From contig NZ_BQYK01000002.1 of the NCBI RefSeq assembly GCF_023168145.1, positions 461,792-525,791 on the forward strand: DNA of 64,000 nt, written 5' to 3'. Shown here piece by piece: positions 1-64,000 of the stretch (its first letter is position 1; each line of letters begins with the position of its first letter). The notes below the pieces were generated by a model that saw only the letters and a program-made list of their open reading frames with translations, had not been told where the DNA came from and made no database searches. The stretch is from Sporosarcina sp. NCCP-2222. Its GTDB lineage: Bacteria > Bacillota > Bacilli > Bacillales_A > Planococcaceae. The position numbers and the translations under genes were made by a program.

Positions 1-1038
1 CCACATTGGATAATTAGGGTATTCGGGTAAAAAACGGTCACCTCGGAACAGCTGAAACGGATTCCAAGGTACTTGAAGCATTTCCGCAGTTTCTGTCACT
101 ACAACACCAAGCATTATCAAGAAGCCGGTCAACATGACGGTTGAAAATGAACTTCTCAGCTGCGTGCCCATTACGAGTAAGAACGCGAAAAGAAAAGCAC
201 CCGCCCCGATGAACAGCAATGCGAGACGTCCCGCATATTGCCATGCTGGGATTATGGTGAATGCGTCTCCAGTTTCCAGGAAAACAGGATAATTCCAGTC
301 ATTGAATGAATCCGCGATCAATGAAGGAACAGTCCATCCTACTAGGAATACAATCCCCACAAACAGAAATGTGACCCATAGGAGACTGGTATACTTAGTA
401 AGAAGGAACGATCTTCTTAATACCGGCTGTGTCCGTATCGTAAGCACCGTCTGTTGCTCTTTTTCATTCGTGTAAGTGCTTCCGAACAAGAGAAGAAGCA
501 ACAACAGCCCAGCAGGTCCGAGCAATATCATTGCCAGCTTATTCAGTTGCAAGAACGGAGAAATTGGGTACGTTTCGTTAGCATACGGCAATTGATGCTC
601 GATCAGATATTTGTTTTTCACGATAGCCTTCTCTCTTTCTAGACCTTGCAACTTACTAAAGGAGCCTCCAGCCTCCTCTAATGTCTCTAAATTCGCCAGA
701 AACTCTTTCTCCTGCTCAGGGATGTCTCCCCAGCGCTTTTCATAAATCGCACTTTTCCAATGAAAGATAGCATTCGCCATGTTATTTAAACTAGTAAACT
801 GATGCCTTTGTTCTTCCGTCAAGCTGTTCTCCCGGTCAAGCGGCCTCAGCTTTGCATATAATTGATCGGTCTCCATCACAATTGGAAAAATTTTTTCTTC
901 CGCTTCTCTGACCATCAAATCCTGCTCTAACAAGTTTTGATAAAAGACCCACCCAGCACACAACAAAACGACTAACAGCAACCAAATAAGCTTCTTCTGC
1001 CGCCAAATTTTCTTTAGCTCAAACTTCAACAAGCTCAT
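1..1038 (-). CDS. ABC-2 type transporter permease, 3' part outside the window
   Basis: An open frame of 346 codons runs off the left edge without a stop. The ATG at 1038 overlaps the end of the upstream ATPase gene by 20 bases, so the two should be translationally coupled. The product starts with a short cytoplasmic stretch (MSLLKFELKKIW) and a membrane segment at about residues 15-32. An extracellular, charged helical region of about 150 residues follows, then several further membrane segments. It is the probable membrane partner of the ATPase at 1019-1918. The visible end, with the motifs MLTG and PWNPF, aligns by eye with the start of the permease fragment at the right edge of the window. 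That protein continues into a second permease half, so this gene may also be a double permease. Substrate unknown. Confidence 0.85.
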   Translation of the reverse strand, partial: MSLLKFELKKIWRQKKLIWLLLVVLLCAGWVFYQNLLEQDLMVREAEEKIFPIVMETDQLYAKLRPLDRENSLTEEQRHQFTSLNNMANAIFHWKSAIYEKRWGDIPEQEKEFLANLETLEEAGGSFSKLQGLEREKAIVKNKYLIEHQLPYANETYPISPFLQLNKLAMILLGPAGLLLLLLLFGSTYTNEKEQQTVLTIRTQPVLRRSFLLTKYTSLLWVTFLFVGIVFLVGWTVPSLIADSFNDWNYPVFLETGDAFTIIPAWQYAGRLALLFIGAGAFLFAFLLVMGTQLRSSFSTVMLTGFLIMLGVVVTETAEMLQVPWNPFQLFRGDRFLPEYPNYPMW

Positions 1039-1918
1039 TGGACTTCGTCTCTTCCGTAAAGATTTTCCGGTATCGTTCTTCGGAGCCGAATACTTTCTTG
1101 TCGATATCAATTATCGTGACACCTTGAAAGCCAAATAAGCGCAACACCCGATCGAGTTCGGCATCAGCTTGATAGACATGCAACCTCCCACTGATGTTCT
1201 CAAAAGGAATAGCTGCTGCCCGCAATGCTCGTTCCGCCTCTTCCGGCTTATCGACCAGAATCTGATAGCGGATCTGTTCAAAGGCGGCCATATCTTCTTG
1301 AATCAAATTCCCCTTCTTTAAGAACAAAATGGATGAAGTTACCCGATCGATTTCCGCCAAGTTATGCGAGGATAAAAGAATCGTCGTTCCTTCCTCACGC
1401 AACGCCAGCAACAGCTCCCGGACTCTGATGGCACTTGTCGGATCCAAGCCATTCAACGGTTCATCGAGAATCATCAATTTCGGTTGATTGACAACAGCCA
1501 TTGCCAGCAAGAGATGTTGCTTCATGCCAAGCGAATAGTTCTTCACTTTCTTATTTAAATAGCTTGTGATGCCAATTCGATCTGCGGTTTTTAGCAGCTG
1601 TTTCTTTTTAAGCCCCTGCACATCACAAATGAACTGAAGATGATCGTAACCTGTCAAATACTCATACAGCACCGTATTGTCTTGCATGAAGGAAATCTCC
1701 CGGAAGATGTTTGGATCCCGGTTGTTCTTTCCTAAGACAGTCACTTCCCCTTTGTCTGCCGGCAATAAGTTTGTAATGATATTGAGCAATGTCGATTTCC
1801 CCGACCCGTTCGGTCCGACTAGCGCAATAATTTGAGGCTCTGCAAGTTCAAATGTGATCCCCTTTAACACCTGTTCCTTGCCGTATGATTTATACACATC
1901 TTTTATTGATAAAATCAT
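1019..1918 (-). CDS. ABC transporter ATP-binding protein (BcrA/YtrB-like exporter type)
   Basis: This is a cytoplasmic ATPase of an ABC exporter. It shows Walker A GPNGSGKSTLL, signature NYSLGMKQH, Walker B LMILDEPLNGLDP and the switch histidine in LLSSHNL. A C-terminal extension of about 90 residues replaces the usual short tail, as in BcrA/YtrB-type subunits. I place the start at ATG 1918 (MILSIKDVYKSYGK): GGGGG lies six bases upstream and the paralogue at 6123-7001 begins the same way (MIVAIKNLSKQYKK). An in-frame ATG two codons earlier is too close to the ribosome site. It is nearly collinear with that paralogue, so the two exporter units probably arose by duplication. It feeds the permease beginning at 1038. 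Substrate unknown; membrane-active peptides or cell-envelope compounds are typical for the family. Confidence 0.9.
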   Translation of the reverse strand: MILSIKDVYKSYGKEQVLKGITFELAEPQIIALVGPNGSGKSTLLNIITNLLPADKGEVTVLGKNNRDPNIFREISFMQDNTVLYEYLTGYDHLQFICDVQGLKKKQLLKTADRIGITSYLNKKVKNYSLGMKQHLLLAMAVVNQPKLMILDEPLNGLDPTSAIRVRELLLALREEGTTILLSSHNLAEIDRVTSSILFLKKGNLIQEDMAAFEQIRYQILVDKPEEAERALRAAAIPFENISGRLHVYQADAELDRVLRLFGFQGVTIIDIDKKVFGSEERYRKIFTEETKSNELVEV

Positions 1919-2041
1919 TTCCATCCCCCTTACAAATCAGTTACTATCATCCTACCATAATTTTGAAGTTAACGGGTGTAATTTTTAGATAATTCTTTGT
2001 TTATAAGACTATATAAGTTGAAACAACTAGCTTTATCTAAC

Positions 2042-2244
2042 AGTTGATTTCCGTTCCGAGCGGACGCTATCCTCGGGCACGACCGCAGCCAATCGAACAG
2101 CGAAGGGTTCAATTTGATGTATTTCTGGGTTTTACAGAAACTAAGGCAGCCTCACTTCCTGCTCGTAACGCTACGCTTTTACTCGCAAACGCCCTTCTTC
2201 GTAACGACGTTCGCTGGAGTGGCCGCTCTGCACTCCAATCAACT
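2042..2244. repeat. Degenerate intergenic repeat with inverted ends (AGTTGATT...AATCAACT)
   Basis: The 360-base gap between the ATPase and the AEC carrier holds no credible gene. It contains an element whose ends are inverted (AGTTGATT at 2042-2049, AATCAACT at 2237-2244) with further matching GAGCGG/CCGCTC blocks inside. Its layout resembles a family of GC-rich intergenic repeats I associate with Bacillaceae and Planococcaceae chromosomes, with ends of the GTTGATT...AATCAAC type. This copy looks eroded. Function unknown. Confidence 0.6.
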
Positions 2245-2284
2245 AAGTGATAGGTAAAATACTTAGGCAAACTTATATAACTAA

Positions 2285-3211
2285 TTACACAAATAAAATT
2301 GTTGATAAATATACTATAAAAGTAACCGTAACCCCACTTAAAATGGTTGAAAATAGAACGGTCTGGGCTGCCAAATCGGGATAGACATCATATTCCAACG
2401 CAAGGCCTGAGCTATTGCGGGATGTCGGGAATGAACTTGCTATAAAAAGGGATTGGGCTACAATGCCATCCAGTCCGATGAGAAAAATTAGCATCAATGA
2501 AACAGCCGGCCCAATGACCAGCCTCCCAATACTGCTAACGATAATTGTCCGATTAAATATTGTGCGGATTTGAATCTGTGCCAACTGTGCTCCCAACAAG
2601 ATGAGAGCAATCGCCAAAAACGCATCTGATAGATGAGAGATCGGAGTCCAAAGAAAACCTGGAATAGGAACATGCAGACCATTTAGCAATCCGCCAAGCA
2701 ACATCGCGTGTGTGACAGGCATTTTTAATAACGATTTCATAATGTCCCATCCCGATTTCGTTGCAGCAATCAAATTATAGAGACCATATGTATACGTTAA
2801 AATATTTTGGAACACCATGACGATTATTTGAATGGATATGCCAAGAGGGGTAGCTTGAAAGAGTAGCTGGCTGACCGGTATTCCATAATTCCCTGAGTTA
2901 ATTAACGAAATGCTGTTTTTAAAAATGGCCGCTTCTCCTTTGTCTAGCCTCAAAAACTTACTTAAGACACTAGTAACCAAAATCAGCAACAAACTAAATA
3001 CCACTAAGTAACCCATGATTTCAAGCAAGACTTGGCCATCAATCTCCGTCTCATACAAGTTAATAAAAACAGCGGCCGGCATTAGACAGTAAGTTAACAA
3101 ATTAGAAATGGCGCGTAAGTTAAACGAAAATTTTCTTTGCAAACAAGCTCCTATCACAACAAGGATTAAAATAGGCACTATTACTTGAATAAAAATAGTT
3201 CCGATGAACAT
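2285..3211 (-). CDS. AEC family transporter (auxin efflux carrier-like permease)
   Basis: This is a hydrophobic protein of 308 residues with about ten predicted membrane segments in two halves, the pattern of the AEC (auxin efflux carrier/malate permease) family. Such proteins move organic anions or other small metabolites across the cytoplasmic membrane; the substrate here cannot be read from sequence. The frame is open upstream to 3364. I chose ATG 3211 (MFIGTIFIQVIVPILI) because GGAGG sits five bases before it and the first membrane helix starts there, while the extra 51 residues are basic and unrelated to the family. Monocistronic, reading away from the exporter operon on the same strand. 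Confidence 0.88.
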   Translation of the reverse strand: MFIGTIFIQVIVPILILVVIGACLQRKFSFNLRAISNLLTYCLMPAAVFINLYETEIDGQVLLEIMGYLVVFSLLLILVTSVLSKFLRLDKGEAAIFKNSISLINSGNYGIPVSQLLFQATPLGISIQIIVMVFQNILTYTYGLYNLIAATKSGWDIMKSLLKMPVTHAMLLGGLLNGLHVPIPGFLWTPISHLSDAFLAIALILLGAQLAQIQIRTIFNRTIIVSSIGRLVIGPAVSLMLIFLIGLDGIVAQSLFIASSFPTSRNSSGLALEYDVYPDLAAQTVLFSTILSGVTVTFIVYLSTILFV

Positions 3212-3403
3212 GGCAACCTCCAATGATGCGGTTTTCTGAAATCTCTTCCTTTGAGTATACAAGAAAATAAGATTCCGAGGGTTCCCTCTCTTGATTACAT
3301 TGGCCATAAATAAAAAGAGACAGACTCGACGGATACGAGTTTGCCTCCAATGACAGCTTATCAACTAGCTTGATATTCCTTCACACTCCTCTCGATCACA
3401 GGC

Positions 3404-3670
3404 TTGCTTAACGTAACAATCCTCATTTCCCCAAGACCCCCTTTGTTCAAGCTCCAATTATTTGGAATTAACCAGACAACAGAAAACCCTCCAGACTTGT
3501 TTATCCTTTACGAGAAAGATGCGTATGCATCGATATGTCATGTCGCCCTTAGGAATGAAACAGAAGCGAAGCGGCTGAGTTCATTAGCGGTTGAGAATAT
3601 AGCGAGCATGCCGCACACTCCTTATAAGGACTTTATTATGGAGACATACGAGTCAATTTGTCAGACGTAA
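3404..3670 (+). pseudogene. Possible gene remnant or small ORF of unknown function
   Basis: An 88-codon open frame lies in the 520-base gap between the AEC carrier and the exporter operon. The start would be a TTG without a recognisable ribosome site. The last two thirds have a natural-looking composition (charged and aromatic residues, for example YEKDAYASICHVAL), while the first third does not. It could be the tail of a lost gene or a chance frame. No family recognised. The rest of the gap holds the AEC promoter region and the exporter terminator. Confidence 0.25.
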
Positions 3671-3691
3671 TAGGGTCCGAGCTTCTACCAT

Positions 3692-3727
3692 GCAAAAAGG
3701 CAGCTCCACTTACAGGAGGCTGCCTTG
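3692..3727 (-). terminator. Rho-independent terminator of the exporter operon
   Basis: On the minus strand AGGCAGC...TCC and GGA-GCTGCCT form a stem followed by TTTTT, right after the stop of the last permease gene at 3731. Confidence 0.8.
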
Positions 3728-3730
3728 GCA

Positions 3731-5026
3731 TTACGCGGCTACTCTTTTACTTTTAGCATAGAATCCAAGGAGACCCAGCAGGAACAAGAAACAACCCAAG
3801 ATGCCTAATATTGCCGCACCATTGTGCAAACTAATGTCGGGATTGAAAGCAATTGCAGCAAGCTCACCATTCAGCACACGGTGCATGTCCACATACGTTA
3901 ATGGATTATAAGCGGACTCAGGGATCGCTTTCATGCCGCCAAACAGGATAGCCCCTGTCACAAGGAATATAATGATAGGGTTCCGGATAGCGAGCGCAAG
4001 CAGGAAGTACAGGGAGTAGACGACGAATGTCAGAATAACGCCTAATAATAGGACTTCCTTTACATATTTGCTGACCGGGATGAAGTGAAACTGGTCTTTA
4101 TCCGGATTGAGTGCGTTAAATTCACTGCCGTATGGGTTAGGCTCTCCTCCTTCATAGATAAGAACAGGATACTTTGCGCTGCCTATCCCATTGCCAAACT
4201 CACCACTTAGAATGATAGCGCCAAGCATCATGCCAACAAAAGCGATTGTTACAAACAAACCGCTAAAATATTTTGATAGAAAAATAGTTGTCCGTGGCAC
4301 TGGCTGGACAAAGTGAAGCTGCATACTCCTCCTCTTCTTTCCATTTTCTGACGAGACGCTGTTTGCAAAGAGCAAACAGCCGAACAATATGATGATAGGT
4401 ATGACGAACTTCGGGATTAGGCTATAAAAATAGGTAAACCCGGTGTCACCATAACGAGCCGTTAGCTGTTCCCACGCAGTTTGCGCTCTTCCCGTGAATT
4501 GGTCATAGATGGTAGGATGCAGTAAAAAGAATGATGTTGTTTGTACAACTGGCTCAATTCTATTTTTCTCCAACCATTGCAGCTCCTCCATTGTCGCCCG
4601 CAATGTGAATGACTGAACGAGCTGATCCTCGACACCGAGACTCCCCCTGTCGGTAAGAAAGACATCTAAATCGGCGATCTCTTCAGCAAGAATTGGTTCC
4701 CAATTTCTGTTTGTGTAATCAGCGATAAAGCGTTCCTGATTTTCGATAGATTGTTTGAACCTTTCTATATGTCCATCCAAAGCAGCTGACGCCTCTTCAT
4801 CGCCCTGTTTTTCAGCAGCGGCTTTTTCAGCTTCCGCATCCTCTATATACAAATGATATTGGCTAATCGAAGTTTCCTTTTTCTTTATATTCCCCTCGCG
4901 CATACTTTCAGCCACTTTGAAATGGTAATAAGAAAAAATAAGAATCGCGAGCAACGACAAGGCTGTCGCTATCCAAATCGACTTTTTCTTCATCAGCTTT
5001 TTAAGTTCAAACGTGAATTGTCTCAT
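3731..5026 (-). CDS. ABC-2 type transporter permease (second half-type)
   Basis: 431 residues. A short cytoplasmic N-terminus (MRQFTFELKKLMKKK) precedes one membrane helix. A charged extracellular coiled-coil-like region of about 150 residues comes next, followed by about five membrane segments at residues 205-425. The ATG overlaps the stop of the upstream permease gene as ATGA, and that gene overlaps its ATPase the same way, so ATPase and two permeases form one tightly coupled operon. The C-terminal part (YNPLTYVDMHRVLNGE, AKYPVLIYEG) aligns by eye with the second half of the fused permease at 62278-64000 (SPFTYLDVARISNGE, WAYPVLHYDG). Function: membrane channel of an exporter of unknown substrate. 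A terminator follows directly. Confidence 0.87.
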   Translation of the reverse strand: MRQFTFELKKLMKKKSIWIATALSLLAILIFSYYHFKVAESMREGNIKKKETSISQYHLYIEDAEAEKAAAEKQGDEEASAALDGHIERFKQSIENQERFIADYTNRNWEPILAEEIADLDVFLTDRGSLGVEDQLVQSFTLRATMEELQWLEKNRIEPVVQTTSFFLLHPTIYDQFTGRAQTAWEQLTARYGDTGFTYFYSLIPKFVIPIIILFGCLLFANSVSSENGKKRRSMQLHFVQPVPRTTIFLSKYFSGLFVTIAFVGMMLGAIILSGEFGNGIGSAKYPVLIYEGGEPNPYGSEFNALNPDKDQFHFIPVSKYVKEVLLLGVILTFVVYSLYFLLALAIRNPIIIFLVTGAILFGGMKAIPESAYNPLTYVDMHRVLNGELAAIAFNPDISLHNGAAILGILGCFLFLLGLLGFYAKSKRVAA

Positions 5027-6126
5027 TTTGCAACCCCCCGCCTTTGATTACTCCACATCGCAGCAAACAAGAGGACAATCGAAACGATAAGCAGAACAAG
5101 TATACCGCCAGGATAAAAGGCTGGCTGTGAAAGAATTACCTGATTTCCACTTACATATGTAAAGGGATTTAGGAATACATCCATTCCATTACGCGCCAGC
5201 ATCCATCCTCCTGTAAAGAGTGCTGTAATGATGACACTTGAAACAATCGTCTGCCTGAATCCGAAACCGATCAAGGTCACCATGGCCGCGGCAAAAAACA
5301 GGGTGCCGGCACTGTAAAGAACCGCTTCATTAATATAGGAGCCTACACGCATTAATTCCCCTGATGTAAGCAATAATGGATAATCAAAGATCTGTTCCCT
5401 CGTTTCCATCACGAGTGTAGGAAGCAGATAGGAAAGAAGTAAGAAATAGACGAGCCAGGCCATAGCCACGAGCAGCAAAGAGGTAAACTTGACGAGTACA
5501 ACCCTCCATCTAGGCACGGGGAACGCGTACACCATTCGCATATTCCGGTCTTCAAACTCTCGCGTAATCGATATGCCCAGCAATAGAAAAAGCACGGTAT
5601 AGCCAACCGGATTGAGGACAAGAACCATCATTTGCTTCATGAATAATGGCGGCTGGTTAGAACGGTCAGGATCCTCCTTTGGCAAACCGAGCGCCAACAG
5701 CTGTTCGTTAAGCCGAATCGTATCCTCCAGATCGGCGTGACTCATCGTGTATCTCCCTCGTGCATCTTTATAAGCTATTGCACTTCGAGATACTTCAATT
5801 TCCCCTTGCAGTTCGTCTTCCCTTAGACCCTTACTAATAGAATCGATCAGCTCATTCAGCTTGTCTTGAAGATCAAGACCCTTATTTAAACGAAGTTCCA
5901 GTTCATCGCTCGGCTCGTCCTCCATCATCATAAGATCCGTTCTGTTTTGACTACTTACGTCTTGCAGATGATTTGAGAATGACTCAACTTTTTCAGCAGT
6001 AACCATATCCTGTTGAAGAACGTTGCGGATGAATATCGCGCCAATTAATAGAAGTGTTCCGGCAGCAAGGAAGAATAGGAGTCTCGTCCGTGTCATTTTC
6101 TTCATCTCAAATAGCAGCAGTCTCAT
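5023..6126 (-). CDS. ABC-2 type transporter permease (first half-type)
   Basis: 367 residues. An N-terminal helix at about 10-30, an extracellular region of about 130 residues and five to six further membrane segments form the permease body. It starts with MRLLLFEMKKM, the same amphipathic pattern as the other permeases in this region. Gene ends overlap by four bases (ATGA) on both sides. It corresponds in position and topology to the N-terminal half of the fused permeases at the window edges. Together with the ATPase at 6123-7001 and the 431-residue permease it makes a complete heteromeric exporter. No substrate can be assigned. Confidence 0.87.
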   Translation of the reverse strand: MRLLLFEMKKMTRTRLLFFLAAGTLLLIGAIFIRNVLQQDMVTAEKVESFSNHLQDVSSQNRTDLMMMEDEPSDELELRLNKGLDLQDKLNELIDSISKGLREDELQGEIEVSRSAIAYKDARGRYTMSHADLEDTIRLNEQLLALGLPKEDPDRSNQPPLFMKQMMVLVLNPVGYTVLFLLLGISITREFEDRNMRMVYAFPVPRWRVVLVKFTSLLLVAMAWLVYFLLLSYLLPTLVMETREQIFDYPLLLTSGELMRVGSYINEAVLYSAGTLFFAAAMVTLIGFGFRQTIVSSVIITALFTGGWMLARNGMDVFLNPFTYVSGNQVILSQPAFYPGGILVLLIVSIVLLFAAMWSNQRRGVAK

Positions 6127-7001
6127 AGCGACCCCACTTCGAATACTTCTTCATACCGCTTTTCTGATCCAGTAATCTCCTTCTGCATATCAAGCACATC
6201 GACATCCGACTGTTGAAGCAGATCCAGGAGGGATTGAAATTCATGTGAACCTAGAAGTATCCGAAAACCAGATCCCGTTTCATCGAAAACAAAAGCCTTT
6301 TCTGTGAGCAGTTCTTTCAAAGGGGATTTCTTCTTAACTGTAACTTGGTAATAAACTTGCTCGTATTGATCCATATTTTCCTCAATGAGCTTTCCATCTT
6401 TCAGAAAAATGATTTGTTTCGTGACCCGATCGACTTCCGATAGATTATGGGAAGATAAGATGATGGTCGTTCCCTTGTCAGCCAGCTCTAGCAGGATTCT
6501 CCTCATCATGATCGCACTCGTCGGATCCAGACCATTCAGTGGTTCATCGAGCAACAGCAACTTCGGCTCGTTAATAATGGCCATCGCAAGCAAGAGATGC
6601 TGTTTCATCCCAAGTGAATAATTCCCCACTGTTTTGCGCAAATAATTTTCCATACCAACGTAACTTGCCACTTCTCGAATTCGTTTAGCCGGTAGTCGAT
6701 GCATATCACAAACATATTTCAAATGATCATAGCCAGTCAGGTAGTCGAACAAAACCGTATTGTCCTGGAGATATGAGACCTCCTTGAAAACCTTGTAATT
6801 CTTATTCGACTTACCGACCAGCTCCACACTTCCGGAAGTAGCAGGGATTAAGTTCGTCACGATATTCAAGAATGTCGTCTTTCCAACACCGTTCGGTCCA
6901 ACGAGCGCCCAAATGCCGGGAGAATCAATTGACAGGGAAATATCCCGCAACACTTGCTGCTTTTTGTATTGTTTAGAGAGGTTCTTTATCGCTACTATCA
7001 C
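6123..7001 (-). CDS. ABC transporter ATP-binding protein (BcrA/YtrB-like exporter type)
   Basis: 292 residues. Walker A GPNGVGKTTFL, signature NYSLGMKQH, Walker B LLLDEPLNGLDP and switch histidine LSSHNLSEVDR are intact. It has a family-specific C-terminal extension. The start is GTG 7001: the sequence GGGTGAT, which pairs with the 16S tail, lies five bases upstream; a nearby ATG is in another frame. It is the first gene of a three-gene operon with ATGA overlaps and is clearly a paralogue of the ATPase at 1019-1918. No GntR-type regulator gene is adjacent, in contrast to the ytr operon of Bacillus subtilis, but a perfect palindrome lies upstream at 7062-7079. Confidence 0.92.
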   Translation of the reverse strand: MIVAIKNLSKQYKKQQVLRDISLSIDSPGIWALVGPNGVGKTTFLNIVTNLIPATSGSVELVGKSNKNYKVFKEVSYLQDNTVLFDYLTGYDHLKYVCDMHRLPAKRIREVASYVGMENYLRKTVGNYSLGMKQHLLLAMAIINEPKLLLLDEPLNGLDPTSAIMMRRILLELADKGTTIILSSHNLSEVDRVTKQIIFLKDGKLIEENMDQYEQVYYQVTVKKKSPLKELLTEKAFVFDETGSGFRILLGSHEFQSLLDLLQQSDVDVLDMQKEITGSEKRYEEVFEVGSL

Positions 7002-7061
7002 TAGTCATCACCCTTTTCCTTTATTGAATGTGCGAGTGGATCTCATTCTCAACATTCGGTT

Positions 7062-7079
7062 ATACTGTCGGTTCAGTAT
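7062..7079. promoter_or_regulatory. Perfect 6+6 palindrome, possible operator
   Basis: ATACTG-TCGGTT-CAGTAT lies about 60 bases upstream of the exporter ATPase start and 175 bases upstream of the divergent gene at 7256. Arms are perfect. The regulator is unknown. Confidence 0.4.
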
Positions 7080-7255
7080 TTTTTGGTTATAATTAACAAT
7101 AGGTTACCATGTAAATGGAAGGAAGTGAAGGGAAACACCAACATTTTTCATACTAGTAGAAATAAAACATTTTATTTCACTAGAACTCTAGACTCCCATC
7201 CAGTTAAATGAAATAATCTAGCTAACTGTAAATTAATTAGAAAAGAAGGGACGCT

Positions 7256-7936
7256 ATGAGAAAATATAAAAAGTGGGTCATTGTTCTCGCCCTCTTGTGT
7301 AGTTCCCTAGGTATCTATTATTTTTCCACTACCAACTCATGTATGCGGAAGGCCCCCTACTACAATTCCTTTGTATTCGTCAATCAGCCGCTAGCCAATA
7401 GCAATTTTGAAGTGAGTCAAAATGTAAGTAATGAAGCGGTGGATAAAAGTGAATACAAGCGATTTAAACAGACGGAAAAGGCGATGAAGGAGTTTGGAAA
7501 GTATGTGCCGCTGACAAAAGATGAGCCGTATCTTATTCAGTGCACTTTTGGAGAAGTGACGTATTCGGATGGGGAACCGATACAGTTTACGCATTATGTT
7601 GAGTATCGGGACGATATTAAAATGGATGTCCGTAAAGGGGCTAATTGGGAATATGACAAGATGCTTGTGTTCGCAATGTATTATTATCGTATCAGTAAGG
7701 AACCTTTCGACTATTCTTTGCAAGACTCGGGACTAGAAGAGGTTAGGACCATTCGTTTAGATGATGGAGTGGAAGCACTCGTTACTAGAAATCTAGTGGA
7801 ATGGAAGGATGATCGGCTTTATTATCAACTCTTTATTAGAAACGGTTTTTATTCCGATACCGAGTTAACTTTTTTGGTCAATTCCTCTAGGGCCAATATT
7901 AGTACTGTGCCTGAATGGGTGAATGAGATCAAATAA
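7256..7936 (+). CDS. Membrane-anchored or secreted protein of unknown function
   Basis: 226 residues. The N-terminus (MRKYKKWVIVLALLCSSLGIYYF) is a signal peptide or membrane anchor. The rest is hydrophilic, rich in aromatic and acidic residues, and should lie outside the membrane. No lipobox is convincing: the Cys at residue 29 is followed by M rather than a classic LxxC context. AGAAGGGA precedes the ATG. It is transcribed divergently from the exporter operon and has no partner gene on its strand. No family recognised. Confidence 0.7.
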   Translation: MRKYKKWVIVLALLCSSLGIYYFSTTNSCMRKAPYYNSFVFVNQPLANSNFEVSQNVSNEAVDKSEYKRFKQTEKAMKEFGKYVPLTKDEPYLIQCTFGEVTYSDGEPIQFTHYVEYRDDIKMDVRKGANWEYDKMLVFAMYYYRISKEPFDYSLQDSGLEEVRTIRLDDGVEALVTRNLVEWKDDRLYYQLFIRNGFYSDTELTFLVNSSRANISTVPEWVNEIK

Positions 7937-8003
7937 GCATTGTTTTAGAACTAGTCGCAAATTCAATCGAAATTCCTCACTTAACGCAAGTTTTAATTTA
8001 ACA

Positions 8004-8038
8004 ACAAAAAGCAGCCTCCCCATGGTGGAAGGCTGCTA
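8004..8038 (-). terminator. Terminator of the amino acid ABC operon
   Basis: On the minus strand AGCAGCCT and AGGCTGCT pair around a GGTGG-rich loop and are followed by TTTTTGTT. It lies 31 bases past the end of the ATPase gene. Confidence 0.8.
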
Positions 8039-8068
8039 CTCATTTTCTATACATCGATATGCTGTTGG

Positions 8069-8797
8069 TTACTTCAGGTTCACCATCTCCAAAAACTGGC
8101 GTGTCCGTTCATTTGATGAATGATTAAAGAATGTGTCCGGATCAGCATTTTCAATAATGCGCCCTTCGTCGAGCATGATGATACGGCTGGCGACCTCTCG
8201 GGCGAATTTCATTTCATGTGTGACGACGACCATGGTCATCCCTTCGTTCGCGAGGTCTTGCATGACTTGCAAAACTTCCCCGACGAGTTCAGGGTCAAGC
8301 GCCGATGTCGGTTCGTCGAACAAGAGTGCTTTCGGTTCCATTGCCAGTGCTCTGGCAATGGCTACCCGTTGTTTTTGACCGCCTGATAGCTTGTTCGGGT
8401 AGACATCCGCCTTGTCAGACAAGCCTACTTTCTCAAGAAGTTGGCGCGCAAGCTGTTCTGCTTTGGACTTGTCCATCTTTTTGACAATCATCGGCGCTTC
8501 TATAATATTTTCGAGAACCGTTTTATGTGGAAACAGGTTGAAATGTTGAAACACCATTCCGACTTCCTCGCGTACCTTTGGCAAGTTATCCTTCTTCCGA
8601 TCTATTTTCCGGCCATCGATATAAATGTTGCCCTCTTGTGCTTTTTCCAGGAAGTTCAGGCAGCGGAGCAATGTACTTTTCCCAGAGCCGCTGACACCGA
8701 CCAATACAACGACTTCTCCCGGATGGATGTTCAAATCGATCCCTTTCAGCACTTCTAGTTTGCCGAATTTTTTATGGAGATTTTCTGTCTTGATCAT
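8069..8797 (-). CDS. Polar amino acid ABC transporter ATP-binding protein (GlnQ/ArtM type)
   Basis: 242 residues. This is the ATPase of an ABC importer for polar amino acids. Walker A GVSGSGKSTLL, Q-loop VFQHFNLFPH, signature LSGGQKQRVAIARAL, Walker B ALLFDEPTSALDPE and switch histidine VVTHEM are all present. It is the third gene of a substrate-binding protein, permease, ATPase operon. The gap to the permease gene is 14 bases, and a terminator follows. The precise substrate (glutamine, arginine, cystine and similar) is not decided by the ATPase. Confidence 0.95.
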   Translation of the reverse strand: MIKTENLHKKFGKLEVLKGIDLNIHPGEVVVLVGVSGSGKSTLLRCLNFLEKAQEGNIYIDGRKIDRKKDNLPKVREEVGMVFQHFNLFPHKTVLENIIEAPMIVKKMDKSKAEQLARQLLEKVGLSDKADVYPNKLSGGQKQRVAIARALAMEPKALLFDEPTSALDPELVGEVLQVMQDLANEGMTMVVVTHEMKFAREVASRIIMLDEGRIIENADPDTFFNHSSNERTRQFLEMVNLK

Positions 8798-8811
8798 GCT
8801 GTTTGCCTCCC

Positions 8812-9480
8812 TTATGTTTTATCTACATTCAATTTATTCTCATACAATCTGAGCAGTCCTGTAAAAATGAGAACAAGAACGAGATAGTAGAGTCCAACGA
8901 CCATAAACGTTTCGAATGGCAAAAAGGATGAGGCCGCTTCCCGGTTTGCCAAGCCGAATAATTCTGTAACACCAATAACGTAAACGAGGGACGAGTCCTT
9001 CAGCGTTATGATGAATTGGTTGCCGAGGGGCGGAATTGCAATACGCAATGCTTGAGGGAAAATAATCCGGCGCATCGTCTGATTCTTATTCATACCGAGT
9101 GCAAGGCTAGCTTCCCGCTGGCCGCGATCCACTCCTTGGATCGCTCCCCTAAAAATTTCGGCGATGTAAGCACCATTATGGACTCCAAGCGCGATGGCCC
9201 CTGCCCAGAAATTGGACAACACAATGATCGATGTAATCCCATAATACAAGAACATAATTTGTACTATAAGCGGTGTTCCCCGGATGACCGATATATAAAT
9301 GTTGGCGATCGTACTAAGAATTTTCGATTTTGAAATTCTCATTAAGGCGAACAAAATTCCGAGTACTATTCCAATTACAAGTGCAATTGCTGTTATTTTC
9401 AACGTGACGAGTGCCGCTTTCAAGAAGCCTTCGTACGTCCGCATGAATACTTCATATATAGTTACTAATGTTTCTGGCAC
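8812..9480 (-). CDS. Polar amino acid ABC transporter permease (HisM/GlnP type)
   Basis: 222 residues with five membrane segments. The EAA loop is visible as REASLALGMNKNQTMRRIIFP, the contact site for the ATPase. The start is GTG 9480 preceded by GAGGGAG. It is encoded between the lipoprotein gene (33 bases upstream) and the ATPase gene (14 bases downstream). A single permease gene means the channel is probably a homodimer. The N-terminal hydrophobic run KAALVTLKITAIALVIGIVLG is typical of the HisM/ArtQ subfamily. Confidence 0.94.
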   Translation of the reverse strand: MPETLVTIYEVFMRTYEGFLKAALVTLKITAIALVIGIVLGILFALMRISKSKILSTIANIYISVIRGTPLIVQIMFLYYGITSIIVLSNFWAGAIALGVHNGAYIAEIFRGAIQGVDRGQREASLALGMNKNQTMRRIIFPQALRIAIPPLGNQFIITLKDSSLVYVIGVTELFGLANREAASSFLPFETFMVVGLYYLVLVLIFTGLLRLYENKLNVDKT

Positions 9481-9513
9481 TGGTCACTCCCTCTTTCTTT
9501 TCCAAGTCTATTG

Positions 9514-10341
9514 TTATTCCAGCAGTTCTGCATCTTCCAAATCGATCTCTAACAGATTTCGTTTAAACCATTTTTGAGAAATCTCTTCGTACGTGCCATC
9601 ATTGATGATTTCCTTCAACGCTTTATCAATTTCATCACGCAATTTATCATTATCCTTGCGAACGGCAATGGATGGCTGTTCGACCCATAACGGGTTACCG
9701 ACTTCCTTGATCGCGAAACCACTATCCTTCGCTTCAAACCCTACAATGTCGGAAGTTATAACTGCATCAAGGCGTCCCTTTACCGTTAAGTCTTTCAATG
9801 CGACTACGTCACTGCTGTAATATTGCAGATTGTCTGATACGGTTTTTGCCGGTTCTTCATACGTTGATTGGGCGACAACACCGATCTTCTTACCTTTCAA
9901 ATCTTCTGGTGATGTTACGTCGTTATTATCTGCAGATACCCAGATCATGCCGCCAGAGTAATAGTATGGCTCAGTAAAAGCAGCCTGCTCTGCACGTTTC
10001 TTTGTGTAGGCCATAGACCCGATGATGGCATCATATTTTTTGGCGACCAAGCCTTGCAAGATCGTTTCAAATGGGTTTGTTACCGGATTCGGCTCCAATC
10101 CCATCTTTTCCGCAATCGCTTTACCGATCTCCACGTCAAAACCCGTCAGTTCCCCATTCTCTTCAAAGTTAAAAGGTTTATAAAGTCCACTTGCGGCATA
10201 TGTTAACTTCCCTTTATTTACGAGCTCATAGCCTTCTTCTGTCGTAGTTGTGCTCCCCTTCTCCTCTTTTTTTGTTCCGCACGCTGTTAGTACCAACATA
10301 GCAGCTGCTAAGATGATTACCCAATTCTTCCATTTACTCAT
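9514..10341 (-). CDS. Amino acid ABC transporter substrate-binding lipoprotein
   Basis: 275 residues. This is an extracellular lipoprotein that captures the amino acid for the importer encoded downstream. The signal peptide ends in the lipobox LTAC (Cys 21), followed by a short acidic/Ser/Thr linker and the bilobed SBP_bac_3 domain (starts LTYAASGLYKPFNFEE; hinge region GSMAYTKKRAEQAAFTEPYYYSG). I selected ATG 10341 (MSKWKNWVIILAAAM), with GGGGAG eight bases upstream; the frame is open 11 codons further but that adds an unlikely basic leader. It is the first gene of the operon. By general likeness arginine, cystine or glutamine is possible; this is inference. Confidence 0.93.
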   Translation of the reverse strand: MSKWKNWVIILAAAMLVLTACGTKKEEKGSTTTTEEGYELVNKGKLTYAASGLYKPFNFEENGELTGFDVEIGKAIAEKMGLEPNPVTNPFETILQGLVAKKYDAIIGSMAYTKKRAEQAAFTEPYYYSGGMIWVSADNNDVTSPEDLKGKKIGVVAQSTYEEPAKTVSDNLQYYSSDVVALKDLTVKGRLDAVITSDIVGFEAKDSGFAIKEVGNPLWVEQPSIAVRKDNDKLRDEIDKALKEIINDGTYEEISQKWFKRNLLEIDLEDAELLE

Positions 10342-10514
10342 GATGAGTCTCCCCTTTTTGTTTCGGCATTTCACCGTTTTTTAGGTCACTAACTCACTTT
10401 CCCTATTGTTCTCTTGCTAAACATCTAATTTGAGTTTGTTTTCTTCTGGCCTATTTAGGGAAGAAGGGCTTGTAAGAGTTTCATTGAGAGAATAGTAAAA
10501 GTGAGGTGGAGCAA

Positions 10515-11873
10515 ATGCCAGTGAATGGGAACCGAGATGAAATCTCACGAGCGCTCATTCAGCTGCTAAGAGAAGGAAAAAAAGATAAGTTCAAAAAGGC
10601 AATTGAAGAGCTGCCTCCGTTTGAGGTTGCGGCCCAATACCGCTGTCTCCCGAAAAAGCGCCGTCCATTATTTCTTGAAATTATCAGCACAGAAAATGTG
10701 GTTACGCTGCTTCGGTATTTAACAAAGAATGAGCAACTGAATGTGCTGAAATTAATCGGTCCGAAACGGTCGTACGAGTTGCTCGATTTGATGAAGAGCG
10801 AGGATTTGTCCTACCTTCTGTCTGACCTGCCCGATAAAGAAATCGAGCATTTGATTGCAGAATTGCGACAAGAGGAAAAACGAGATATACGGAAGATGAT
10901 GAAGTATCCGAAACGTTCGGCCGGACGAATCATGACAAGCCGATATGTTTGGGTGCATGAATCATATTCGGTGGAAAAAACCATCGACAAATTAAAGAAC
11001 TTCAAGGAGTTCGCCCACTATTTAAACTACGTCTATATTATTACAGACGATAAAAAATTGGCCGGCGTCTTATCCTACCGGGATTTATTGCTCGCCAAAC
11101 CGGACGAATGTGTGAAGGACATTATGACATCTGATGTAATGAGTGTACACGAGACGACCCAGCAGCGGGATGTTGCAAAAATGATTGGAAGATATGATTT
11201 CGTTTCCGTTCCGGTAGTGAACGATCAAAACGTACTCGTCGGGATTATTACAGCGGATGATGTACTTGATATTGTGGTCCGGGAAGCGAATGAAGACATT
11301 GAGATGCTGTTTGCCTCAGGTAAGTCAATCGATTTTAACACGCCTCCATTCATCGCTGCGTATCGCCGCTTGCCTTGGCTCATACTTCTATTGTTTATTG
11401 GCCTCGTCTCGGGGAGTATCATCTCCAAGTTCGAAGATACATTGCAGGCCGTTGTTGCTTTGGCCTTCTTCATGCCCATGATTGCCGGGATGACCGGGAA
11501 TACAGGAACCCAGTCGCTCGCTGTCGTGGTCCGCGGACTCGCATCCGATGATATGGATTTGAAGAGAGGATTAAAACTGGTCTTCCGAGAACTGATTGTC
11601 GGCGTTCTTCTCGGCGTCGTCTGCGGTGCCGTCATTTCTATCATCGCTTATATTTGGCAAGGCAGCTTCACGCTCGGCCTCGTCGTCGGATCTTCCCTCG
11701 TCGCTACGCTGATTATCGGTACACTCGCTGGAACCGTCATTCCACTTATTTTAAATAAATTCAAAGTGGACCCCGCAGTGGCATCCGGTCCGTTAATCAC
11801 AACAATTAACGATATCCTGTCATTGCTCATTTATTTCGGCATCGCTACGATGTTTATTTCAAAACTAATGTAA
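10515..11873 (+). CDS. mgtE: Magnesium transporter MgtE
   Basis: 452 residues. This is a Mg2+ channel/transporter of the inner membrane. The N domain spans residues 1-130, followed by the sequence AGRIMTSRYVWV, two CBS domains at about 135-255 that sense Mg2+, the plug helix, and five membrane segments from 275 with the pore signature GNTGTQSLAVVVRG. ATG 10515 is preceded by GAGGTG six bases upstream; an in-frame GTG three codons earlier lies inside that site. It is divergent from the amino acid ABC operon. The 170-base intergenic region shows no complete M-box riboswitch that I can recognise. Full family length and no damage. Confidence 0.96.
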   Translation: MPVNGNRDEISRALIQLLREGKKDKFKKAIEELPPFEVAAQYRCLPKKRRPLFLEIISTENVVTLLRYLTKNEQLNVLKLIGPKRSYELLDLMKSEDLSYLLSDLPDKEIEHLIAELRQEEKRDIRKMMKYPKRSAGRIMTSRYVWVHESYSVEKTIDKLKNFKEFAHYLNYVYIITDDKKLAGVLSYRDLLLAKPDECVKDIMTSDVMSVHETTQQRDVAKMIGRYDFVSVPVVNDQNVLVGIITADDVLDIVVREANEDIEMLFASGKSIDFNTPPFIAAYRRLPWLILLLFIGLVSGSIISKFEDTLQAVVALAFFMPMIAGMTGNTGTQSLAVVVRGLASDDMDLKRGLKLVFRELIVGVLLGVVCGAVISIIAYIWQGSFTLGLVVGSSLVATLIIGTLAGTVIPLILNKFKVDPAVASGPLITTINDILSLLIYFGIATMFISKLM

Positions 11874-11892
11874 TATGTGAACGCACACGCAA

Positions 11893-11922
11893 AAAGGAGT
11901 CCCGCAATCGGGACTCCTTTTC
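11893..11922. terminator. Bidirectional terminator between mgtE and the CoA-transferase gene
   Basis: AAAGGAGTCCCG and CGGGACTCCTTT form a perfect stem with a four-base loop, with A-run and T-run flanks that serve both convergent genes. Confidence 0.9.
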
Positions 11923-11967
11923 ATCTACAGGTTGGTACTATGTCAACAGGCTTTCACCTGATGGCAC

Positions 11968-13485
11968 TCATTGTGCTGTTTCTTCCACTTTCGGACGCAT
12001 CGTGCCGTGTTCCATAAGATTCAAATGCCAGGAGAACGCCTTTTCAAGGACATGCGGCGTATGCCCGCCACGCCCGAGCGCTTCCTCGTAATATGCCCAA
12101 AGGGGTTCACGATAGTCGGGATGCGCACAGTTCTCGATGATCAACCCAACCCGCTCCCGCGGGGCAAGCCCGCGTAAATCAGCATAGCCGTGTTCTGTTA
12201 CGATGACATCGACATCATGCTCGGTATGGTCGACATGCGAAACGAACGGCACAATACTCGAAATATCGCCGCCTTTAGCGACAGATTTGGTCACGAAGAT
12301 CGCAAGCCTGGCGTTTCGCGCAAAGTCGCCGGAGCCGCCGATGCCATTCATCATTTTCGTTCCTGTCACATGTGTTGAATTGACATTCCCATAAATATCA
12401 AGTTCAAGCGCCGTATTGATCGAGATCAAACCAAGTCGGCGAATAATTTCCGGGTGGTTGGAAATTTCCTGTGGCCGCATAACAAGTTTGTCACGATATT
12501 TTTCAAAATTAGAGAAGACCTGTTCCATCTTCTCTTGTGACAATGTAATGGAAGCGCATGACGCATAACGGACTTTTCCGGCGTCTATCAAGTCAAATAC
12601 AGCATCCTGCAACACTTCGGAGTAGACTTCCAGCTCCTCAAATTCTGAGTGCAGCATCCCATGAAGTACCGCATTCGCCTGTGACCCAATGCCGGATTGC
12701 AAAGGTGCCAGCTTATTCGTCAATCGGCCAGCCTTTATTTCTGACCGCAGGAATTCGAGAAGATGCCCCGCCATCATTTGCGTCTCTTCGTCTGGCTGCG
12801 TGATAAGCGAAGGGGAATCCTGCTGGTTCGTAAAGACGATACCCTTGATTTTTTCCAGCGCTACAGGAATTCCAATTGAACCGATTCGGTCATCTGTGTT
12901 AGCCAGCGGAATCGGCCGACGTTCGCCTTGCTTGCCCGGATCATAGAGATCGTGAACGCCTTCCAGTTCCGCAGCATGCGCTAAATTAATTTCAATGATA
13001 ACTGACTTTGCATGCTGGGCAAACGAATAGGAATTGCCGATGGACGTCGATGGAATCACCATTCCGTCCTCCGTAATTGCAACCGCTTCCAATATTGCGA
13101 AGTCGATCGAATCAATCACATTGGAACGAATCCATTCAGCCGTATGCGATAAATGATGATCGCAGAATAGCACATCTCCTTCGTTAATGCTCCTGCGCAT
13201 TGCCGGCTCCGCTTGGAAAGGCAACCGCTTATGTACAATCCCGGCTTCCGCAAATAGCTTATCAACATCCGAACCAAGGGAAGCTCCCGTGTAGACATTC
13301 ACTTTAAATGTTTCTGTTTCCGCCCGTTTTACTAATGCCATTGGAACTGCTTTGGCATCACCTGCCCGAGTAAACCCGCTGAGCCCTAGCGTCATCCCGT
13401 CCGAAATCCATGACGCTGCCTCTTCGGGGGACACGACCAAGTTTTTCAATTCATCGATTCGAATCCGATCCATTTGCTGCCCCAT
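11968..13485 (-). CDS. Acetyl-CoA hydrolase/transferase family protein (succinate:acetate CoA-transferase type)
   Basis: 505 residues, the length of class I succinyl-CoA:acetate CoA-transferases (AarC, Cat1). Such enzymes move CoA between acyl-CoA and a carboxylate in the cytoplasm, through a glutamyl-CoA intermediate. The CoA-binding glycine-rich stretch GIGSQANAVL and the catalytic Glu context ALELDIYGNVNST are present. The ATG 13485 lies near a modest ribosome site; an ATG five codons on, preceded by GGGGCAGC, is equally possible. A cre-like CcpA site lies about 55 bases upstream and the LytTR regulator gene follows upstream on the same strand. Role inferred: acetate or succinate metabolism under carbon control. 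Confidence 0.88.
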   Translation of the reverse strand: MGQQMDRIRIDELKNLVVSPEEAASWISDGMTLGLSGFTRAGDAKAVPMALVKRAETETFKVNVYTGASLGSDVDKLFAEAGIVHKRLPFQAEPAMRRSINEGDVLFCDHHLSHTAEWIRSNVIDSIDFAILEAVAITEDGMVIPSTSIGNSYSFAQHAKSVIIEINLAHAAELEGVHDLYDPGKQGERRPIPLANTDDRIGSIGIPVALEKIKGIVFTNQQDSPSLITQPDEETQMMAGHLLEFLRSEIKAGRLTNKLAPLQSGIGSQANAVLHGMLHSEFEELEVYSEVLQDAVFDLIDAGKVRYASCASITLSQEKMEQVFSNFEKYRDKLVMRPQEISNHPEIIRRLGLISINTALELDIYGNVNSTHVTGTKMMNGIGGSGDFARNARLAIFVTKSVAKGGDISSIVPFVSHVDHTEHDVDVIVTEHGYADLRGLAPRERVGLIIENCAHPDYREPLWAYYEEALGRGGHTPHVLEKAFSWHLNLMEHGTMRPKVEETAQ

Positions 13486-13536
13486 ACCGCCTAGCCCCTT
13501 TTCGTAACTTTTAGATAATCGTAAATCTATCGTATC

Positions 13537-13549
13537 GCAACCGCTTTCA
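13537..13549 (-). promoter_or_regulatory. cre-like CcpA site upstream of the CoA-transferase
   Basis: On the minus strand TGAAAGCGGTTGC fits the core TGNAANCGNWNNC of catabolite-responsive elements, 52-64 bases before the CoA-transferase start. Confidence 0.5.
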
Positions 13550-13634
13550 CGATAGGAGAATGGGGTGCATTTAAGGAAATATGAAGACGAATCGGGACAA
13601 TCTCAGGGTCAAGCAGAAGATTTTTGTTTTATAG

Positions 13635-13679
13635 TCTGCAGGCAGCTTGTGGAAGTGTTCTTATCAAACCGCCTGCAGA
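13635..13679. other. Hairpin between LytTR and CoA-transferase genes
   Basis: TCTGCAGGC and GCCTGCAGA form a perfect nine-base stem with a 27-base loop. It starts ten bases past the LytTR stop. No T-run follows on the minus strand, so it is more likely an mRNA-stabilising or attenuation structure than a standard terminator. Confidence 0.45.
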
Positions 13680-13688
13680 AGGAGGTTA

Positions 13689-14333
13689 TTAGAATCCGAG
13701 CATTTTCCGGAAGTAGCTGGAATAGGATTGACTGACCGGAATCTTTGCGCCGTTCGCCATACCAAGCACAAATGTAGAATGGGTATCGGGATAGATCTCC
13801 TTTATGTGATGAACATTTACAATGAAGGAACGGTGGCAGCGGACAAATAAATCACGCGGCAAACTGAACTCGAAGTTTTGTAGGGAATTCTTATGCGTGC
13901 CTGTCAGCTGATCCGCAATGACATATGTTTTTCGGTCCTTCACTTCAATATAATGCACATCACCGAAAGGAACCGGGACCCAGCCATCTTGCGTCCGGAT
14001 TGTAACGACGGACTTTCCTTCCGTAAACGCCGGATAAATCGCAACAACACAACCCGCCAGCTGGCCTTCCTGATGGAAAGGCACTGCCATCCCTTGGTAT
14101 GGGACTCCGAAGACATCCCGCTGGATAAACTCGGACACCCGCTGATCCTCGTGGAGCGCCTTGTATGCAATCGTTCCTTCTTTTACGGGATCGCCCGGTT
14201 TTATTTTTAAATCGACTCGCTTACTCGGCCGATAATAGACATATTCCTTCGTATTTGCCACGACGATGGAGATTTCGTCTGCGAACAATTCCCCCACAAT
14301 ATCGAGGAGGGCCGCATGTTGCAATGTTTCCAA
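13689..14333 (-). CDS. LytTR-family DNA-binding transcriptional regulator
   Basis: 214 residues. The C-terminal 100 residues are a LytTR DNA-binding domain (FGDVHYIEVKDRKTYV, LPRDLFVRCHRSFIVNVHHI, IPVSQSYSSYFRKML). The N-terminal half resembles a PAS/GAF-like sensing domain rather than a receiver: no phospho-acceptor aspartate pattern is visible. I place the start at TTG 14333 because AAGGAGTG lies eight to nine bases before it; the frame is open to an ATG at 14381 that has no ribosome site. It sits directly upstream of the CoA-transferase gene on the same strand, so it probably controls that gene in response to a metabolite (inference). Confidence 0.82.
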   Translation of the reverse strand: METLQHAALLDIVGELFADEISIVVANTKEYVYYRPSKRVDLKIKPGDPVKEGTIAYKALHEDQRVSEFIQRDVFGVPYQGMAVPFHQEGQLAGCVVAIYPAFTEGKSVVTIRTQDGWVPVPFGDVHYIEVKDRKTYVIADQLTGTHKNSLQNFEFSLPRDLFVRCHRSFIVNVHHIKEIYPDTHSTFVLGMANGAKIPVSQSYSSYFRKMLGF

Positions 14334-14468
14334 ATGGATCACTCCTTTTCCTGTGAACCTATACAAATAGTATAAATTCACTTGTCAAAGAATCAAGCTC
14401 TCACTTATAATAAATTTTAATCAATATTTTGATTTAACTGAAATGACTGTAGATAAGGGGGATTGACG

Positions 14469-15098
14469 ATGCATATTCGAGACTTGACGCTGGAACGTTT
14501 AGCAGTGGCAACTGTTTCTATTGAAGAGACTGTAAAAGATGCATTGAAAAAAATTAATGAGACGGGGTACCGTTGCATACCAGTTGTAGACTCGCAGGAT
14601 GCCTACAAAGGAATGTTATACAAAGTGGACTTGATCGAATATCTGTACGAAGAGAAAGGGGATGAGCAATCATCTATCGATTCTCTCGTCAAGCATGCGG
14701 ACATCTTTATTACAGAAGACGAGTCCTTCTTAAATGCGTTATTGCAAATCAAGGCATTGCCATTTATCAGCGTCGTAAAAGACGGGAAGCTATTTGGCAT
14801 TTTAACACACAATAAAGTCGAAAGCGTACTGGAAGATGCGTTTGGATTGAAAACAGGCGGCATTAACATCACCCTTGCATCAACAGAGGCAAAAGGGATG
14901 ATCAACCGTCTGACGAAAACCCTGCGCGATGACAATATCGAAGGCTTGCTGACACTCGATAACGGTTCCTCCCTTGCACGCCGCGTCGTCATTACTCTCG
15001 AAGATACCCGAAGTGATGAGGAAGTCGCCAAACTTCGTGAAAAGCTGGAAAAGAACGGTTTCCGTATTCTGCAGGTTTCCAGATTGAATAAAAAATAA
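14469..15098 (+). CDS. cbpA: CBS-domain protein, CbpA-like (cyclic di-AMP binding candidate)
   Basis: 209 residues. Two CBS motifs at residues 1-125 (VAVATVSIEETVKDAL-like and ITEDESFLNALLQI) are followed by an ACT-like domain (residues 130-205: GINITLASTEAKGMINRL... RRVVITLEDTRSDEEV). This architecture matches the CbpA family, which binds cyclic di-AMP in Listeria and relatives. ATG 14469 follows GGGGG by seven bases; an in-frame TTG two codons earlier is less likely. Divergent from the LytTR gene. Symbol by similarity of architecture, not proven. Confidence 0.8.
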   Translation: MHIRDLTLERLAVATVSIEETVKDALKKINETGYRCIPVVDSQDAYKGMLYKVDLIEYLYEEKGDEQSSIDSLVKHADIFITEDESFLNALLQIKALPFISVVKDGKLFGILTHNKVESVLEDAFGLKTGGINITLASTEAKGMINRLTKTLRDDNIEGLLTLDNGSSLARRVVITLEDTRSDEEVAKLREKLEKNGFRILQVSRLNKK

Positions 15099-15105
15099 GC
15101 ATAGA

Positions 15106-15137
15106 GAAGCGCCATCCATTTATTTGGATGGCGCTTC
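15106..15137 (+). terminator. Terminator-like hairpin downstream of cbpA (first of two copies)
   Basis: A perfect 32-base palindromic hairpin, GAAGCGCCATCCA paired with TGGATGGCGCTTC. No T-run follows this copy. A 31-base identical copy with a T-run lies at 15336-15366. Confidence 0.6.
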
Positions 15138-15139
15138 AG

Positions 15140-15179
15140 AGTGTAGACAAAGTCGATTTTAACTTTGTCTACACTTTTG
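15140..15179 (+). terminator. Second hairpin downstream of cbpA, with T-run
   Basis: AGTGTAGACAAAGT and ACTTTGTCTACACT form a perfect 14-base stem followed by TTTTGT, a good intrinsic terminator for cbpA. Confidence 0.8.
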
Positions 15180-15210
15180 TAATTGCTTTTTCGACTAATT
15201 AGCACACACC

Positions 15211-15337
15211 TCAGCCTGGCTTGAAAACGCTTGCCAGACTAGGCGCGAAGGCGAGCGAAGACTCGAATAGAACTAAAGTTCATGAGAGGACGAGCGAGCC
15301 GAGCAACAACGTATGAAAGCGTTTGTCAACAGGCTGA
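15211..15337. repeat. Inverted-repeat intergenic element with cre-like ends
   Basis: Outer ends TCAGCCTG and CAGGCTGA are perfectly inverted. Inside each end lies a TGAAAACGCTTGCCA or TGAAAGCGTTTGTCA motif, in the same orientation, close to the cre consensus and nearly self-complementary (AACGCTT against AAGCGTT). The interior is purine-rich and GC-rich with repeated CGAGCGA words. It looks like a small non-autonomous repeat or a large RNA hairpin element; no ORF. Confidence 0.55.
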
Positions 15338-15370
15338 AGCGCCATCCATTTATTTGGATGGCGCTTTTTA
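15336..15370 (+). terminator. Second copy of the 31-base hairpin, with T-run
   Basis: Identical over 31 bases to the hairpin at 15106-15136 and followed by TTTTTATT. It lies next to the end of the convergent MFS gene. The T-run faces plus-strand transcription. Confidence 0.7.
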
Positions 15371-16636
15371 TTACCGCGCGGCAAGCTCTGATTCAGGTTT
15401 GGGAACGAGATAAAGAATCGTTCCGCCGATAATAAACAAGATGACCAAGCTGAAAACACCGTATGCGGAACTACCTGTTAGCTGAGCTGTGACACCAAGC
15501 AATAATGGGCCCATAACAGACGCAAATTTACCAAAAATATTATAGAATCCGAAAAACTCATTCGCTTTTTCCTTTGGTACAAGCTGCGCATAATAAGAAC
15601 GGCTCAATGCCTGAATGCCGCCCTGCGACGAAGCGACTAACATGGCCAATATCCAGAAGTCGAGCGTCGTTTCAAGAAAAAAGGCGTACACACACACTGC
15701 GATGTAGACAAAAATGCCGACATAGAGCATTCGTTTTACAGAAAATCTCTTAGCCAGCCGGCCATATAAAATGGCAAATGGCGCAGCAACGACCTGTGTA
15801 ACAAATAAGATGATCAGAAGACTCGTTGCATCAATGCCCAAGTCCGTCCCATACGCGGTTGACATCGAAATGATCGTACCTACCCCATCAATGTAGAAAA
15901 AGTACGCGAGCAAAAACAGAAAAACCGTCCGATACTTCCGGATCTCTTTGAACGTCACTCCTAAGCGGCGAAAACTCCCCGCCAGCAGTCGGGGCTCTCG
16001 TTCAATCCCATACTGTTGCACAACATTTTTAAGCATCGGAATCGTAAAGCTGAACCACCAGATACCTGTAATGACAAAGGCAATCCGGCTCGCCATGGAC
16101 GTTTCAATCGGCAGCACGCCCTTTTGCGCCAGCAGAATAACTGCGATGCTTATAATAAATGGAATGGTACTCCCGATATACCCTAAACCAAAGCCCCTAG
16201 CAGACACATCATCCATTTTATCTTCCGACGTTACATCCACAAGAAAGGCGTCGTAGAATATATTCGCCCCATGAAAGCCTACCGCCGTGATTGTATATAA
16301 AACAAGTAACATGAACCAATTGTCTCCCGGAACGAACGCCAATGAAATGGTCGATAGCGATCCCAATAGGAAAAAGGCGAAGAAAAATTTCTTTTTTAAT
16401 CCTTGATAATCTGCAATTGTGCCAAGAATCGGGCCAATCATCGCCAGAATGAATGTCGCAATGGCCACCGTGTAGCCCAAATAGGCCGTAGAATGTGCAA
16501 GACTCACTCCCGCATCAGTGGCCACCGCTTTGTAGTAGAGCGGAAAAACTGCTGTCGTAATGATAATGGAATAAGCTGAGTTGGCCCAATCATAGTACAT
16601 CCAACTCTTCTCCGTTTTCGTATATTTCTTTTTCAC
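15371..16636 (-). CDS. MFS transporter, UMF1 (Atg22-like) family
   Basis: 421 residues and 11-12 membrane segments. The N-terminus (TKTEKSWMYYDWANSAYSII) is the hallmark WxxYDWANS(A/P)(Y/F) motif of the UMF1/Atg22-like subgroup of major facilitator proteins. These are putative effluxers; amino acid export is known for yeast Atg22, while bacterial substrates are unknown. The gene starts at ATG 16636 next to a GGGAGCATTGTG leader. It converges on cbpA and is the only gene on its strand here. Function beyond the family is not assignable. Confidence 0.88.
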   Translation of the reverse strand: MKKKYTKTEKSWMYYDWANSAYSIIITTAVFPLYYKAVATDAGVSLAHSTAYLGYTVAIATFILAMIGPILGTIADYQGLKKKFFFAFFLLGSLSTISLAFVPGDNWFMLLVLYTITAVGFHGANIFYDAFLVDVTSEDKMDDVSARGFGLGYIGSTIPFIISIAVILLAQKGVLPIETSMASRIAFVITGIWWFSFTIPMLKNVVQQYGIEREPRLLAGSFRRLGVTFKEIRKYRTVFLFLLAYFFYIDGVGTIISMSTAYGTDLGIDATSLLIILFVTQVVAAPFAILYGRLAKRFSVKRMLYVGIFVYIAVCVYAFFLETTLDFWILAMLVASSQGGIQALSRSYYAQLVPKEKANEFFGFYNIFGKFASVMGPLLLGVTAQLTGSSAYGVFSLVILFIIGGTILYLVPKPESELAAR

Positions 16637-16766
16637 AATGCTCCCCCTTCCCTCTTACTCTCAGTTTACATTCAAAACGACAAGAACAGTAGAGAAAACT
16701 TGTTTTTATTTGTAAAAATTCCGTCAATCTTCTTCCGGACTGCAAGTAGATAACGAGATAGTAAGA

Positions 16767-16775
16767 TGGTATAAT
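16767..16775 (+). promoter_or_regulatory. Extended -10 promoter candidate for the GGDEF-EAL gene
   Basis: TGGTATAAT is a consensus extended -10 element about 120 bases before the start codon. The -35 region is weak, as is usual for extended -10 promoters. Confidence 0.45.
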
Positions 16776-16897
16776 CGGATAAACTGCAAATAAGAAAAAG
16801 GTCATTATAATTTCATAAAAATTATATATGAATTATCATTCATAGTTCCAACGGATTACTCGCATTGCCACCCATCTAGTGGAAAGGAATAGAAGCT

Positions 16898-19327
16898 ATG
16901 ATCATAGAGGAATTAAAAAAACATCCATCTATTTATCTGCTCGTCAATCAAAAATTTTGCATATCCACGGCAGACCGGGACGGGATCCTTCTTCATGTAA
17001 ATGAAAACTTTTGTACTCTTTCGCAGTATGATGCATCTGAATTGATTGGAAAAGATTTTGGATTATTAAACCCCGACTATGATAAAGACATATTCTTTGC
17101 CGAGATGAACGAGGCTTTTCAGAGCAATCGCTACTGGCATCGCAAAATTAAAAGTGTGGCTAAAGACGGTTCCCCCTACTGGGTGGAGGCGATCATTTCC
17201 CCCATCTTTAATGAGCAAGGCGAATTTGATGGGTTCATTTCCGTAGATACGGACGTGACGGCATCGGAACTTACAAGCAAGCAATATATCGAGACTGTTG
17301 AGAATCTACGAAATATCGAAAATGCACTCGATCACTCTTCCGTTGTGGCAATCACCGATTCAAAAGGGATTATCACGTATGTAAATGAGAAATTCTGTGA
17401 GCTATCGCAATACTCGCAAGCAGAGCTAATCGGCAAAACACACCGCGTCATCAACTCGGCCTATCATCCCAAACTCTTTTTCCAAGACATGTGGGAAACG
17501 ATCAGAAACGGTCAAGTGTGGCAAGGGGATATCCAAAATCGAGCGAAAGACGGGTCACTATATTGGGTGGCGACCACTATCGTCCCATTCGTGGGCAAAG
17601 ATGGGAGACCAGTTCAATATATTTCCATCCGCCATGATATCACTGCACGGAAGCAGGCGGAGCAATCACTTGAAATTGCATTGCTCAATGATTTCAGGCA
17701 AACAGTTAAAAATCTCCAAAACGCGATTTTTAAATACAAACCGGATAAAACTGGAGCCATCACGTTTACGCTAATGGAAGGAAAAATTGCTGAAGAATTA
17801 GGGGTTACTGCTGACTCATTAAATAATGGAAAACTTGGCGGGGAGTACAGCGAAGAAGAGCTATCACGGCTCTCTCAATTGTTCCATCAAGCACTTGTTG
17901 GGGAAACCGTTCAATTCGAACTCCCTTTTTCATTCATGACGTTTCTCGTGTATCTCTCCCCTATTTTTAGAGAGGGACAAGTGGAGGAAGTGGTCGGCAC
18001 GGCGATCGACATTACAGAACGCATGGAAGCGGAACGGGTCATTGAACATATGGCTTATTACGATTACCTGACCGGATTGCCAAACCGCCGGATGCTTCAG
18101 GAACAGGTGGCAGATTGGATCCATTATGCCCAAGAGGGCAACTCAGAATTTGCATTGCTCTTCATGGACTTGGATCGGTTTAAAATGATTAACGATACGC
18201 TAGGGCACCATGTTGGGGATGAATTGTTACAAGCAGTCGGCAAAAGATTGTCTCTCTCTGTGGGTGAAAAGGATTTTGTTGCACGGCTAAGCGGTGATGA
18301 ATTCGTCGTACTCGTTCGTTCAGGCGATCGTCCTGCCGTGCAAGCCATTTCTGAACGAATCGTGGAAGATCTGTCTTATCCGTACTTGCTGGGGCAGCAC
18401 GAAGTCTTCGTGGCGCCGAGCATTGGCATCAACTTCTACCCGGCAGATGCAACGGATTACAATACCCTAATGAGAAATGCGGATTCCGCGATGTATCTGG
18501 CAAAGGAATCCGGACGTGGCACCTATCAATTTTTCACAAAAAAACTGCACGATGAATTAGTGGAGCAGACCATGGTAGAAATGGAATTGCGACAAGCCTT
18601 GCAACGCAATCAGTTATCTCTTGCCTACCAGCCCCAATTCGATTTGAAAACCGGTCGGATGAAAGGCATGGAAGCCTTGCTCCGCTGGCAACATCCAATA
18701 CGCGGATTTATTTCACCCGCCTATTTCATACCGATTGCGGAGGACAACGGATTCATCCTGCCCATCGGCGAATGGGTGCTGAAAACCGCCTGCCGCGACG
18801 CAAAGGAATGGCAGCAGACAGGCTTGCCCCCCATGCGGGTTAGCGTCAACGTATCCATCCGTCAATTCAGGCAACCTTCTTTCGTATCCGATGTAAAAGC
18901 AATTCTGGATGAAACAGGACTTGAACCGCAATATCTCAACTTAGAAATCACCGAAACCATTATGTCCGATGTCCATCATGGCAAATTAATATTGCAAGAA
19001 CTGCGCAACCTGGGCGTCAACGCAAGCATCGACGACTTCGGAACGGGCTACTCATCCTTGATCTATTTAAGTAAATTTCCACTCACCCACTTAAAAATCG
19101 ATCAAGCATTCATTCGTGAGCTGGACGAAAACAACACAATGATCGTCAAAGCCATTATCGACCTTGCCAAAAATCTGAATCTGCAAGTCGTCGCAGAAGG
19201 CGTGGAAACCCAAGACCAAGCCTGCTTCCTTAACAAGCTGCACTGTGACGAAGTTCAAGGCTATCTATACGCCAAACCCCTCTCCAAGGCAGACTTCACC
19301 CGCTTGCTGGAGGAACAAAAAAATTAA
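16898..19327 (+). CDS. PAS-PAS-GGDEF-EAL protein (c-di-GMP turnover)
   Basis: 809 residues, no membrane segment, so cytoplasmic. PAS/PAC modules lie at about 10-125 (DRDGILLHVNENFCTLSQYD) and 140-255 (DSKGIITYVNEKFCELSQYS), a weaker PAS-like region at 270-375, GGDEF at about 380-545 and EAL at about 555-805. The GGDEF signature reads SGDEF and no RxxD inhibitory site precedes it, so cyclase activity is uncertain. The EAL catalytic set (EALLRW, NVSIRQF, ITETIM, IDDFGTGYSSL, AEGVET) is complete, so phosphodiesterase activity is likely. The two first PAS domains are very alike and may bind the same small ligand or cofactor. Monogenic; a strong terminator follows. Confidence 0.93.
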   Translation: MIIEELKKHPSIYLLVNQKFCISTADRDGILLHVNENFCTLSQYDASELIGKDFGLLNPDYDKDIFFAEMNEAFQSNRYWHRKIKSVAKDGSPYWVEAIISPIFNEQGEFDGFISVDTDVTASELTSKQYIETVENLRNIENALDHSSVVAITDSKGIITYVNEKFCELSQYSQAELIGKTHRVINSAYHPKLFFQDMWETIRNGQVWQGDIQNRAKDGSLYWVATTIVPFVGKDGRPVQYISIRHDITARKQAEQSLEIALLNDFRQTVKNLQNAIFKYKPDKTGAITFTLMEGKIAEELGVTADSLNNGKLGGEYSEEELSRLSQLFHQALVGETVQFELPFSFMTFLVYLSPIFREGQVEEVVGTAIDITERMEAERVIEHMAYYDYLTGLPNRRMLQEQVADWIHYAQEGNSEFALLFMDLDRFKMINDTLGHHVGDELLQAVGKRLSLSVGEKDFVARLSGDEFVVLVRSGDRPAVQAISERIVEDLSYPYLLGQHEVFVAPSIGINFYPADATDYNTLMRNADSAMYLAKESGRGTYQFFTKKLHDELVEQTMVEMELRQALQRNQLSLAYQPQFDLKTGRMKGMEALLRWQHPIRGFISPAYFIPIAEDNGFILPIGEWVLKTACRDAKEWQQTGLPPMRVSVNVSIRQFRQPSFVSDVKAILDETGLEPQYLNLEITETIMSDVHHGKLILQELRNLGVNASIDDFGTGYSSLIYLSKFPLTHLKIDQAFIRELDENNTMIVKAIIDLAKNLNLQVVAEGVETQDQACFLNKLHCDEVQGYLYAKPLSKADFTRLLEEQKN

Positions 19328-19333
19328 CATTGA

Positions 19334-19368
19334 GCCGCGCCCTCTATAGCAGAGGGCCGGCTTTTTTT
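19334..19368 (+). terminator. Terminator of the GGDEF-EAL gene
   Basis: GCCGCGCCCTCT and AGAGGGCCGGC pair with a five-base loop, followed by TTTTTTT. Confidence 0.92.
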
Positions 19369-19407
19369 GATGAGCATCTGCTGACGGATTGGCGGATGGC
19401 GGAGCGT

Positions 19408-19605
19408 TGGTATGAAAGGCGGCTTGCTGGTATGCGATGGAGTGATTGGAGATACGAGCGGTTCGCTGGATTATACGAGAGGTTCCGGAAGTTTACGAGC
19501 GGTCTTCGGGATATATGAGGGAATTGTAGAAGTTACGAGCGGTCACGGGATTATATGAGCGGTTGGCAACAGGATACGAGAGGTTGCTGGAATTATACGA
19601 GCGGT
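19408..19605. repeat. Intergenic array of ten ~20-bp units with core TAYGAGMGGT
   Basis: The core word TACGAG/TATGAG (usually TAYGAGMGGT) recurs with its first base at 19411, 19431, 19453, 19474, 19494, 19514, 19534, 19554, 19575 and 19596, that is with spacings of 20-22 bases. The 10-11 bases between cores vary. The first two units are divergent. The period is not a multiple of three, so it is not a coding repeat. It sits after the GGDEF-EAL terminator in a 518-base gap. The remainder of the gap, 19606-19907, has no gene and only a weak -10 (TATAGT near 19845) for the permease gene. Confidence 0.85.
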
Positions 19606-19907
19606 TTAGCGAAAAGACCGGGTATTAAACTTTTTATGCGTCGATTATTCAAAGACTTTCAATACGCGGCGAACCGTCATGCCTCGAAACACTCCATTCC
19701 GCGCTGAATGCTTTTAACAATTTAAGGTTTTTCATAGATACTGCAAATGTGTCCCCACCTCAACGTTAAAGCATCTGCCTATATTTTCACTGAACCTTCT
19801 AATTTATCTATCATTATATAGTCAGGCAGAATACTTTTATGGTATAGTAGCACCTAATTAATTGTTTCGTAACCTAGAGTAAGTGCTTGGGGAGGTTGGT
19901 GTTATGC

Positions 19908-21209
19908 ATGAGGGCTAGTCTATCCGTCACACTGCTGGCGGGATTTCAATGGTTATTTTTCATGTTTGCGAATACGGTGGTCATTCCGATATCGATCGGC
20001 AGTGCATTTGATTTGGAGCAGGTAGAAATTGTGTCAGCGATTCAGCGGTCATTCATCCTTACGGGGCTCGCTTGTGTTCTGCAAGGTTGGATCGGCCATA
20101 AGCTTCCATTGATGGAAGGACAGTCAGGGCTGTGGTGGGGTGTCATTTTGAGTTTGGCGGGAACTGCGGATGCGCTCGGAATGGAATTGACAACGGTCGG
20201 CGGTAGCATTGCAGTGGGTGCCATGATTTCGGGAGCACTTGTAGCGGTTTTCGGTCTGCTGGGCATAGGTGAATTGTTGAAGAAGTGGTTCACGCCAGCC
20301 GTCATGTTCGTGTTTCTTTTATTGCTAGCCAATCAATTGATTTCGATCTTCCTGAAAGGGATGATCGGCTTGAATGAAGGGTCTGTCATCGATATGAAAA
20401 TGGCCGGCTTTTCCTTTCTGCTCGCTACCTTCACGATCCTCATCCATGTAAAGGGCAAAGGCATAATCAGCCGGTTGAATCTTTTGATCGGCATGGTGGC
20501 AGGCTGGATGGCGTCATCTTTCTTTTTCCCGTCAGAGACGGAGGAAGCGATACATACGACGCCATTTCTGCAGTGGTTTCCCTGGGGCGAGCCGACATTG
20601 GAGTGGGGCATTGTCCTGACTGTTATTATGGCGGGATTGCTGAATACGACAAATACGGTCGCTACCTTAAAGGAATCCGAGGATCTATTCGGCAAAGTGA
20701 CAACCCGATTTCAATATAAGTCTTCTTTCTTCTTAACAGGAATCCTGACAACCTTATCCGGAATGCTTGGTCTTGTCCCCTTTGCGCCGTACGCCTCTTC
20801 TCTTGGCTTTCTCCAGTCGACCGGCATCCGTGAACGCACTCCTTTTTTTCTTGGGGCCGCCTTGTTCATTATTCTAGGTCTCTCCCCTTCCCTGACAGCT
20901 TTCTTTTCCACCATCCCGCACAGTGTCGGCAACACCGTCCTGTTCGTCGCTTATTTGCAATTATTCCGCTCTTCGCTACGCAATATTGAAGGGTTATCAT
21001 TCGAACCGAAAACGGTATACCGTGTTGCTTTGCCGGCGCTCGTCGGCCTGGCCGTTATGACCTTTCCGGTAACAGTGTTTACTCCCTTGCCGGAACTCGT
21101 CCAGCCTTTACTCTCGAATGGACTGCTTATGGGCATTCTATCAGCACTCATCTTAGAACTCTTCTACTGGTTCGGGCCACGGATCAAGCACTTGCCGATT
21201 GGAAAATGA
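19908..21209 (+). CDS. NCS2-family purine/uracil permease (YwdJ-like)
   Basis: 433 residues with 12-14 membrane segments, belonging to the nucleobase:cation symporter-2 family that imports uracil, xanthine or other purines. The family's conserved middle region is recognisable (GLLNTTNTVATLKESEDLFG, LSGMLGLVPFAPYASSLGFL, followed by SPSLTAFFSTIP). General resemblance is closest to Bacillus subtilis YwdJ. The start is unclear: GGGGAGG lies 12 bases before ATG 19908 and only three before GTG 19899. Single gene; the next gene begins 39 bases downstream on the same strand and may be cotranscribed. Confidence 0.85.
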   Translation: MRASLSVTLLAGFQWLFFMFANTVVIPISIGSAFDLEQVEIVSAIQRSFILTGLACVLQGWIGHKLPLMEGQSGLWWGVILSLAGTADALGMELTTVGGSIAVGAMISGALVAVFGLLGIGELLKKWFTPAVMFVFLLLLANQLISIFLKGMIGLNEGSVIDMKMAGFSFLLATFTILIHVKGKGIISRLNLLIGMVAGWMASSFFFPSETEEAIHTTPFLQWFPWGEPTLEWGIVLTVIMAGLLNTTNTVATLKESEDLFGKVTTRFQYKSSFFLTGILTTLSGMLGLVPFAPYASSLGFLQSTGIRERTPFFLGAALFIILGLSPSLTAFFSTIPHSVGNTVLFVAYLQLFRSSLRNIEGLSFEPKTVYRVALPALVGLAVMTFPVTVFTPLPELVQPLLSNGLLMGILSALILELFYWFGPRIKHLPIGK

Positions 21210-21248
21210 GTTATAATGGAGGGAAGCTGAAACAACGAGGTGTACACG

Positions 21249-23186
21249 ATGTTTAAAACGATAGGAATTCTTGCGCATGTTGATGCGGGCAAAACAACAT
21301 TTTCAGAGCAGTTGCTCTTTCACACGAACAGCATCCGGACGCGGGGACGGGTCGATCATCAAGATACTTTCCTCGATAACCATGAAATCGAGCGAACCCG
21401 CGGCATCACCATCTTTGCAGAGCAAGGAAATTTCACATACAACGATTCCATTTATACAATAATTGACACGCCCGGCCATGTCGATTTTTCACCGGAAATG
21501 GAACGGGCCATTCAAGTAATGGATTTTGCCATCGTTTTGATCAGCGCAGCAGATGGCGTGGAAGGACATACCGAAACGGTTTGGCAACTCCTGCAGAAAC
21601 ATCGGATTCCGACCTTCTTTTTTCTCAATAAAATCGATCGGGAAGGCACTGATATTCCCGGCATCTTAAATGAAATGAGCATGTCCTTTACAACGGAACT
21701 TCTGGATTTATCCCAATTAAAAGATGGAACCTTAACTAACGAACTCATAGAGTTTATTGCAGAAAGAGACGAAGAGCTTTTGGAGCGTTATATGGATGGG
21801 GAGTATGATGAGGATGCATGGATGAAGGCACTGAGCCGCATGATCCAGGAGCTTCAAGTTTTTCCGTATGGCTGCGGCTCCGCGTTAAGAGATATTGGAA
21901 TCCAAGAGTTTTTTGACGCTTTTGACCGCCTTACCGAGACAAATTACTCCGCGGAAGGTGAATTGGCGGCAAGGGTCTATAAAATTCGGCATGACGAGAA
22001 CGGCAGCCGGGTAACATTTTTAAAGCTAAAGAGCGGCACACTCCATGTGCGTGATGAAATTACTACCGCCACAGCGGTTGAAAAAGTGACCCAGTTGAGA
22101 CGCTACAACGGGAAGAAATATACGAATGACGATCATGCGGTTGCGGGTGAATTGATTGCCGTGACGGGGCTGGCTGAATCCGCCATCGGGGATGGAATCG
22201 GAACAATGCAAGACTCCGCTTCCTATGATTTGATTCCCACGCTGCGATCCAGCGTCCGTTTTGATCCGTCCATCCCCCTGAAGGATATGCTGCACGCCTT
22301 CCGCACATTGGATGCGGAGGATCCATCCTTGCAAGCCGTCTGGGATGAGCATGTTCAGGAATTGCATGTCCATGTGATGGGCGTCATTCAACTGGAAGTG
22401 CTGAAGCAAGTCGTTCGTGACCGGTTCGGCTACGCCATTGATTTTGGCCAGCCGACTATTCTTTATAAGGAAACAATCTCAGCACCCGTGAACGGCTACG
22501 GGCATTTTGAACCGCTCAAACATTACGCGGAAGTGCATCTTAGAATCGAACCAGCAGAACGGGGTGCAGGCATTTCCTTTGCAAATGAATGCCACGCGAA
22601 CGACCTATCCGTTGGCAATCAAAACCTGATCAAGCATCACATCTTTGAACAGGATCATCATGGTTTATTGACAGGTTCGGCACTTACTGACGTGAAAATT
22701 ACATTGCTGACCGGAAAAGGCCATAATGAGCATACATCCGGGGGCGATTTTCGGGAAGCCACATTCCGTGCGTTACGCCAAGGGCTTGAGAAAGCGGCCA
22801 ATGTCCTGCTCGAACCGTATTATGACGTAAAAATCAAAATAGACATGGATCACATCGGACGTGTCCTTTCGGATATCCAGCAGGCGCACGGCACGTTTGA
22901 TCCTCCTGAAACACTCGGAGACAAAACCATCATCACCGCCCGCGTTCCCGTCGCTACCTTCATGAATTACAGCACAGTATTCGCTTCGTTCACGAATGGC
23001 AAAGGTGCGATGACACTAAGGTTCAGCGGCTACGACGTCTGTCATAATCAAGAAGAGGTCATTGAACGGATTGGCTACAATAAAGATGCCGATCCAGAGT
23101 ACACGTCGTCATCCATTTTCTGTGCTAAAGGGAAAGGCTATGCAGTCCCTTGGGATGAAGCAGAGGAAGCGATGCATTTATTATGA
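21249..23186 (+). CDS. TetM/EF-G-like translation GTPase
   Basis: 645 residues. The order is the GTPase domain (G1 AHVDAGKTT, switch RTRGITI, G3 DTPGHVDF, G4 NKID), domain II, III, a domain IV loop region with FTNGKGAMTLRFSGYDV and the C-terminal domain V. This layout matches ribosomal protection proteins (TetM/TetO/OtrA) and their chromosomal relatives, which remove drugs from the ribosome or act on stalled ribosomes. The end of the protein (CAKGKGYAVPWDEAEEAM) differs from TetM itself. ATG 21249 follows GAGGTG by six bases; an in-frame GTG at 21240 is less likely. Resistance activity cannot be claimed from sequence. Confidence 0.88.
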   Translation: MFKTIGILAHVDAGKTTFSEQLLFHTNSIRTRGRVDHQDTFLDNHEIERTRGITIFAEQGNFTYNDSIYTIIDTPGHVDFSPEMERAIQVMDFAIVLISAADGVEGHTETVWQLLQKHRIPTFFFLNKIDREGTDIPGILNEMSMSFTTELLDLSQLKDGTLTNELIEFIAERDEELLERYMDGEYDEDAWMKALSRMIQELQVFPYGCGSALRDIGIQEFFDAFDRLTETNYSAEGELAARVYKIRHDENGSRVTFLKLKSGTLHVRDEITTATAVEKVTQLRRYNGKKYTNDDHAVAGELIAVTGLAESAIGDGIGTMQDSASYDLIPTLRSSVRFDPSIPLKDMLHAFRTLDAEDPSLQAVWDEHVQELHVHVMGVIQLEVLKQVVRDRFGYAIDFGQPTILYKETISAPVNGYGHFEPLKHYAEVHLRIEPAERGAGISFANECHANDLSVGNQNLIKHHIFEQDHHGLLTGSALTDVKITLLTGKGHNEHTSGGDFREATFRALRQGLEKAANVLLEPYYDVKIKIDMDHIGRVLSDIQQAHGTFDPPETLGDKTIITARVPVATFMNYSTVFASFTNGKGAMTLRFSGYDVCHNQEEVIERIGYNKDADPEYTSSSIFCAKGKGYAVPWDEAEEAMHLL

Positions 23187-23191
23187 AACGA

Positions 23192-23218
23192 GGCCACCTT
23201 TCCTTAGGTGGCCTTTTC
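23192..23218 (+). terminator. Terminator of the TetM-like gene
   Basis: GGCCACCT and AGGTGGCC pair around six bases, followed by TTTTCTG, six bases past the stop codon. Confidence 0.88.
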
Positions 23219-23270
23219 TGTATTGAACAAAACGAACTTATGTTCTATTATATGAAGAGGAGGTACGTTC

Positions 23271-23861
23271 ATGAGACCAATCTTACATATAGATCTTTCA
23301 GTTGAAGAGTTCTTGGATTATTACTGGCTAAAAGCAGAACTTCAGGAGTTTTGCCGGGGAAACGGACTGAGCGCGGCAGGATCAAAAGGGGAAATAACCG
23401 ACCGCATCAGTACGTTCCTGCGAACCGGGGAAATAATAAATCCGATACGCCAGGCAACTGCTCGGCCAAAGAAACAACAAGAATTAAACCTTGATACGGT
23501 CATCACAGCAAACCACCGATGCAGTCAAAATGTACGGGCTTTTTTTAAAACGGTCATCCCGGCTTTTCATTTTTCAACGTTCATTCAACATTACTTTAAG
23601 CAAAATATCGGTAAAACGTATCGGGATGCAGTGACGGCTTGGCGCGAGGAAGAGGAACGAAAAAAAGACCCTTCCTACAAAAGGGACATTGCTCCCCAAT
23701 TTGAATACAACCGATTCATACGCGACTACTTCGCGGATCCGAATAACAAGGGCAAAAGCCAGGCGGAAGCCATTAAAGCGTGGGATAACTGTAAACGCCT
23801 GCCAGGAAGCCGTACATACCATTCTTTTTCTTCAACTGTCATGACTGAAGCCGATAAATGA
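23271..23861 (+). CDS. SAP domain protein with DUF6434-like region
   Basis: 196 residues. The N-terminal 55 residues form a SAP-like helix-extended-loop-helix (LKAELQEFCRGNGLSAAGSKGEITDRI), a putative DNA-binding module. Residues 60-190 resemble the DUF6434 family (TVITANHRCSQNVRAFFK... FHFSTFIQHYFKQNIGKTYRDAV, EYNRFIRDYF). No enzymatic motif. GAGGAGG lies before ATG 23271. The 3' end overlaps the convergent methyltransferase gene by 23 bases. The function is unknown; nucleic acid binding is an inference from SAP. Confidence 0.8.
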   Translation: MRPILHIDLSVEEFLDYYWLKAELQEFCRGNGLSAAGSKGEITDRISTFLRTGEIINPIRQATARPKKQQELNLDTVITANHRCSQNVRAFFKTVIPAFHFSTFIQHYFKQNIGKTYRDAVTAWREEEERKKDPSYKRDIAPQFEYNRFIRDYFADPNNKGKSQAEAIKAWDNCKRLPGSRTYHSFSSTVMTEADK

Positions 23862-24450
23862 GAAAGCGTTCGTCCTCATTATGTTCATAGATTCCGCCCA
23901 ATTTGATTTCTTTGAGCAAATTGAAAGCTGTTTTGGTTTCAAGGTATTGTACGTAATCCATGGATGGGTAATACAAGATGAGATCGACCGGCCGCCCGTG
24001 ATCCTCAACTGATTCCAATATGCGGCCGACGACCTTAGTGAAGACTTGCACAGAAAACGGATTGAAGAAGTAGAAGCGGTTATCGGTCGGTTCCACTTCA
24101 AACGCTTCCGCGTAACAACGTTCAAAATGAAGCTGCCCATCCTTTTTTCTTTGCACCTTGCCGCGATAGTGATATAGATTCGTCAAGACATCCTCGTACA
24201 ATCGGCCATTCATCTCAATGCCGGTCACTTTACATTGAAAACGGTTGTGGACGTAGAAGGAGACCCGTCCTTTGCCACATCCATAATCGACGAATCCATC
24301 CGCTTTCAGAAGCTCGTAGGCGCAGAACAATTCGTCTAATGCATCATACGGAGTCGCTTCATACCGGTTATAGTGCGGGGACTGACTTAGCAATTCAAGC
24401 GTCCCCTCTGTTTTGATACGGAGTTGATTGTCCATTTCCTTGGCATTCAT
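23839..24450 (-). CDS. Class I SAM-dependent methyltransferase
   Basis: 203 residues. SAM-binding motif I is FVDYGCGKGRVSFY, motif II ends in VTGIEMNGRLYED, and the substrate-side motif reads FFNPF, as in amino-modifying N-methyltransferase folds. Substrate unknown. I chose ATG 24450 (MNAKEMDNQLRIK) with GGAGG eight bases upstream; a GTG one codon earlier is possible. Its coding end overlaps the convergent SAP gene by 23 bases, so no room exists for a terminator between them. Confidence 0.85.
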   Translation of the reverse strand: MNAKEMDNQLRIKTEGTLELLSQSPHYNRYEATPYDALDELFCAYELLKADGFVDYGCGKGRVSFYVHNRFQCKVTGIEMNGRLYEDVLTNLYHYRGKVQRKKDGQLHFERCYAEAFEVEPTDNRFYFFNPFSVQVFTKVVGRILESVEDHGRPVDLILYYPSMDYVQYLETKTAFNLLKEIKLGGIYEHNEDERFLIYRLQS

Positions 24451-24516
24451 CACAGGCGCCTCCCTTTCTTCTTTTCATTGTACAGAGGGAACCACCTGGC
24501 GGTCGAGTTTGGGACA

Positions 24517-24556
24517 ATAAAAAAAGCGCTTGGAACTTTTCATTCCAAACACTTTT
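24517..24556 (-). terminator. Terminator of the thioredoxin-like gene
   Basis: On the minus strand AAGTGTTTGGAA and TTCCAAGCGCTT pair and are followed by TTTT. Confidence 0.85.
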
Positions 24557-24561
24557 TTGAA

Positions 24562-24903
24562 TCAAAGAACTTCTTCTAGAAAATCAAGGAATTCTTGACG
24601 ATTTAAATAGCCAATAAACGTTTTGACAACTTCACCGTTTTTGAAAAGATACAACGATGGGAAAGAGTTGATGTCATATTTTAATTGTACCGGGTTTGAT
24701 TTCGCTTCGAAATCTTCATATGTAACCCAGTGTTTAACGAACTTTACTTTATCGGATAAATCTTCTGCCACATCTTCTAAAACCGGTTCGAATGCTTGGC
24801 ATGGACCGCATTCATCTGTGAAGAAGTCAACAAATACCGGTAATTCGCTTTCCAATACTTCTTTTTGAAAATCCTCTGCTTTAACTGTCAATACGTGAGA
24901 CAT
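24562..24903 (-). CDS. Thioredoxin family protein
   Basis: 113 residues, a single thioredoxin fold in the cytoplasm. The redox site is DECGPCQAF (CGPC, where canonical thioredoxin has WCGPC: here Trp is replaced by Glu). The cis-proline is in INSFPSLYLFKNG. The loss of the Trp and the acidic neighbourhood (TDECGPC) suggest a specialised thioredoxin-like reductase rather than the main TrxA. GGGGGAAATT precedes ATG 24903. It is a single gene with its own terminator. Confidence 0.9.
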   Translation of the reverse strand: MSHVLTVKAEDFQKEVLESELPVFVDFFTDECGPCQAFEPVLEDVAEDLSDKVKFVKHWVTYEDFEAKSNPVQLKYDINSFPSLYLFKNGEVVKTFIGYLNRQEFLDFLEEVL

Positions 24904-25056
24904 TATAATTTCCCCCTATTCCAAAATCACTTTGAGTGTTTCCTTGAATCCGGATTTCTCAATACTTGTACTCTAACGGGAATTGAATCGGACTACAATA
25001 GAGTGCGTTAAAGTCATCCTTTTTTAGGTTAATTCGGTCAGAAAGGACAGCTTTCC

Positions 25057-25299
25057 TGGCGTTTGTTCCGTTCATATGGCATCTCTATTTTATGGACTTA
25101 AACATATATTTGGCGTCCGGGGTTGTTATTTGGCGCGGGTCAAAGGTTTATCTGGAATTAAACCGGTTTCTGGCGTTCGTTTTGACATTCTGGCGTTCAA
25201 CCTGGTTTTCTGGCGTTCGCCCCGATATTCTGGCGTTCAGCTCGACTTTCTGGCGTTCGCCCTGATATTCTGGCGTTCAACTATTATTTGGCGCCTCTT
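25057..25299. repeat. Intergenic array of 20-bp units with core TTCTGGCGTTC
   Basis: TGGC words start at 25057, 25077, 25111, 25131, 25171, 25191, 25211, 25231, 25251, 25271 and 25289; a degenerate TGGA at 25153 fills the missing phase. From 25111 to 25271 every intact copy is exactly in a 20-base register. The core TTCTGGCGTTC is perfect in six consecutive units (25168-25278); the nine bases between cores vary. The period is not divisible by three. The array fills most of the 469-base gap between the thioredoxin-like start and the end of the RND pump gene. The rest of the gap holds no gene. Confidence 0.9.
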
Positions 25300-25330
25300 G
25301 AACTCGATTCACTCAAGAGAACCAACCTAA

Positions 25331-25360
25331 CCCCTGCCTGCACAAAATGGCAGGCAGGGG
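25331..25360 (-). terminator. Hairpin after the RND pump gene
   Basis: CCCCTGCCTGC and GCAGGCAGGGG form a perfect 11-base stem 12 bases past the pump gene stop. The T-run is short (GGGGTTAGG), so strength is uncertain. Confidence 0.65.
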
Positions 25361-25372
25361 CTGTAAGATGAG

Positions 25373-28300
25373 TTATTTCACAAATTCCGGCACGCTATTC
25401 GATAGCGCTTTGTCTGTCACCTTCTCTGTTTCTTTCACGGCGACTGTGCGTCTAGTGACAAGACGGTAGACTGCCGGAATCAACAGCAAGGTAATGATAG
25501 TGGCAAACAGTAATCCGGAGATGAGCACTGTAGCGAGCGGTGCCTGGTAATTGCCGGACGCGCCGGATGCCAGGGCGAGTGGGAGCATGCCGCCTACTGT
25601 TGTCAGTGTCGTCATGAAGATGGGACGGATCCGCTGCTTCCCTGCTGCGACAAGCGCTTCCTCTACTTGCATGCCTTCTCTGCGTAATTGATTCGTCCGG
25701 TCAATGAGCAGGATGGCATTGTTCAGGACGATGCCGATGAGCATAATGACGCCCATTCCGGATAATAGATTGAGTTCCCGCTGCGTCAGGAAGAGGCCGA
25801 CAATGACCCCGATAATGGCCATTGGAATGACGGACATGACAATCAGCGGATGGCCGAGGTGATTGAATTGAACTGCCATGACGAAGTAGACAAGGAACAT
25901 AGCGATGCCAAGCACGATTGCCATTTCCATCATCAGCTGCTGTTGTTGCTCGATGTCGCCGCCCGCGTCGATTGCATAGCCAGCTGGCAGATCGAACGCA
26001 TTGATTACCTTTTGGACGTCCCGATTAATCGTGCCTAAGTCTTTGCCTTCGATATCAGCGCCAATTACGATAAAACGCTCTCCATCCATATGTGTGATTT
26101 CTTTTGGTGTCTGAACCGATTGGAATTCAATTAATGAGGAGAGCTTCCTATCTCCCGCCGCTGTCGGAATCTCCATGTTCAAAACATCATTTGCGGAGTT
26201 TGTTTTGGTTGCCCATCTGACCATCAGAGGGATTTGTTCCTCGTTATAGGCCATTTCACCGACTGGCATGTCAATGAATGCTTGCTGTAGAAATTGTTTC
26301 ACCTGCATTCTGGTTAATCCCGCTTCTTCAATTGCGGACTCTTTCAAAACGACCTGTTGCTGCTTCTGGCTGTTCTCCATGGAATCCGTGATGCCGACAA
26401 GCCCTTCAATAGATGAGAGCTTTTTTATGAATTCCTTCCCGATTGATTGCAGCTTCGAATAGTCTTCCCCTTTAATCACCACTTGGACAGGTGAGCCGCC
26501 TGAACCATCCATTGCACTTTGGACATTCTTAATTGGCATTTGTTCCGTTAATGCCCGTAATGATTTTAGAATTTCTTCGTTTACTTGTTTTTGTTCCGTC
26601 TTGATCGCTTCGCCTTTTGTCATATTAATTATTCCGATGAGCAGATTCCCGTTGTCGATAAGGAACGTAGAGTCTACATCGTCGATGGCGCCTAACTGCT
26701 GTGATACTTTTTGTACGACTTGCTCTTTTTCATTGCCTTCCACACCAGGTTCCAATTCGATGAGGATTTCTGCATATCGATTGAAGATATCCGGCATAAC
26801 GGTCATCGGGATTTTATTCACTAGCGTGAGCGAACCTCCAAATAAGAGTAGGAAAAGGACAATGACAAGACCGCTTCTCCACTTCTTACCGACAATCCAG
26901 GAAATCGAGGCACCATACTGCCTCATGACTTTGCCCTCCGCCTTTCCTTTCGTCGATTTTCGGTAGCGTAAAAACCGTTCTGAAAGCGTCGGAATGATGG
27001 TAAAAGCGACAAGGACGGAACTGATCAATGTCACCGCCACAACGATGGACAAAATGATCATGAACTGCCCCATATCTCCTCCGATGAAACCGATCGGCAG
27101 GAATACAACAATTGTTGTCAGCATGGAGGAAATGACAGCGCCTGCGACCTCTTTTGTTCCAACCAGAACGGCATCGAGTTTGCCTAAACCGAGTTCCTTC
27201 TGCCGATAAATGGACTCCAATATGACAATTGAGGAGTCGACCATCATGCCAATGCCAAGCCCAAGACCGATAAGCGTCAGCATATTCAAGCTATAGCCCA
27301 GCAGGTAGACCGTCAAAAATGTCAGCAAAACAGACGTCGGGATGGAGATGCCGATAATGAGCGTCGCGCGGACGTTTCTCAAAAACAGCAATAAGATGGC
27401 TACCGCCACAATACTTCCGATCAAAATATTATCTGCCACGCCATCAATCGACTCTTGAACGAAGTCGGCTTGCGCCACCATTTCATTCAACTCAAAGTCT
27501 TTAACCAGTCCTTCCTCCTGGATTTTATCCACTTCCGCCCGGACAGCCTTTGCCATATCGAGCTGGGTGGCGCCGTTCGCCCTTCCGATTTGAATAAAAA
27601 TCAAGTCTTTGGAGCCGTTCTTCCATACATAGGATGCATTCTCAAGCGGCTCAATGGAGATCGAAGCGATGTCGCCAAGAGGGATGTTCCCTGTAGCAGT
27701 TGGTATCTCCACTTTGCGTAAATCCTCTACATCCTCCACTTTTGTTTGCCAGCGAAGCAAGGAACCATTCCCATCCTCGGCCTCCAGCTCGCCAAGTGTC
27801 ATTTCCGAATTCCCTTCCGAGATGCTTCCAATTACATAAGAGGCATCTATACCAAGCTCCGCCATCTTTTTACGATCCAATTGGATAGACACTTCCCGCT
27901 CCACTGTTCCAGATACATTGACTTCCTGTACTTCTTTCAAGCTTTCCAATCTAGGTTTTAACACTTGCCGTGCGAAAGAGGACATTTCCTCCATCTCACC
28001 GCCGGAAGCTTCCATGAAGAACTCATACCCTTGCCGCACCCCATATTGGCCCGTGTAAGCTTCTTTAATTTCCGGATGCTCCGCACGGAGGCTGCTCACA
28101 ACCCGCTCCACTTCCTGAATGGCTTCCGCTCCTTTTCCTCTGGCGAAAACCATATCCAACTGCGTGCCACCTAGTTTTGTCGTGGACTGAACCTTCTCCA
28201 CATCACCGAGCGCCTGCAATTTCTGTTCTAGCGTGTTAGTAATTCGCTCTTCTATGTCAATCGCAGCCATATCTCCCGCCTCGATGACGATATATCCGCC

Positions 28301-28429
28301 GTCCGTTCCGACAGATGGCATGATCTCTTTGTCGAGACGGAAAACGGCTAAGACCCCTAACAAAATGATCATGGTGGATAATAACCCGACCAACACCTTT
28401 TTTTGTACGATGCTTTCTAAAATTTTCAC
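25373..28429 (-). CDS. RND family efflux transporter (SwrC/AcrB-like)
   Basis: 1018 residues, two repeats of six membrane segments with large outer loops, the normal length for the HAE-type RND family. Visible features: N-terminal helix with VFRLDKEIMPSVG, the TM4 proton-relay region GLGIGMMVDSSIVILES, and the second-half MGVIMLIGIVLNNAILLIDRTNQLRREG. The start is GTG 28429 (KILESIVQKK) with AAGGGG eight bases upstream; the frame is open nine codons further. In Bacillus subtilis the relative SwrC (YerP) exports surfactin and confers tolerance to amphiphiles. No membrane-fusion partner gene is nearby, as expected in Gram-positives. Confidence 0.92.
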   Translation of the reverse strand: MKILESIVQKKVLVGLLSTMIILLGVLAVFRLDKEIMPSVGTDGGYIVIEAGDMAAIDIEERITNTLEQKLQALGDVEKVQSTTKLGGTQLDMVFARGKGAEAIQEVERVVSSLRAEHPEIKEAYTGQYGVRQGYEFFMEASGGEMEEMSSFARQVLKPRLESLKEVQEVNVSGTVEREVSIQLDRKKMAELGIDASYVIGSISEGNSEMTLGELEAEDGNGSLLRWQTKVEDVEDLRKVEIPTATGNIPLGDIASISIEPLENASYVWKNGSKDLIFIQIGRANGATQLDMAKAVRAEVDKIQEEGLVKDFELNEMVAQADFVQESIDGVADNILIGSIVAVAILLLFLRNVRATLIIGISIPTSVLLTFLTVYLLGYSLNMLTLIGLGLGIGMMVDSSIVILESIYRQKELGLGKLDAVLVGTKEVAGAVISSMLTTIVVFLPIGFIGGDMGQFMIILSIVVAVTLISSVLVAFTIIPTLSERFLRYRKSTKGKAEGKVMRQYGASISWIVGKKWRSGLVIVLFLLLFGGSLTLVNKIPMTVMPDIFNRYAEILIELEPGVEGNEKEQVVQKVSQQLGAIDDVDSTFLIDNGNLLIGIINMTKGEAIKTEQKQVNEEILKSLRALTEQMPIKNVQSAMDGSGGSPVQVVIKGEDYSKLQSIGKEFIKKLSSIEGLVGITDSMENSQKQQQVVLKESAIEEAGLTRMQVKQFLQQAFIDMPVGEMAYNEEQIPLMVRWATKTNSANDVLNMEIPTAAGDRKLSSLIEFQSVQTPKEITHMDGERFIVIGADIEGKDLGTINRDVQKVINAFDLPAGYAIDAGGDIEQQQQLMMEMAIVLGIAMFLVYFVMAVQFNHLGHPLIVMSVIPMAIIGVIVGLFLTQRELNLLSGMGVIMLIGIVLNNAILLIDRTNQLRREGMQVEEALVAAGKQRIRPIFMTTLTTVGGMLPLALASGASGNYQAPLATVLISGLLFATIITLLLIPAVYRLVTRRTVAVKETEKVTDKALSNSVPEFVK

Positions 28430-28623
28430 AAGTAAACCCCTTCCATTCATTATCAACTGACTGACTTAACCGTACCACCTGCGGCCAGCACTCTATAACG
28501 AGCCACCGTCCGATTTCTCATTCAGCCTTAGGTCGTAGATTCAGATAAGTGACACTTTCTCGTATAATGGGTCTACTCAGAAAGGCACTTTCCAGTTAAG
28601 ATTAGGAAAAGGAGGGGTTCGTC

Positions 28624-29409
28624 ATGGAAGTGGATTTTGGAAAAGTGGCAAAAAGTTATGCGCAGTCTCGAAACGATTTGCCGGCTGAACTGATATCCGG
28701 CTTGCACGCAAGAGGCGTGGATTTTCCCAAGAAGCGAATAGCAGATTTAGGTTCCGGAACAGGCGTACTGACTCGTTTGTTGCAGAACCAAGGAGCCTAT
28801 GTCACTGGTATTGAACCCTCTAGCGAATTGATTGCAGAAGCCCAGCGGATTGATGCAGAGAAGGGAAATGAAATTGAGTATGAGAATCAATTTTCTGAGG
28901 CCACGGGGCTGCCGGACTCTTCATGCGATATGACCGTTGCGTTACGCGCTTGGCATTGGTTCGACCGTGAAGCCTCCTTGCGTGAAATCAAGCGAATCCT
29001 GAAACCACATGGACAGCTGATTGTCATGGACTCGGGGTTTATGACCATCGATCCGATTGTCACCCAATCCATGGACATTCTAAAAGACCAGGTACCTGCG
29101 GGTCTTATCAAACCGGCTGGTTCAAAAGCAGAGGCCTCCCAGTTCATCAACAGCTTCCCTGTTGAGTGGTTTGAAGAATGGAAGCAGCACGGTTTTGATT
29201 TAATGGACACGTACAATTTTGAGTACACCGTTTCCTTCACAGCGGCTGAATGGGGAGAAAGGCTACGTTCCCTTTCCTGGTTTGTGAATTTGATGGAAGA
29301 GGAACGGTTGTCCCTTACTGAAAAAGTGAGCTCAGCTCTTTCATCTGTTCACGGTACCCAGCCTTTCACTATTCGACATCGTTTTTATATCGCCATACTC
29401 CAGAATTAA
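28624..29409 (+). CDS. Class I SAM-dependent methyltransferase (UbiE/BioC-like fold)
   Basis: 261 residues. Motif I RIADLGSGTGVLTRLL, acidic end of strand beta2 VTGIEPSSELIAEA, and motif TVALRAWHWFDREASLREI resemble methyltransferases of the Methyltransf_11 group (AWHWF is typical of a subgroup close to trans-aconitate methyltransferase-like proteins). AAGGAGG is present before ATG 28624. Divergent from the RND pump. It is followed after 25 bases by an AraC-type regulator and then a VOC-fold protein on the same strand, so the three may form one transcript. Substrate unknown. Confidence 0.87.
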   Translation: MEVDFGKVAKSYAQSRNDLPAELISGLHARGVDFPKKRIADLGSGTGVLTRLLQNQGAYVTGIEPSSELIAEAQRIDAEKGNEIEYENQFSEATGLPDSSCDMTVALRAWHWFDREASLREIKRILKPHGQLIVMDSGFMTIDPIVTQSMDILKDQVPAGLIKPAGSKAEASQFINSFPVEWFEEWKQHGFDLMDTYNFEYTVSFTAAEWGERLRSLSWFVNLMEEERLSLTEKVSSALSSVHGTQPFTIRHRFYIAILQN

Positions 29410-29434
29410 TGACAAGTAGGTTGGTGCCCGAAAC

Positions 29435-30292
29435 ATGAAAAAAGACGAATCGACCAATTTCATACTTCATGCCAAAAGTGATGAGTACTATTGGGAAGGA
29501 GATGGGCAGCTCTCCATCAAAACCTTCTCTGGAGGACGAGCCCTATACAAGACAGATACAGGATTTTTCGCCGTGGAGGAAAATCGTTATTTATTGCTGA
29601 ATGAAGGGGACTATACAATCGCCATTGACGAGGTGGAAGAGATCGAATCGTTCTGTCTCTTTTTTAGGCATGGTTTTGCCGAGGAAGTTTGCCGGACGCT
29701 CACAGACACCACTGATCAGCTATTGTCCGATCCGTTTCGAACGAAAGACATGATTGGATTTTTCGAGAAAACATACGAAATGAATGCCGGCTTCTTCCGC
29801 CATCTTCAAATAATGAAACAACACTATCCAGATAACAAACACGACCCGCTTTGGCTGGAGGAGCAGTTTCATCGGACCATGCTTCACCTTGTATCGGCTC
29901 ACCAGTTTGCAGGGAAAGAGATGGAATCGCTACAAATGCAGCGAACCTCCACTAAAGAGGAATTGTACAGACGGATTGCGATCGCCGATGATTTCATCCG
30001 TGCATTTTACAAGGAGCCGATTCAGTTACAGGATATTGCTCAGGCCGCATACATGTCGACGAATCATCTACTGCGGTCCTACAAGCAGGTTTATGGTAGA
30101 ACGCCTTACCAACAACTGTCCGCGCTGCGCATTGCAGAGGCGAAGAAACGATTGGCTGAGCTTGAATGGACGGTCACCGCCATCGCACACGAACTCAGTT
30201 TTCAATCTTCCGCTTCCTTCAGCAAAGCATTTAAACTAGCTACCGGCCACTCCCCTATCGACTATCGAAAAAAGGTGATTTTGGACAAGTAG
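29435..30292 (+). CDS. AraC family transcriptional regulator
   Basis: 285 residues. The C-terminal 100 residues carry the two helix-turn-helix motifs of AraC/XylS proteins (IQLQDIAQAAYMSTNHLLRSYKQVYGRTPYQ and AHELSFQSSASFSKAFKLATGHSPIDYRK). The N-terminal half (residues 1-170) is a cupin-like sensing region without a recognised ligand. The ribosome site before ATG 29435 is weak (TAGGTTGG). It lies between a methyltransferase and a VOC protein gene, probably regulating that group (inference). Confidence 0.9.
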   Translation: MKKDESTNFILHAKSDEYYWEGDGQLSIKTFSGGRALYKTDTGFFAVEENRYLLLNEGDYTIAIDEVEEIESFCLFFRHGFAEEVCRTLTDTTDQLLSDPFRTKDMIGFFEKTYEMNAGFFRHLQIMKQHYPDNKHDPLWLEEQFHRTMLHLVSAHQFAGKEMESLQMQRTSTKEELYRRIAIADDFIRAFYKEPIQLQDIAQAAYMSTNHLLRSYKQVYGRTPYQQLSALRIAEAKKRLAELEWTVTAIAHELSFQSSASFSKAFKLATGHSPIDYRKKVILDK

Positions 30293-30343
30293 GCTTTAAA
30301 ATAATTCAGTAAGATAAACATAAGAAGGAAAGGAGTGATGAGG

Positions 30344-30724
30344 ATGAATCAAACAATTAATAAAATCGGGCAGATTGCTGTACCGGTGAAAAATTTTGAA
30401 AGAGCGGTCTCTTTCTACGAAAACGTCCTCGGCGTGCCGAAGCTGTTCGAGGCAGGCCAATTGGCGTTTTTTGATTGCGGGGGCGTGCGTTTGCTACTGA
30501 GCCCTCCAGAAAAAGAGAAATTTGCGAATGCCAGCTCCGTTATTTATTTTCACGTGGAACATATTGACGAAGCGTATGCTGATTTCAAGGAAAAAGGCGT
30601 TCATTTTACAGATGAACCACACTTAATCGCCAAAATGGGCCAAACGGAAACATGGATGGTCTTCTTTACGGATACAGAAGATAACACGCTTGCCTTAATG
30701 AGTGAAAAGGTTGTAGCTGAATAA
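30344..30724 (+). CDS. VOC family protein (glyoxalase/bleomycin resistance-like)
   Basis: 126 residues, one vicinal oxygen chelate fold made of two beta-alpha-beta-beta-beta modules (INKIGQIAVPVKNFERAVSF, then VIYFHVEHIDEAYADFKEKG and TWMVFFTDTEDNTLALMSE). Metal ligand candidates are the N-terminal position Q/I instead of His (first ligand not obvious), His in YFHVEH and Glu in FTDTEDN, so catalytic competence is uncertain. AAAGGAG lies eight bases before ATG 30344. Substrate unknown. Last gene before a bidirectional terminator. Confidence 0.85.
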   Translation: MNQTINKIGQIAVPVKNFERAVSFYENVLGVPKLFEAGQLAFFDCGGVRLLLSPPEKEKFANASSVIYFHVEHIDEAYADFKEKGVHFTDEPHLIAKMGQTETWMVFFTDTEDNTLALMSEKVVAE

Positions 30725-30727
30725 CAA

Positions 30728-30762
30728 AAAGGAGCCCGATCGATGGATGGGCTCCTTTTTGT
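30728..30762. terminator. Bidirectional terminator
   Basis: AAAAGGAGCCC and GGGCTCCTTTT form a stem with flanking A- and T-runs, between the convergent VOC and symporter genes. Confidence 0.9.
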
Positions 30763-32034
30763 TTATGCTTCTTCCGCAGTCTCGAAGTATGTCTTTTGTT
30801 TTTGTTCATCAAAACGGCCTTCCCATTTCGACATGACAACCGATGCCAGCGAGTTGCCGACAACATTGACGACGGTACGGGCCATGTCGAGAATCCGGTC
30901 GATTCCCGCAATAAATGCCAACCCTTCAAGCGGAATACCAACAGTACCGAGGGTTGCGAGCAAGACGACGAAGGAAACACCCGGGACTCCTGCGATCCCT
31001 TTTGATGTGATCATTAAGACGAGCACGAGTGTAATCTGCTGCATGATGCTCAAATCGATATTATACATTTGTGCAATGAAGATGGCCGCGATGGCCTGAT
31101 ACAAGGTGGACCCATCGAGGTTAAATGAGTAACCTGTCGGCACGACAAAGGATACAACATCCTTTGGACAGCCGATCTTCTCCATTTTCTCAAGCACTTT
31201 CGGCAAAACTGTTTCCGAGCTTGATGTCGAATAGGCGAGAATCAACTCGTCCTTCAATACTTTAAAGAGGAAGAAAATGTTGAACCCTACAAGTTTCGCT
31301 ATTCCGCCAAGCACAACGATGATGAAGAACGCCATAGCTGCATAGACGAGGATAAGCAATTTTCCAAGCGGCAGCAATGAAGATAAACCGAACTTCGAAA
31401 TCGTTACACCAATTAAAGCGAATACGCCAAATGGAGCAAATCGCATGATCAAGTTGGTTACCCAGAACATCGTATCCGCAACACCTGAGAAGAACGCCAG
31501 CACCGGCTTTCCTTTTTCTCCGATCGCTGCTACGCCAAGACCGAAAAGAACCGAGAAGAAAATGATCGACAGCATATTGCCTTCCGCCATTGCTTGAATG
31601 ATGTTACTTGGCACAATATTGACAAGTACATCCAAGAAGCTTTCATGCTGCACTTGCTCTGTCGTCTGGACATATTGGTCGATATTCCCCTTGGAAAGGG
31701 CTGACATATCTACCCCAACACCCGGTTTAACAATATTTGCAGCCAACAGACCGACCACAATCGCTATCGTTGTGACAATTTCAAAATAGATGAGTGTTTT
31801 CCCGCCCAGTTTCCCAAGCTGCTTAATATCACCTGTTCCAGCAACCCCAAGGATGAGCGTCGAAATGATGATTGGCACTACAATCATCTTAATCATATTA
31901 ATAAACATCTTACCGATTGGATCTAAATATGTCTCTACAGCCGGATTTCCGTAAAAAATGGCACCTACTATGATACCTAACACGAGACCGATTAAGATCT
32001 GATACGCCAGTGGAAGTTTGAACAACTTTTTCAT
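30763..32034 (-). CDS. Dicarboxylate/amino acid:cation symporter (DAACS family, GltP/GltT-like)
   Basis: 423 residues. This is a secondary transporter for glutamate, aspartate or C4-dicarboxylates using H+ or Na+. Signature stretches: the serine-rich hairpin TSSSETVLPKVLEK, the cation/substrate stretch GYSFNLDGSTLYQ, and the C-terminal DRILDMARTVVNVVGNS. Eight membrane helices plus two re-entrant loops fit the length. AGAGGTGACC before the ATG. A cre-like site lies 23-36 bases upstream of the start codon. The GlnK/GlnL-like pair is encoded just upstream on the same strand, separated by a terminator, and may control it (inference). Confidence 0.93.
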   Translation of the reverse strand: MKKLFKLPLAYQILIGLVLGIIVGAIFYGNPAVETYLDPIGKMFINMIKMIVVPIIISTLILGVAGTGDIKQLGKLGGKTLIYFEIVTTIAIVVGLLAANIVKPGVGVDMSALSKGNIDQYVQTTEQVQHESFLDVLVNIVPSNIIQAMAEGNMLSIIFFSVLFGLGVAAIGEKGKPVLAFFSGVADTMFWVTNLIMRFAPFGVFALIGVTISKFGLSSLLPLGKLLILVYAAMAFFIIVVLGGIAKLVGFNIFFLFKVLKDELILAYSTSSSETVLPKVLEKMEKIGCPKDVVSFVVPTGYSFNLDGSTLYQAIAAIFIAQMYNIDLSIMQQITLVLVLMITSKGIAGVPGVSFVVLLATLGTVGIPLEGLAFIAGIDRILDMARTVVNVVGNSLASVVMSKWEGRFDEQKQKTYFETAEEA

Positions 32035-32056
32035 CTATAGGTCACCTCTTTCGTTT

Positions 32057-32070
32057 TGCAAACGCTTTCT
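32057..32070 (-). promoter_or_regulatory. cre-like site upstream of the DAACS symporter
   Basis: On the minus strand AGAAAGCGTTTGCA differs from the cre core TGNAANCGNWNNCA at the first base only. It lies between a TATAAG-like -10 and the start codon, a position suited to a transcriptional roadblock. Confidence 0.5.
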
Positions 32071-32110
32071 TTTCAAAAGAATCTTATATACTACAATAAA
32101 GGTAACCTAC

Positions 32111-32148
32111 AAAAAACGACGCAATCCGACAAATCAGGATTGCGTCGC
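32111..32148 (-). terminator. Terminator of the two-component operon
   Basis: On the minus strand GCGACGCAATCC and GGATTGCGTCGT pair around nine bases and are followed by TTTTT. Confidence 0.9.
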
Positions 32149-32151
32149 TTA

Positions 32152-33057
32152 TTATATTTTTTCAAATCGGGAGGCTCCGCTTTGCTTTTCCATTGCCTCA
32201 ATACTTAGCACTTGAATGAATTTCTTGCTGTTCACTTTGATTTTCGGGAGTGGATCATTCTCTTCCATCGCATTTACGAGCAAACGGATATCCTGCAAGT
32301 CGAAGTAGCGAGGCCCATAATACTCGAATTCCGGCAGCGTGTAGTCTAGTACAGCGAGCGACGCGATATGTTCCATTGCTGCGTGGACAGCCCGCCGGAT
32401 GCGCTGCTCAATCGCTTTGCTTTCTTTATGCAACGCTTCGCCCTCATATCCTTTTTGACGGGCGGATTGTTCGTATAACTCCTTCAAAGGAGGAAAAGAA
32501 ACAGTGGATTCATCGCGAGATACCGCTAATTCTACTAATGAAATCAAATCGTCACTCCCCGCTTCCCCGGCGATTCCCATATCTTTCAATATGGATAATA
32601 CGGTTCCTCTAAGCTGGACCGGTTGGCGGGCATTTTGATTTGTACCAAGATGAGATAGCGATTGCTGAATCGTCAGTAAGGATTGCTTGAGCCTCGCTTG
32701 CTCCGCTGTCCTGTTCAAGACACTTTGCACCTCGACCCGATTAATCGGCTTATGGATAAAAAACTCGATGCCAAGTTGATAGGCCTGGCCAACCATTTCT
32801 TTATTATCCACTTGGGAAATCATGATGAATTGTCCCCTGTAGCCCAGTTCCTGCAAGCGTTCGATCATTTCCAAACCGTCCATATCAGGCATGAGCAAGT
32901 CGATCAACACGATATCAGGCTGAAGCGTCATCACCGTTTGGATGGTAGAAGAGCCACCGCCTTCTTCCCCAATGACCATGCCAAGACCGCCCTCAATTAT
33001 GATCTGCTTCAACATGGCACGGCTCGCCCGGTCATCGTCGATAATGAAATAACGCAT
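32152..33057 (-). CDS. Response regulator, GlnL/YcbB-like
   Basis: 301 residues. The receiver domain (residues 1-120) has the acidic pocket FIIDDD, phospho-acceptor Asp in DIVLIDLLMPDMDG and the Lys in FFIHKPI. Residues 140-295 match the YcbB-type output region (IEQRIRRAVHAAMEHIASLA..., PEFEYYGPRYFDLQDIRLLV) known from GlnL of Bacillus subtilis. There, GlnK-GlnL turns on glutamine uptake and glutaminase genes. The start is three bases past the stop of the sensor kinase gene, so they are cotranscribed. The adjacent DAACS symporter is the most likely target (inference). Confidence 0.88.
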   Translation of the reverse strand: MRYFIIDDDRASRAMLKQIIIEGGLGMVIGEEGGGSSTIQTVMTLQPDIVLIDLLMPDMDGLEMIERLQELGYRGQFIMISQVDNKEMVGQAYQLGIEFFIHKPINRVEVQSVLNRTAEQARLKQSLLTIQQSLSHLGTNQNARQPVQLRGTVLSILKDMGIAGEAGSDDLISLVELAVSRDESTVSFPPLKELYEQSARQKGYEGEALHKESKAIEQRIRRAVHAAMEHIASLAVLDYTLPEFEYYGPRYFDLQDIRLLVNAMEENDPLPKIKVNSKKFIQVLSIEAMEKQSGASRFEKI

Positions 33058-33060
33058 TGT

Positions 33061-34329
33061 CTACTCAACCCGTTTCTGAATGTTTTTACAAGGTAATGCT
33101 ATAGTAAAGACGGTTCCCTGTCCATTCGACTGTACTTCTATTGTTCCCTCTAAAGATTTGACAATATCCTTTGCGTGGGAAAGACCAATTCCCGTCGCCG
33201 CCACGCCTTGCTCATTGTATTTAGTCGTAAAACCGGGTTCAAAAATGATTGGCAGCAAATCCTCCGGAATGCCTTTCCCCGTATCCTGAACACGAATTAC
33301 GAGCTGGCCTTCATCCATTTTTGCGGCAATACGAACCTGCCCTTCAGCAGGCATTGCTTCCACCGCATTCGCCACTAAATTATTGATGAGGGCGAGCAGT
33401 GCTGTCGCTGAATCTGTCTCCATATCTATAGTGGAGTCCACTTGGAACGATACTTGCTTGCCTAAATATTCGGCGTATGTTCCGTTTGCGTTGACGACAA
33501 AACGGAGCAGTTCCGACAACTGGTAGTTGTTTTTGCTATCTGGCCGATTCAGCTTCGTCAGTCCAGTCAACACGCGTTGCGCATCCTTTTTCACTTCATG
33601 GATTTCCTGCGCAATTGACAGCGCCTGCCTGCTATACGCGGCCAGTCCATCTGTTTTCAATTTTTGATATAGATCATGGCTTGCCAGCGTCACTTGTTCT
33701 ATATGTTTCATCGACTTTTCAATATAAAGCGTTTCTGTATAAAGACCTGAATTCACTTCCATCATTTCTTGGATGCGCTTTTTTTGTTCATTCACTATCA
33801 ACGCACTGTAAAGCCCGATGGCAAAATAATTCCGGATGATCGCGACTCCAATCAACAATAACCATTCTCCCATTCCAAACGAATAATGCGCCACCCATAC
33901 TGAACGGATCAGGTGCTCTGTCGTATTTCCAGCCAGTTCTACGAAAGCTGCCAATCCACCTAAACGCAATGGGGATGTCTGGGGGAATCTTTTTATTAAC
34001 AAATGCAGACCCGCCGCATATATGAAGTAGAAAGCGAAGGCAGGCAAATGTTCCCGCACACTTTCTGCAAGCTCAAGGTGGCCGGACATCCCGTCCCCTG
34101 CCACCCGCAATAGAACGACAACAACCCCGGTCATGATTCCTGTCTGAATCAAAGACCGGGGAGGCCGTATGAGAATGTATAAGAAAAACGAAATGCTGCC
34201 CAGCCCGAAACGGAACAGCTCCCCATTAAACGGGATGACTTTAATTTCACTTGCAAAAGCCGTCAAGAAAGCAATGACAGCCATCTGCAGAATCTCTTTA
34301 CGCCGGGTTGGCCGCGCATGGTCTCTCAT
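33061..34329 (-). CDS. Sensor histidine kinase, GlnK/YcbA-like
   Basis: 422 residues. An N-terminal membrane region of five to six helices (residues 15-185) serves as sensor. The dimerisation helix carries the phospho-acceptor His in AQEIHEVKKDAQRV, a motif typical of the GlnK/CitS-relative subgroup. The ATPase domain shows N box NNLVANAVEAM, G1 DTGKGIP and G2 GIGLSHAK. I place the start at ATG 34329 with AGGTG six bases before; the GTG at 34338 overlaps this site. First gene of the operon with the GlnL-like regulator. The signal may be glutamine or a related amino acid (inference from the pair's resemblance). Confidence 0.88.
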   Translation of the reverse strand: MRDHARPTRRKEILQMAVIAFLTAFASEIKVIPFNGELFRFGLGSISFFLYILIRPPRSLIQTGIMTGVVVVLLRVAGDGMSGHLELAESVREHLPAFAFYFIYAAGLHLLIKRFPQTSPLRLGGLAAFVELAGNTTEHLIRSVWVAHYSFGMGEWLLLIGVAIIRNYFAIGLYSALIVNEQKKRIQEMMEVNSGLYTETLYIEKSMKHIEQVTLASHDLYQKLKTDGLAAYSRQALSIAQEIHEVKKDAQRVLTGLTKLNRPDSKNNYQLSELLRFVVNANGTYAEYLGKQVSFQVDSTIDMETDSATALLALINNLVANAVEAMPAEGQVRIAAKMDEGQLVIRVQDTGKGIPEDLLPIIFEPGFTTKYNEQGVAATGIGLSHAKDIVKSLEGTIEVQSNGQGTVFTIALPCKNIQKRVE

Positions 34330-34359
34330 GTTTTTCACCTGTCTATCCTAAACTTATTG

Positions 34360-35535
34360 CTACGCTTCCATCGTACCTTTTCCACGTCTCCCGAACAACA
34401 AAACAAAGACGAACAAGGAAAAAAGCACAACGGCAGTCAACGTCAAATACATGCCGCTATAGCCTGTGTGAGGGATGACCTGACCTAAGAAATAGGGGCC
34501 AAAACCGAAGCCGCAATCCAAAAAGATATAGAACGTCGAAGTGGCTACACCGATTCGATCCATTTCAATCCCTTTCAAGGCGATAGCTTGGGCACATGAT
34601 TGGAAGTTCCCAAAGCCAAGCCCGATAATCGCGCCTGCCGCAAGCAGCATGAAGCCATTATGTGCTTGGCTCAGCAGCAATAGACCTCCAGCAAACAAGA
34701 TCAATGCAGGATAGACAATAAATTTCGCACCCTTTTCATCCAATAGTTTGCCTGAAAAAGGTCGTGACAGCAAGACAACGAATGCATACACAAGGAAGAA
34801 AAAGCTTGCCGCTTTTACGACATCAATTTCCTTCGCGTAGAACGACAGGAACGAAAGAACACCTGAATAGGATAGTCCAACGAATAAAGTAATAACCGAA
34901 ATAGGCAATGCTCTTTTTTCGATAAACTGGGAATGGCTTTTTTCCTTTACACGAACAGTAGCCGGTGCAGTTTCTTCTTCTCTTACAAAGAAAAACATGA
35001 GCATATTAATAACACTCAACACGAGGCAAAGCCAAAATATCACTTGGAATGGATAGTGCTGGCTCATGAAAATTCCGAGGAATGGACCGATGGCTGTGGA
35101 AAGAACTGTACTCATACTAAAATAACCGATTCCCTCCCCGCGGCGGGTCGGCGGAATAATTTTTGCCACCATCGTTCCAGTCGCTGTGGAGGCAAATCCG
35201 AGTCCGATACCGTGAATGAGACGTGCAGCCAGAAGAAAAGGCAATGTAACCGCGCCAAAATAAAGACCGGTCCCAATTAAAAAAACCACTAATCCGATAA
35301 ATAGCAGTTTCTTGCTGCCGATTTTGGCAATTAAATTACCTGAGCCAATTCTTGCAATCAATGTTCCGATGATAAAAATTCCTGACACGAGACCCGCTGT
35401 ACTCGTAGAAGCTCCAAACTCTTCAACTGCGTAAGGTGCTATAGTCACCATGAGTAAATACATGACAAGCATGATAAAGAAATTGATGATCGAAATAATA
35501 ATAAAATCCTTTGTCCATAAACTTTGTTTTTCCAT
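34360..35535 (-). CDS. MFS transporter (drug efflux-like)
   Basis: 391 residues and 12 membrane segments. The MFS motif A appears as GNLIAKIGSKKLLFIG after helix 2 and the motif C-like sequence SMSTVLSTAIGPFLGIF in helix 5, which marks antiporters of the drug:H+ type. The gene is 15 bases downstream of a MarR-family regulator gene on the same strand, an arrangement common for inducible efflux systems. Substrate unknown. No terminator with a clear T-run follows within the short gap before the sensor kinase gene. Confidence 0.9.
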   Translation of the reverse strand: MEKQSLWTKDFIIISIINFFIMLVMYLLMVTIAPYAVEEFGASTSTAGLVSGIFIIGTLIARIGSGNLIAKIGSKKLLFIGLVVFLIGTGLYFGAVTLPFLLAARLIHGIGLGFASTATGTMVAKIIPPTRRGEGIGYFSMSTVLSTAIGPFLGIFMSQHYPFQVIFWLCLVLSVINMLMFFFVREEETAPATVRVKEKSHSQFIEKRALPISVITLFVGLSYSGVLSFLSFYAKEIDVVKAASFFFLVYAFVVLLSRPFSGKLLDEKGAKFIVYPALILFAGGLLLLSQAHNGFMLLAAGAIIGLGFGNFQSCAQAIALKGIEMDRIGVATSTFYIFLDCGFGFGPYFLGQVIPHTGYSGMYLTLTAVVLFSLFVFVLLFGRRGKGTMEA

Positions 35536-35550
35536 CGACTCACTCTTTCG

Positions 35551-35976
35551 TTAGTTTAGATTTTCTTGGATGTTTTTCAAGACGGCCGTGGCGATTTCTA
35601 TGTTGTCAGCAGGAACGCCCTTTAAAAAACCTTTGTATAACGTATCCAGTTTCCCCATAATCTCATGGCATGCTGAACTGCCGGATTCCGTCAATCGGAT
35701 CCATTTTTCGCGCTTGTCCTGCCCCGGATGTACTTCGATATATGTCAGCTCCTCCAGACGCTGCAGAATTTTGGTGACACTCGGTTTTTCCACCTGCTGC
35801 CTTGTTGCAATTTCTGCCGGTGTCATGTCGCCCTCTTGGAAAAGTAATTTTAGGATGGTCCACTGCGAATTAAATAATCTGTATTCCGCAAGGACGGCAT
35901 TTATTTCATTTAGCATCGGACGATGCACTTTGGCGTATTGCCCGAAAAACTGCAATTCCCTTGTTGTAATGTTCAA
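35551..35976 (-). CDS. MarR family transcriptional regulator
   Basis: 141 residues with a winged helix: recognition region MTPAEIATRQQVEKPSVTKILQRLEEL and the wing EVHPGQDKREKWIRLTESG. The predicted start is TTG 35976 (NITTRELQFFGQYAK) with GAGGGGG only a few bases before it; no ATG is available in frame. It is the first gene of the MarR-MFS unit. Two TTAACTA/TTAGTTA-type palindromes lie in its promoter region, the expected place for autorepression. The inducer is unknown. Confidence 0.88.
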   Translation of the reverse strand: MNITTRELQFFGQYAKVHRPMLNEINAVLAEYRLFNSQWTILKLLFQEGDMTPAEIATRQQVEKPSVTKILQRLEELTYIEVHPGQDKREKWIRLTESGSSACHEIMGKLDTLYKGFLKGVPADNIEIATAVLKNIQENLN

Positions 35977-35997
35977 CGCCCCCTCATAAATAAAATC

Positions 35998-36028
35998 ATT
36001 AGTTAGCCTAATTAACTATACTAGTTAA
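35998..36028. promoter_or_regulatory. Twin palindromes upstream of the MarR gene (operator candidates)
   Basis: TTAACTA-TAC-TAGTTAA at 36012-36028 is a perfect palindrome. The overlapping TTAGTTA-GC-CTAATTAA at 35999-36015 is an imperfect second copy. Both are 20-50 bases upstream of the regulator start. Confidence 0.6.
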
Positions 36029-36130
36029 TCATAATTCAATTTTATTGTCCAGTATTAAATATTTCCTGCAGTAACAGTTAGTTAAGCAATACTCTGATGA
36101 TGAATCCCTATCTATTTCTACTCATAGCTA

Positions 36131-36159
36131 TTGACAAATTTTATTTATCGTATTATTTT
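36131..36159 (+). promoter_or_regulatory. Consensus sigma-A promoter of an orphan transcript
   Basis: TTGACA at 36131-36136, a 17-base spacer and TATTTT at 36154-36159. The expected start of transcription (about 36166) lies just before a MntR-type palindrome. Confidence 0.6.
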
Positions 36160-36171
36160 TAACTTACTAAT

Positions 36172-36189
36172 AGTTTCCTTTGGGAAACT
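36172..36189. promoter_or_regulatory. MntR-type operator (manganese repression box)
   Basis: AGTTTCCTTTGGGAAACT has perfect seven-base arms with a four-base centre. From memory it closely resembles the MntR boxes of Bacillus subtilis mntH and mntA (AGTTTCC...GG.AAA type). It is placed at about +6 of the promoter at 36131. Confidence 0.6.
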
Positions 36190-36211
36190 TATTACATTAC
36201 CTAAAGGAGTG

Positions 36212-36373
36212 ATGATCTTCGACTGTTTACGAAATAAACGATACCGCACGCACAGAAAAGCTTACTACTCTCAATTGTGCTTTTCACAAGTCTCCATAAT
36301 CCGACATATAGTAAAGACAGTCATTACAAATGTGGAGGCCTTAGGTTTTCTTCTCAAAAAAGCTAGGCAGTAA
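36212..36373 (+). CDS. Possible 53-residue small protein under manganese control
   Basis: After the promoter and the MntR-type box comes AAAGGAG and, two bases on, GTG-ATG starting a frame of 53 codons (MIFDCLRNKRYRTHRKAYY...). The spacing from ribosome site to ATG is unusually short, so either the start is different or the ORF is not real. The peptide is basic and has no hydrophobic helix. No family recognised. It may equally be a truncated remnant. The rest of the gap to mntA (36374-36600) shows no gene. Confidence 0.3.
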   Translation: MIFDCLRNKRYRTHRKAYYSQLCFSQVSIIRHIVKTVITNVEALGFLLKKARQ

Positions 36374-36615
36374 TACCGGCTGGCTGACTGCTTCATCTAC
36401 TATTCAACAACCTTTCAAAGTGTTTCCCTGTCAGCGGCTTGATTCCTATATATTGCCCTCGCTTTTCGTTCGTGGTACAAAACTTTCGATCCTATTCCCA
36501 AAATGAGACCGGCCATTCCGTAATGAAATATAAAGAAGAAGAATCTTCGTTCAGTCGTTTTGTTCGTCTTTGAAATTCCGAAAATGAATTTCGGCCTGTA
36601 AATTTTTTTATTGTA

Positions 36616-36635
36616 TTTGTTGCACAAGGGAAACA
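36616..36635. promoter_or_regulatory. MntR-type operator of the mnt operon
   Basis: TTTGTTGCACAAGGGAAACA, read on the opposite strand as TGTTTCCCTTGTGCAACAAA, matches well my recollection of the MntR box of the Bacillus subtilis mntABCD promoter. It ends 30 bases before the lipoprotein start codon. Confidence 0.65.
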
Positions 36636-36665
36636 CTATGACCATTGCTGTTAGGAGGAACGGAA

Positions 36666-37607
36666 ATGAAGAAGAAGTACGGCGTATTATTAAGTGCCCT
36701 ATTCTCAGCGCTGCTTATGTTAGGGGCTTGTGCAGAGAAAAAAACGGATGAAGTTGACACAGAGGGGAAAATCCATATTGTAACGACTATCGCTCAAATC
36801 GCAGAGCCGCTTTCCATTATCGGAGGCGAGCATGTCGCTATAGAAAGCTTGATGGGTCCCGGCGTTGATCCCCATTTGTATAAGGCAACGCAGGGAGATA
36901 TTAAGAAGTTGGAAGACAGCGATATGGTGCTGTACAGTGGCTTGAATTTGGAGGGGAATTTGATCCAGGCATTTGAAAAAATCGGCCAAAAGAAGCCCGT
37001 TCTTGCCATTTCCGAAGCTATTCCCAAAGAAAAGTTGTTGCATGATGAAAATGGAGCCATTGATCCACACGTCTGGTTCGATATTGAACTATGGAAGATT
37101 TCATTGGAATCCGCGACGGAGGAGCTGAAGAAATTTGCACCAGATCATGCTGACGAATTTGAAGCCAACAAAGAGAAGTATTTTATAGAGCTGAATGACT
37201 TGCTTGATGAATCCAAAGGAAAAATCGCCGAAATCCCGCAAGAAAAACGGGTACTTGTGACTGCTCATGACGCATTCGGCTATTTCGGCAGAGCATATGA
37301 TTTGGACGTTGTCGGCCTGCAAGGGTTAAGCACAGAAGATGAAATCGGCATTTCCGACATTGATGATACGATTGCCATCCTGCTCGATTATAAAATCCCT
37401 GCGGTTTTTGTGGAAAGCAGCATTAACCAAAACTCCATTAAAGCCGTAGTTGAAGGGGCTGGCAAAAAAGGGCTGGATGTCAAATTAGGGGGGGAAATAT
37501 ATTCTGACGCGATGGGTGATGCGGGTACGCCAGAAGGCACGTATATCGGAATGTATCGACATAACATTACGACCATTCATAAGGCACTATTAGGGGAGGG
37601 AAATTGA
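36666..37607 (+). CDS. mntA: Manganese/zinc-type ABC transporter substrate-binding lipoprotein
   Basis: 313 residues. This is a cluster A-I metal-binding lipoprotein: signal peptide with lipobox LGAC (Cys 22), and metal ligand positions at His in VDPHLYK, His in IDPHVWFD, an acidic ligand in the STEDEIGISD region and Asp in GGEIYSDAMG. Absence of a long His-rich loop favours Mn2+ over Zn2+. ATG 36666 is preceded by AGGAGG seven bases upstream. First gene of an operon ordered lipoprotein, ATPase, permease, permease, as in Bacillus subtilis mntABCD, behind a MntR-type box. Confidence 0.9.
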   Translation: MKKKYGVLLSALFSALLMLGACAEKKTDEVDTEGKIHIVTTIAQIAEPLSIIGGEHVAIESLMGPGVDPHLYKATQGDIKKLEDSDMVLYSGLNLEGNLIQAFEKIGQKKPVLAISEAIPKEKLLHDENGAIDPHVWFDIELWKISLESATEELKKFAPDHADEFEANKEKYFIELNDLLDESKGKIAEIPQEKRVLVTAHDAFGYFGRAYDLDVVGLQGLSTEDEIGISDIDDTIAILLDYKIPAVFVESSINQNSIKAVVEGAGKKGLDVKLGGEIYSDAMGDAGTPEGTYIGMYRHNITTIHKALLGEGN

Positions 37608-38335
37608 TGTCAGTCCTGAAAGTGGAAGATTTATCTGCTTCCTACCGAAAAAACAAAGTGTTATCTGATGTGAATTTTAATGTGAAACCTGGATCTCTGA
37701 CCGGTATCATCGGTCCGAACGGTGCGGGCAAATCAACCTTGCTGAAAGTGATGCTGGAATTGCATCCTTCGCTATCGGGCAAAGTTTCGTTTTTTGATTC
37801 AACATTGGCAAAGACCAAAAGGCGAGTCGGTTATGTACCGCAACGGGGTTCCGTCGACTGGGATTTCCCAACGAATGCCCTTGATGTTGTGTTAATGGGA
37901 CTGTATGGGAAAATCGGCTGGTTCAAGTGGCCGTCTAAACAAGATAAGGAATTGGCATTGGAAGCCCTGGCTCAAATGGGTATGGCCGACTATGCCGACC
38001 GCCAGATCAGCCAATTGTCGGGCGGGCAGCAACAGCGTGTCTTTCTAGCACGGGCTCTTGTTCAGGATGCCGATCTCTATTTCATGGATGAACCGTTGGT
38101 CGGTGTGGACGCAGCGACGGAAACGGCCATCATGACGACGTTAAAACGCTTGAAATCTGCGGGCAAAACAGTCATGGTCGTCCATCATGATTTATTGACA
38201 GTGGAGGATTATTTCGATCATGTCATGCTGCTCAATCGGACGATCGTAGAATATGGGAAAACCGATGAAGTCTTCACGAAAGATAATGTCCAAAAGACAT
38301 ACGGTGGCTCCCTGCGCTGGATGAAGGAGGCGTAA
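37607..38335 (+). CDS. mntB: Manganese-type ABC transporter ATP-binding protein
   Basis: 242 residues. Walker A GPNGAGKSTLLKV, Q-loop YVPQRGSVDWDFP, signature QLSGGQQQRVFLARAL, Walker B LYFMDEPLVGVD and switch histidine VVHHDL. The SVDWDFP Q-loop sequence is typical of metal (Mn/Zn/Fe) importers of the ZnuC/MntB group. The ATG overlaps the lipoprotein stop by one base (TGATG), with GGGGAGGG before it. Cytoplasmic motor for the two permease proteins encoded directly downstream. Confidence 0.94.
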   Translation: MSVLKVEDLSASYRKNKVLSDVNFNVKPGSLTGIIGPNGAGKSTLLKVMLELHPSLSGKVSFFDSTLAKTKRRVGYVPQRGSVDWDFPTNALDVVLMGLYGKIGWFKWPSKQDKELALEALAQMGMADYADRQISQLSGGQQQRVFLARALVQDADLYFMDEPLVGVDAATETAIMTTLKRLKSAGKTVMVVHHDLLTVEDYFDHVMLLNRTIVEYGKTDEVFTKDNVQKTYGGSLRWMKEA

Positions 38336-38337
38336 TA

Positions 38338-39264
38338 ATGCTGGACATATTTTTATCTCCCAACGCCCAATGGGTTCTTTTCAGCACGTTGATTCTTGGA
38401 ACGGCAGCCGGCATGGTCGGGTGTCTGTCCTATTGGAAAAGGCAGAGCCTTATGAGCGACGCCTTATCCCACGCGGCTCTCCCTGGAGTTGTGATCGCTT
38501 TTTCCATACTCGGGTATAAAAATCTGCCATTCATGATTTTCGGCGCAGCCGTCAGTGCATTTATCGGTGCTTGGCTTATCCAGTTGATCCGTTCCTCCAG
38601 CCGGGTGAAGGAAGATGCCGCTATGGGGCTTATCCTATCCGTCTTTTTCGGACTCGGCATCATGTTGCTGACAGTTGTCAGCCGAAAAGGCGGTGGAAAT
38701 CAGGCAGGACTGGATAGCTTCATCTTCGGTCAAGCGGCTTCGATGGTACGGACGGATGTTTATACGATGATGGCGGTCGCCATCGTTATCATTGCAGTTG
38801 TCATTATCGGGTTCAAGGAATGGAAGCTGTTCCTGTTTGATCCGGATTTCGCAAAAGGACTGGGCTTGTCGAGCCGCCTCATGGATGGCCTTTATTTAGC
38901 GATGCTGGTGCTCGTGATCGTAATCGGCATCCAGGCAGTCGGCGTAATCTTAATGGCTGCCTTGCTCATTATTCCACCGGTCAGTGCCCATTATTGGACT
39001 ATGTCCTTCAAACGGATGCTCGTGCTTTCCGCAATTTTTGGCGGTGGCTCCGGCTTGCTCGGCACATTGATCAGCACAATGGGGAAAGGATGGCCGACCG
39101 GTCCTTTCATCGTCATTGCCTCCGCTTCCATCTTCCTCGTATCGGTACTAGCAGGCACGCAGCGCGGTCTTTTGGTCCGGGCTCTTCAATTGCAATTGCA
39201 GCGGAAGCAACATCGTTTGGAAAGTCGGCCCATCCCTCGCCAGCCCGTCAAGGAGGGTAAATAA
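38338..39264 (+). CDS. mntC: Manganese-type ABC transporter permease
   Basis: 308 residues with eight to nine membrane segments, ABC-3 family. Conserved blocks: WKRQSLMSDALSHAALPGV (ATPase contact and entrance) and VGVILMAALLIIPPVSAHYW. It begins two bases after the ATPase stop. The pair of permeases in this operon matches the mntC-mntD arrangement and suggests a heterodimeric channel. The C-terminal tail is long, basic and Gln-rich (LQLQLQRKQHRLESRPIPR), a cytoplasmic extension not needed for the fold. Confidence 0.92.
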   Translation: MLDIFLSPNAQWVLFSTLILGTAAGMVGCLSYWKRQSLMSDALSHAALPGVVIAFSILGYKNLPFMIFGAAVSAFIGAWLIQLIRSSSRVKEDAAMGLILSVFFGLGIMLLTVVSRKGGGNQAGLDSFIFGQAASMVRTDVYTMMAVAIVIIAVVIIGFKEWKLFLFDPDFAKGLGLSSRLMDGLYLAMLVLVIVIGIQAVGVILMAALLIIPPVSAHYWTMSFKRMLVLSAIFGGGSGLLGTLISTMGKGWPTGPFIVIASASIFLVSVLAGTQRGLLVRALQLQLQRKQHRLESRPIPRQPVKEGK

Positions 39265-39266
39265 CA

Positions 39267-40145
39267 ATGAGCTATGAAGGATGGATTTTACTTACCGCAG
39301 CCTTAGTCGGCATTTCGTGCGGAGTTATGGGAGTCTTTCTCATCTTGCGCCGGATGGCGATGATGGCGGACGCTATCAGCCATACCGTCCTGCTTGGTAT
39401 TGTCACCGCCTATTTGATCACCCGTGAGCTGAGTGGATGGCATATGCTTGTTGGGGCTATCATCGCAGGGCTGCTGACTGCCGTTTTCGTTCAGTGGCTT
39501 CACTCACTCGGCGTGCAGCAAGATGCATCCATCGGCGTTGTCTTTACGACCTTATTTGCAATAGGCGTCATTATGATAGCCACGAAAACAGGAAACGTCC
39601 ATTTGGATGTCCAGCATGCTTTGATGGGCGAAATCACCTTTGTCCCTTGGCAGACAATGGAGATCCCACTGCTTGGCGAAGTGCCGCAGGCGACTTTCAT
39701 ACTAAGCATTGTCCTTGCGATTGTATTGGTGATGATTTTGGCATTTTATAAGGAATGGAAGATTACGACGTTCGATGCAGCGCTTGCGGCTAGTCTCGGT
39801 ATTCCGGTCATGCTCATGCATTACGTCTTCATGACTCTTGTCTCGATTACAACAGTAGCCTCCTTTGATGCAGTCGGTGCCATTATGGTCGTCGCTATGC
39901 TAATCACGCCAGCTGCCGCCGCTTATCTCTGGACCGATAAACTGTCAATCATGCTCGTTCTCAGCGCCGTCTTCGGCGTCCTTTCCGCAATCGGCGGATA
40001 TTACATCGCTTCATGGATCGACACATCCATTTCCGGATCCATGGCGTTCGCGACCGGCATCCTATTCCTAATCAGCTTTATCGGCTCGCCGCGTCACGGA
40101 TTCATTTCCCGCTATATCCGTCCTGTCACACTGGCGAAGGAATAA
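39267..40145 (+). CDS. mntD: Manganese-type ABC transporter permease
   Basis: 292 residues, ABC-3 family permease with about eight membrane segments. Conserved blocks: LRRMAMMADAISHTVLLGI and VGAIMVVAMLITPAAAAYLW, parallel to the partner permease. It begins two bases after that gene and ends in a strong terminator, closing the operon. Mn2+ specificity is inferred from operon order and the MntR-type box; Zn2+ or Fe2+ cannot be excluded from sequence. Confidence 0.92.
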   Translation: MSYEGWILLTAALVGISCGVMGVFLILRRMAMMADAISHTVLLGIVTAYLITRELSGWHMLVGAIIAGLLTAVFVQWLHSLGVQQDASIGVVFTTLFAIGVIMIATKTGNVHLDVQHALMGEITFVPWQTMEIPLLGEVPQATFILSIVLAIVLVMILAFYKEWKITTFDAALAASLGIPVMLMHYVFMTLVSITTVASFDAVGAIMVVAMLITPAAAAYLWTDKLSIMLVLSAVFGVLSAIGGYYIASWIDTSISGSMAFATGILFLISFIGSPRHGFISRYIRPVTLAKE

Positions 40146-40147
40146 AA

Positions 40148-40187
40148 AAAGATGAAGGGGATTTGTTCGAATCCCTTTCATCTTTTT
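40148..40187 (+). terminator. Terminator of the mnt operon
   Basis: AAAGATGAA-GGGATT and AATCCC-TTCATCTTTTT form a long stem with a six-base loop, right after the last stop codon. Confidence 0.92.
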
Positions 40188-40197
40188 GTAGTAACGC

Positions 40198-40644
40198 TCA
40201 TTGGCAGGCCGTGCCATCCGTTGCGCATAGTTCCTTATACGCGAACGCTTTCAAAGCAAGCAGCTCCTCTTCGGACAGGCGGCTTTGCAACTTGTTCATC
40301 AATTGCTGCTGTTCTGCCGCTGTCATCCCGTTTCTTGCCTGGCTTTGCAGTTCATTGAGCTCAGACACATTGAACTTCTTCAAGAGAGCCCTTGTCGCCT
40401 CCTCCTTCGTTTGGAAAGGCAACTTCGACGGATCCGCATTTTTTCCTTCCTCAATGAACGCCCGCAGCTCCGGATCGTTCTTCACTTCCTGTCTGATGAC
40501 ATCCATCTGGCCACTTGATTCCAGTTCCGTCGTCACCTTGTCCATCACCTGGTCGGCAATAAGGTTAGTTCCAATAAAATACACACCAATGGCGAGAAGG
40601 CCCAAGACGATGACAGTGGTAATGAGAGCTTTTAGAAATCTCAT
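40198..40644 (-). CDS. Membrane-anchored protein of unknown function
   Basis: 148 residues. One N-terminal membrane helix (residues 5-27: LITTVIVLGLLAIGVYFI) is followed by a charged helical region without known motifs. It has two Cys near the C-terminus (ELCATDGTACQ), which could form a disulfide if the domain is outside. The frame and the ribosome site (AAAGGAGAACGGAT before ATG) are convincing. The gene is 24 bases downstream of the SNF2 helicase gene and probably cotranscribed with it, though a functional link is not obvious. No family recognised. Confidence 0.75.
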   Translation of the reverse strand: MRFLKALITTVIVLGLLAIGVYFIGTNLIADQVMDKVTTELESSGQMDVIRQEVKNDPELRAFIEEGKNADPSKLPFQTKEEATRALLKKFNVSELNELQSQARNGMTAAEQQQLMNKLQSRLSEEELLALKAFAYKELCATDGTACQ

Positions 40645-40668
40645 ATCCGTTCTCCTTTACTGCTTCAT

Positions 40669-43600
40669 TCACGTTAACAATTCCACAATGTCTTCCTCAG
40701 TCAAGGACATTACCGAATTTCCTTGCGAATCAATGATTTCTTCAATTAAGTTCCGTTTCTTCTCCTGCAGTTCATTCATCTTGTCCTCAATCGTGCCACG
40801 GGCAACGAGTTTGATCACTTGTACCACCTGTTCTTGGCCAATCCGGTGGGCCCGGTCTGCCGCTTGTTCTTCCACCGCCGGATTCCACCATAAATCATAC
40901 AAAATGACGGTATCAGCCCCGGTCAGATTGAGGCCTGTTCCGCCTGCTTTCAATGAAATCAAAAACAAATCACGCTCTCCAGCATTGAATCGCTGGCATA
41001 GCTCGAGCCGTTCTTCAGCAGGCGTCTGGCCATCGAGGTAGAAAAAGGGCACCCCTTGAAAAGCCAAATCCCTGCCGATCAAATCGAGCATTTTGGTGAA
41101 CTGAGAGAAGATGAGAACCCGTCTTCCAGCCAGTTGAGATTCCTGGATGATCCGCTTTAGCTGTTCGAATTTTGCCGAGCTCCCTTTATAGCCGTCGACG
41201 AATAAAGCGGGATGGCAGCAAATTTGTCGCAGCCTCGTCAAACCGGCAAGAATCCTAATTTTATTCTTCCGGAGTGTGTCCTTATCGAGATGCTTTAGCG
41301 TATCATGCCGCAATTTTGCCAAGTAGGCCGCATAGAGCTTCTTCTGCTCTGGCAGCAGTTCCGCAGAATCAATCGTTTCTATTTTCTCCGGCAGCTCTTG
41401 CACAACATCTCGTTTCATCCGACGAAGAAGGAACGGACGAATCCGACGGGCGACATCTTTTCGCTGCAGCTCACTGAACTCACGCAATCCCCCGAATAAT
41501 TCGGGCAAGATGACATGGAAAATGGACCATAGTTCTTCCAGCGCATTTTCCACGGGCGTTCCAGTCAACGCAAAACGATGCGTTGCCCGTATTCGTTTCA
41601 CTGACCTCGCCGTCATCGTAATCGGATTTTTGATTGCCTGCGCTTCATCCAGAAAGATCGCATGGAACGTCAACTTTTCAATCCACTGGATATCCCTTCG
41701 CACCAGGGGATAGGAAGTGATGATGACATCTGCCTCTTCGTCCAGCTGCCATAACTTCATCCGCTTTTTGCGGTCACCGTCCACGATGACAGCTTTCAAG
41801 GCAGGTGCGAACTTCTCCACTTCTTGCTTCCAATTATAGGTGAGAGAAGAAGGGCACACTATGAGGACAGGCTGTTTCCTGCGGCGGATTGCAGCTTGCT
41901 CAGATAGGATGAAAGCAATGCTTTGCACCGTCTTGCCTAGCCCCATGTCATCTGCTAAAATGCCGCCTGCTCCGAAAGCAGCTAATGTTTTCATCCAGCG
42001 ATAGCCTTGCTTTTGGTACGGCCGTAAAACGGAATCCAGTAATTCAGGAACAACAATGCTTTCTTCCGGATTTTTCAGCTTGTCGAGGAATGCCCTAGCG
42101 GATTCCTCAACTGAAAATGCCTCCGCCTCTTCTCCGGAATGCAGCAACCGGATGCCACGGACAAAAGGAACCGTCAGCCCTTTCTCCAAGTCTTCCAGGC
42201 TTTCCGGGAGTTCATTCATCATCTGCTGCAATCGCTCAAATTCTTTGGTTTCCAATGAAAGAAGCGTACCGTCCCGCAACCGGTAGTATTTTCGCTTCTC
42301 TTCAAGAGCCGCCAACAAAGAACGGATATCCCGGTCTGCAATGCCATCCATCTCAAATTTGAATTCCAGCCAATTGGTCCGGTCCTCAAAGGCTTTCACA
42401 CGGATCCGCGGCTGCGGGTGCCCTTTGAAAATCCGGTTTCGGATCGCGGTTGTTGCATAGACACGAACATGTTGTTGGAGCTTCGGCAGGATATGATAAA
42501 GAAAGGCATACTCCAATTCTTCATTATGCAGGAAATAGCCTTCGTCTGTTTCTGCAAACTGGCTTTCTTCCATGTGCCGTAAAATGACCTCTTCCTTTTC
42601 AATGTCCCGCAGGACTGTCGCCTTTTTCGGCAGCTCTCGATCCGCAACAGGATTAATGACAATGTGGCCATACTGAAACTCCAAACCGGCCAATAGGCGG
42701 TTATTTAACCGGTCGATGTACAGCTTCGCCACTAATGGGGATTGGACCAACCGGCTCGTAATCGACGCATCAATCTCAACATGGCCAATGCTTCGAAGAC
42801 CCGGAACGACTTTCTCTAGGAAGAACCCGACTTGTTCATCCGGAATGGCTATATGCCTCGCTTGCGCGGTCTTCAGCATCCGTTCCAAATCTGCAAGCCG
42901 TTTGCAATCTTCGGGCGCAAGCCGAAAAATATTTCCTCTTTGTACGACTGTTCGGTATGCTTCCAAAATGACCACTTCATCCATACCGTCTATTTTCAGC
43001 AAATGGGCATTGGTTTTTGATTGTCCGAAATGAAAACGAATCGGCAACGTGCCTTCCTTACGCTGAAATGGGTACCTATCTTCTGCCGTCTCTACGTGAA
43101 CCTCGGTCTTATCCAGCAACGGCAGTAATGCATCCCATGCATAAGGAGGAAGAACCAGCAAGGAATCAGGGATCGTGATGTCCTCATGTTGATCTATTTG
43201 AATCGCAATAAGCTGTTGCAATACGGCATCCGTTTCTGCCAGGAAGCAGTGGATATGCGGATCGTACAACTCACTCGGCAGGCCTCTGTCCAGTTGACGG
43301 AGAAAACGCCCAATGGGTTCCACCTTATGATCACCAAACCAGATTTCCACACCGAGAAGCGGCCCTTGGCTTGTCACGTTCGGTTTAAGGATAAATTGCA
43401 ATGACTTTACCTGGCGTCTTTCAAAATGCCGTTGATGTTTACTAGGCGGGGCGGCAGGTTCTTTAAAAAGAGTGATCAATTCATCCGCCAGTTTTGCGCC
43501 ATTCCCTTCCTGTTGCGCAATGGCAAGCAGGACGGCAGCGACATGCTGGCATTCGTATTTGTACGAAGTACCAAGCGAAGGACAGCTACATGACGTTTTC

Positions 43601-43788
43601 ATTTCATTGCCAGCAGTGAATTCAATCTTCACTTGGAACGGCTCGTTGCCGTGTACAATTGCTTCACAGCGACCGGAATCCAGAATGGCAATGGAGACTT
43701 TACCTGACTGAACATACGACTTCCCTCGCCGATATGACACAGTACCGCATAAATCCGTCACCTTTTTATCTGTAATGACTGGAATCAT
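40669..43788 (-). CDS. SNF2 family helicase with SWIM zinc finger (YwqA-like)
   Basis: 1039 residues. An N-terminal SWIM zinc motif (CSCPSLGTSYKYECQH, residues about 67-82) is followed by an SNF2-associated region of about 450 residues. The SNF2 ATPase then lies at about 590-800: Walker A DDMGLGKTVQS, Walker B FLDEAQAIKN, motif III ALTGTPVENALEELWS. The C-terminal helicase half (850-1020) has NLTGADTVILYDLWWNPAVE and QAADRAHRIGQ. It translocates on double-stranded DNA with ATP; relatives include RapA-like and YwqA proteins with roles in DNA transactions. The gene starts at ATG 43788 and reads into the small membrane protein gene. Confidence 0.93.
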   Translation of the reverse strand: MIPVITDKKVTDLCGTVSYRRGKSYVQSGKVSIAILDSGRCEAIVHGNEPFQVKIEFTAGNEMKTSCSCPSLGTSYKYECQHVAAVLLAIAQQEGNGAKLADELITLFKEPAAPPSKHQRHFERRQVKSLQFILKPNVTSQGPLLGVEIWFGDHKVEPIGRFLRQLDRGLPSELYDPHIHCFLAETDAVLQQLIAIQIDQHEDITIPDSLLVLPPYAWDALLPLLDKTEVHVETAEDRYPFQRKEGTLPIRFHFGQSKTNAHLLKIDGMDEVVILEAYRTVVQRGNIFRLAPEDCKRLADLERMLKTAQARHIAIPDEQVGFFLEKVVPGLRSIGHVEIDASITSRLVQSPLVAKLYIDRLNNRLLAGLEFQYGHIVINPVADRELPKKATVLRDIEKEEVILRHMEESQFAETDEGYFLHNEELEYAFLYHILPKLQQHVRVYATTAIRNRIFKGHPQPRIRVKAFEDRTNWLEFKFEMDGIADRDIRSLLAALEEKRKYYRLRDGTLLSLETKEFERLQQMMNELPESLEDLEKGLTVPFVRGIRLLHSGEEAEAFSVEESARAFLDKLKNPEESIVVPELLDSVLRPYQKQGYRWMKTLAAFGAGGILADDMGLGKTVQSIAFILSEQAAIRRRKQPVLIVCPSSLTYNWKQEVEKFAPALKAVIVDGDRKKRMKLWQLDEEADVIITSYPLVRRDIQWIEKLTFHAIFLDEAQAIKNPITMTARSVKRIRATHRFALTGTPVENALEELWSIFHVILPELFGGLREFSELQRKDVARRIRPFLLRRMKRDVVQELPEKIETIDSAELLPEQKKLYAAYLAKLRHDTLKHLDKDTLRKNKIRILAGLTRLRQICCHPALFVDGYKGSSAKFEQLKRIIQESQLAGRRVLIFSQFTKMLDLIGRDLAFQGVPFFYLDGQTPAEERLELCQRFNAGERDLFLISLKAGGTGLNLTGADTVILYDLWWNPAVEEQAADRAHRIGQEQVVQVIKLVARGTIEDKMNELQEKKRNLIEEIIDSQGNSVMSLTEEDIVELLT

Positions 43789-43879
43789 TCTTCTCGCCCC
43801 CTGCTCCGTCCTATTTCAGTATCCTTCATTATACGCGAACAAAGGCTCCCTTTACAGTCCTAGGAACAAGGCAGACGTG

Positions 43880-45511
43880 TCACTGATTCATAGATCTTTT
43901 ACTAAATGCGAAACGCCATGTTATGGCGCCGGCAACAAGCAGCAGGGCAATGTACACATAGATCCCAAAATCAAAACGATTGGCAAATGTATGCGCAGCA
44001 ACAAACAACAACGTTAGTAAACCAATCAAAAACATTTTAAACGAACCGCCATCCTGAGCGAATTGGAAGGACAACGAGAAGGGAAACGAATCCCGGTCCA
44101 TCAACAGATAAACAATCGCGGTAAACAGTACACCTCCAACAGCTACTGCAATGAGATCCGGAATAACAGAAGTTGAGAAAATACCGATGAAAATAACCGA
44201 TAAGAATAGAAAAACTGGTGCATACATAGTCGTCAAAAACGCCTTCAATGTCCCGCTAAATACGATGTGAGGCTGTTCTATCGGTGCGGCCTTAAAAATC
44301 CAACCGCCTTTATAACTGCCCGAATATCGAAGCATATGGACGACAGTCGGGATAATGAAATTTAGGAAATAGATAAACAAAAACATGCTTCCTGTGCCGA
44401 TGTCTGCCAGAGACCGTTCCCTGAGCTCCATAATGATAAAAATGAAAGGAAACACAACTCCCATCGCCAGTACAGGATAGACTTTCAGTTTAAATTCCCT
44501 CTCCTGTCGCATCATTAATGTGGCAAACCGGAAAAATACCCTCTCCTCTTTGGAGCGGCACGTCAACTTGGCCAGCATTTCAATGATCCGATGGGGCTTC
44601 CTCTTCCGTTCCTTCGCCACGCCCATCAATTTATCAAGACTCCGCTCAAAAGCAGGCATTAAACGAATATACAACAGGACAGCGAGGACCGGCACAAGCA
44701 CTCCGAGAATGGAACCGAGGACAATGCCAGCGGAGTAATTTCCATTAAGAAGCATTTCAAATGTGGAGCCGTACCACAAAGGCGGCAGTAACAGATGCCA
44801 CCAGTTGAATGTATAAGAGATATCAAAATTTACTATATCAAAGGATCGGGCTACGACTTGATAACCGATAATTGTCCCGACAGATAGAAGGATCTGCACA
44901 TAATTAATGATATCCTTCAGCTTTTCCCCATCGAAAAATCGCAGCACGGCCAAGTAAAGCAAGGAAGTGATGACAATGACAAGCGCGATGGTCAACCCGA
45001 TATCTACGAGAAACAGCAACGTAAATAGAATACCTTTTTTAAAGAGGCTGACCAAAAGCGGCAATAGCAGAAGCGAGCCGCTGACAAAAAACATGTAAAT
45101 GAGAATATGCAGTATTTTAGCTGCATTGATTGTCTTGCTGTCGACCGGTTTTGTATGCAAAATGTTTTTATCCCGGATGTCCAGCAGCACGGAAGAGAAA
45201 TCCGCAATCATCGTCGTGGATAATATGAAAATGATAATGCCGAAGCTGATGCCCATTTGAAAGACTAATTGATTCCCAAAAAATAAAAAAGGAGTGATCA
45301 ACAGACCGTATAGTGCGTAAATCCACAATGATTTCAGGAACTGATTGCCTTCCTTTTTCCCCCGCGTATCATTAAAAATCGTCGGCACTCTTCTGCCATC
45401 CATCGTCAATTTCATTCGCAATATGATCAGAAGAGCGTTATAATCGATACCCAGTTTTATTAACAAGGGCTTGAACAGCGAAATGACTTGAAGGGATCGG
45501 TACTCACGCAT
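43880..45511 (-). CDS. ABC exporter permease, large (ABC-2 type)
   Basis: 543 residues, with about 12 membrane segments in two halves. The middle is cytoplasmic and basic (ERKRKPHRIIEMLAKLTCRSKEERVFF). The two blocks of membrane segments suggest an internally duplicated or fused permease that works with one ATPase gene. I chose ATG 45511 (MREYRSLQVISLFKPLL), with GGGG six bases before; another in-frame ATG lies two codons upstream and the frame is open to 45562, but that region overlaps the ATPase gene. The end of the ATPase gene and this start overlap by eight bases. Substrate unknown. Confidence 0.83.
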   Translation of the reverse strand: MREYRSLQVISLFKPLLIKLGIDYNALLIILRMKLTMDGRRVPTIFNDTRGKKEGNQFLKSLWIYALYGLLITPFLFFGNQLVFQMGISFGIIIFILSTTMIADFSSVLLDIRDKNILHTKPVDSKTINAAKILHILIYMFFVSGSLLLLPLLVSLFKKGILFTLLFLVDIGLTIALVIVITSLLYLAVLRFFDGEKLKDIINYVQILLSVGTIIGYQVVARSFDIVNFDISYTFNWWHLLLPPLWYGSTFEMLLNGNYSAGIVLGSILGVLVPVLAVLLYIRLMPAFERSLDKLMGVAKERKRKPHRIIEMLAKLTCRSKEERVFFRFATLMMRQEREFKLKVYPVLAMGVVFPFIFIIMELRERSLADIGTGSMFLFIYFLNFIIPTVVHMLRYSGSYKGGWIFKAAPIEQPHIVFSGTLKAFLTTMYAPVFLFLSVIFIGIFSTSVIPDLIAVAVGGVLFTAIVYLLMDRDSFPFSLSFQFAQDGGSFKMFLIGLLTLLFVAAHTFANRFDFGIYVYIALLLVAGAITWRFAFSKRSMNQ

Positions 45512-46301
45512 CGGCATCCCCGTCCTGCATAATGGAGATGAAACGGGACGCCCGTTCCCCATGATCTGTGAAGCCCGTCAATTGATTGAAAATGCCGGAC
45601 AAGGTGCCTTCCTGGCTTAATTCCTGCAACTCCTCAAATGTCCCGTCCGCGACCACCTCTCCCTTAACGAGAAGAACAATCCGATTGCTGATCTTTTCAA
45701 CGACATCCATAATATGCGACGAATAGAAAATCGTCTTTCCTTGTTCCGCGAGCTGCGCCAGCATCTCCCTGATAATCATCATACTGTTGGCATCCAAGCC
45801 GCTCAGCGGTTCATCAAGAAATAATAGATCGGGATTATGCAGCAAACTCGATGTGATGAGCACTTTCTGCCTCATTCCTTTCGAAAAGGATGAAAGTCTC
45901 GTATCCATCACACTGAAGAGATCGAATTCCTTCAGCAGTTTTTCTGCCTTCTGCTCTGCGTAGTGGCGTTCCATCCCATAGAGCTCCCCTGTAAACACTA
46001 AGAACTCCATCGCCGTCAAATTATCGTAAAGTTCCGCCTGTTCAGGCACATATCCGATTCTTCGCTTATAAGAAATATCCCCTTGGGCAATATCCTCGCC
46101 GAACAGCTCAACCGTCCCTTGATAGTTTTGGATCAAACCAAGCATTATCTTTACCGTCGTACTCTTCCCCGCCCCATTCGGTCCAATATACCCGATGATT
46201 TGGCCGCGCTTCACTTCCAAATTAACTCGGTTCAGGACCAGCTTTCCGCCATAATCCATCGTCAAATCCCGCAGGACTAAAATGTTTTCGGTTGTTTCCA
46301 T
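45504..46301 (-). CDS. ABC transporter ATP-binding protein (exporter)
   Basis: 265 residues. Walker A GPNGAGKSTTVKI, Q-loop YVPEQAELYDNLT, signature SSFSKGMRQKVLI, Walker B LLFLDEPLSGLDANS and switch histidine YSSHIMDVV. GGGGTGG lies upstream of ATG 46301 (METTENILVLRDL). First gene of a two-gene operon with the large permease, overlapping it by eight bases. The KGMRQKV signature puts it with ABC-2 exporters such as Na+/drug/peptide systems; substrate unknown. Confidence 0.9.
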   Translation of the reverse strand: METTENILVLRDLTMDYGGKLVLNRVNLEVKRGQIIGYIGPNGAGKSTTVKIMLGLIQNYQGTVELFGEDIAQGDISYKRRIGYVPEQAELYDNLTAMEFLVFTGELYGMERHYAEQKAEKLLKEFDLFSVMDTRLSSFSKGMRQKVLITSSLLHNPDLLFLDEPLSGLDANSMMIIREMLAQLAEQGKTIFYSSHIMDVVEKISNRIVLLVKGEVVADGTFEELQELSQEGTLSGIFNQLTGFTDHGERASRFISIMQDGDADA

Positions 46302-46360
46302 GCACCCACCCCACTCCTAAAGATTCTTTCTTGTTAGTTTATACGAACCAAATTGGAAAT

Positions 46361-46377
46361 GGTTCCCTGAGGAAACG
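46361..46377. promoter_or_regulatory. Imperfect MntR-like palindrome
   Basis: GGTTCCCTGAGGAAACG read on the other strand is CGTTTCCTCAGGGAACC, close to AGTTTCCTTTGGGAAACT at 36172. It lies between the divergent ABC operon and the repeat-protein gene. Weaker than the two sites near mntA. Confidence 0.3.
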
Positions 46378-46474
46378 ATGAGAAACTTCTTATGAAACTC
46401 TCATTTTCCTCACAGAGTCCTCTCAAAATGCGGAGGTATGATAAGGACATACCAAAACAAAGGAGACGATGAAC

Positions 46475-47440
46475 ATGAACAAATTACTAGCAACTACACT
46501 AACCGCAGCACTTTTATCAGCAGGAGGATTCAGCGCAGCCAACGTACTACATACGGACAAAGTGGAAGCGGCGCAAACGCAGAAAGTAACCGGGGCATCC
46601 CAATATGGCTCCAACTATCAACTACAAATCGCAGCCGATACGCTTACACAACTTCCTGAGTACGCAACAGTGGCAAGCAAAGTCGATGTATCTGGATTGC
46701 AAGCGAAAATTACAGAGGACTCCAACTACAAGCGCGTCATCCTCTTTAAGGAAGCGAACGGACAAGGCAAATATAAATCCATCTTTGTAAAAAACACTAA
46801 CACGCTAGAAGTGATCGACTTGAAAGCAGGACAAGTATTCTACGGCACTATCACAACTGACGACACAACACCGGCACCAGAAGCAAAACCGGAACAACCG
46901 GTTCAAAGCGCGATCAGTTCATTACCGGAATACGCAACGCTCACTTCTAAAGTCGACGTCGCCAGCTACAAAGCAGCAGTTGTCGAAGACAACTTCAACA
47001 AACGAGTAATTGTTTTGAAAGACGACAATGGCCGTGAGCAGTTTAAGTCCATCTTTGTGAAAGAAACAAACACCTTGAAAATCATCGACACTAAAGGCGG
47101 CCAAATCTTCTATGGCGTTATCACTGCAGAATCAACACCGAGTGCGGCTCAACCAGTTGAACAACAGGCAGCTCCAGCAGTCTCTGTGCAACAAGTGAAA
47201 CAACAAGCAGCTCCAGCAGCAAGCGGCATCAGCGCGTTGCCTGAATACAACAAGCTCGCTTCCGTCGTGGATGTCGCAAGCTACACGGCACAAATCGCCG
47301 AAGATAACTACAGCACACGCACCATCCTATTAAAGGATGCGAAAGGTAGCGTCCAATACAAATCCATCTTCGTGAAACGGACTAACATGCTCAAAGTCAT
47401 CAATACACGTGGCGGCATGGTATTCTACGGATCTCTATAA
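46475..47440 (+). CDS. Secreted protein with three tandem ~68-residue repeats, unknown function
   Basis: 321 residues from ATG 46475, nine bases after GGAG (another ATG lies two codons earlier). A signal peptide (MNKLLATTLTAALLSAGG...) with a likely cleavage after VEAA is followed by three copies of one module at about 55-122, 149-216 and 256-321. Each starts LPEY, contains SKVDV or SVVDV, a central KRVI/TRTI strand and KSIFVK.TN.L.VI, and ends VFYG or IFYG. Linkers are Pro/Ala/Gln-rich (TPAPEAKPEQPVQ; QPVEQQAAPAV), as in cell-wall-spanning proteins. No LPXTG or SLH motif. No family recognised. Confidence 0.8.
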   Translation: MNKLLATTLTAALLSAGGFSAANVLHTDKVEAAQTQKVTGASQYGSNYQLQIAADTLTQLPEYATVASKVDVSGLQAKITEDSNYKRVILFKEANGQGKYKSIFVKNTNTLEVIDLKAGQVFYGTITTDDTTPAPEAKPEQPVQSAISSLPEYATLTSKVDVASYKAAVVEDNFNKRVIVLKDDNGREQFKSIFVKETNTLKIIDTKGGQIFYGVITAESTPSAAQPVEQQAAPAVSVQQVKQQAAPAASGISALPEYNKLASVVDVASYTAQIAEDNYSTRTILLKDAKGSVQYKSIFVKRTNMLKVINTRGGMVFYGSL

Positions 47441-47461
47441 GAGAATATGATAAGGAAGGAA

Positions 47462-47489
47462 GCAGGCGCTCTTATGCGTCTGCTTTTTT
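47462..47489 (+). terminator. Terminator of the repeat-protein gene
   Basis: GCAGGCGC and GCGTCTGC pair around six bases and are followed by TTTTTT. Confidence 0.85.
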
Positions 47490-47714
47490 AGGGTATCTGG
47501 ATCAGATTAGCTGGAGGTATCGTTCACTTCGCAAGAGGTTTCGAGCAACTCTGGATTCATCATACAGTCAGCGGTGTTTCTGGAAGTCTGTTTTTCTGTC
47601 ATTCTCCAAACAGCACAATCCTTCCAGTTTTGATTTCCACTAGACGGGTAATGAATGATTACATAATTGATTGTCTCTGTAGCATTACCATTTTAGCAGG
47701 AAGGAGGTTGTTGT

Positions 47715-47975
47715 ATGGCTGATCACCAAAAGCGTGACCAAGAAGATTATTTCGAGGATCGGGCTGGTACAGATGATGCCCGGTTCCACGTTGTTCCGCA
47801 TGATGAGGACGGCTGGGCTGTGAAGAAAGAAGGAAACGAAGACCCGGCTTACACGTCGGGATCGCGCGATGAAGCTGTTGAGGAAGCAAAGCGGATGGCG
47901 CAAGAAGCCGGCACGATGGTCTATCTTCATGGTGAGGATGGCAAGATTGAGAAACAGCTTGAATATGGTGATTGA
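47715..47975 (+). CDS. DUF2188 family small protein
   Basis: 86 residues, hydrophilic and acidic. The region RFHVVPHDEDGWAVKKEG... SGSRDEAVEEAKRMAQEAG... VYLHGEDGKIE matches the DUF2188 pattern (a small beta-alpha-beta protein family of unknown role, common in Gram-positives). GGAGG lies eight bases before ATG 47715. Single gene with a terminator shared with the convergent 59-residue gene. The 250-base region upstream (47490-47714) holds no gene. Confidence 0.85.
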   Translation: MADHQKRDQEDYFEDRAGTDDARFHVVPHDEDGWAVKKEGNEDPAYTSGSRDEAVEEAKRMAQEAGTMVYLHGEDGKIEKQLEYGD

Positions 47976-47980
47976 ATAGA

Positions 47981-48010
47981 AAATGCCCAGGGTGCACGCC
48001 CTGGGCATTT
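47981..48010. terminator. Bidirectional terminator
   Basis: AAATGCCCAGGG and CCCTGGGCATTT form a perfect 12-base stem around six bases, between two convergent small genes. Confidence 0.9.
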
Positions 48011-48011
48011 C

Positions 48012-48191
48012 TTATTGCAATTCCTGGTAGTCTTTCATAAAACGGCCGCCGTCTTTTACGTCAGAATGATATAATGCTTTTAACGCAAAGCTCTTTTCGA
48101 GTTCATGTTCCTTCATAATTTGCTGCAGTCGCTTCGACAGCTCCGCATTGTTTTTTACGAGACGCTCCATTTTCGGTTTGGAGTATTGCAT
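48012..48191 (-). CDS. Small protein of 59 residues, unknown function
   Basis: An open frame of 59 codons (MQYSKPKMERLVKNNAELSK...) whose ATG at 48191 is preceded by AGGAGGG with eight bases spacing and whose stop abuts a terminator, so it is very likely a real gene. The product is basic and helical (charged heptad-like pattern in residues 8-35), with no membrane segment. It is convergent with the DUF2188 gene. No family recognised. Confidence 0.75.
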   Translation of the reverse strand: MQYSKPKMERLVKNNAELSKRLQQIMKEHELEKSFALKALYHSDVKDGGRFMKDYQELQ

Positions 48192-48252
48192 TCGGCATCC
48201 CTCCTACCCCTTACCTTACCATGAATCCTTATTTATAAACGGTCTTGGCGTA

Positions 48253-48528
48253 AATATTTTCTTAAGAATTGTCATTGACCGCTTCAGTGGTGAATGATTG
48301 ATTGAGAAGCAACCAGGTTTCGTTGGTTTAGAGGTCCTTCTGAAAGAAGTGCGCCGCGGCGATGAGGAAGTTCTTATTGTCGTCCGTTGGCAATCAAAAG
48401 AGGATTGGAAAAATTGGGAGAAGAGTCCCGAACATATCGCTGGCCACAAAGCGAATGCCGGCAAGCCGAAGTCCGATCACATAATCGAAGTGCAGCAGTC
48501 TACTTATGAAACTAAAGTGTCCAAATAA
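48253..48528 (+). pseudogene. Antibiotic biosynthesis monooxygenase (HmoA/IsdG-like) gene, apparently broken
   Basis: The frame encodes IVIDRFSGE, a TGA at 48295, then LIEKQPGFVGLEVLLKEV...IVVRWQSKEDWKNWEKSPEH..HK. This is the ABM fold of HmoA/IsdG-type heme-degrading monooxygenases. The pattern (V/L)I(D/E)RF...PGF(L/V)GLEV continues across the TGA, which could have arisen from a GGA codon. No start codon with a ribosome site is visible upstream in frame, and the conserved first strand is missing. A 76-codon rescue ORF from TTG 48298 lacks the N-terminal third of the fold. Likely a pseudogene; a sequencing error is the alternative. Confidence 0.55.
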
Positions 48529-48587
48529 TTAAAGCTCTTTTGAACAAAAAGCCAGCCGGCCCTTGAGAAAGCGACCGGCTGGGTTCA

Positions 48588-50138
48588 TTATTTCAAATAT
48601 CTTCTTGCACCCGCGTAATTCGTTTTATAAATCCCTGCGTTAATCGAGATGATTTCAATCTTCCTTGAGGAATTCGGTGCGTGTATCATTTTCCCGTCTC
48701 CGACGTAAATGGAAACATGATATACCTTCCCCGTCCCGCCGTTATATGCAAAGAACATCAGGTCACCTGGCTGCAAATTGCTTCGTTTCACCGGCGTACC
48801 ATGTGTCGCTTGGACAAACGAATCTCGGGGAATCAAAATTCCATGGTTCCGGTACACGGCATACATTAACCCGGAGCAATCATACCCGTACGCAGATGCA
48901 CCGGCCCATACATATGGCAAGCCAAGATACCGCTTGGCACTGTCGACGATGTCCTTTTGAGTCGGTTTCGGTATAGCCGCGTAGGCATCATACACTTTTA
49001 CGTCCGCTTTACGAATATATTTGATTCCATCCGTGTTCGTGTTCACTTTCAGCCAATCTCCTTCCTCACTTAGGACAGTTAGGATTGTCGAATAGCTGAT
49101 GTCCATGAATTTATATTTATTATGGAGTTTTGGCTCCTTGTACAATGACGCAATTTTTGCTTCCACGATGGCAATCGCGCAATCTTCATAGTTAGAATAA
49201 TATTCCTTCACATGTGATTTTGGCACCCAGCCTTGATAGCCATTTTTGTGCCCGGTCTTTGCTTGGCTCTTCACCGCAATGTACAGCCAATCGCCCTCCG
49301 ACTTGATGACTTCTACTTCATCCCCATACAACGCCTGAGTATCCGTCCGTCCGACCAGCCACAATTTTTGCACGATGTTCATACTCCTTGACCACTTTGC
49401 CATATCCGGCATCGGAGCGATGGAAATACGGTCCATAGCACGAGCCTGATTCGGTTTATTCCACACATTGGTCACCGGAACACGTATCGCATAATGCTTC
49501 TGGTTTGAAGGACGATAACATGCTTCGAACTTCGGCTTTAAATCAGGATTGAGAATACGCGCTAAAAATACAGCAAAATGCGATTTAGTTAAAAATCCGG
49601 TCGGCTTGTATGTATTGTCCTCGTATCCCTTCGTCACACCGTTCGCAAACAGTGTCTGAATGGATGGTGCTGCCCAATAAGTCGGGTTTACGTCCCTGAA
49701 AAGATAGTCGCTCGTCCCCTTCAACTCAAATGCGTTCACTAAGATGGAAGCCATCTGCCCTCTTGTCAAATTGTCTTGCGGTTTAAATTCTCTTTGTTCG
49801 TTTCCACCCATGATTCCGGCAGCCACTATAGCTTGAACAGTTGCATACCCTTCATCCCCGGGGCTCACGTCGGCAAATGTAACATCCGGCAAGTCTTCGA
49901 CAGGCAGCTGCAACGCTTTCACGATCATTTCAGAAGCTTCCAGTCTTGTAATTAACTTTCCTGCTCCAAATGTTCCGTCCGGCATGGCTGTAACGATCCC
50001 TTGACTCGCTAGATATTCAATTTCCGCCTTGGATGGATGAGATTCACCGACGTCTGGAAATAATGGAGCGGCTGATGCTTGAACAGTGTAGGCCACAGTA
50101 CACAACACAACTACGAGCGACAGGAATAATTTTTTCAG
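48588..50138 (-). CDS. Secreted SLH-SH3-NlpC/P60 cell-wall hydrolase, probable CTG start
   Basis: About 516 residues. After a signal peptide (KKLFLSLVVVLCTVAYTVQASAA) come three SLH modules (about 25-200, anchoring to wall polymers), two SH3-like domains (about 215-365) and a C-terminal NlpC/P60 peptidase (375-510) with the catalytic Cys in YDCSGLMYAVY and His in YHVSIYVGDGKMIHAP. The enzyme should cut peptidoglycan stem peptides. No ATG, GTG or TTG precedes the signal peptide after GGGAGG; the only start at proper distance is CTG 50138 (or CTG 50141). The first conventional codon, GTG 50108, would cut off the basic end of the signal peptide. A -10 (TATAAT) lies at 50175-50180. Confidence 0.85.
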   Translation of the reverse strand: MKKLFLSLVVVLCTVAYTVQASAAPLFPDVGESHPSKAEIEYLASQGIVTAMPDGTFGAGKLITRLEASEMIVKALQLPVEDLPDVTFADVSPGDEGYATVQAIVAAGIMGGNEQREFKPQDNLTRGQMASILVNAFELKGTSDYLFRDVNPTYWAAPSIQTLFANGVTKGYEDNTYKPTGFLTKSHFAVFLARILNPDLKPKFEACYRPSNQKHYAIRVPVTNVWNKPNQARAMDRISIAPMPDMAKWSRSMNIVQKLWLVGRTDTQALYGDEVEVIKSEGDWLYIAVKSQAKTGHKNGYQGWVPKSHVKEYYSNYEDCAIAIVEAKIASLYKEPKLHNKYKFMDISYSTILTVLSEEGDWLKVNTNTDGIKYIRKADVKVYDAYAAIPKPTQKDIVDSAKRYLGLPYVWAGASAYGYDCSGLMYAVYRNHGILIPRDSFVQATHGTPVKRSNLQPGDLMFFAYNGGTGKVYHVSIYVGDGKMIHAPNSSRKIEIISINAGIYKTNYAGARRYLK

Positions 50139-50174
50139 CAGGTTCGCCTCCCTAAGATGATGTTCATTTCCATA

Positions 50175-50180
50175 ATTATA
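50175..50180 (-). promoter_or_regulatory. -10 element of the NlpC/P60 gene
   Basis: TATAAT on the minus strand, 37 bases before the proposed CTG start. The -35 (TATCTA at 17 bases) is poor. Confidence 0.4.
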
Positions 50181-50269
50181 CTGTACATCATAAAAGGTAG
50201 ATATCTATTTTCATAAAATTTTTAAAATTATTTGTGGTTGAAACCGAATGATAGGAACCCAACAAAATA

Positions 50270-50315
50270 TACCCCTGATTGCGGGCACTTTTGTTAGTGT
50301 CCGCTATCAAGGGTA
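50270..50315 (-). terminator. Terminator of the 16-residue-repeat protein gene
   Basis: CCCTTGATAGCGG and CCGCAATCAGGGG-type arms pair with small bulges around CAC...GTG, followed by TATATTTTG. Imperfect but placed 19 bases past the stop. Confidence 0.6.
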
Positions 50316-50333
50316 CAGGGAGACAGTTTTTTC

Positions 50334-51575
50334 TTAATCAATAAATATCGTTTTCAACGCAGCATCCCAGCGTACGGAACCATTATAAGATTCCTCCACT
50401 AATTGTAACGGTATCATTGCATTCCCTTTAATCAGTTTTGACGCTGCCGGCAACGTTATGGACTTTCCTCCGACAGTTGCAACTTTCGAGTTGATCGTTA
50501 TCTTGACGGCTGGGTTCGAGATCGTAATGACATCACCTTTTTTCGTCAGCTTCATTTCAGGATTGATGTTCTCAAAAACGCCTCTTACCGGGACATACAC
50601 GATATTGTTTTGAATGACCGGCTGCTGCGATAGGGCGATCCATTTCCCTTTCATCATTATTTGCGGTTCGCCGAGATCCGGAATGAGATCACTGAATGTA
50701 ATGCCTTCACCGAAGTAGTTTTTGCGTGCATCCGAAATTTCCTGCAAAGTCTTTTGGCGCTGTTCTAAAATGCCGTTGACCGTTTTAGACTTTTGGCTCA
50801 AGATATCATTTGATGTCGTTGTACTAATTGTCGTAATGTCTTTTTTCGTTTTGTCTGCAATCGTTTGAATTGATTTATTTTCCTTCTTCAGAATTGCACT
50901 CCACTCGGCAAGCGCCTGCTTTTGAGTTAATTTTCCATGTTTATAGTTTTGCATTACGCTCGCTAAAGACGTTGGACTGCTTTGATGTCGCAGTTCAGAC
51001 ATGGGGCTGGCCAGGCTGTTTGCGCTGACCGCTTGACGATAATAGCTCATCGGACTCGCCAATGAATGTTCGTTCACAGCATTTCTGTATTTCATCATCG
51101 GACTTGCCAACGATGTTTCATTAATCGCACTCTTATATTGCGACATCAGGCTCGCTAAAGAGGTCGGGTTAATACTTTGCGCATAGTTTTGCATCGGGCT
51201 GCTCAATGAATTGGCATTAATCAAACTTTTGTAAGTCCGAAGTTTTGATGAATATTCTTTATTGGAACCAAATTGGCCTTCCAACTTCGCCACATCCGCA
51301 TCAAGTATCTGCTTTAACTGCGACAAGTCTTGACCCGTCTGTTTTACAAATGTGTCGAATGAGGCTTGCTCCTTGTCCCGATATGCCCGATATTCTTTAT
51401 TCGTATCGTCTCGATATTTTTCATAAGCTTTGACCGTCTTCTTTTCAAAGGACGTATATTCATTTCGGACCTGATTCAGCACCTTATTACTTGCTGCAGC
51501 CGATGCATTGGCAGTCAGCCCAAGAAATAAAGTGCATGCCAAAACAAGGCTGGCTGCCTTACGAATGCTTTTCAT
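50334..51575 (-). CDS. Secreted protein with 16-residue repeats and a copper amine oxidase-like domain
   Basis: 413 residues. A signal peptide is cleaved near residue 27 (ANASAAA). A charged coiled-coil region (30-120) is followed by six 16-residue repeats at about 123-218 with consensus SLASPMxxYRxAVNxx. A second helical, Ser/Thr/Lys-rich region leads to a C-terminal copper_amine_oxidN1-like domain (about 310-413: QPVIQNNIVYVPVRGVFENI... KVATVGGKSITLPAASKLI... IPLQLVEESYNGSVRWD). The latter is a common extracellular module without oxidase activity. AGGAGATGG precedes the ATG. Role unknown; a surface or spore-associated structural protein is possible. Confidence 0.85.
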   Translation of the reverse strand: MKSIRKAASLVLACTLFLGLTANASAAASNKVLNQVRNEYTSFEKKTVKAYEKYRDDTNKEYRAYRDKEQASFDTFVKQTGQDLSQLKQILDADVAKLEGQFGSNKEYSSKLRTYKSLINANSLSSPMQNYAQSINPTSLASLMSQYKSAINETSLASPMMKYRNAVNEHSLASPMSYYRQAVSANSLASPMSELRHQSSPTSLASVMQNYKHGKLTQKQALAEWSAILKKENKSIQTIADKTKKDITTISTTTSNDILSQKSKTVNGILEQRQKTLQEISDARKNYFGEGITFSDLIPDLGEPQIMMKGKWIALSQQPVIQNNIVYVPVRGVFENINPEMKLTKKGDVITISNPAVKITINSKVATVGGKSITLPAASKLIKGNAMIPLQLVEESYNGSVRWDAALKTIFID

Positions 51576-51683
51576 CTTACCATCTCCTCACCAATGATTT
51601 ACTATTAAGAATAAATGAACGCTTCCTTGTTTGGAATATGTAGGAAGTCTCATTACATGACCTATGTTTTTCGTCTCATCTAA

Positions 51684-51722
51684 ACAAAAACATGCTCGCC
51701 TTCTTATTAGGCGAGCATGTAA
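51684..51722 (-). terminator. Terminator of the GNAT-zinc ribbon unit
   Basis: On the minus strand ACATGCTCGCCT and AGGCGAGCATGT pair around seven bases and are followed by TTTTTG. Confidence 0.92.
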
Positions 51723-51723
51723 A

Positions 51724-52284
51724 TCAACTTATATTCCATTCCGTTTGCAGTAGAGCATACATATAGACATCCTCGAACTTGTCCCCGGTCCGCTCGTAGT
51801 TGCGCAGCAAACCTTCCCGAAGAAAACCGAACTTTTCTACAAGCTTCTGGGAAGCCACATTGGCTGGATCAATCAACCCTTGAATGCGCATCAGATTCAT
51901 TTCCTTGAATCCATATTCTAAAACGGCCCCAAAAGCTTCTGTCATGATTCCGCTCCGCCAATATTCCTTTGCAAGTTCTGCCCCGACCTCCGTACGTGCG
52001 TGCTGATGGGCATATGCCAAGAAACCACAACTGCCGATCACTTGCTCCGGCTGGTTCTTCAACGTGATCCCCCAGCGGATGCCGGTTCCATTTTCAAAGA
52101 TGGAACGATACCATTCGATCTCTTCTTCTGCCTCACTGACGTGTTTGAATGGAAGCAATCCATAATATTTCATAACTTCCACATCGGACAGGTAACGGAA
52201 GATTGACGGTGCGTCCTCTTTTGTCACTTGCCGTAATAAAAGCCGTTCCGTTTCTAGTACTGGAAACTGTTTAACGTTTATCAT
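51724..52284 (-). CDS. GNAT N-acetyltransferase (RimJ/RimL-like)
   Basis: 186 residues, acetyltransferase_3 fold: LETERLLLRQVTKEDAPSIF at the start, the acetyl-CoA region EVGAELAKEYWRSGIMTEA, and NVASQKLVEKFGFLREGLLRN near the end. This pattern matches RimJ/RimL-type enzymes that acetylate protein N-termini or small amines. It lies 15 bases downstream of the zinc-ribbon protein gene on the same strand. Substrate not predictable. Confidence 0.92.
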   Translation of the reverse strand: MINVKQFPVLETERLLLRQVTKEDAPSIFRYLSDVEVMKYYGLLPFKHVSEAEEEIEWYRSIFENGTGIRWGITLKNQPEQVIGSCGFLAYAHQHARTEVGAELAKEYWRSGIMTEAFGAVLEYGFKEMNLMRIQGLIDPANVASQKLVEKFGFLREGLLRNYERTGDKFEDVYMYALLQTEWNIS

Positions 52285-52299
52285 TTCCCCACTCCGAAC

Positions 52300-52641
52300 T
52301 TAGATCTTTTTCACAAATTCCGTCTTTAGTTGCATCGGGCCAAAGCCGTCAATTTTGCAGTCAATATCATGATCTCCGTCGATGAGCCGAATGTTTTTCA
52401 CCTTCGTCCCCATTTTCACGACAGAAGAACTTCCTTTTACTTTCAAGTCTTTGATGACCGTAACGGTATCTCCATCTTGCAAGATATTTCCGTTTGCATC
52501 TTTAAATACTTTCTCTTCTTCCTGTTCAGATCTTTCAGCACCAGGCATCCATTCATAGGCACATTCCGGGCAAACGAGCTGGTTTCCGTCTTCATATGTA
52601 TATTCCGAGTTGCATTTCGGACAGTTTGGCAAAGTTGTCAT
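52300..52641 (-). CDS. Zinc ribbon protein YjdM/PhnA family
   Basis: 113 residues. The N-terminal zinc ribbon has CPKC and CPEC pairs ([15 protein letters not shown]... [10 protein letters not shown]), followed by the PhnA domain ([28 protein letters not shown]). The family (YjdM, formerly PhnA) has no firm function despite an old link to alkylphosphonate genes. ATG 52641 with GGTGAGGGGGAAT upstream. Cotranscribed with the GNAT gene. Confidence 0.92.
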
Positions 52642-52708
52642 GCCTTATTCCCCCTCACCTGTATATATGGTCCCATCGTACCATGTTCCTTTTGCTTGGT
52701 CTACATCA

Positions 52709-53542
52709 CTATAGATAGAACCACTTTTGGATATAATGAGCGGCCACTTGTTGCAAGCGCGGTGCCTGATGATTCATCTTTAAGGCGAAGAAGAATGCCG
52801 TCATGAAATGAAGCGTATTTGTCCTCGCTTGAAAGAAGGGGCGGCTATATCCAGACCTGGACTTTTCAAGCGCCAGCCGATCAAATACTTGCTCTATCCA
52901 TTCCACAAGCACCTCTTCAGGATATTCTTGTTTTACCAGTGCCATAATAACCTCAACAAGACGCTTGTCCTCATCGTCCGTATAGACAGTGCCTTTCCAA
53001 AAGCTGTCACTCACCCCTTGTAACAGGATCGGCATAAGCCGTTTTTCGGTAAGTGGATGCCCTGCAATTACTGCAGCGAGGTCTGCTCCATGTGCGATAC
53101 TATGCGCCCAGCCCTTTTCCTCTACGAATCCACGGACATCGCGCTCCTGTTGCAAATACGTTGAACACCGCTCCATAACCAAACGTCTTACGCCTTCCTC
53201 CAAATAAGGAGTCTCTTGATCGATTGTGAGCAATCCAGCTAACCACAGGGAGGCGAAGGCGCGTGTGAATACGCTGTCTGTATTTGTTTCTCCTATGGAG
53301 CAAAATAATTGTCTGTCACTGATCAGCTCAATTGCCAAGTTCTCCATCACATCGTTTTCTATCAGTCTCTCAGTCAGCAATGTGATGAACAGCCCGTAAA
53401 TTTGCTCATCCCGCAAAACAGGATCGATCGAACCGATCTCTCCCAGCATTTGTTCCACCAATTGCCCGCCACTTTCTTTCATATAGTCCTTTCGCTCTTC
53501 CGGACTCATAGCAATCACTTCTTGCAGTGTTGTCTGTAACAT
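52709..53542 (-). CDS. DUF2785-like protein
   Basis: 277 residues, soluble and almost wholly helical, with the repeat-like helix pairs of DUF2785 proteins (SFWKGTVYTDDEDKRLVEVIMALV, FTRAFASLWLAGLL, VEEKGWAHSIAHGADL). The motif GWAHSIAHGAD is the family hallmark I recognise. No catalytic residues are known. It is read away from guaC, from ATG 53542, with AGGTGAAGGGGATGGAGAG before it. Confidence 0.8.
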   Translation of the reverse strand: MLQTTLQEVIAMSPEERKDYMKESGGQLVEQMLGEIGSIDPVLRDEQIYGLFITLLTERLIENDVMENLAIELISDRQLFCSIGETNTDSVFTRAFASLWLAGLLTIDQETPYLEEGVRRLVMERCSTYLQQERDVRGFVEEKGWAHSIAHGADLAAVIAGHPLTEKRLMPILLQGVSDSFWKGTVYTDDEDKRLVEVIMALVKQEYPEEVLVEWIEQVFDRLALEKSRSGYSRPFFQARTNTLHFMTAFFFALKMNHQAPRLQQVAAHYIQKWFYL

Positions 53543-53634
53543 CTCTCCATCCCCTTCACCTTGTTCCTCCTATTATAGACTTTACCTGTAAACAGGTGTA
53601 GGAATTTTCAACAAATGTTTCACCCGTAAAACGG

Positions 53635-53663
53635 TTGACTTCAGTTACAAAATGATGTAAATT
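53635..53663 (+). promoter_or_regulatory. Promoter of guaC
   Basis: TTGACT, a 17-base spacer and TAAATT. Downstream, ACGAAC at 53673 resembles the core of a PurR box (CCGAAC) but with a mismatch. Confidence 0.5.
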
Positions 53664-53724
53664 ACAAAAGTACGAACGTTAACAATTAAATTTAAAATAA
53701 TATTCGCCTTTAGGAGTGTTATAT

Positions 53725-54708
53725 ATGGATGCAGTATTTGATTATGAAGATATTCAATTGATTCCCGCAAAATGTATTGTCAACAGCCGCTCGGAATGTG
53801 ATACATCGGTCAAGCTAGGAAAACATACTTTCGTGTTGCCAGTCGTTCCTGCAAATATGCAGACGATCATTGATGAGAAGATTGCATTGCAGCTAGCTGA
53901 AAACGGTTACTTCTATATTATGCATCGCTTTAACCCAGAGACGCGCGCTGCCTTTGTAAAAGATATGCATAGCAAAGGATTGATCGCTTCCATCAGCGTC
54001 GGAGTAAAAGAGGAAGAGTACGGATTTGTGGAGCAGCTTGCAGCAGATGGTTTGGTTCCTGACTACATTACGATCGATATTGCCCACGGCCATTCTAATG
54101 CGGTCATCCAGATGATTCAGCACATTAAAAAACATCTTCCAGAAACATTCGTCATCGCTGGGAACGTCGGCACGCCGGAAGCGGTACGTGAACTGGAGAA
54201 TGCTGGAGCTGACGCAACAAAGGTCGGCATTGGGCCTGGAAAAGTATGTATCACAAAAATCAAAACAGGCTTCGGCACAGGCGGCTGGCAGTTGGCGGCA
54301 TTACGCTGGTGTGCAAAAGCCGCTTCCAAGCCGGTCATCGCGGACGGCGGAATCCGGACGCACGGAGATATTGCCAAGTCTGTCCGATTCGGTGCCTCAA
54401 TGGTCATGATCGGTTCCCTTTTTGCAGGTCATGAAGAGTCCCCTGGCCAAACAGTCGAAAAGGATGGCAAGCTATACAAGGAATACTTCGGTTCCGCTTC
54501 TGAATACCAAAAGGGCGAGAAGAAGAATGTGGAAGGCAAAAAAATGTACGTCGAGCACAAAGGCAAACTGCAAGATACGCTGACTGAAATGCAGCAGGAT
54601 CTACAGTCATCCATCTCTTATGCTGGCGGAACGAAACTTGAAGCTATCCGTACTGTCGATTATGTGATCGTGAAAAACTCCATTTTCAACGGAGATAAAG
54701 TCTATTAA
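53725..54708 (+). CDS. guaC: GMP reductase
   Basis: 327 residues. The enzyme reduces GMP to IMP with NADPH, a purine salvage step. The IMPDH/GMPR barrel shows the catalytic Cys in [27 protein letters not shown], the phosphate-binding [13 protein letters not shown], and the flap with EYFGSAS. No CBS insertion is present, which separates it from IMP dehydrogenase; the length matches the GuaC type 2 of Firmicutes. TAGGAG lies eight bases before ATG 53725 (an in-frame GTG at 53716 overlaps the ribosome site). Single gene between its own promoter and terminator. Confidence 0.96.
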
Positions 54709-54713
54709 TAGAA

Positions 54714-54746
54714 AGAGCTGCCTTTTGACGGGCAGCTCTCTTTTTT
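54714..54746 (+). terminator. Terminator of guaC
   Basis: AGAGCTGCC and GGCAGCTCT pair around eight bases, followed by CTTTTTT. Confidence 0.92.
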
Positions 54747-54792
54747 GTTGGAACAAACAAAAAGGCAGAGGGGGGACCCCTCCACCTGTTCT

Positions 54793-56361
54793 TTATACGT
54801 TTTGCTTCGTTTGGCCAATCGTCCGATTCCGCCCGGTCTTTTTCGCTTCGTAAAGCGATTCATCGGCGAGTTCCAGCAATTCCGCAGGATGCAATGCATG
54901 CTCTGGAAAAGCGGCGACACCTGCAGAGATGGTGACTATTTCACCACAAGGACTGACGGTGGATTCCATTTTTTTGCGAAGCCGCTCGGCCACTTGATAC
55001 GCGCCTGCTGCATCTGTTTCAGGCAAGAGAATAACAAATTCCTCTCCGCCAAACCGGCAGCAACGATCTTGCTCGCGTGACACGGCTTTCATTTCGGTAG
55101 CCAGGAACTTCAGCACTTCGTCGCCTGTCGCATGGCCGTACGTATCATTAACCCGCTTGAATTTATCCATGTCCAAAATAATAAGGGCATACGGCATCCC
55201 TTGTTCTGTCCATTTTTTCATCGTTTCGTCCATCGACCGCCGGTTCCACACTTTCGTCAGCGGATCCGTCGTGGACTGATGAATGAAGTAGTTTACACGA
55301 TCTTGGAAGAAATTCAAGCTGAAGTTTAACGCCTTCTTCAATTGATTGGCTTCATAATACCACGTTTGCACTTTGTTGATTTTCTCTTCCTGGCTGTTCT
55401 CTGTACTCGTTTCCGTATAGTACGCAAGTTTCTGAAGCGGTAGTGCAATCTGCTTGGAGATTACGAATAACAGGACAAGCACGACAAGAATGAAGGGCAA
55501 TGTCTTCCCAATCATTTCATTTGTCATAGAGAAGGATGGCGCTATGGCAGACTTTTTCTCTTTCTGGGATACGACACCCCATTTTGCAGTCGGGATGGTG
55601 GCATAGCCCGCCAGCATCACTTTATCCTGAGAGTTTGTCACTTCCATGGCTCCGTCGAACCCAGCCATCAATTCCTTAATTACTTTGTTATCATCTATAA
55701 CCTCGTTAACTCTCTTTGGATCAGGATGGTAAATAATTCGGCCCGATTGATCGACTACATAAACGTATGATCCATCTTTATAAAAATGTTCCCCTAGAAC
55801 GGTTTGTAGTATATTTTCTTCTTTAAGGTAAATTGTTCCTCCGACTAATCCAAGATACCGGCCCTTCTCATCAAAAATTGGCTGGGAGATGAATATTATC
55901 AGTCTGCCGGTCAATGAAGTATACGGCTGGGAAATGAAGGCGCTCCTTTTTTCCAACGCCTCTTTGCCCCCAACCGAGACCAGTTTCTCTCCCTTCAATC
56001 CTAAGGTCTGAGGGGACGTGGCTAAAATCTCAGCGTCTTTATTTACAATCAGCACAGAGTTGAATGTATCTGTCTGCTTTTTTAAACGCTCCGCTTCCGC
56101 AGCGAGAGCTTCTTCATTTCCTGTTTCTTGAATAAGGTTAGAGAGGCTCTCTGCGCTAGTTTCAAGGATTTGCAATGTCATCATTAAGTATGTTTCAGTC
56201 GAATTGGCCAGTTTATCCGCATAAGCTTGGTTCGTTGCCAGAGTACTATCGATGAGCGTTTGTTTGCTCACCCGATACCCTGAATAGATACTACTCACCA
56301 ATGTAAGAATCACAGACATCAACGCAACCAACGAAATTAAATATTTCAAGGACAGCCTCAT
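54793..56361 (-). CDS. Diguanylate cyclase with dCache sensor
   Basis: 522 residues. An N-terminal helix (8-30), an extracellular dCache-type sensor region (35-280, with SGRIIYHPDPKRV) and a second helix (about 285-308) are followed by GGDEF at about 355-515. The catalytic signature is GGEEF, and an inhibitory I-site RxxD (REQD) lies five residues before it, so an active, feedback-controlled cyclase is likely. It makes c-di-GMP from two GTP at the membrane in response to an outside signal. It is the second c-di-GMP protein of the window, beside the PAS-GGDEF-EAL protein at 16898. Confidence 0.93.
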   Translation of the reverse strand: MRLSLKYLISLVALMSVILTLVSSIYSGYRVSKQTLIDSTLATNQAYADKLANSTETYLMMTLQILETSAESLSNLIQETGNEEALAAEAERLKKQTDTFNSVLIVNKDAEILATSPQTLGLKGEKLVSVGGKEALEKRSAFISQPYTSLTGRLIIFISQPIFDEKGRYLGLVGGTIYLKEENILQTVLGEHFYKDGSYVYVVDQSGRIIYHPDPKRVNEVIDDNKVIKELMAGFDGAMEVTNSQDKVMLAGYATIPTAKWGVVSQKEKKSAIAPSFSMTNEMIGKTLPFILVVLVLLFVISKQIALPLQKLAYYTETSTENSQEEKINKVQTWYYEANQLKKALNFSLNFFQDRVNYFIHQSTTDPLTKVWNRRSMDETMKKWTEQGMPYALIILDMDKFKRVNDTYGHATGDEVLKFLATEMKAVSREQDRCCRFGGEEFVILLPETDAAGAYQVAERLRKKMESTVSPCGEIVTISAGVAAFPEHALHPAELLELADESLYEAKKTGRNRTIGQTKQNV

Positions 56362-56456
56362 GGCCAGTTATAATCTCCTTCTATTCCTAAAATCGCATAA
56401 TGAATCTACTATACCATTTCTCTTCCTATTTAGCAGTACTTTTTTGCCAGAATAGA

Positions 56457-56496
56457 AGAGTCCTCTTCCGATTAGTTTCAGAAGAGGACTCTTTTT
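56457..56496. terminator. Hairpin after the small conserved gene
   Basis: AGAGTCCTCTTC and GAAGAGGACTCT form a perfect 12-base stem. The better T-run is on the plus strand, overlapping the last bases of the gene at 56496. Confidence 0.7.
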
Positions 56497-56807
56497 TATG
56501 CTACTAGCACTTCCACTTTCATATCGAGTTCACACATTTTAAAGTAGTTGGCAAAACGTCTTGTCAAAGCGCTTTCCAATTCCTCACCGGTTTCATCAGA
56601 AAAGGCCTTTTGCGTAAACGCTTGGATGCCGCAGAAACAATCTTCCACCGGATTGAGAGCGGTTCCTTCTCCACCTTCCCCCTTGCTCACAACGATAAGC
56701 GATATGGTCATCGCCGTCATATGGACAACGGTCACATCCAAAATTTTTTGTGTCTGTTCATCCAATCCCATTTGATCGAACACTTTTACTGTAACACTTT
56801 GCTTCAT
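56496..56807 (-). CDS. Conserved small protein of unknown function
   Basis: 103 residues, soluble. The sequence (VFDQMGLDEQTQKILDVTVV... NPVEDCFCGIQAFTQKAFS... ALTRRFANYFKM) looks like a compact alpha/beta domain; a CFCG motif is the only striking feature. The frame ends at TAA by the hairpin. The ribosome site (AGGGGTAGAATAA) before the ATG supports the start. No family recognised. Confidence 0.72.
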   Translation of the reverse strand: MKQSVTVKVFDQMGLDEQTQKILDVTVVHMTAMTISLIVVSKGEGGEGTALNPVEDCFCGIQAFTQKAFSDETGEELESALTRRFANYFKMCELDMKVEVLVA

Positions 56808-56943
56808 TTATTCTACCCCTTTAATTTGAAATCACTTCCAATTATTACGTAAAGCAACAGGTAAAGCAATGGATTTCTGTATTTTCTTTCATCTAACCAA
56901 AACAAGTGTAGGAGTCAGCAACCTGCTGTAGGGGTATATACAA

Positions 56944-56965
56944 CCAACTGAGATAAGTTGGAGGG
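56944..56965 (+). promoter_or_regulatory. Hairpin touching the ribosome site of the UbiB-like gene
   Basis: CCAACT-GAGATA-AGTTGG is a perfect six-base stem whose last two Gs begin the ribosome site GGAGGG. It could modulate initiation. Confidence 0.3.
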
Positions 56966-56972
56966 ATAGTGG

Positions 56973-58640
56973 ATGTTCAAAAATAAACTTAGACATTCAA
57001 AAAGGATGCAGGAGATCATCAATGCTTTTGTAAAAAATGGCCTTCGTCATTTCCTTTTCAGGCTCGGATTAACCAAGCAAGATTCAGCGGACACAGAACC
57101 TATCGATCATATAAACCTTCAAGATATCGGAGTGAAATTAAGGCAGACATTGCAGGAGCTCGGCCCAACTTTCATTAAACTCGGCCAGATTGCGAGTACC
57201 CGGCGTGATCTCGTGCCATCAGAAATTTCATTTGAACTGGCAAAACTGCAAGACCATGTTGCCCCCTTCCCTTTTGAACAAGTGAAGGAAATCATTGAAA
57301 ATGAACTTGACGCACCGATCGAGGAATTGTTTTCAACTTTCGATCCAGAGCCATTGGCTACTGCTTCCATCGGCCAAGTGCATGCAGCGCGCCTGTCCAG
57401 CGGCGAACAGGTCGCTGTTAAAGTGCAGCGCCCTAATATCCGTCCCGTCGTCGACACGGACCTTTCCATCTTGGCGGATTTCGCACGCTTTCTGGAAGCC
57501 AATACGGATTGGGCGGAAACGTACCATCTTCGTGATATGATTGACGAATTTTCTTCTTCGTTGACCGATGAGCTGGATTACCGGATTGAAGGTCGCAACG
57601 GGGAAAGGATCGCCAAACAGTTTGCGGAACAGCCAGACATCCGCATACCTGCCGTCTTTTGGGATTACTCGACTGATAAAGTGCTGACAGCTGAAATGCT
57701 GCATGGCATTAAAGCCAATGATGTACAGCAGCTTGATGCACAAGGGTACGACCGTGGATTAATTGCACAGCGAATTGTTGATTCGATGTTTTATCAAGTA
57801 CTGGAGATGGGCTTTTTCCACGGAGATCCTCATCCCGGAAATATTTTTATCCGTCCAGGAAATATTATTGCTTACATGGATTTCGGCATGGTCGGACGCC
57901 TGACCGACGAGCTGAAATTCCATTTTGCCTCTCTCATCGTCAATATGCGGAACGGTGATACAGACGGGATGATCAATACTTTTGAAGAGATGGGCATCTT
58001 GCCTGATGATCTCGACTTGCGCTGGTTTAAACGGGACTTGGATACGTTACAGACGAAATATTATGATGTGTCCTTGAATGAAATACACTTGGGTGCTATT
58101 TTCATGGAACTTTTTCAGGTCGCCTATCATCATCACATTCAAATCCCATCCGAAATTTCAATATTGGGAAAGGCCATCTTGACACTGGAAGGGCTCATCT
58201 CGGAACTCGATCCTACTTTCAGCATTATGAAAGCCGTCGAACCGTTTGGGGAGAAACTCATGAAAGAACGATACAATCCATTGAATTTTGCACAGGATTC
58301 GATTAAACAATGGATGGAAAACTATCAAATCCTCACTCATTTACCTAAGGATATTAAAGACATCACACGAACGATAAAAAAGGGCAAAATGCAGTTGGAT
58401 ATTAACCTAAAGCAGACCCACACATTCTTAAATCGGCTCGACCAGATTAGCAATCGTCTTTCCTTCAGCATTATCCTACTGTCATTCAGCATTCTCATGG
58501 TCGGTGTCATTGTCGGTTCTTCAATTGCGGGACAACGGAATCTATTATGGGATCTGCCCGTCATTGAAATCGGTTCTATTATTGCGGGGCTCATGTTTGT
58601 ATTCTTGCTGTACCGTATTTTCCGTTCAGGCAAAATGTGA
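56973..58640 (+). CDS. ABC1/UbiB-family atypical kinase (AarF-like)
   Basis: 555 residues. The KxGQ region FIKLGQIASTRRDLVP, the alanine-rich loop ATASIGQVHAARL, the ATP-lysine VAVKVQRP, the metal loop FFHGDPHPGNIFI and DFGMVG identify an ABC1/UbiB protein kinase-like fold. Two C-terminal membrane helices (about 500-550) anchor it. In other bacteria UbiB assists ubiquinone or lipid distribution; in Bacilli, which use menaquinone, the role is unknown. ATG 56973 follows GGAGGG. Single gene. Confidence 0.92.
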   Translation: MFKNKLRHSKRMQEIINAFVKNGLRHFLFRLGLTKQDSADTEPIDHINLQDIGVKLRQTLQELGPTFIKLGQIASTRRDLVPSEISFELAKLQDHVAPFPFEQVKEIIENELDAPIEELFSTFDPEPLATASIGQVHAARLSSGEQVAVKVQRPNIRPVVDTDLSILADFARFLEANTDWAETYHLRDMIDEFSSSLTDELDYRIEGRNGERIAKQFAEQPDIRIPAVFWDYSTDKVLTAEMLHGIKANDVQQLDAQGYDRGLIAQRIVDSMFYQVLEMGFFHGDPHPGNIFIRPGNIIAYMDFGMVGRLTDELKFHFASLIVNMRNGDTDGMINTFEEMGILPDDLDLRWFKRDLDTLQTKYYDVSLNEIHLGAIFMELFQVAYHHHIQIPSEISILGKAILTLEGLISELDPTFSIMKAVEPFGEKLMKERYNPLNFAQDSIKQWMENYQILTHLPKDIKDITRTIKKGKMQLDINLKQTHTFLNRLDQISNRLSFSIILLSFSILMVGVIVGSSIAGQRNLLWDLPVIEIGSIIAGLMFVFLLYRIFRSGKM

Positions 58641-58728
58641 TATCACTACCTTTTTGGTAGGTTGATAGGTTTCACTATGTTGATATAGGGAATAAAAGAC
58701 CTATCTAACTATCTAGGGGGAACAACCA

Positions 58729-60240
58729 ATGGGGACTACTGAACCACCACGAAGGAAAAAGCTGCAGAAAACACTTAAACCGTCATGGGTATTTGCAATA
58801 GCACTCGGCTCATCAGTTGGCTGGGGGGCCTTTATTCTACCAGGGGATTGGATTAAAGAGTCAGGGCCGCTCGGTGCAATTCTTGGCCTACTAATTGGTG
58901 CATTAATCATGATGGTCATCGCGTCTAGTTATGGCGTAATGATAAAAAAATTCCCTGTTTCAGGGGGCGGCTTTACGTATGCCTTCATCGCCGCAGGGAA
59001 AGTATGGGCCTTTATTTGTGGTTGGTTTTTGTCACTCGGTTATATGTCCATTGTTGCGTTAAATGCATCCGCTTTCACACTGCTGTTGAAATTTTTAGCT
59101 CCTGGATTTATGAAGCAAGGCTATCTTTACTCAATCGCAGGATGGGATGTCTATTTGCCGGAGGTTCTAATCGCTTCCTTGCTTATCCTGTTGTTTGCCT
59201 TCATTAATTCAACAGGAACGAGCGTCTCAGGAAGAATTCAGTTCTACTTCAGCGTCCTGTTAATCGGGGGTGTCGTCTTGCTGGGAACGTTCACCTATGG
59301 ATTCTCGGAGCAGCCGCTTGAAAATATGAAACCGCTGTTTAGCGGAAAACAGTCGATTTTGACATCCGTTCTCGTCATTGTAGCGATTGCGCCATGGGCA
59401 TATGTCGGATTTGATAATGTTCCGCAAGCAGCGGAAGAATTTAAATTCTCGCCGCGAAAGGCAACGATCCTGATTGTTGCTTCGCTGTTTACCTCCTTTC
59501 TCATCTATGCCGTTATGATCGGTTTGACCGCATGGACGTTCTCTAGCTCGGCAGACATTGGAGAAAGCAATTTATGGCTTACAGGAGACGTCATTTATTC
59601 CTCACTCGGCATGGCAGGTCTTGTCATCATGGCCGTTGCCATTATGATGGGAATCTTTACAGGATTGAATGGGTTTTTCATGTCTTCTAGCCGCCTGCTG
59701 TTTTCAATGGCACGAGCACGAGCATTGCCGAATGGATTCCGTTCGATGTCTAAAAAGCACCAGACACCGGTTTGGGGCATCTGGTTCGTCGCATTGGTCA
59801 CGCTTCCCATGCCATGGTTTGGCAGACAAGCATTGACGTGGATCGTCGATATGTCCTCGACTGGCGTTTCTGTCGCCTATCTATTCACTTGTATCGCCGC
59901 CTATCGGGTGTTGGCTTGGAAATCAGAACAAGCCGGACGTGAAATCGCTCCGGTCAAAAAGGCATTGGCACTGATTGGAATCATCGCGAGTGCATTGTTC
60001 CTGGCACTATTGCTTATTCCAAATTCACCGGCCGCTTTATCGACGCCTTCTTATTTATTATTGCTCGCTTGGGCTGTTACTGGATCTGTCTTTTATATGG
60101 CTATGCGAAAAAAATACAACAGCTTATCACAAGAGGAGACCGAATATTACTTGCTTGGCAAATCCATTGAATCGGAAGTGCAAAATGGAGGAAATGAAGA
60201 ACCAATCCCGATCGATTCCTTATCCGTGAATAAAAGCTAA
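58729..60240 (+). CDS. APC family amino acid permease
   Basis: 503 residues with 12 or more membrane segments. The first helix has the APC-type substrate stretch GSSVGWGAFILPGDWI, and the middle shows PWAYVGFDNVPQAAEEFKFS, the conserved EEFK region of this family. The hydrophilic ends (N-terminal PPRRKKL, C-terminal EVQNGGNEEPIPIDS) are cytoplasmic. GGGGG lies before ATG 58729. A 43-base inverted repeat GATAGGT...ACCTATC (58661-58703) lies just upstream of the gene. Substrate unknown. Confidence 0.9.
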   Translation: MGTTEPPRRKKLQKTLKPSWVFAIALGSSVGWGAFILPGDWIKESGPLGAILGLLIGALIMMVIASSYGVMIKKFPVSGGGFTYAFIAAGKVWAFICGWFLSLGYMSIVALNASAFTLLLKFLAPGFMKQGYLYSIAGWDVYLPEVLIASLLILLFAFINSTGTSVSGRIQFYFSVLLIGGVVLLGTFTYGFSEQPLENMKPLFSGKQSILTSVLVIVAIAPWAYVGFDNVPQAAEEFKFSPRKATILIVASLFTSFLIYAVMIGLTAWTFSSSADIGESNLWLTGDVIYSSLGMAGLVIMAVAIMMGIFTGLNGFFMSSSRLLFSMARARALPNGFRSMSKKHQTPVWGIWFVALVTLPMPWFGRQALTWIVDMSSTGVSVAYLFTCIAAYRVLAWKSEQAGREIAPVKKALALIGIIASALFLALLLIPNSPAALSTPSYLLLLAWAVTGSVFYMAMRKKYNSLSQEETEYYLLGKSIESEVQNGGNEEPIPIDSLSVNKS

Positions 60241-60387
60241 TCTCCGATAATAAATTTTAGGTGGTATAAATTTTTTAATATCGTCCACAATATAAGAGGA
60301 ACATCGAAAAGTTCACCAGGCTTATATGGCATTTTTTCATTACAATGTATAGTTTCTGAAAAAAAGGCCACGATAAGAGTACAACTT

Positions 60388-60459
60388 TCCGGAATAGCTC
60401 AGCGGTAGAGCAATCGGCTGTTAACCGATAGGTCGTAGGTTCGAATCCTACTTTCGGAG
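60388..60459 (+). tRNA. tRNA-Asn (GTT)
   Basis: A 72-base cloverleaf. The acceptor TCCGGAA/TTTCGGA pairs with one G-T, the D-arm is GCTC...GAGC, the anticodon stem ATCGG/CCGAT holds the loop CTGTTAA with anticodon GTT at 60420-60422, and the T-arm is GTAGG-TTCGAAT-CCTAC. CCA is not encoded. It is a lone tRNA. The 147 bases before it hold no gene. Confidence 0.95.
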
Positions 60460-60493
60460 TTCCCCCGGCCTCTCCTTTTGAGTGAGGCACATT

Positions 60494-60537
60494 AGGCTGT
60501 CCCGGTTGCAAATGCAACTTGCGGGACAGCCTTTTTT
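60494..60537 (+). terminator. Terminator after tRNA-Asn
   Basis: AGGCTGTCCCG and CGGGACAGCCT form a perfect stem, with an additional GTTGCA/TGCAAC stem in the loop, followed by TTTTT. It separates the tRNA from RNase J. Confidence 0.92.
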
Positions 60538-60563
60538 AGTACAACTACAGTGGAGGGTTCAAT

Positions 60564-62237
60564 ATGGAGACTTCTGAAAAAATGATATCCGTTTTTGCGC
60601 TAGGCGGCGTGAATGAAATTGGGAAGAATATGTATGTCATTCAATATGGAGATGACATGATTGTTGTGGATTGCGGATCTAAATTCCCCGATGAAACGCT
60701 TTTAGGCGTGGATTTGATTATCCAGGATATCTCATATTTGCTGGCGAATCGCGACAAAGTACGCGGACTGATTGTCACACATGGACATGAGGATCATATT
60801 GGCGGCATCCCTTATTTTCTAAAGCAGCTGAATGTCCCTGTTTATGCTTCCCGATTGACTCTCGGGTTAATTGAATTACGACTGAAAGAACACGGGCTTC
60901 TCCGGGATACCGAGCGAGTGATGATTGACACCGAAACGACGCTTCGTCTCGGAGAGATTGACCTCTCCTTCTTCCGAATCAATCATAGTATTCCTGATTG
61001 CGTTGGCGCCGCCTTCGAGACACCAGCAGGCACGATTGTGCATACGGGGGATTTCAAGTTTGATTTGACGCCGATCCATGATGAGTATGCGGACTTCCAT
61101 AAGATTACGGATATTGGGAAGAAGGGCGTCCTGCTTTTATTATCCGAAAGCACTAATGCCGAACGTCCAGGCTTTACCCAATCAGAACGAATTGTCGGCG
61201 AGCGGATTTTAGAGGAATTCAGGAAGGCGGAGCAAAAGGTTTTCATCTCGACGTTCGCTTCTAATGTCCATCGGGTTCAGCAAATTATTGATGCAGCACG
61301 GATGACAAACCGCAAAATCGCGTTGGTCGGCCGGAGTATGGTGAATGTCGTGGGAGTAGCCGAGGAACTTGGCTATTTACAAATTCCTGAAGATTTATTG
61401 ATCGATGTGAAAGAGATTGACCGGCTGCCTTCAGAGAATGTGGCGATCATTTGCACCGGGAGCCAGGGCGAACCGATGGCAGCACTTTCCCGTTTGTCCA
61501 GCTCCTCGTATCGTGACGTAGCGGTCCACCCAGGAGACACCATCATCTTTTCCTCAAGCCCCATCCCAGGAAATGAAAAAAGTGTCTCTCGGATTGTCGA
61601 CAATTTTTATCGGCTAGGAGCCCGTGTCGTTTATGGATCAGGAGGTACAACCGGTCTTCACGTGTCCGGTCACGCCTTTCAGGAAGAACTGAAACTGATG
61701 CTCACTTTATTGAAGCCTACCTACTTCATTCCAATACATGGTGAATACCGAATGCTGATAAAGCATAAGGAACTGGCGGAATCGGTAGGAGTGAATGGAG
61801 AAAATATCTTTATCATCTCAAACGGGGATATTGTAGATATTAAAGAGGGGGTTGCCAGTCAAACAAGACAAGTCGACGCAGGCAATGTGTTTGTCGACGG
61901 CCTCGGCATCGGGGATGTCGGGAAAATCGTCTTGCGCGACCGGAAAGTGCTGTCTGAAGAAGGCATGCTCGTCATTGTCGTATCAATTAATAAAACGGAC
62001 GGCCAGTTGATTACCGAACCGGCCACCCTGTCCCGCGGTTTCGTATTCGAACGCGATGCGGAGGCCTTATATGAGGAAGTCAACCGGCTCGTGAAAGAAA
62101 CCGTCCAAACGGCGCAGCCTTCCAGCCGGCGTCAGCGCAACGACGTCAAGCACGACATTCGCAAGTCTGTAGAAAAATTGCTGTATGCCCGGACAAAGCG
62201 CAGGCCGATGATTTTGCCGTTCTTAATTGAGATATGA
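60564..62237 (+). CDS. Ribonuclease J
   Basis: 557 residues. Metallo-beta-lactamase/beta-CASP RNase: metal motif THGHEDHIGG, further ligands in HSIPDC and HTGDFKFD, the beta-CASP helix region and motif STNAERPGFT, SGHAFQEELKL and FIPIHGEYRM, then the C-terminal RNase J domain ending KRRPMILPFLIEI. The HGHEDH motif is that of RNase J1, so catalysis is expected, while NAERPG is more like J2. It may be a third paralogue or the J1 of this organism. Endo- and 5'-3' exoribonuclease in mRNA turnover and rRNA processing. GGAGGG before ATG 60564. Confidence 0.93.
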   Translation: METSEKMISVFALGGVNEIGKNMYVIQYGDDMIVVDCGSKFPDETLLGVDLIIQDISYLLANRDKVRGLIVTHGHEDHIGGIPYFLKQLNVPVYASRLTLGLIELRLKEHGLLRDTERVMIDTETTLRLGEIDLSFFRINHSIPDCVGAAFETPAGTIVHTGDFKFDLTPIHDEYADFHKITDIGKKGVLLLLSESTNAERPGFTQSERIVGERILEEFRKAEQKVFISTFASNVHRVQQIIDAARMTNRKIALVGRSMVNVVGVAEELGYLQIPEDLLIDVKEIDRLPSENVAIICTGSQGEPMAALSRLSSSSYRDVAVHPGDTIIFSSSPIPGNEKSVSRIVDNFYRLGARVVYGSGGTTGLHVSGHAFQEELKLMLTLLKPTYFIPIHGEYRMLIKHKELAESVGVNGENIFIISNGDIVDIKEGVASQTRQVDAGNVFVDGLGIGDVGKIVLRDRKVLSEEGMLVIVVSINKTDGQLITEPATLSRGFVFERDAEALYEEVNRLVKETVQTAQPSSRRQRNDVKHDIRKSVEKLLYARTKRRPMILPFLIEI

Positions 62238-62244
62238 GTATGAA

Positions 62245-62279
62245 AGCAGGCTGGAGAAACCATTCTCTCCAGCCTGCTT
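62245..62279. terminator. Bidirectional terminator after RNase J
   Basis: AGCAGGCTGGAGA and TCTCCAGCCTGCT pair in a perfect stem between the convergent RNase J and permease genes. Confidence 0.9.
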
Positions 62280-64000
62280 ACTGATCCCACTTGCTGGCAA
62301 TGAACCACCCGATTATCAGAACTAACCCAATGCTGCATAACAGAACTAAGCTGCCCATCATCTCGGTAATATGCAAATTATCTTTAAGAACTGCTCGTTC
62401 TCCGTTAGAAATTCGGGCTACATCCAAATACGTGAACGGAGATAAATGAGCAAATCGTGAAAGGAATTGGTCGCTGCCGATATATCCAATGGACCCAATT
62501 AGCAGGAGACAAATGACCACACCTGTCTTACTCCGGATGAACAAGGCTAGTAAGTTGGCTAAGACGATAGCGAAAAGAAGAATAAGTAAAAAAAGGCCGC
62601 TCGTTTTGATTACATAATTCCCTAATTCCATCAAATGAAATCGGTCGTCTATCGGAGGTGAATTGCCTAGGAATTTGGACGCTTCACTGAACCAAGCCCC
62701 ATCATAATGCAGCACGGGATAGGCCCAATCCCCCAAACGCCTCGAAATGGTGCCAATGAATAAAAGTAATCCGAGGATAGCGATACTACCACCAATGCCA
62801 ACTAGTGAATTGTTGATGACTTTCCCTAAAAATAACTCCCTTCTCCTGAGCGGCTGCGTTAGAAGGAAATGCAATGTCGGCCTCTTCCCCCGTTCCTCCG
62901 CAAAATCCAATCCAACAAGGAACAGAATAATAACAGATGGAACCACATAGTAGAAATCTTTAAAATTCAAGTAGAGTGAAAAAAGACCACTGTCGTCCAC
63001 CTTTTTGTTTTGGGACTGAATATATGTTTTGAGTTCCTCATTATCTCCCCATTGATCATAAACTGTCGGCGTAAATTCACCGGACAGAACCGGGCGGAGA
63101 TTCCGCTCCATTAACCATTTCTTTTCAGCAATACTGACAGCATAAGTATACGGACTGAAATATCGATGGGTAGTCTCCTGATCTCGCTTCTCTTCATTGA
63201 CAGCAAGCTGGAACTTGTAGAACGGTATCCATTCTTCTTTCTTATAATCTATAAGAGCATTTTCATAAAGAGAAACTTTATCTCTTTCGTTTTCCAGCTT
63301 TGTGTGTAACAACTCAAGTGAGGCTGGGTCGTTATAGTAAGCAATACGAGCCTCATTTCCTTCTTCTTCAGCCTTTTCCTTTTCTTTCGTAAAAGATTCG
63401 ATCGCTTGCTCCAAAGGAAAAACACGGTTCATACGGTGATCTACTATAATTGCTTCAATCTCCTGTAAATATGTTTCTTTCTTTACTACTGTTTGGTTGG
63501 CGATGAAAAAAATTTGGACAGTTACCAAAAAAGCCAGTGTCAAAACAACTTGAAATGTAAGAGGTTTTCTTCTTATTTTCCTCCATTCAAATTGGCTGAG
63601 TCGAAGTATGAGTGATCTAAACGTTTGGGTTTTGCCATTTGAGAATGGCTGTTTAGTGGCAGATCCTATAAAAAGAGTTGAGGCCCTTTCCGGCAGGACA
63701 ATAGCCAACAAGAACAGCAGGACACTACAACTTACTGAGAAAATGACTGTCAATCCGTCTTGGGGTCCTGGAGCCTTTGCTACTATATCCTTGAAATGAA
63801 ATAACCAGAAGGGATTCCACGGCGAACTGGCAGTAAATGAACCGATCAGCAATATAAGGCCCGTTAACATATATAGACTAAACGTATTCTTCACAAAGTT
63901 ACTCATGAAAAACAAAAGGCTGAAGGCGAATAGAATCGCCAAAATAAATATCACAATACTTCTTACCATATAATGTCCTGCAGAAATAATGGAAACGGTA
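62278..64000 (-). CDS. Fused double ABC-2 permease, 5' part outside the window
   Basis: The frame is open from its stop at 62278 to the window end (574 codons). An ATG at 63969 exists but lies in the middle of a permease fold and has a poor ribosome site, so the real start is beyond 64000. Residues 1-110 of the visible part are the C-terminal half of one permease (MLTGLILLIGSF, PWNPFWLF). A second permease follows from RLSQFEWRKIRRKP with its own first helix, a charged outer region and five helices. The second half aligns by eye with the separate permease at 3731-5026. Expected partner: an ATPase gene upstream, not in the window. Substrate unknown. Confidence 0.82.
   Translation of the reverse strand, partial: TVSIISAGHYMVRSIVIFILAILFAFSLLFFMSNFVKNTFSLYMLTGLILLIGSFTASSPWNPFWLFHFKDIVAKAPGPQDGLTVIFSVSCSVLLFLLAIVLPERASTLFIGSATKQPFSNGKTQTFRSLILRLSQFEWRKIRRKPLTFQVVLTLAFLVTVQIFFIANQTVVKKETYLQEIEAIIVDHRMNRVFPLEQAIESFTKEKEKAEEEGNEARIAYYNDPASLELLHTKLENERDKVSLYENALIDYKKEEWIPFYKFQLAVNEEKRDQETTHRYFSPYTYAVSIAEKKWLMERNLRPVLSGEFTPTVYDQWGDNEELKTYIQSQNKKVDDSGLFSLYLNFKDFYYVVPSVIILFLVGLDFAEERGKRPTLHFLLTQPLRRRELFLGKVINNSLVGIGGSIAILGLLLFIGTISRRLGDWAYPVLHYDGAWFSEASKFLGNSPPIDDRFHLMELGNYVIKTSGLFLLILLFAIVLANLLALFIRSKTGVVICLLLIGSIGYIGSDQFLSRFAHLSPFTYLDVARISNGERAVLKDNLHITEMMGSLVLLCSIGLVLIIGWFIASKWDQ

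Follow-up and report, generated by a model that had tools for sequence, protein, structure and literature searches.

Tandem arrays with two-turn units and lineage-specific cores, a possible satellite-like class of intergenic repeats in Sporosarcina

The array of 20-bp direct repeats beside a thioredoxin-family gene of Sporosarcina sp. NCCP-2222 belongs to a class of intergenic arrays, which recurs with the same design, and with further cores, in this genome and in other species. We give a probability of about one half to the reading that these arrays are a satellite-like class of direct repeats of Sporosarcina, whose cores are putative binding sites and which possibly organise the chromosome. 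Such constancy of the core over dozens of sites and several species, next to neighbouring units that are otherwise alike at chance level, speaks for its recognition, most simply by a putative DNA-binding protein spaced two helical turns apart. The arrays also bear the marks of satellite turnover: blocks of units are duplicated, edges are degenerate, and copy number varies at fixed sites.

The two arrays of the window

Both arrays lie in the window, i.e. the whole stretch of 64,000 nucleotides that was analysed. The relevant features are as follows.

16898-19327: GGDEF/EAL gene
19339-19363, + strand: terminator-like site in the gap between the GGDEF/EAL gene and the second array (scan)
19447-19615, + strand: second array, core TACGAGCGGT, 20- and 21-bp units in 41-bp pairs, with weaker units from about 19408
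24562-24903, - strand: thioredoxin-family gene, with the first array on its 5' side (gene call)
25050-25106, + strand: degenerate, out-of-phase left edge, with TTTCCTGGCGTTT at 25052 and ATATGGCATC at 25074 (sequence read)
25107-25147, + strand: two weak units in phase, ATTTGGCGTCC and ATTTGGCGCGG, with TGGC at 25111 and 25131 (sequence read)
25168-25287, + strand: first array, six units of 20 bp, each the core TTCTGGCGTTC plus nine variable bases (sequence read, core match)
25279-25299, + strand: right edge, the last variable half AACTATTAT and then a TTTGGCGCC unit (sequence read)
25330-25361, - strand: GC-rich hairpin without a clean T run, between the efflux gene and the first array (by eye; the terminator scan made no call)
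25373-28456, - strand: AcrB-type RND transporter (efflux) gene, 3' end toward the first array (gene call)

The initial annotation described six successive units with an identical 11-base core and nine variable bases, and the exact TTCTGGCGTTC cores indeed start at 25168, 25188, 25208, 25228, 25248 and 25268 (20-bp steps, span 25168-25278). All six exact copies found in the 64-kb window belong to this array. When up to two mismatches are allowed, the window holds 26 matches against 18.6 expected, an overall enrichment that is not significant; the signal therefore comes from the six copies that are perfect and from how they are spaced. The annotation also extended the series with weaker units in the same phase in both directions, which is correct for the inner units at 25111 and 25131 and incorrect for the outer ones: the left-hand TGGC motifs (25057, 25077) are out of phase, as is the right-hand one at 25289, 18 bp beyond the preceding one. 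The left edge is conserved in part in S. cyprini. A third core form, TTATTTGGCGC, seen at 25107-25147 of the window and after position 2700 of locus L206, flanks TTCTGGCGTTC arrays in 20-22 bp steps, both in the own genome and in S. cyprini; it represents either older units or another core family.

A feature absent from the initial annotation is that the variable nine-base halves of the first array are of two types in alternation, and the true repeat is therefore 40 bp long. In Tandem Repeats Finder, the 40-bp period has the higher score (160, compared to 122 for the 20-bp period). Gene calls bear out the intergenic location, an 84-aa ORF that runs across the array (25076-25330) being called accidental. 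The scan found no terminator-like site for this array, and an Rfam search of the window matched only a tRNA and neither array.

The TACGAGCGGT array belongs to a second genome-wide family, hereafter the TACG type, as opposed to the TTCT type of the TTCTGGCGTTC arrays. The statement that the two cores are unrelated has to be softened: 6 of 11 ungapped positions are identical by inspection (T.C..GCG.T.), core variants such as TACTGGCGTTC exist, and, judging from such sequence likeness, a distant kinship is possible.

Core families and unit architecture

The own genome (4.02 Mb, 24 contigs) carries 192 exact TTCTGGCGTTC cores (142 on the + and 50 on the - strand), compared to 4 matches for a reversed-word control. 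The spaced pattern core-N9-core occurs 102 times versus 0 in the control, and 100/100 of the exact cores among the matches listed sit in arrays. For TACGAGCGGT, 151 matches contrast with 10 for its control, and at least 29 arrays of both types were read (14 TTCT, 15 TACG). A search of intergenic DNA for 20-base periodicity, proposed in the initial annotation, was run on an unbiased 464-kb sample of this genome (the window and 20 further stretches). It revealed other such arrays, the three non-ORF tandem arrays of the sample (score of at least 80, at least three copies) all having a period of 40-41, which upholds the suggestion of a class of elements. In 15 other stretches from the genus, the non-ORF tandem periods were 41, 29, 67 and 21, and in 15 stretches from other genera 34, 18, 21 and 29.

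The cores differ in their distribution. Pairs of TTCTGGCGTTC were found in 2/61 relatives and in 2/200 family genomes, the own genome being included in both counts, and such pairs are also present in genomes of Sporosarcina luteola and S. cyprini (21 stretches). TACGAG pairs occur in 6/68 genus genomes, with many in four of them (G000, G016, G062, G079). Pairs of TTGGACAC occur in 10/68 genus genomes, five of which have at least 5 matches (control 0 in all), and GATCGGT pairs in 37/68, with at least 5 in 14/68 (controls mostly 0 or 1). The reversed GATCGGT control gave 11 matches in G013, perhaps from another repeat array. When the core searches are combined, 17/68 genus genomes have at least 5 matches for one or more cores. 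Outside the genus, TTATCTCGG gave 60 matches in 1/200 family genomes (G102; control 0); the arrays concerned (L122, L235-L237) consist of 21-bp units with the core TTATCTCGG, and one reaches a contig end. Samples of G001 and G012 contain single arrays bearing yet other cores. A further tandem repeat, at 11095-14876 of locus L104, has a 67-bp period, about 56 copies and a CRISPR-like look. Array sites were taken among the matches listed, full maps for named patterns cover G072 contig C1, G079 and G071, and gene calls in our scripts are ORF-length heuristics. A literature search of openly licensed PMC papers found no description of such arrays.

A unit is composed of a conserved core of 7-11 bp and a variable remainder, with a mean length of 20-21 bp or about two helical turns, and all units of one array have the same orientation. 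Since our unit parser accepted only 19-22 bp steps, independent backing for this length comes from the period finders alone. TTCT units are 20 bp long and their adjacent pairs measure exactly 40 bp in 410/422 cases. For TACG pairs, 41 bp is the usual length in G000 (79/107) and G062 (94/131), and the length in G016 and G079 is 40-42 bp.

Comparison of the variable halves, confined to runs of at least seven units (5/27 TTCT and 22/60 TACG runs were shorter, and loci L130 and L131 were left aside), gave for TTCT arrays a mean identity of 0.35 at lag 1 and 0.78 at lag 2, lag 2 exceeding lag 1 in 21/22 runs with one tie. The TACG arrays gave 0.27 and 0.60, with lag 2 higher in 33/38 runs. Since neighbouring halves are alike at chance level and next-but-one halves at 60-78%, the copied block is the 40/41-bp pair. 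An obligate dimer was nevertheless rejected as a general rule. The block of TTGGACAC arrays often comprises five units (21+21+21+21+19 bp, i.e. 103 bp, in L228, L229, L233 and L234 from more than one species), and lag 5 is the best, with an identity of at least 0.6, in 7/14 runs (G002, G009, G078). The TTATCTCGG arrays of the other genus are monomer-like, without higher-order organisation in 3/3 runs, and 3/22 TTCT runs have a lag-1 identity of at least 0.65. Thus, block size varies with core type, while the mean unit stays at 20-21 bp.

Between next-but-one units, the core diverges less than the variable part: 0.043 versus 0.194 for TTCT (4.5x less) and 0.071 versus 0.219 for TACG (3.1x less). 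Core divergence is lowered by the selection of units itself, which admitted those within 3 mismatches of the core, in pairs at least 70% alike and of 20 bp only. Hypermutation of the variable half was rejected, the share of transitions among the differences (488/769 and 253/470) being nothing unusual.

Sites, chromosome map and gene setting

At the thioredoxin site, the orthologous array of S. cyprini has 29 cores, exact or near-exact, compared to 6 in the window. In the adjacent flank 137/148 aligned bases are identical, and the two arrays share AACTATTAT as their final variable half. Among eight genomes with a close thioredoxin homologue, two have an array at this site and the six others have none; in G028, a transporter that looks the same by eye lies directly next to the thioredoxin gene. 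More generally, flanking proteins join the array sites into 18 cross-genome groups, with sides and directions in agreement in every link listed; in each of the four species compared, a TACG-type array occupies the gap between DmpA and MnhG. Place and orientation are thus kept between species, while copy number changes.

Maps built from dnaA positions and core match lists show that the terminal third of the chromosome is poor in arrays in the three near-complete genomes: 1/26 loci in G072 (8.7 expected; p 0.0004 against a uniform distribution), 1/20 in G079 (6.7; p 0.004) and 2/18 in G071 (6.0; p 0.03, weak alone). In G072 and G079, but not in G071, the largest empty arc is centred no more than 65 kb from the point opposite dnaA. 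In G071 all 8 TTGGACAC loci (L226, L227) share one direction and lie within 397 kb (3.83-4.23 Mb), a clustering reached in 0/200,000 uniform draws. In S. cyprini, one contig carries both dnaA and the orthologue of the window array, about 133 kb apart. RacA sites were also considered as a possibility, since contig C2, where many of the TTCT arrays are found, is colinear with the origin side of G079. The core is on the lagging strand in 17/22 TTCT arrays and in 9/9 and 10/11 TACG arrays of G016 and G079, compared to 7/14 in G000, 6/11 in G062 and 2/8 for GATCGGT in G079; this lean being uneven across genomes and cores, a replication-strand rule was dropped.

TACG arrays favour gaps between convergent genes (23/48 versus 35/194 ordinary gaps of at least 80 bp; Fisher p 5e-5) and are scarce in divergent gaps (2/48 versus 48/194; Fisher p 0.001), both p values being too small since orthologous sites were counted separately. 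This count omits one TACG array that has a neighbouring gene on just one side. The TTCT arrays have no setting preference (6 convergent, 6 divergent and 10 co-directional, n=22). Taken together, the under-representation at the terminus and the scarcity of TACGAG-type arrays between divergent promoters tentatively suggest that bound arrays may organise or anchor the chromosome. Terminus depletion by itself suggests such a role weakly, and it may be no more than a sign that old sites, inherited vertically, last longer away from the variable terminus region.

Possible origins, related systems and significance

In the mechanism that we propose, the core would be the recognition site of a putative sequence-specific DNA-binding protein, and the two-turn spacing would have proteins bound in succession lie on roughly the same helical face. 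A counterpoint to this helical-face model is that a spacing of exactly 20.0 bp gradually goes out of phase with a 10.5-bp helix. Blocks of units would be gained and lost via slippage or unequal recombination, from which the alternation and the degenerate edges could result. More tentatively, bound arrays would act as chromosome-organising or anchoring sites and not as operators of promoters, and the core may change together with its reader across lineages. The TTCT arrays that do not avoid divergent genes (6/22), the uneven strand bias and the monomer-like arrays of the other genus are counterpoints to the binding-site reading as a whole. A more elaborate version of it, which we regard as doubtful, is a chromosome-address system that switches between lineages: each core type would be read by its own putative filament protein, DNA outside the terminus would be marked for anchoring or division control, and core and reader would be replaced together while the architecture and many sites persist.

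The main rival is a neutral satellite with a copying bias, a possibility of real though lesser weight. The arrays would be non-functional minisatellites, growing and shrinking by slippage or unequal recombination and surviving where they are harmless, away from promoters and coding DNA, with intact-core units preferentially recombined or copied. The homogeneous middle with degenerate edges, the shift in copy number at a fixed site (6 versus 29 units), the block duplications and the avoidance of divergent promoters by TACG arrays are all in line with this explanation. On the other hand, neighbouring units share little beyond the core, and plain homology-driven copying would not keep the core alone constant over dozens of sites and several species; moreover, a spacing of about two turns recurs under different cores. 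Dispersal of a mobile, STAR-like repeat by some copying machinery could explain why one core occurs at many sites in a genome and why sites, such as that at the thioredoxin gene, are missing in relatives. It appears unlikely, however, given the sites common to several species (18 cross-genome groups), the lack of a boundary signature or target duplication at the few empty sites examined, and a viral collection that gave one matching stretch for the TACG pattern and none for TTCT.

Still less probable is an element acting at the RNA level, i.e. transcribed 3' UTR repeats that bind a protein or a small RNA. Many arrays do lie downstream of gene 3' ends, but a terminator-like site precedes the array at 30/57 gene ends facing TACG arrays and 6/15 facing TTCT arrays, compared to 50/156 ordinary gene ends (8 TACG and 7 TTCT gene gaps were out of range for this test), and relative to co-directional genes the arrays are sense in 10 cases and antisense in 13. 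Folding of 12 arrays (up to 240 nt each, both strands) gave 1/24 values below z -2 (L078, -2.54) and 6/24 above z +2. With no consistent fold and no Rfam match, RNA structure was rejected as the basis of the arrays. A decayed coding repeat, raised in the initial annotation, or a CRISPR-like array scarcely deserves consideration. The repeat with its variable part and the accidental ORF across the window array are reminiscent of these, but periods of 40 and 41 bp are not codon multiples, alternate units share variable halves, and the repeats are far shorter than those of CRISPR, numerous and outside long ORFs; a coding repeat was rejected on period and ORF overlap.

Among known repeats, eukaryotic satellite DNA consists of short monomers in diverged multi-monomer blocks, with a homogeneous middle and degenerate edges. 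The Sporosarcina arrays share the monomer blocks, the middle and the edges, but they are bacterial, tens of units long and scattered over many intergenic sites. The REP/BIME elements of enterobacteria are likewise extragenic with alternating unit types, but REPs are palindromic and alternate in orientation, whereas all units of a Sporosarcina array point one way, their cores are by inspection not palindromic, and folding gave no consistent structure. As in minisatellites (VNTR), the units are in tandem and copy number varies at a site, here in a between-species comparison. Unlike CRISPR, with unique spacers and repeats of about 23-50 bp, the arrays have a core of 7-11 bp and recurring halves, as judged from the repeats alone. 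The closest described kind are the STAR elements of Staphylococcus, reportedly the subject of work by Cramton in 2000.

In the portion of the STAR paper used here (Purves 2012, PMC3532100), these are direct repeats of unknown function, dispersed between genes and varying in copy number at fixed sites; their short motif is conserved, and their variable spacers recur. The motif is 14 bp long (TNTGTTGNGGCCCN), the spacers 40-44 bp, and a site holds 1-7 motifs; a single motif is described for all species, and no site as common to species (same portion of PMC3532100). The Sporosarcina arrays are likewise intergenic direct repeats of variable copy number. In place of the 14-bp motif they have the cores TTCTGGCGTTC, TACGAGCGGT, GATCGGT, TTGGACAC and TTATCTCGG, and in place of spacers of at least 40 bp they have 20-21 bp units with 9-14 bp spacers. 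They also reach 45 units, with a lineage-specific core, cross-species sites and an order of pairs or pentamers. Since the arrays differ from STAR as set out there in motif and unit size, in having a species-specific core and in the conservation of their sites, they are best placed as a variant within intergenic direct-repeat elements. The Noc sites of B. subtilis, in the part of PMC4331003 consulted, are palindromic and number about 70 specific sites over the chromosome, largely absent from the terminus. The likeness to them is one of map only, namely the terminus depletion (1/26, 1/20 and 2/18, that of G071 alone being weak); the present cores, unlike Noc or ParB sites, are by inspection not palindromes, and they recur as direct repeats within arrays.

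Should the core be a binding site, an undescribed chromosomal DNA-binding protein would have hundreds of sites in these genomes, and the cores, being specific to lineages, would provide a natural test of the joint change of a protein and its sites across the genome. Should the arrays be neutral, they would be bacterial satellite DNA with higher-order repeats, in which the rise of such order in a small genome could be studied. The arrays are also fast markers for strain typing.
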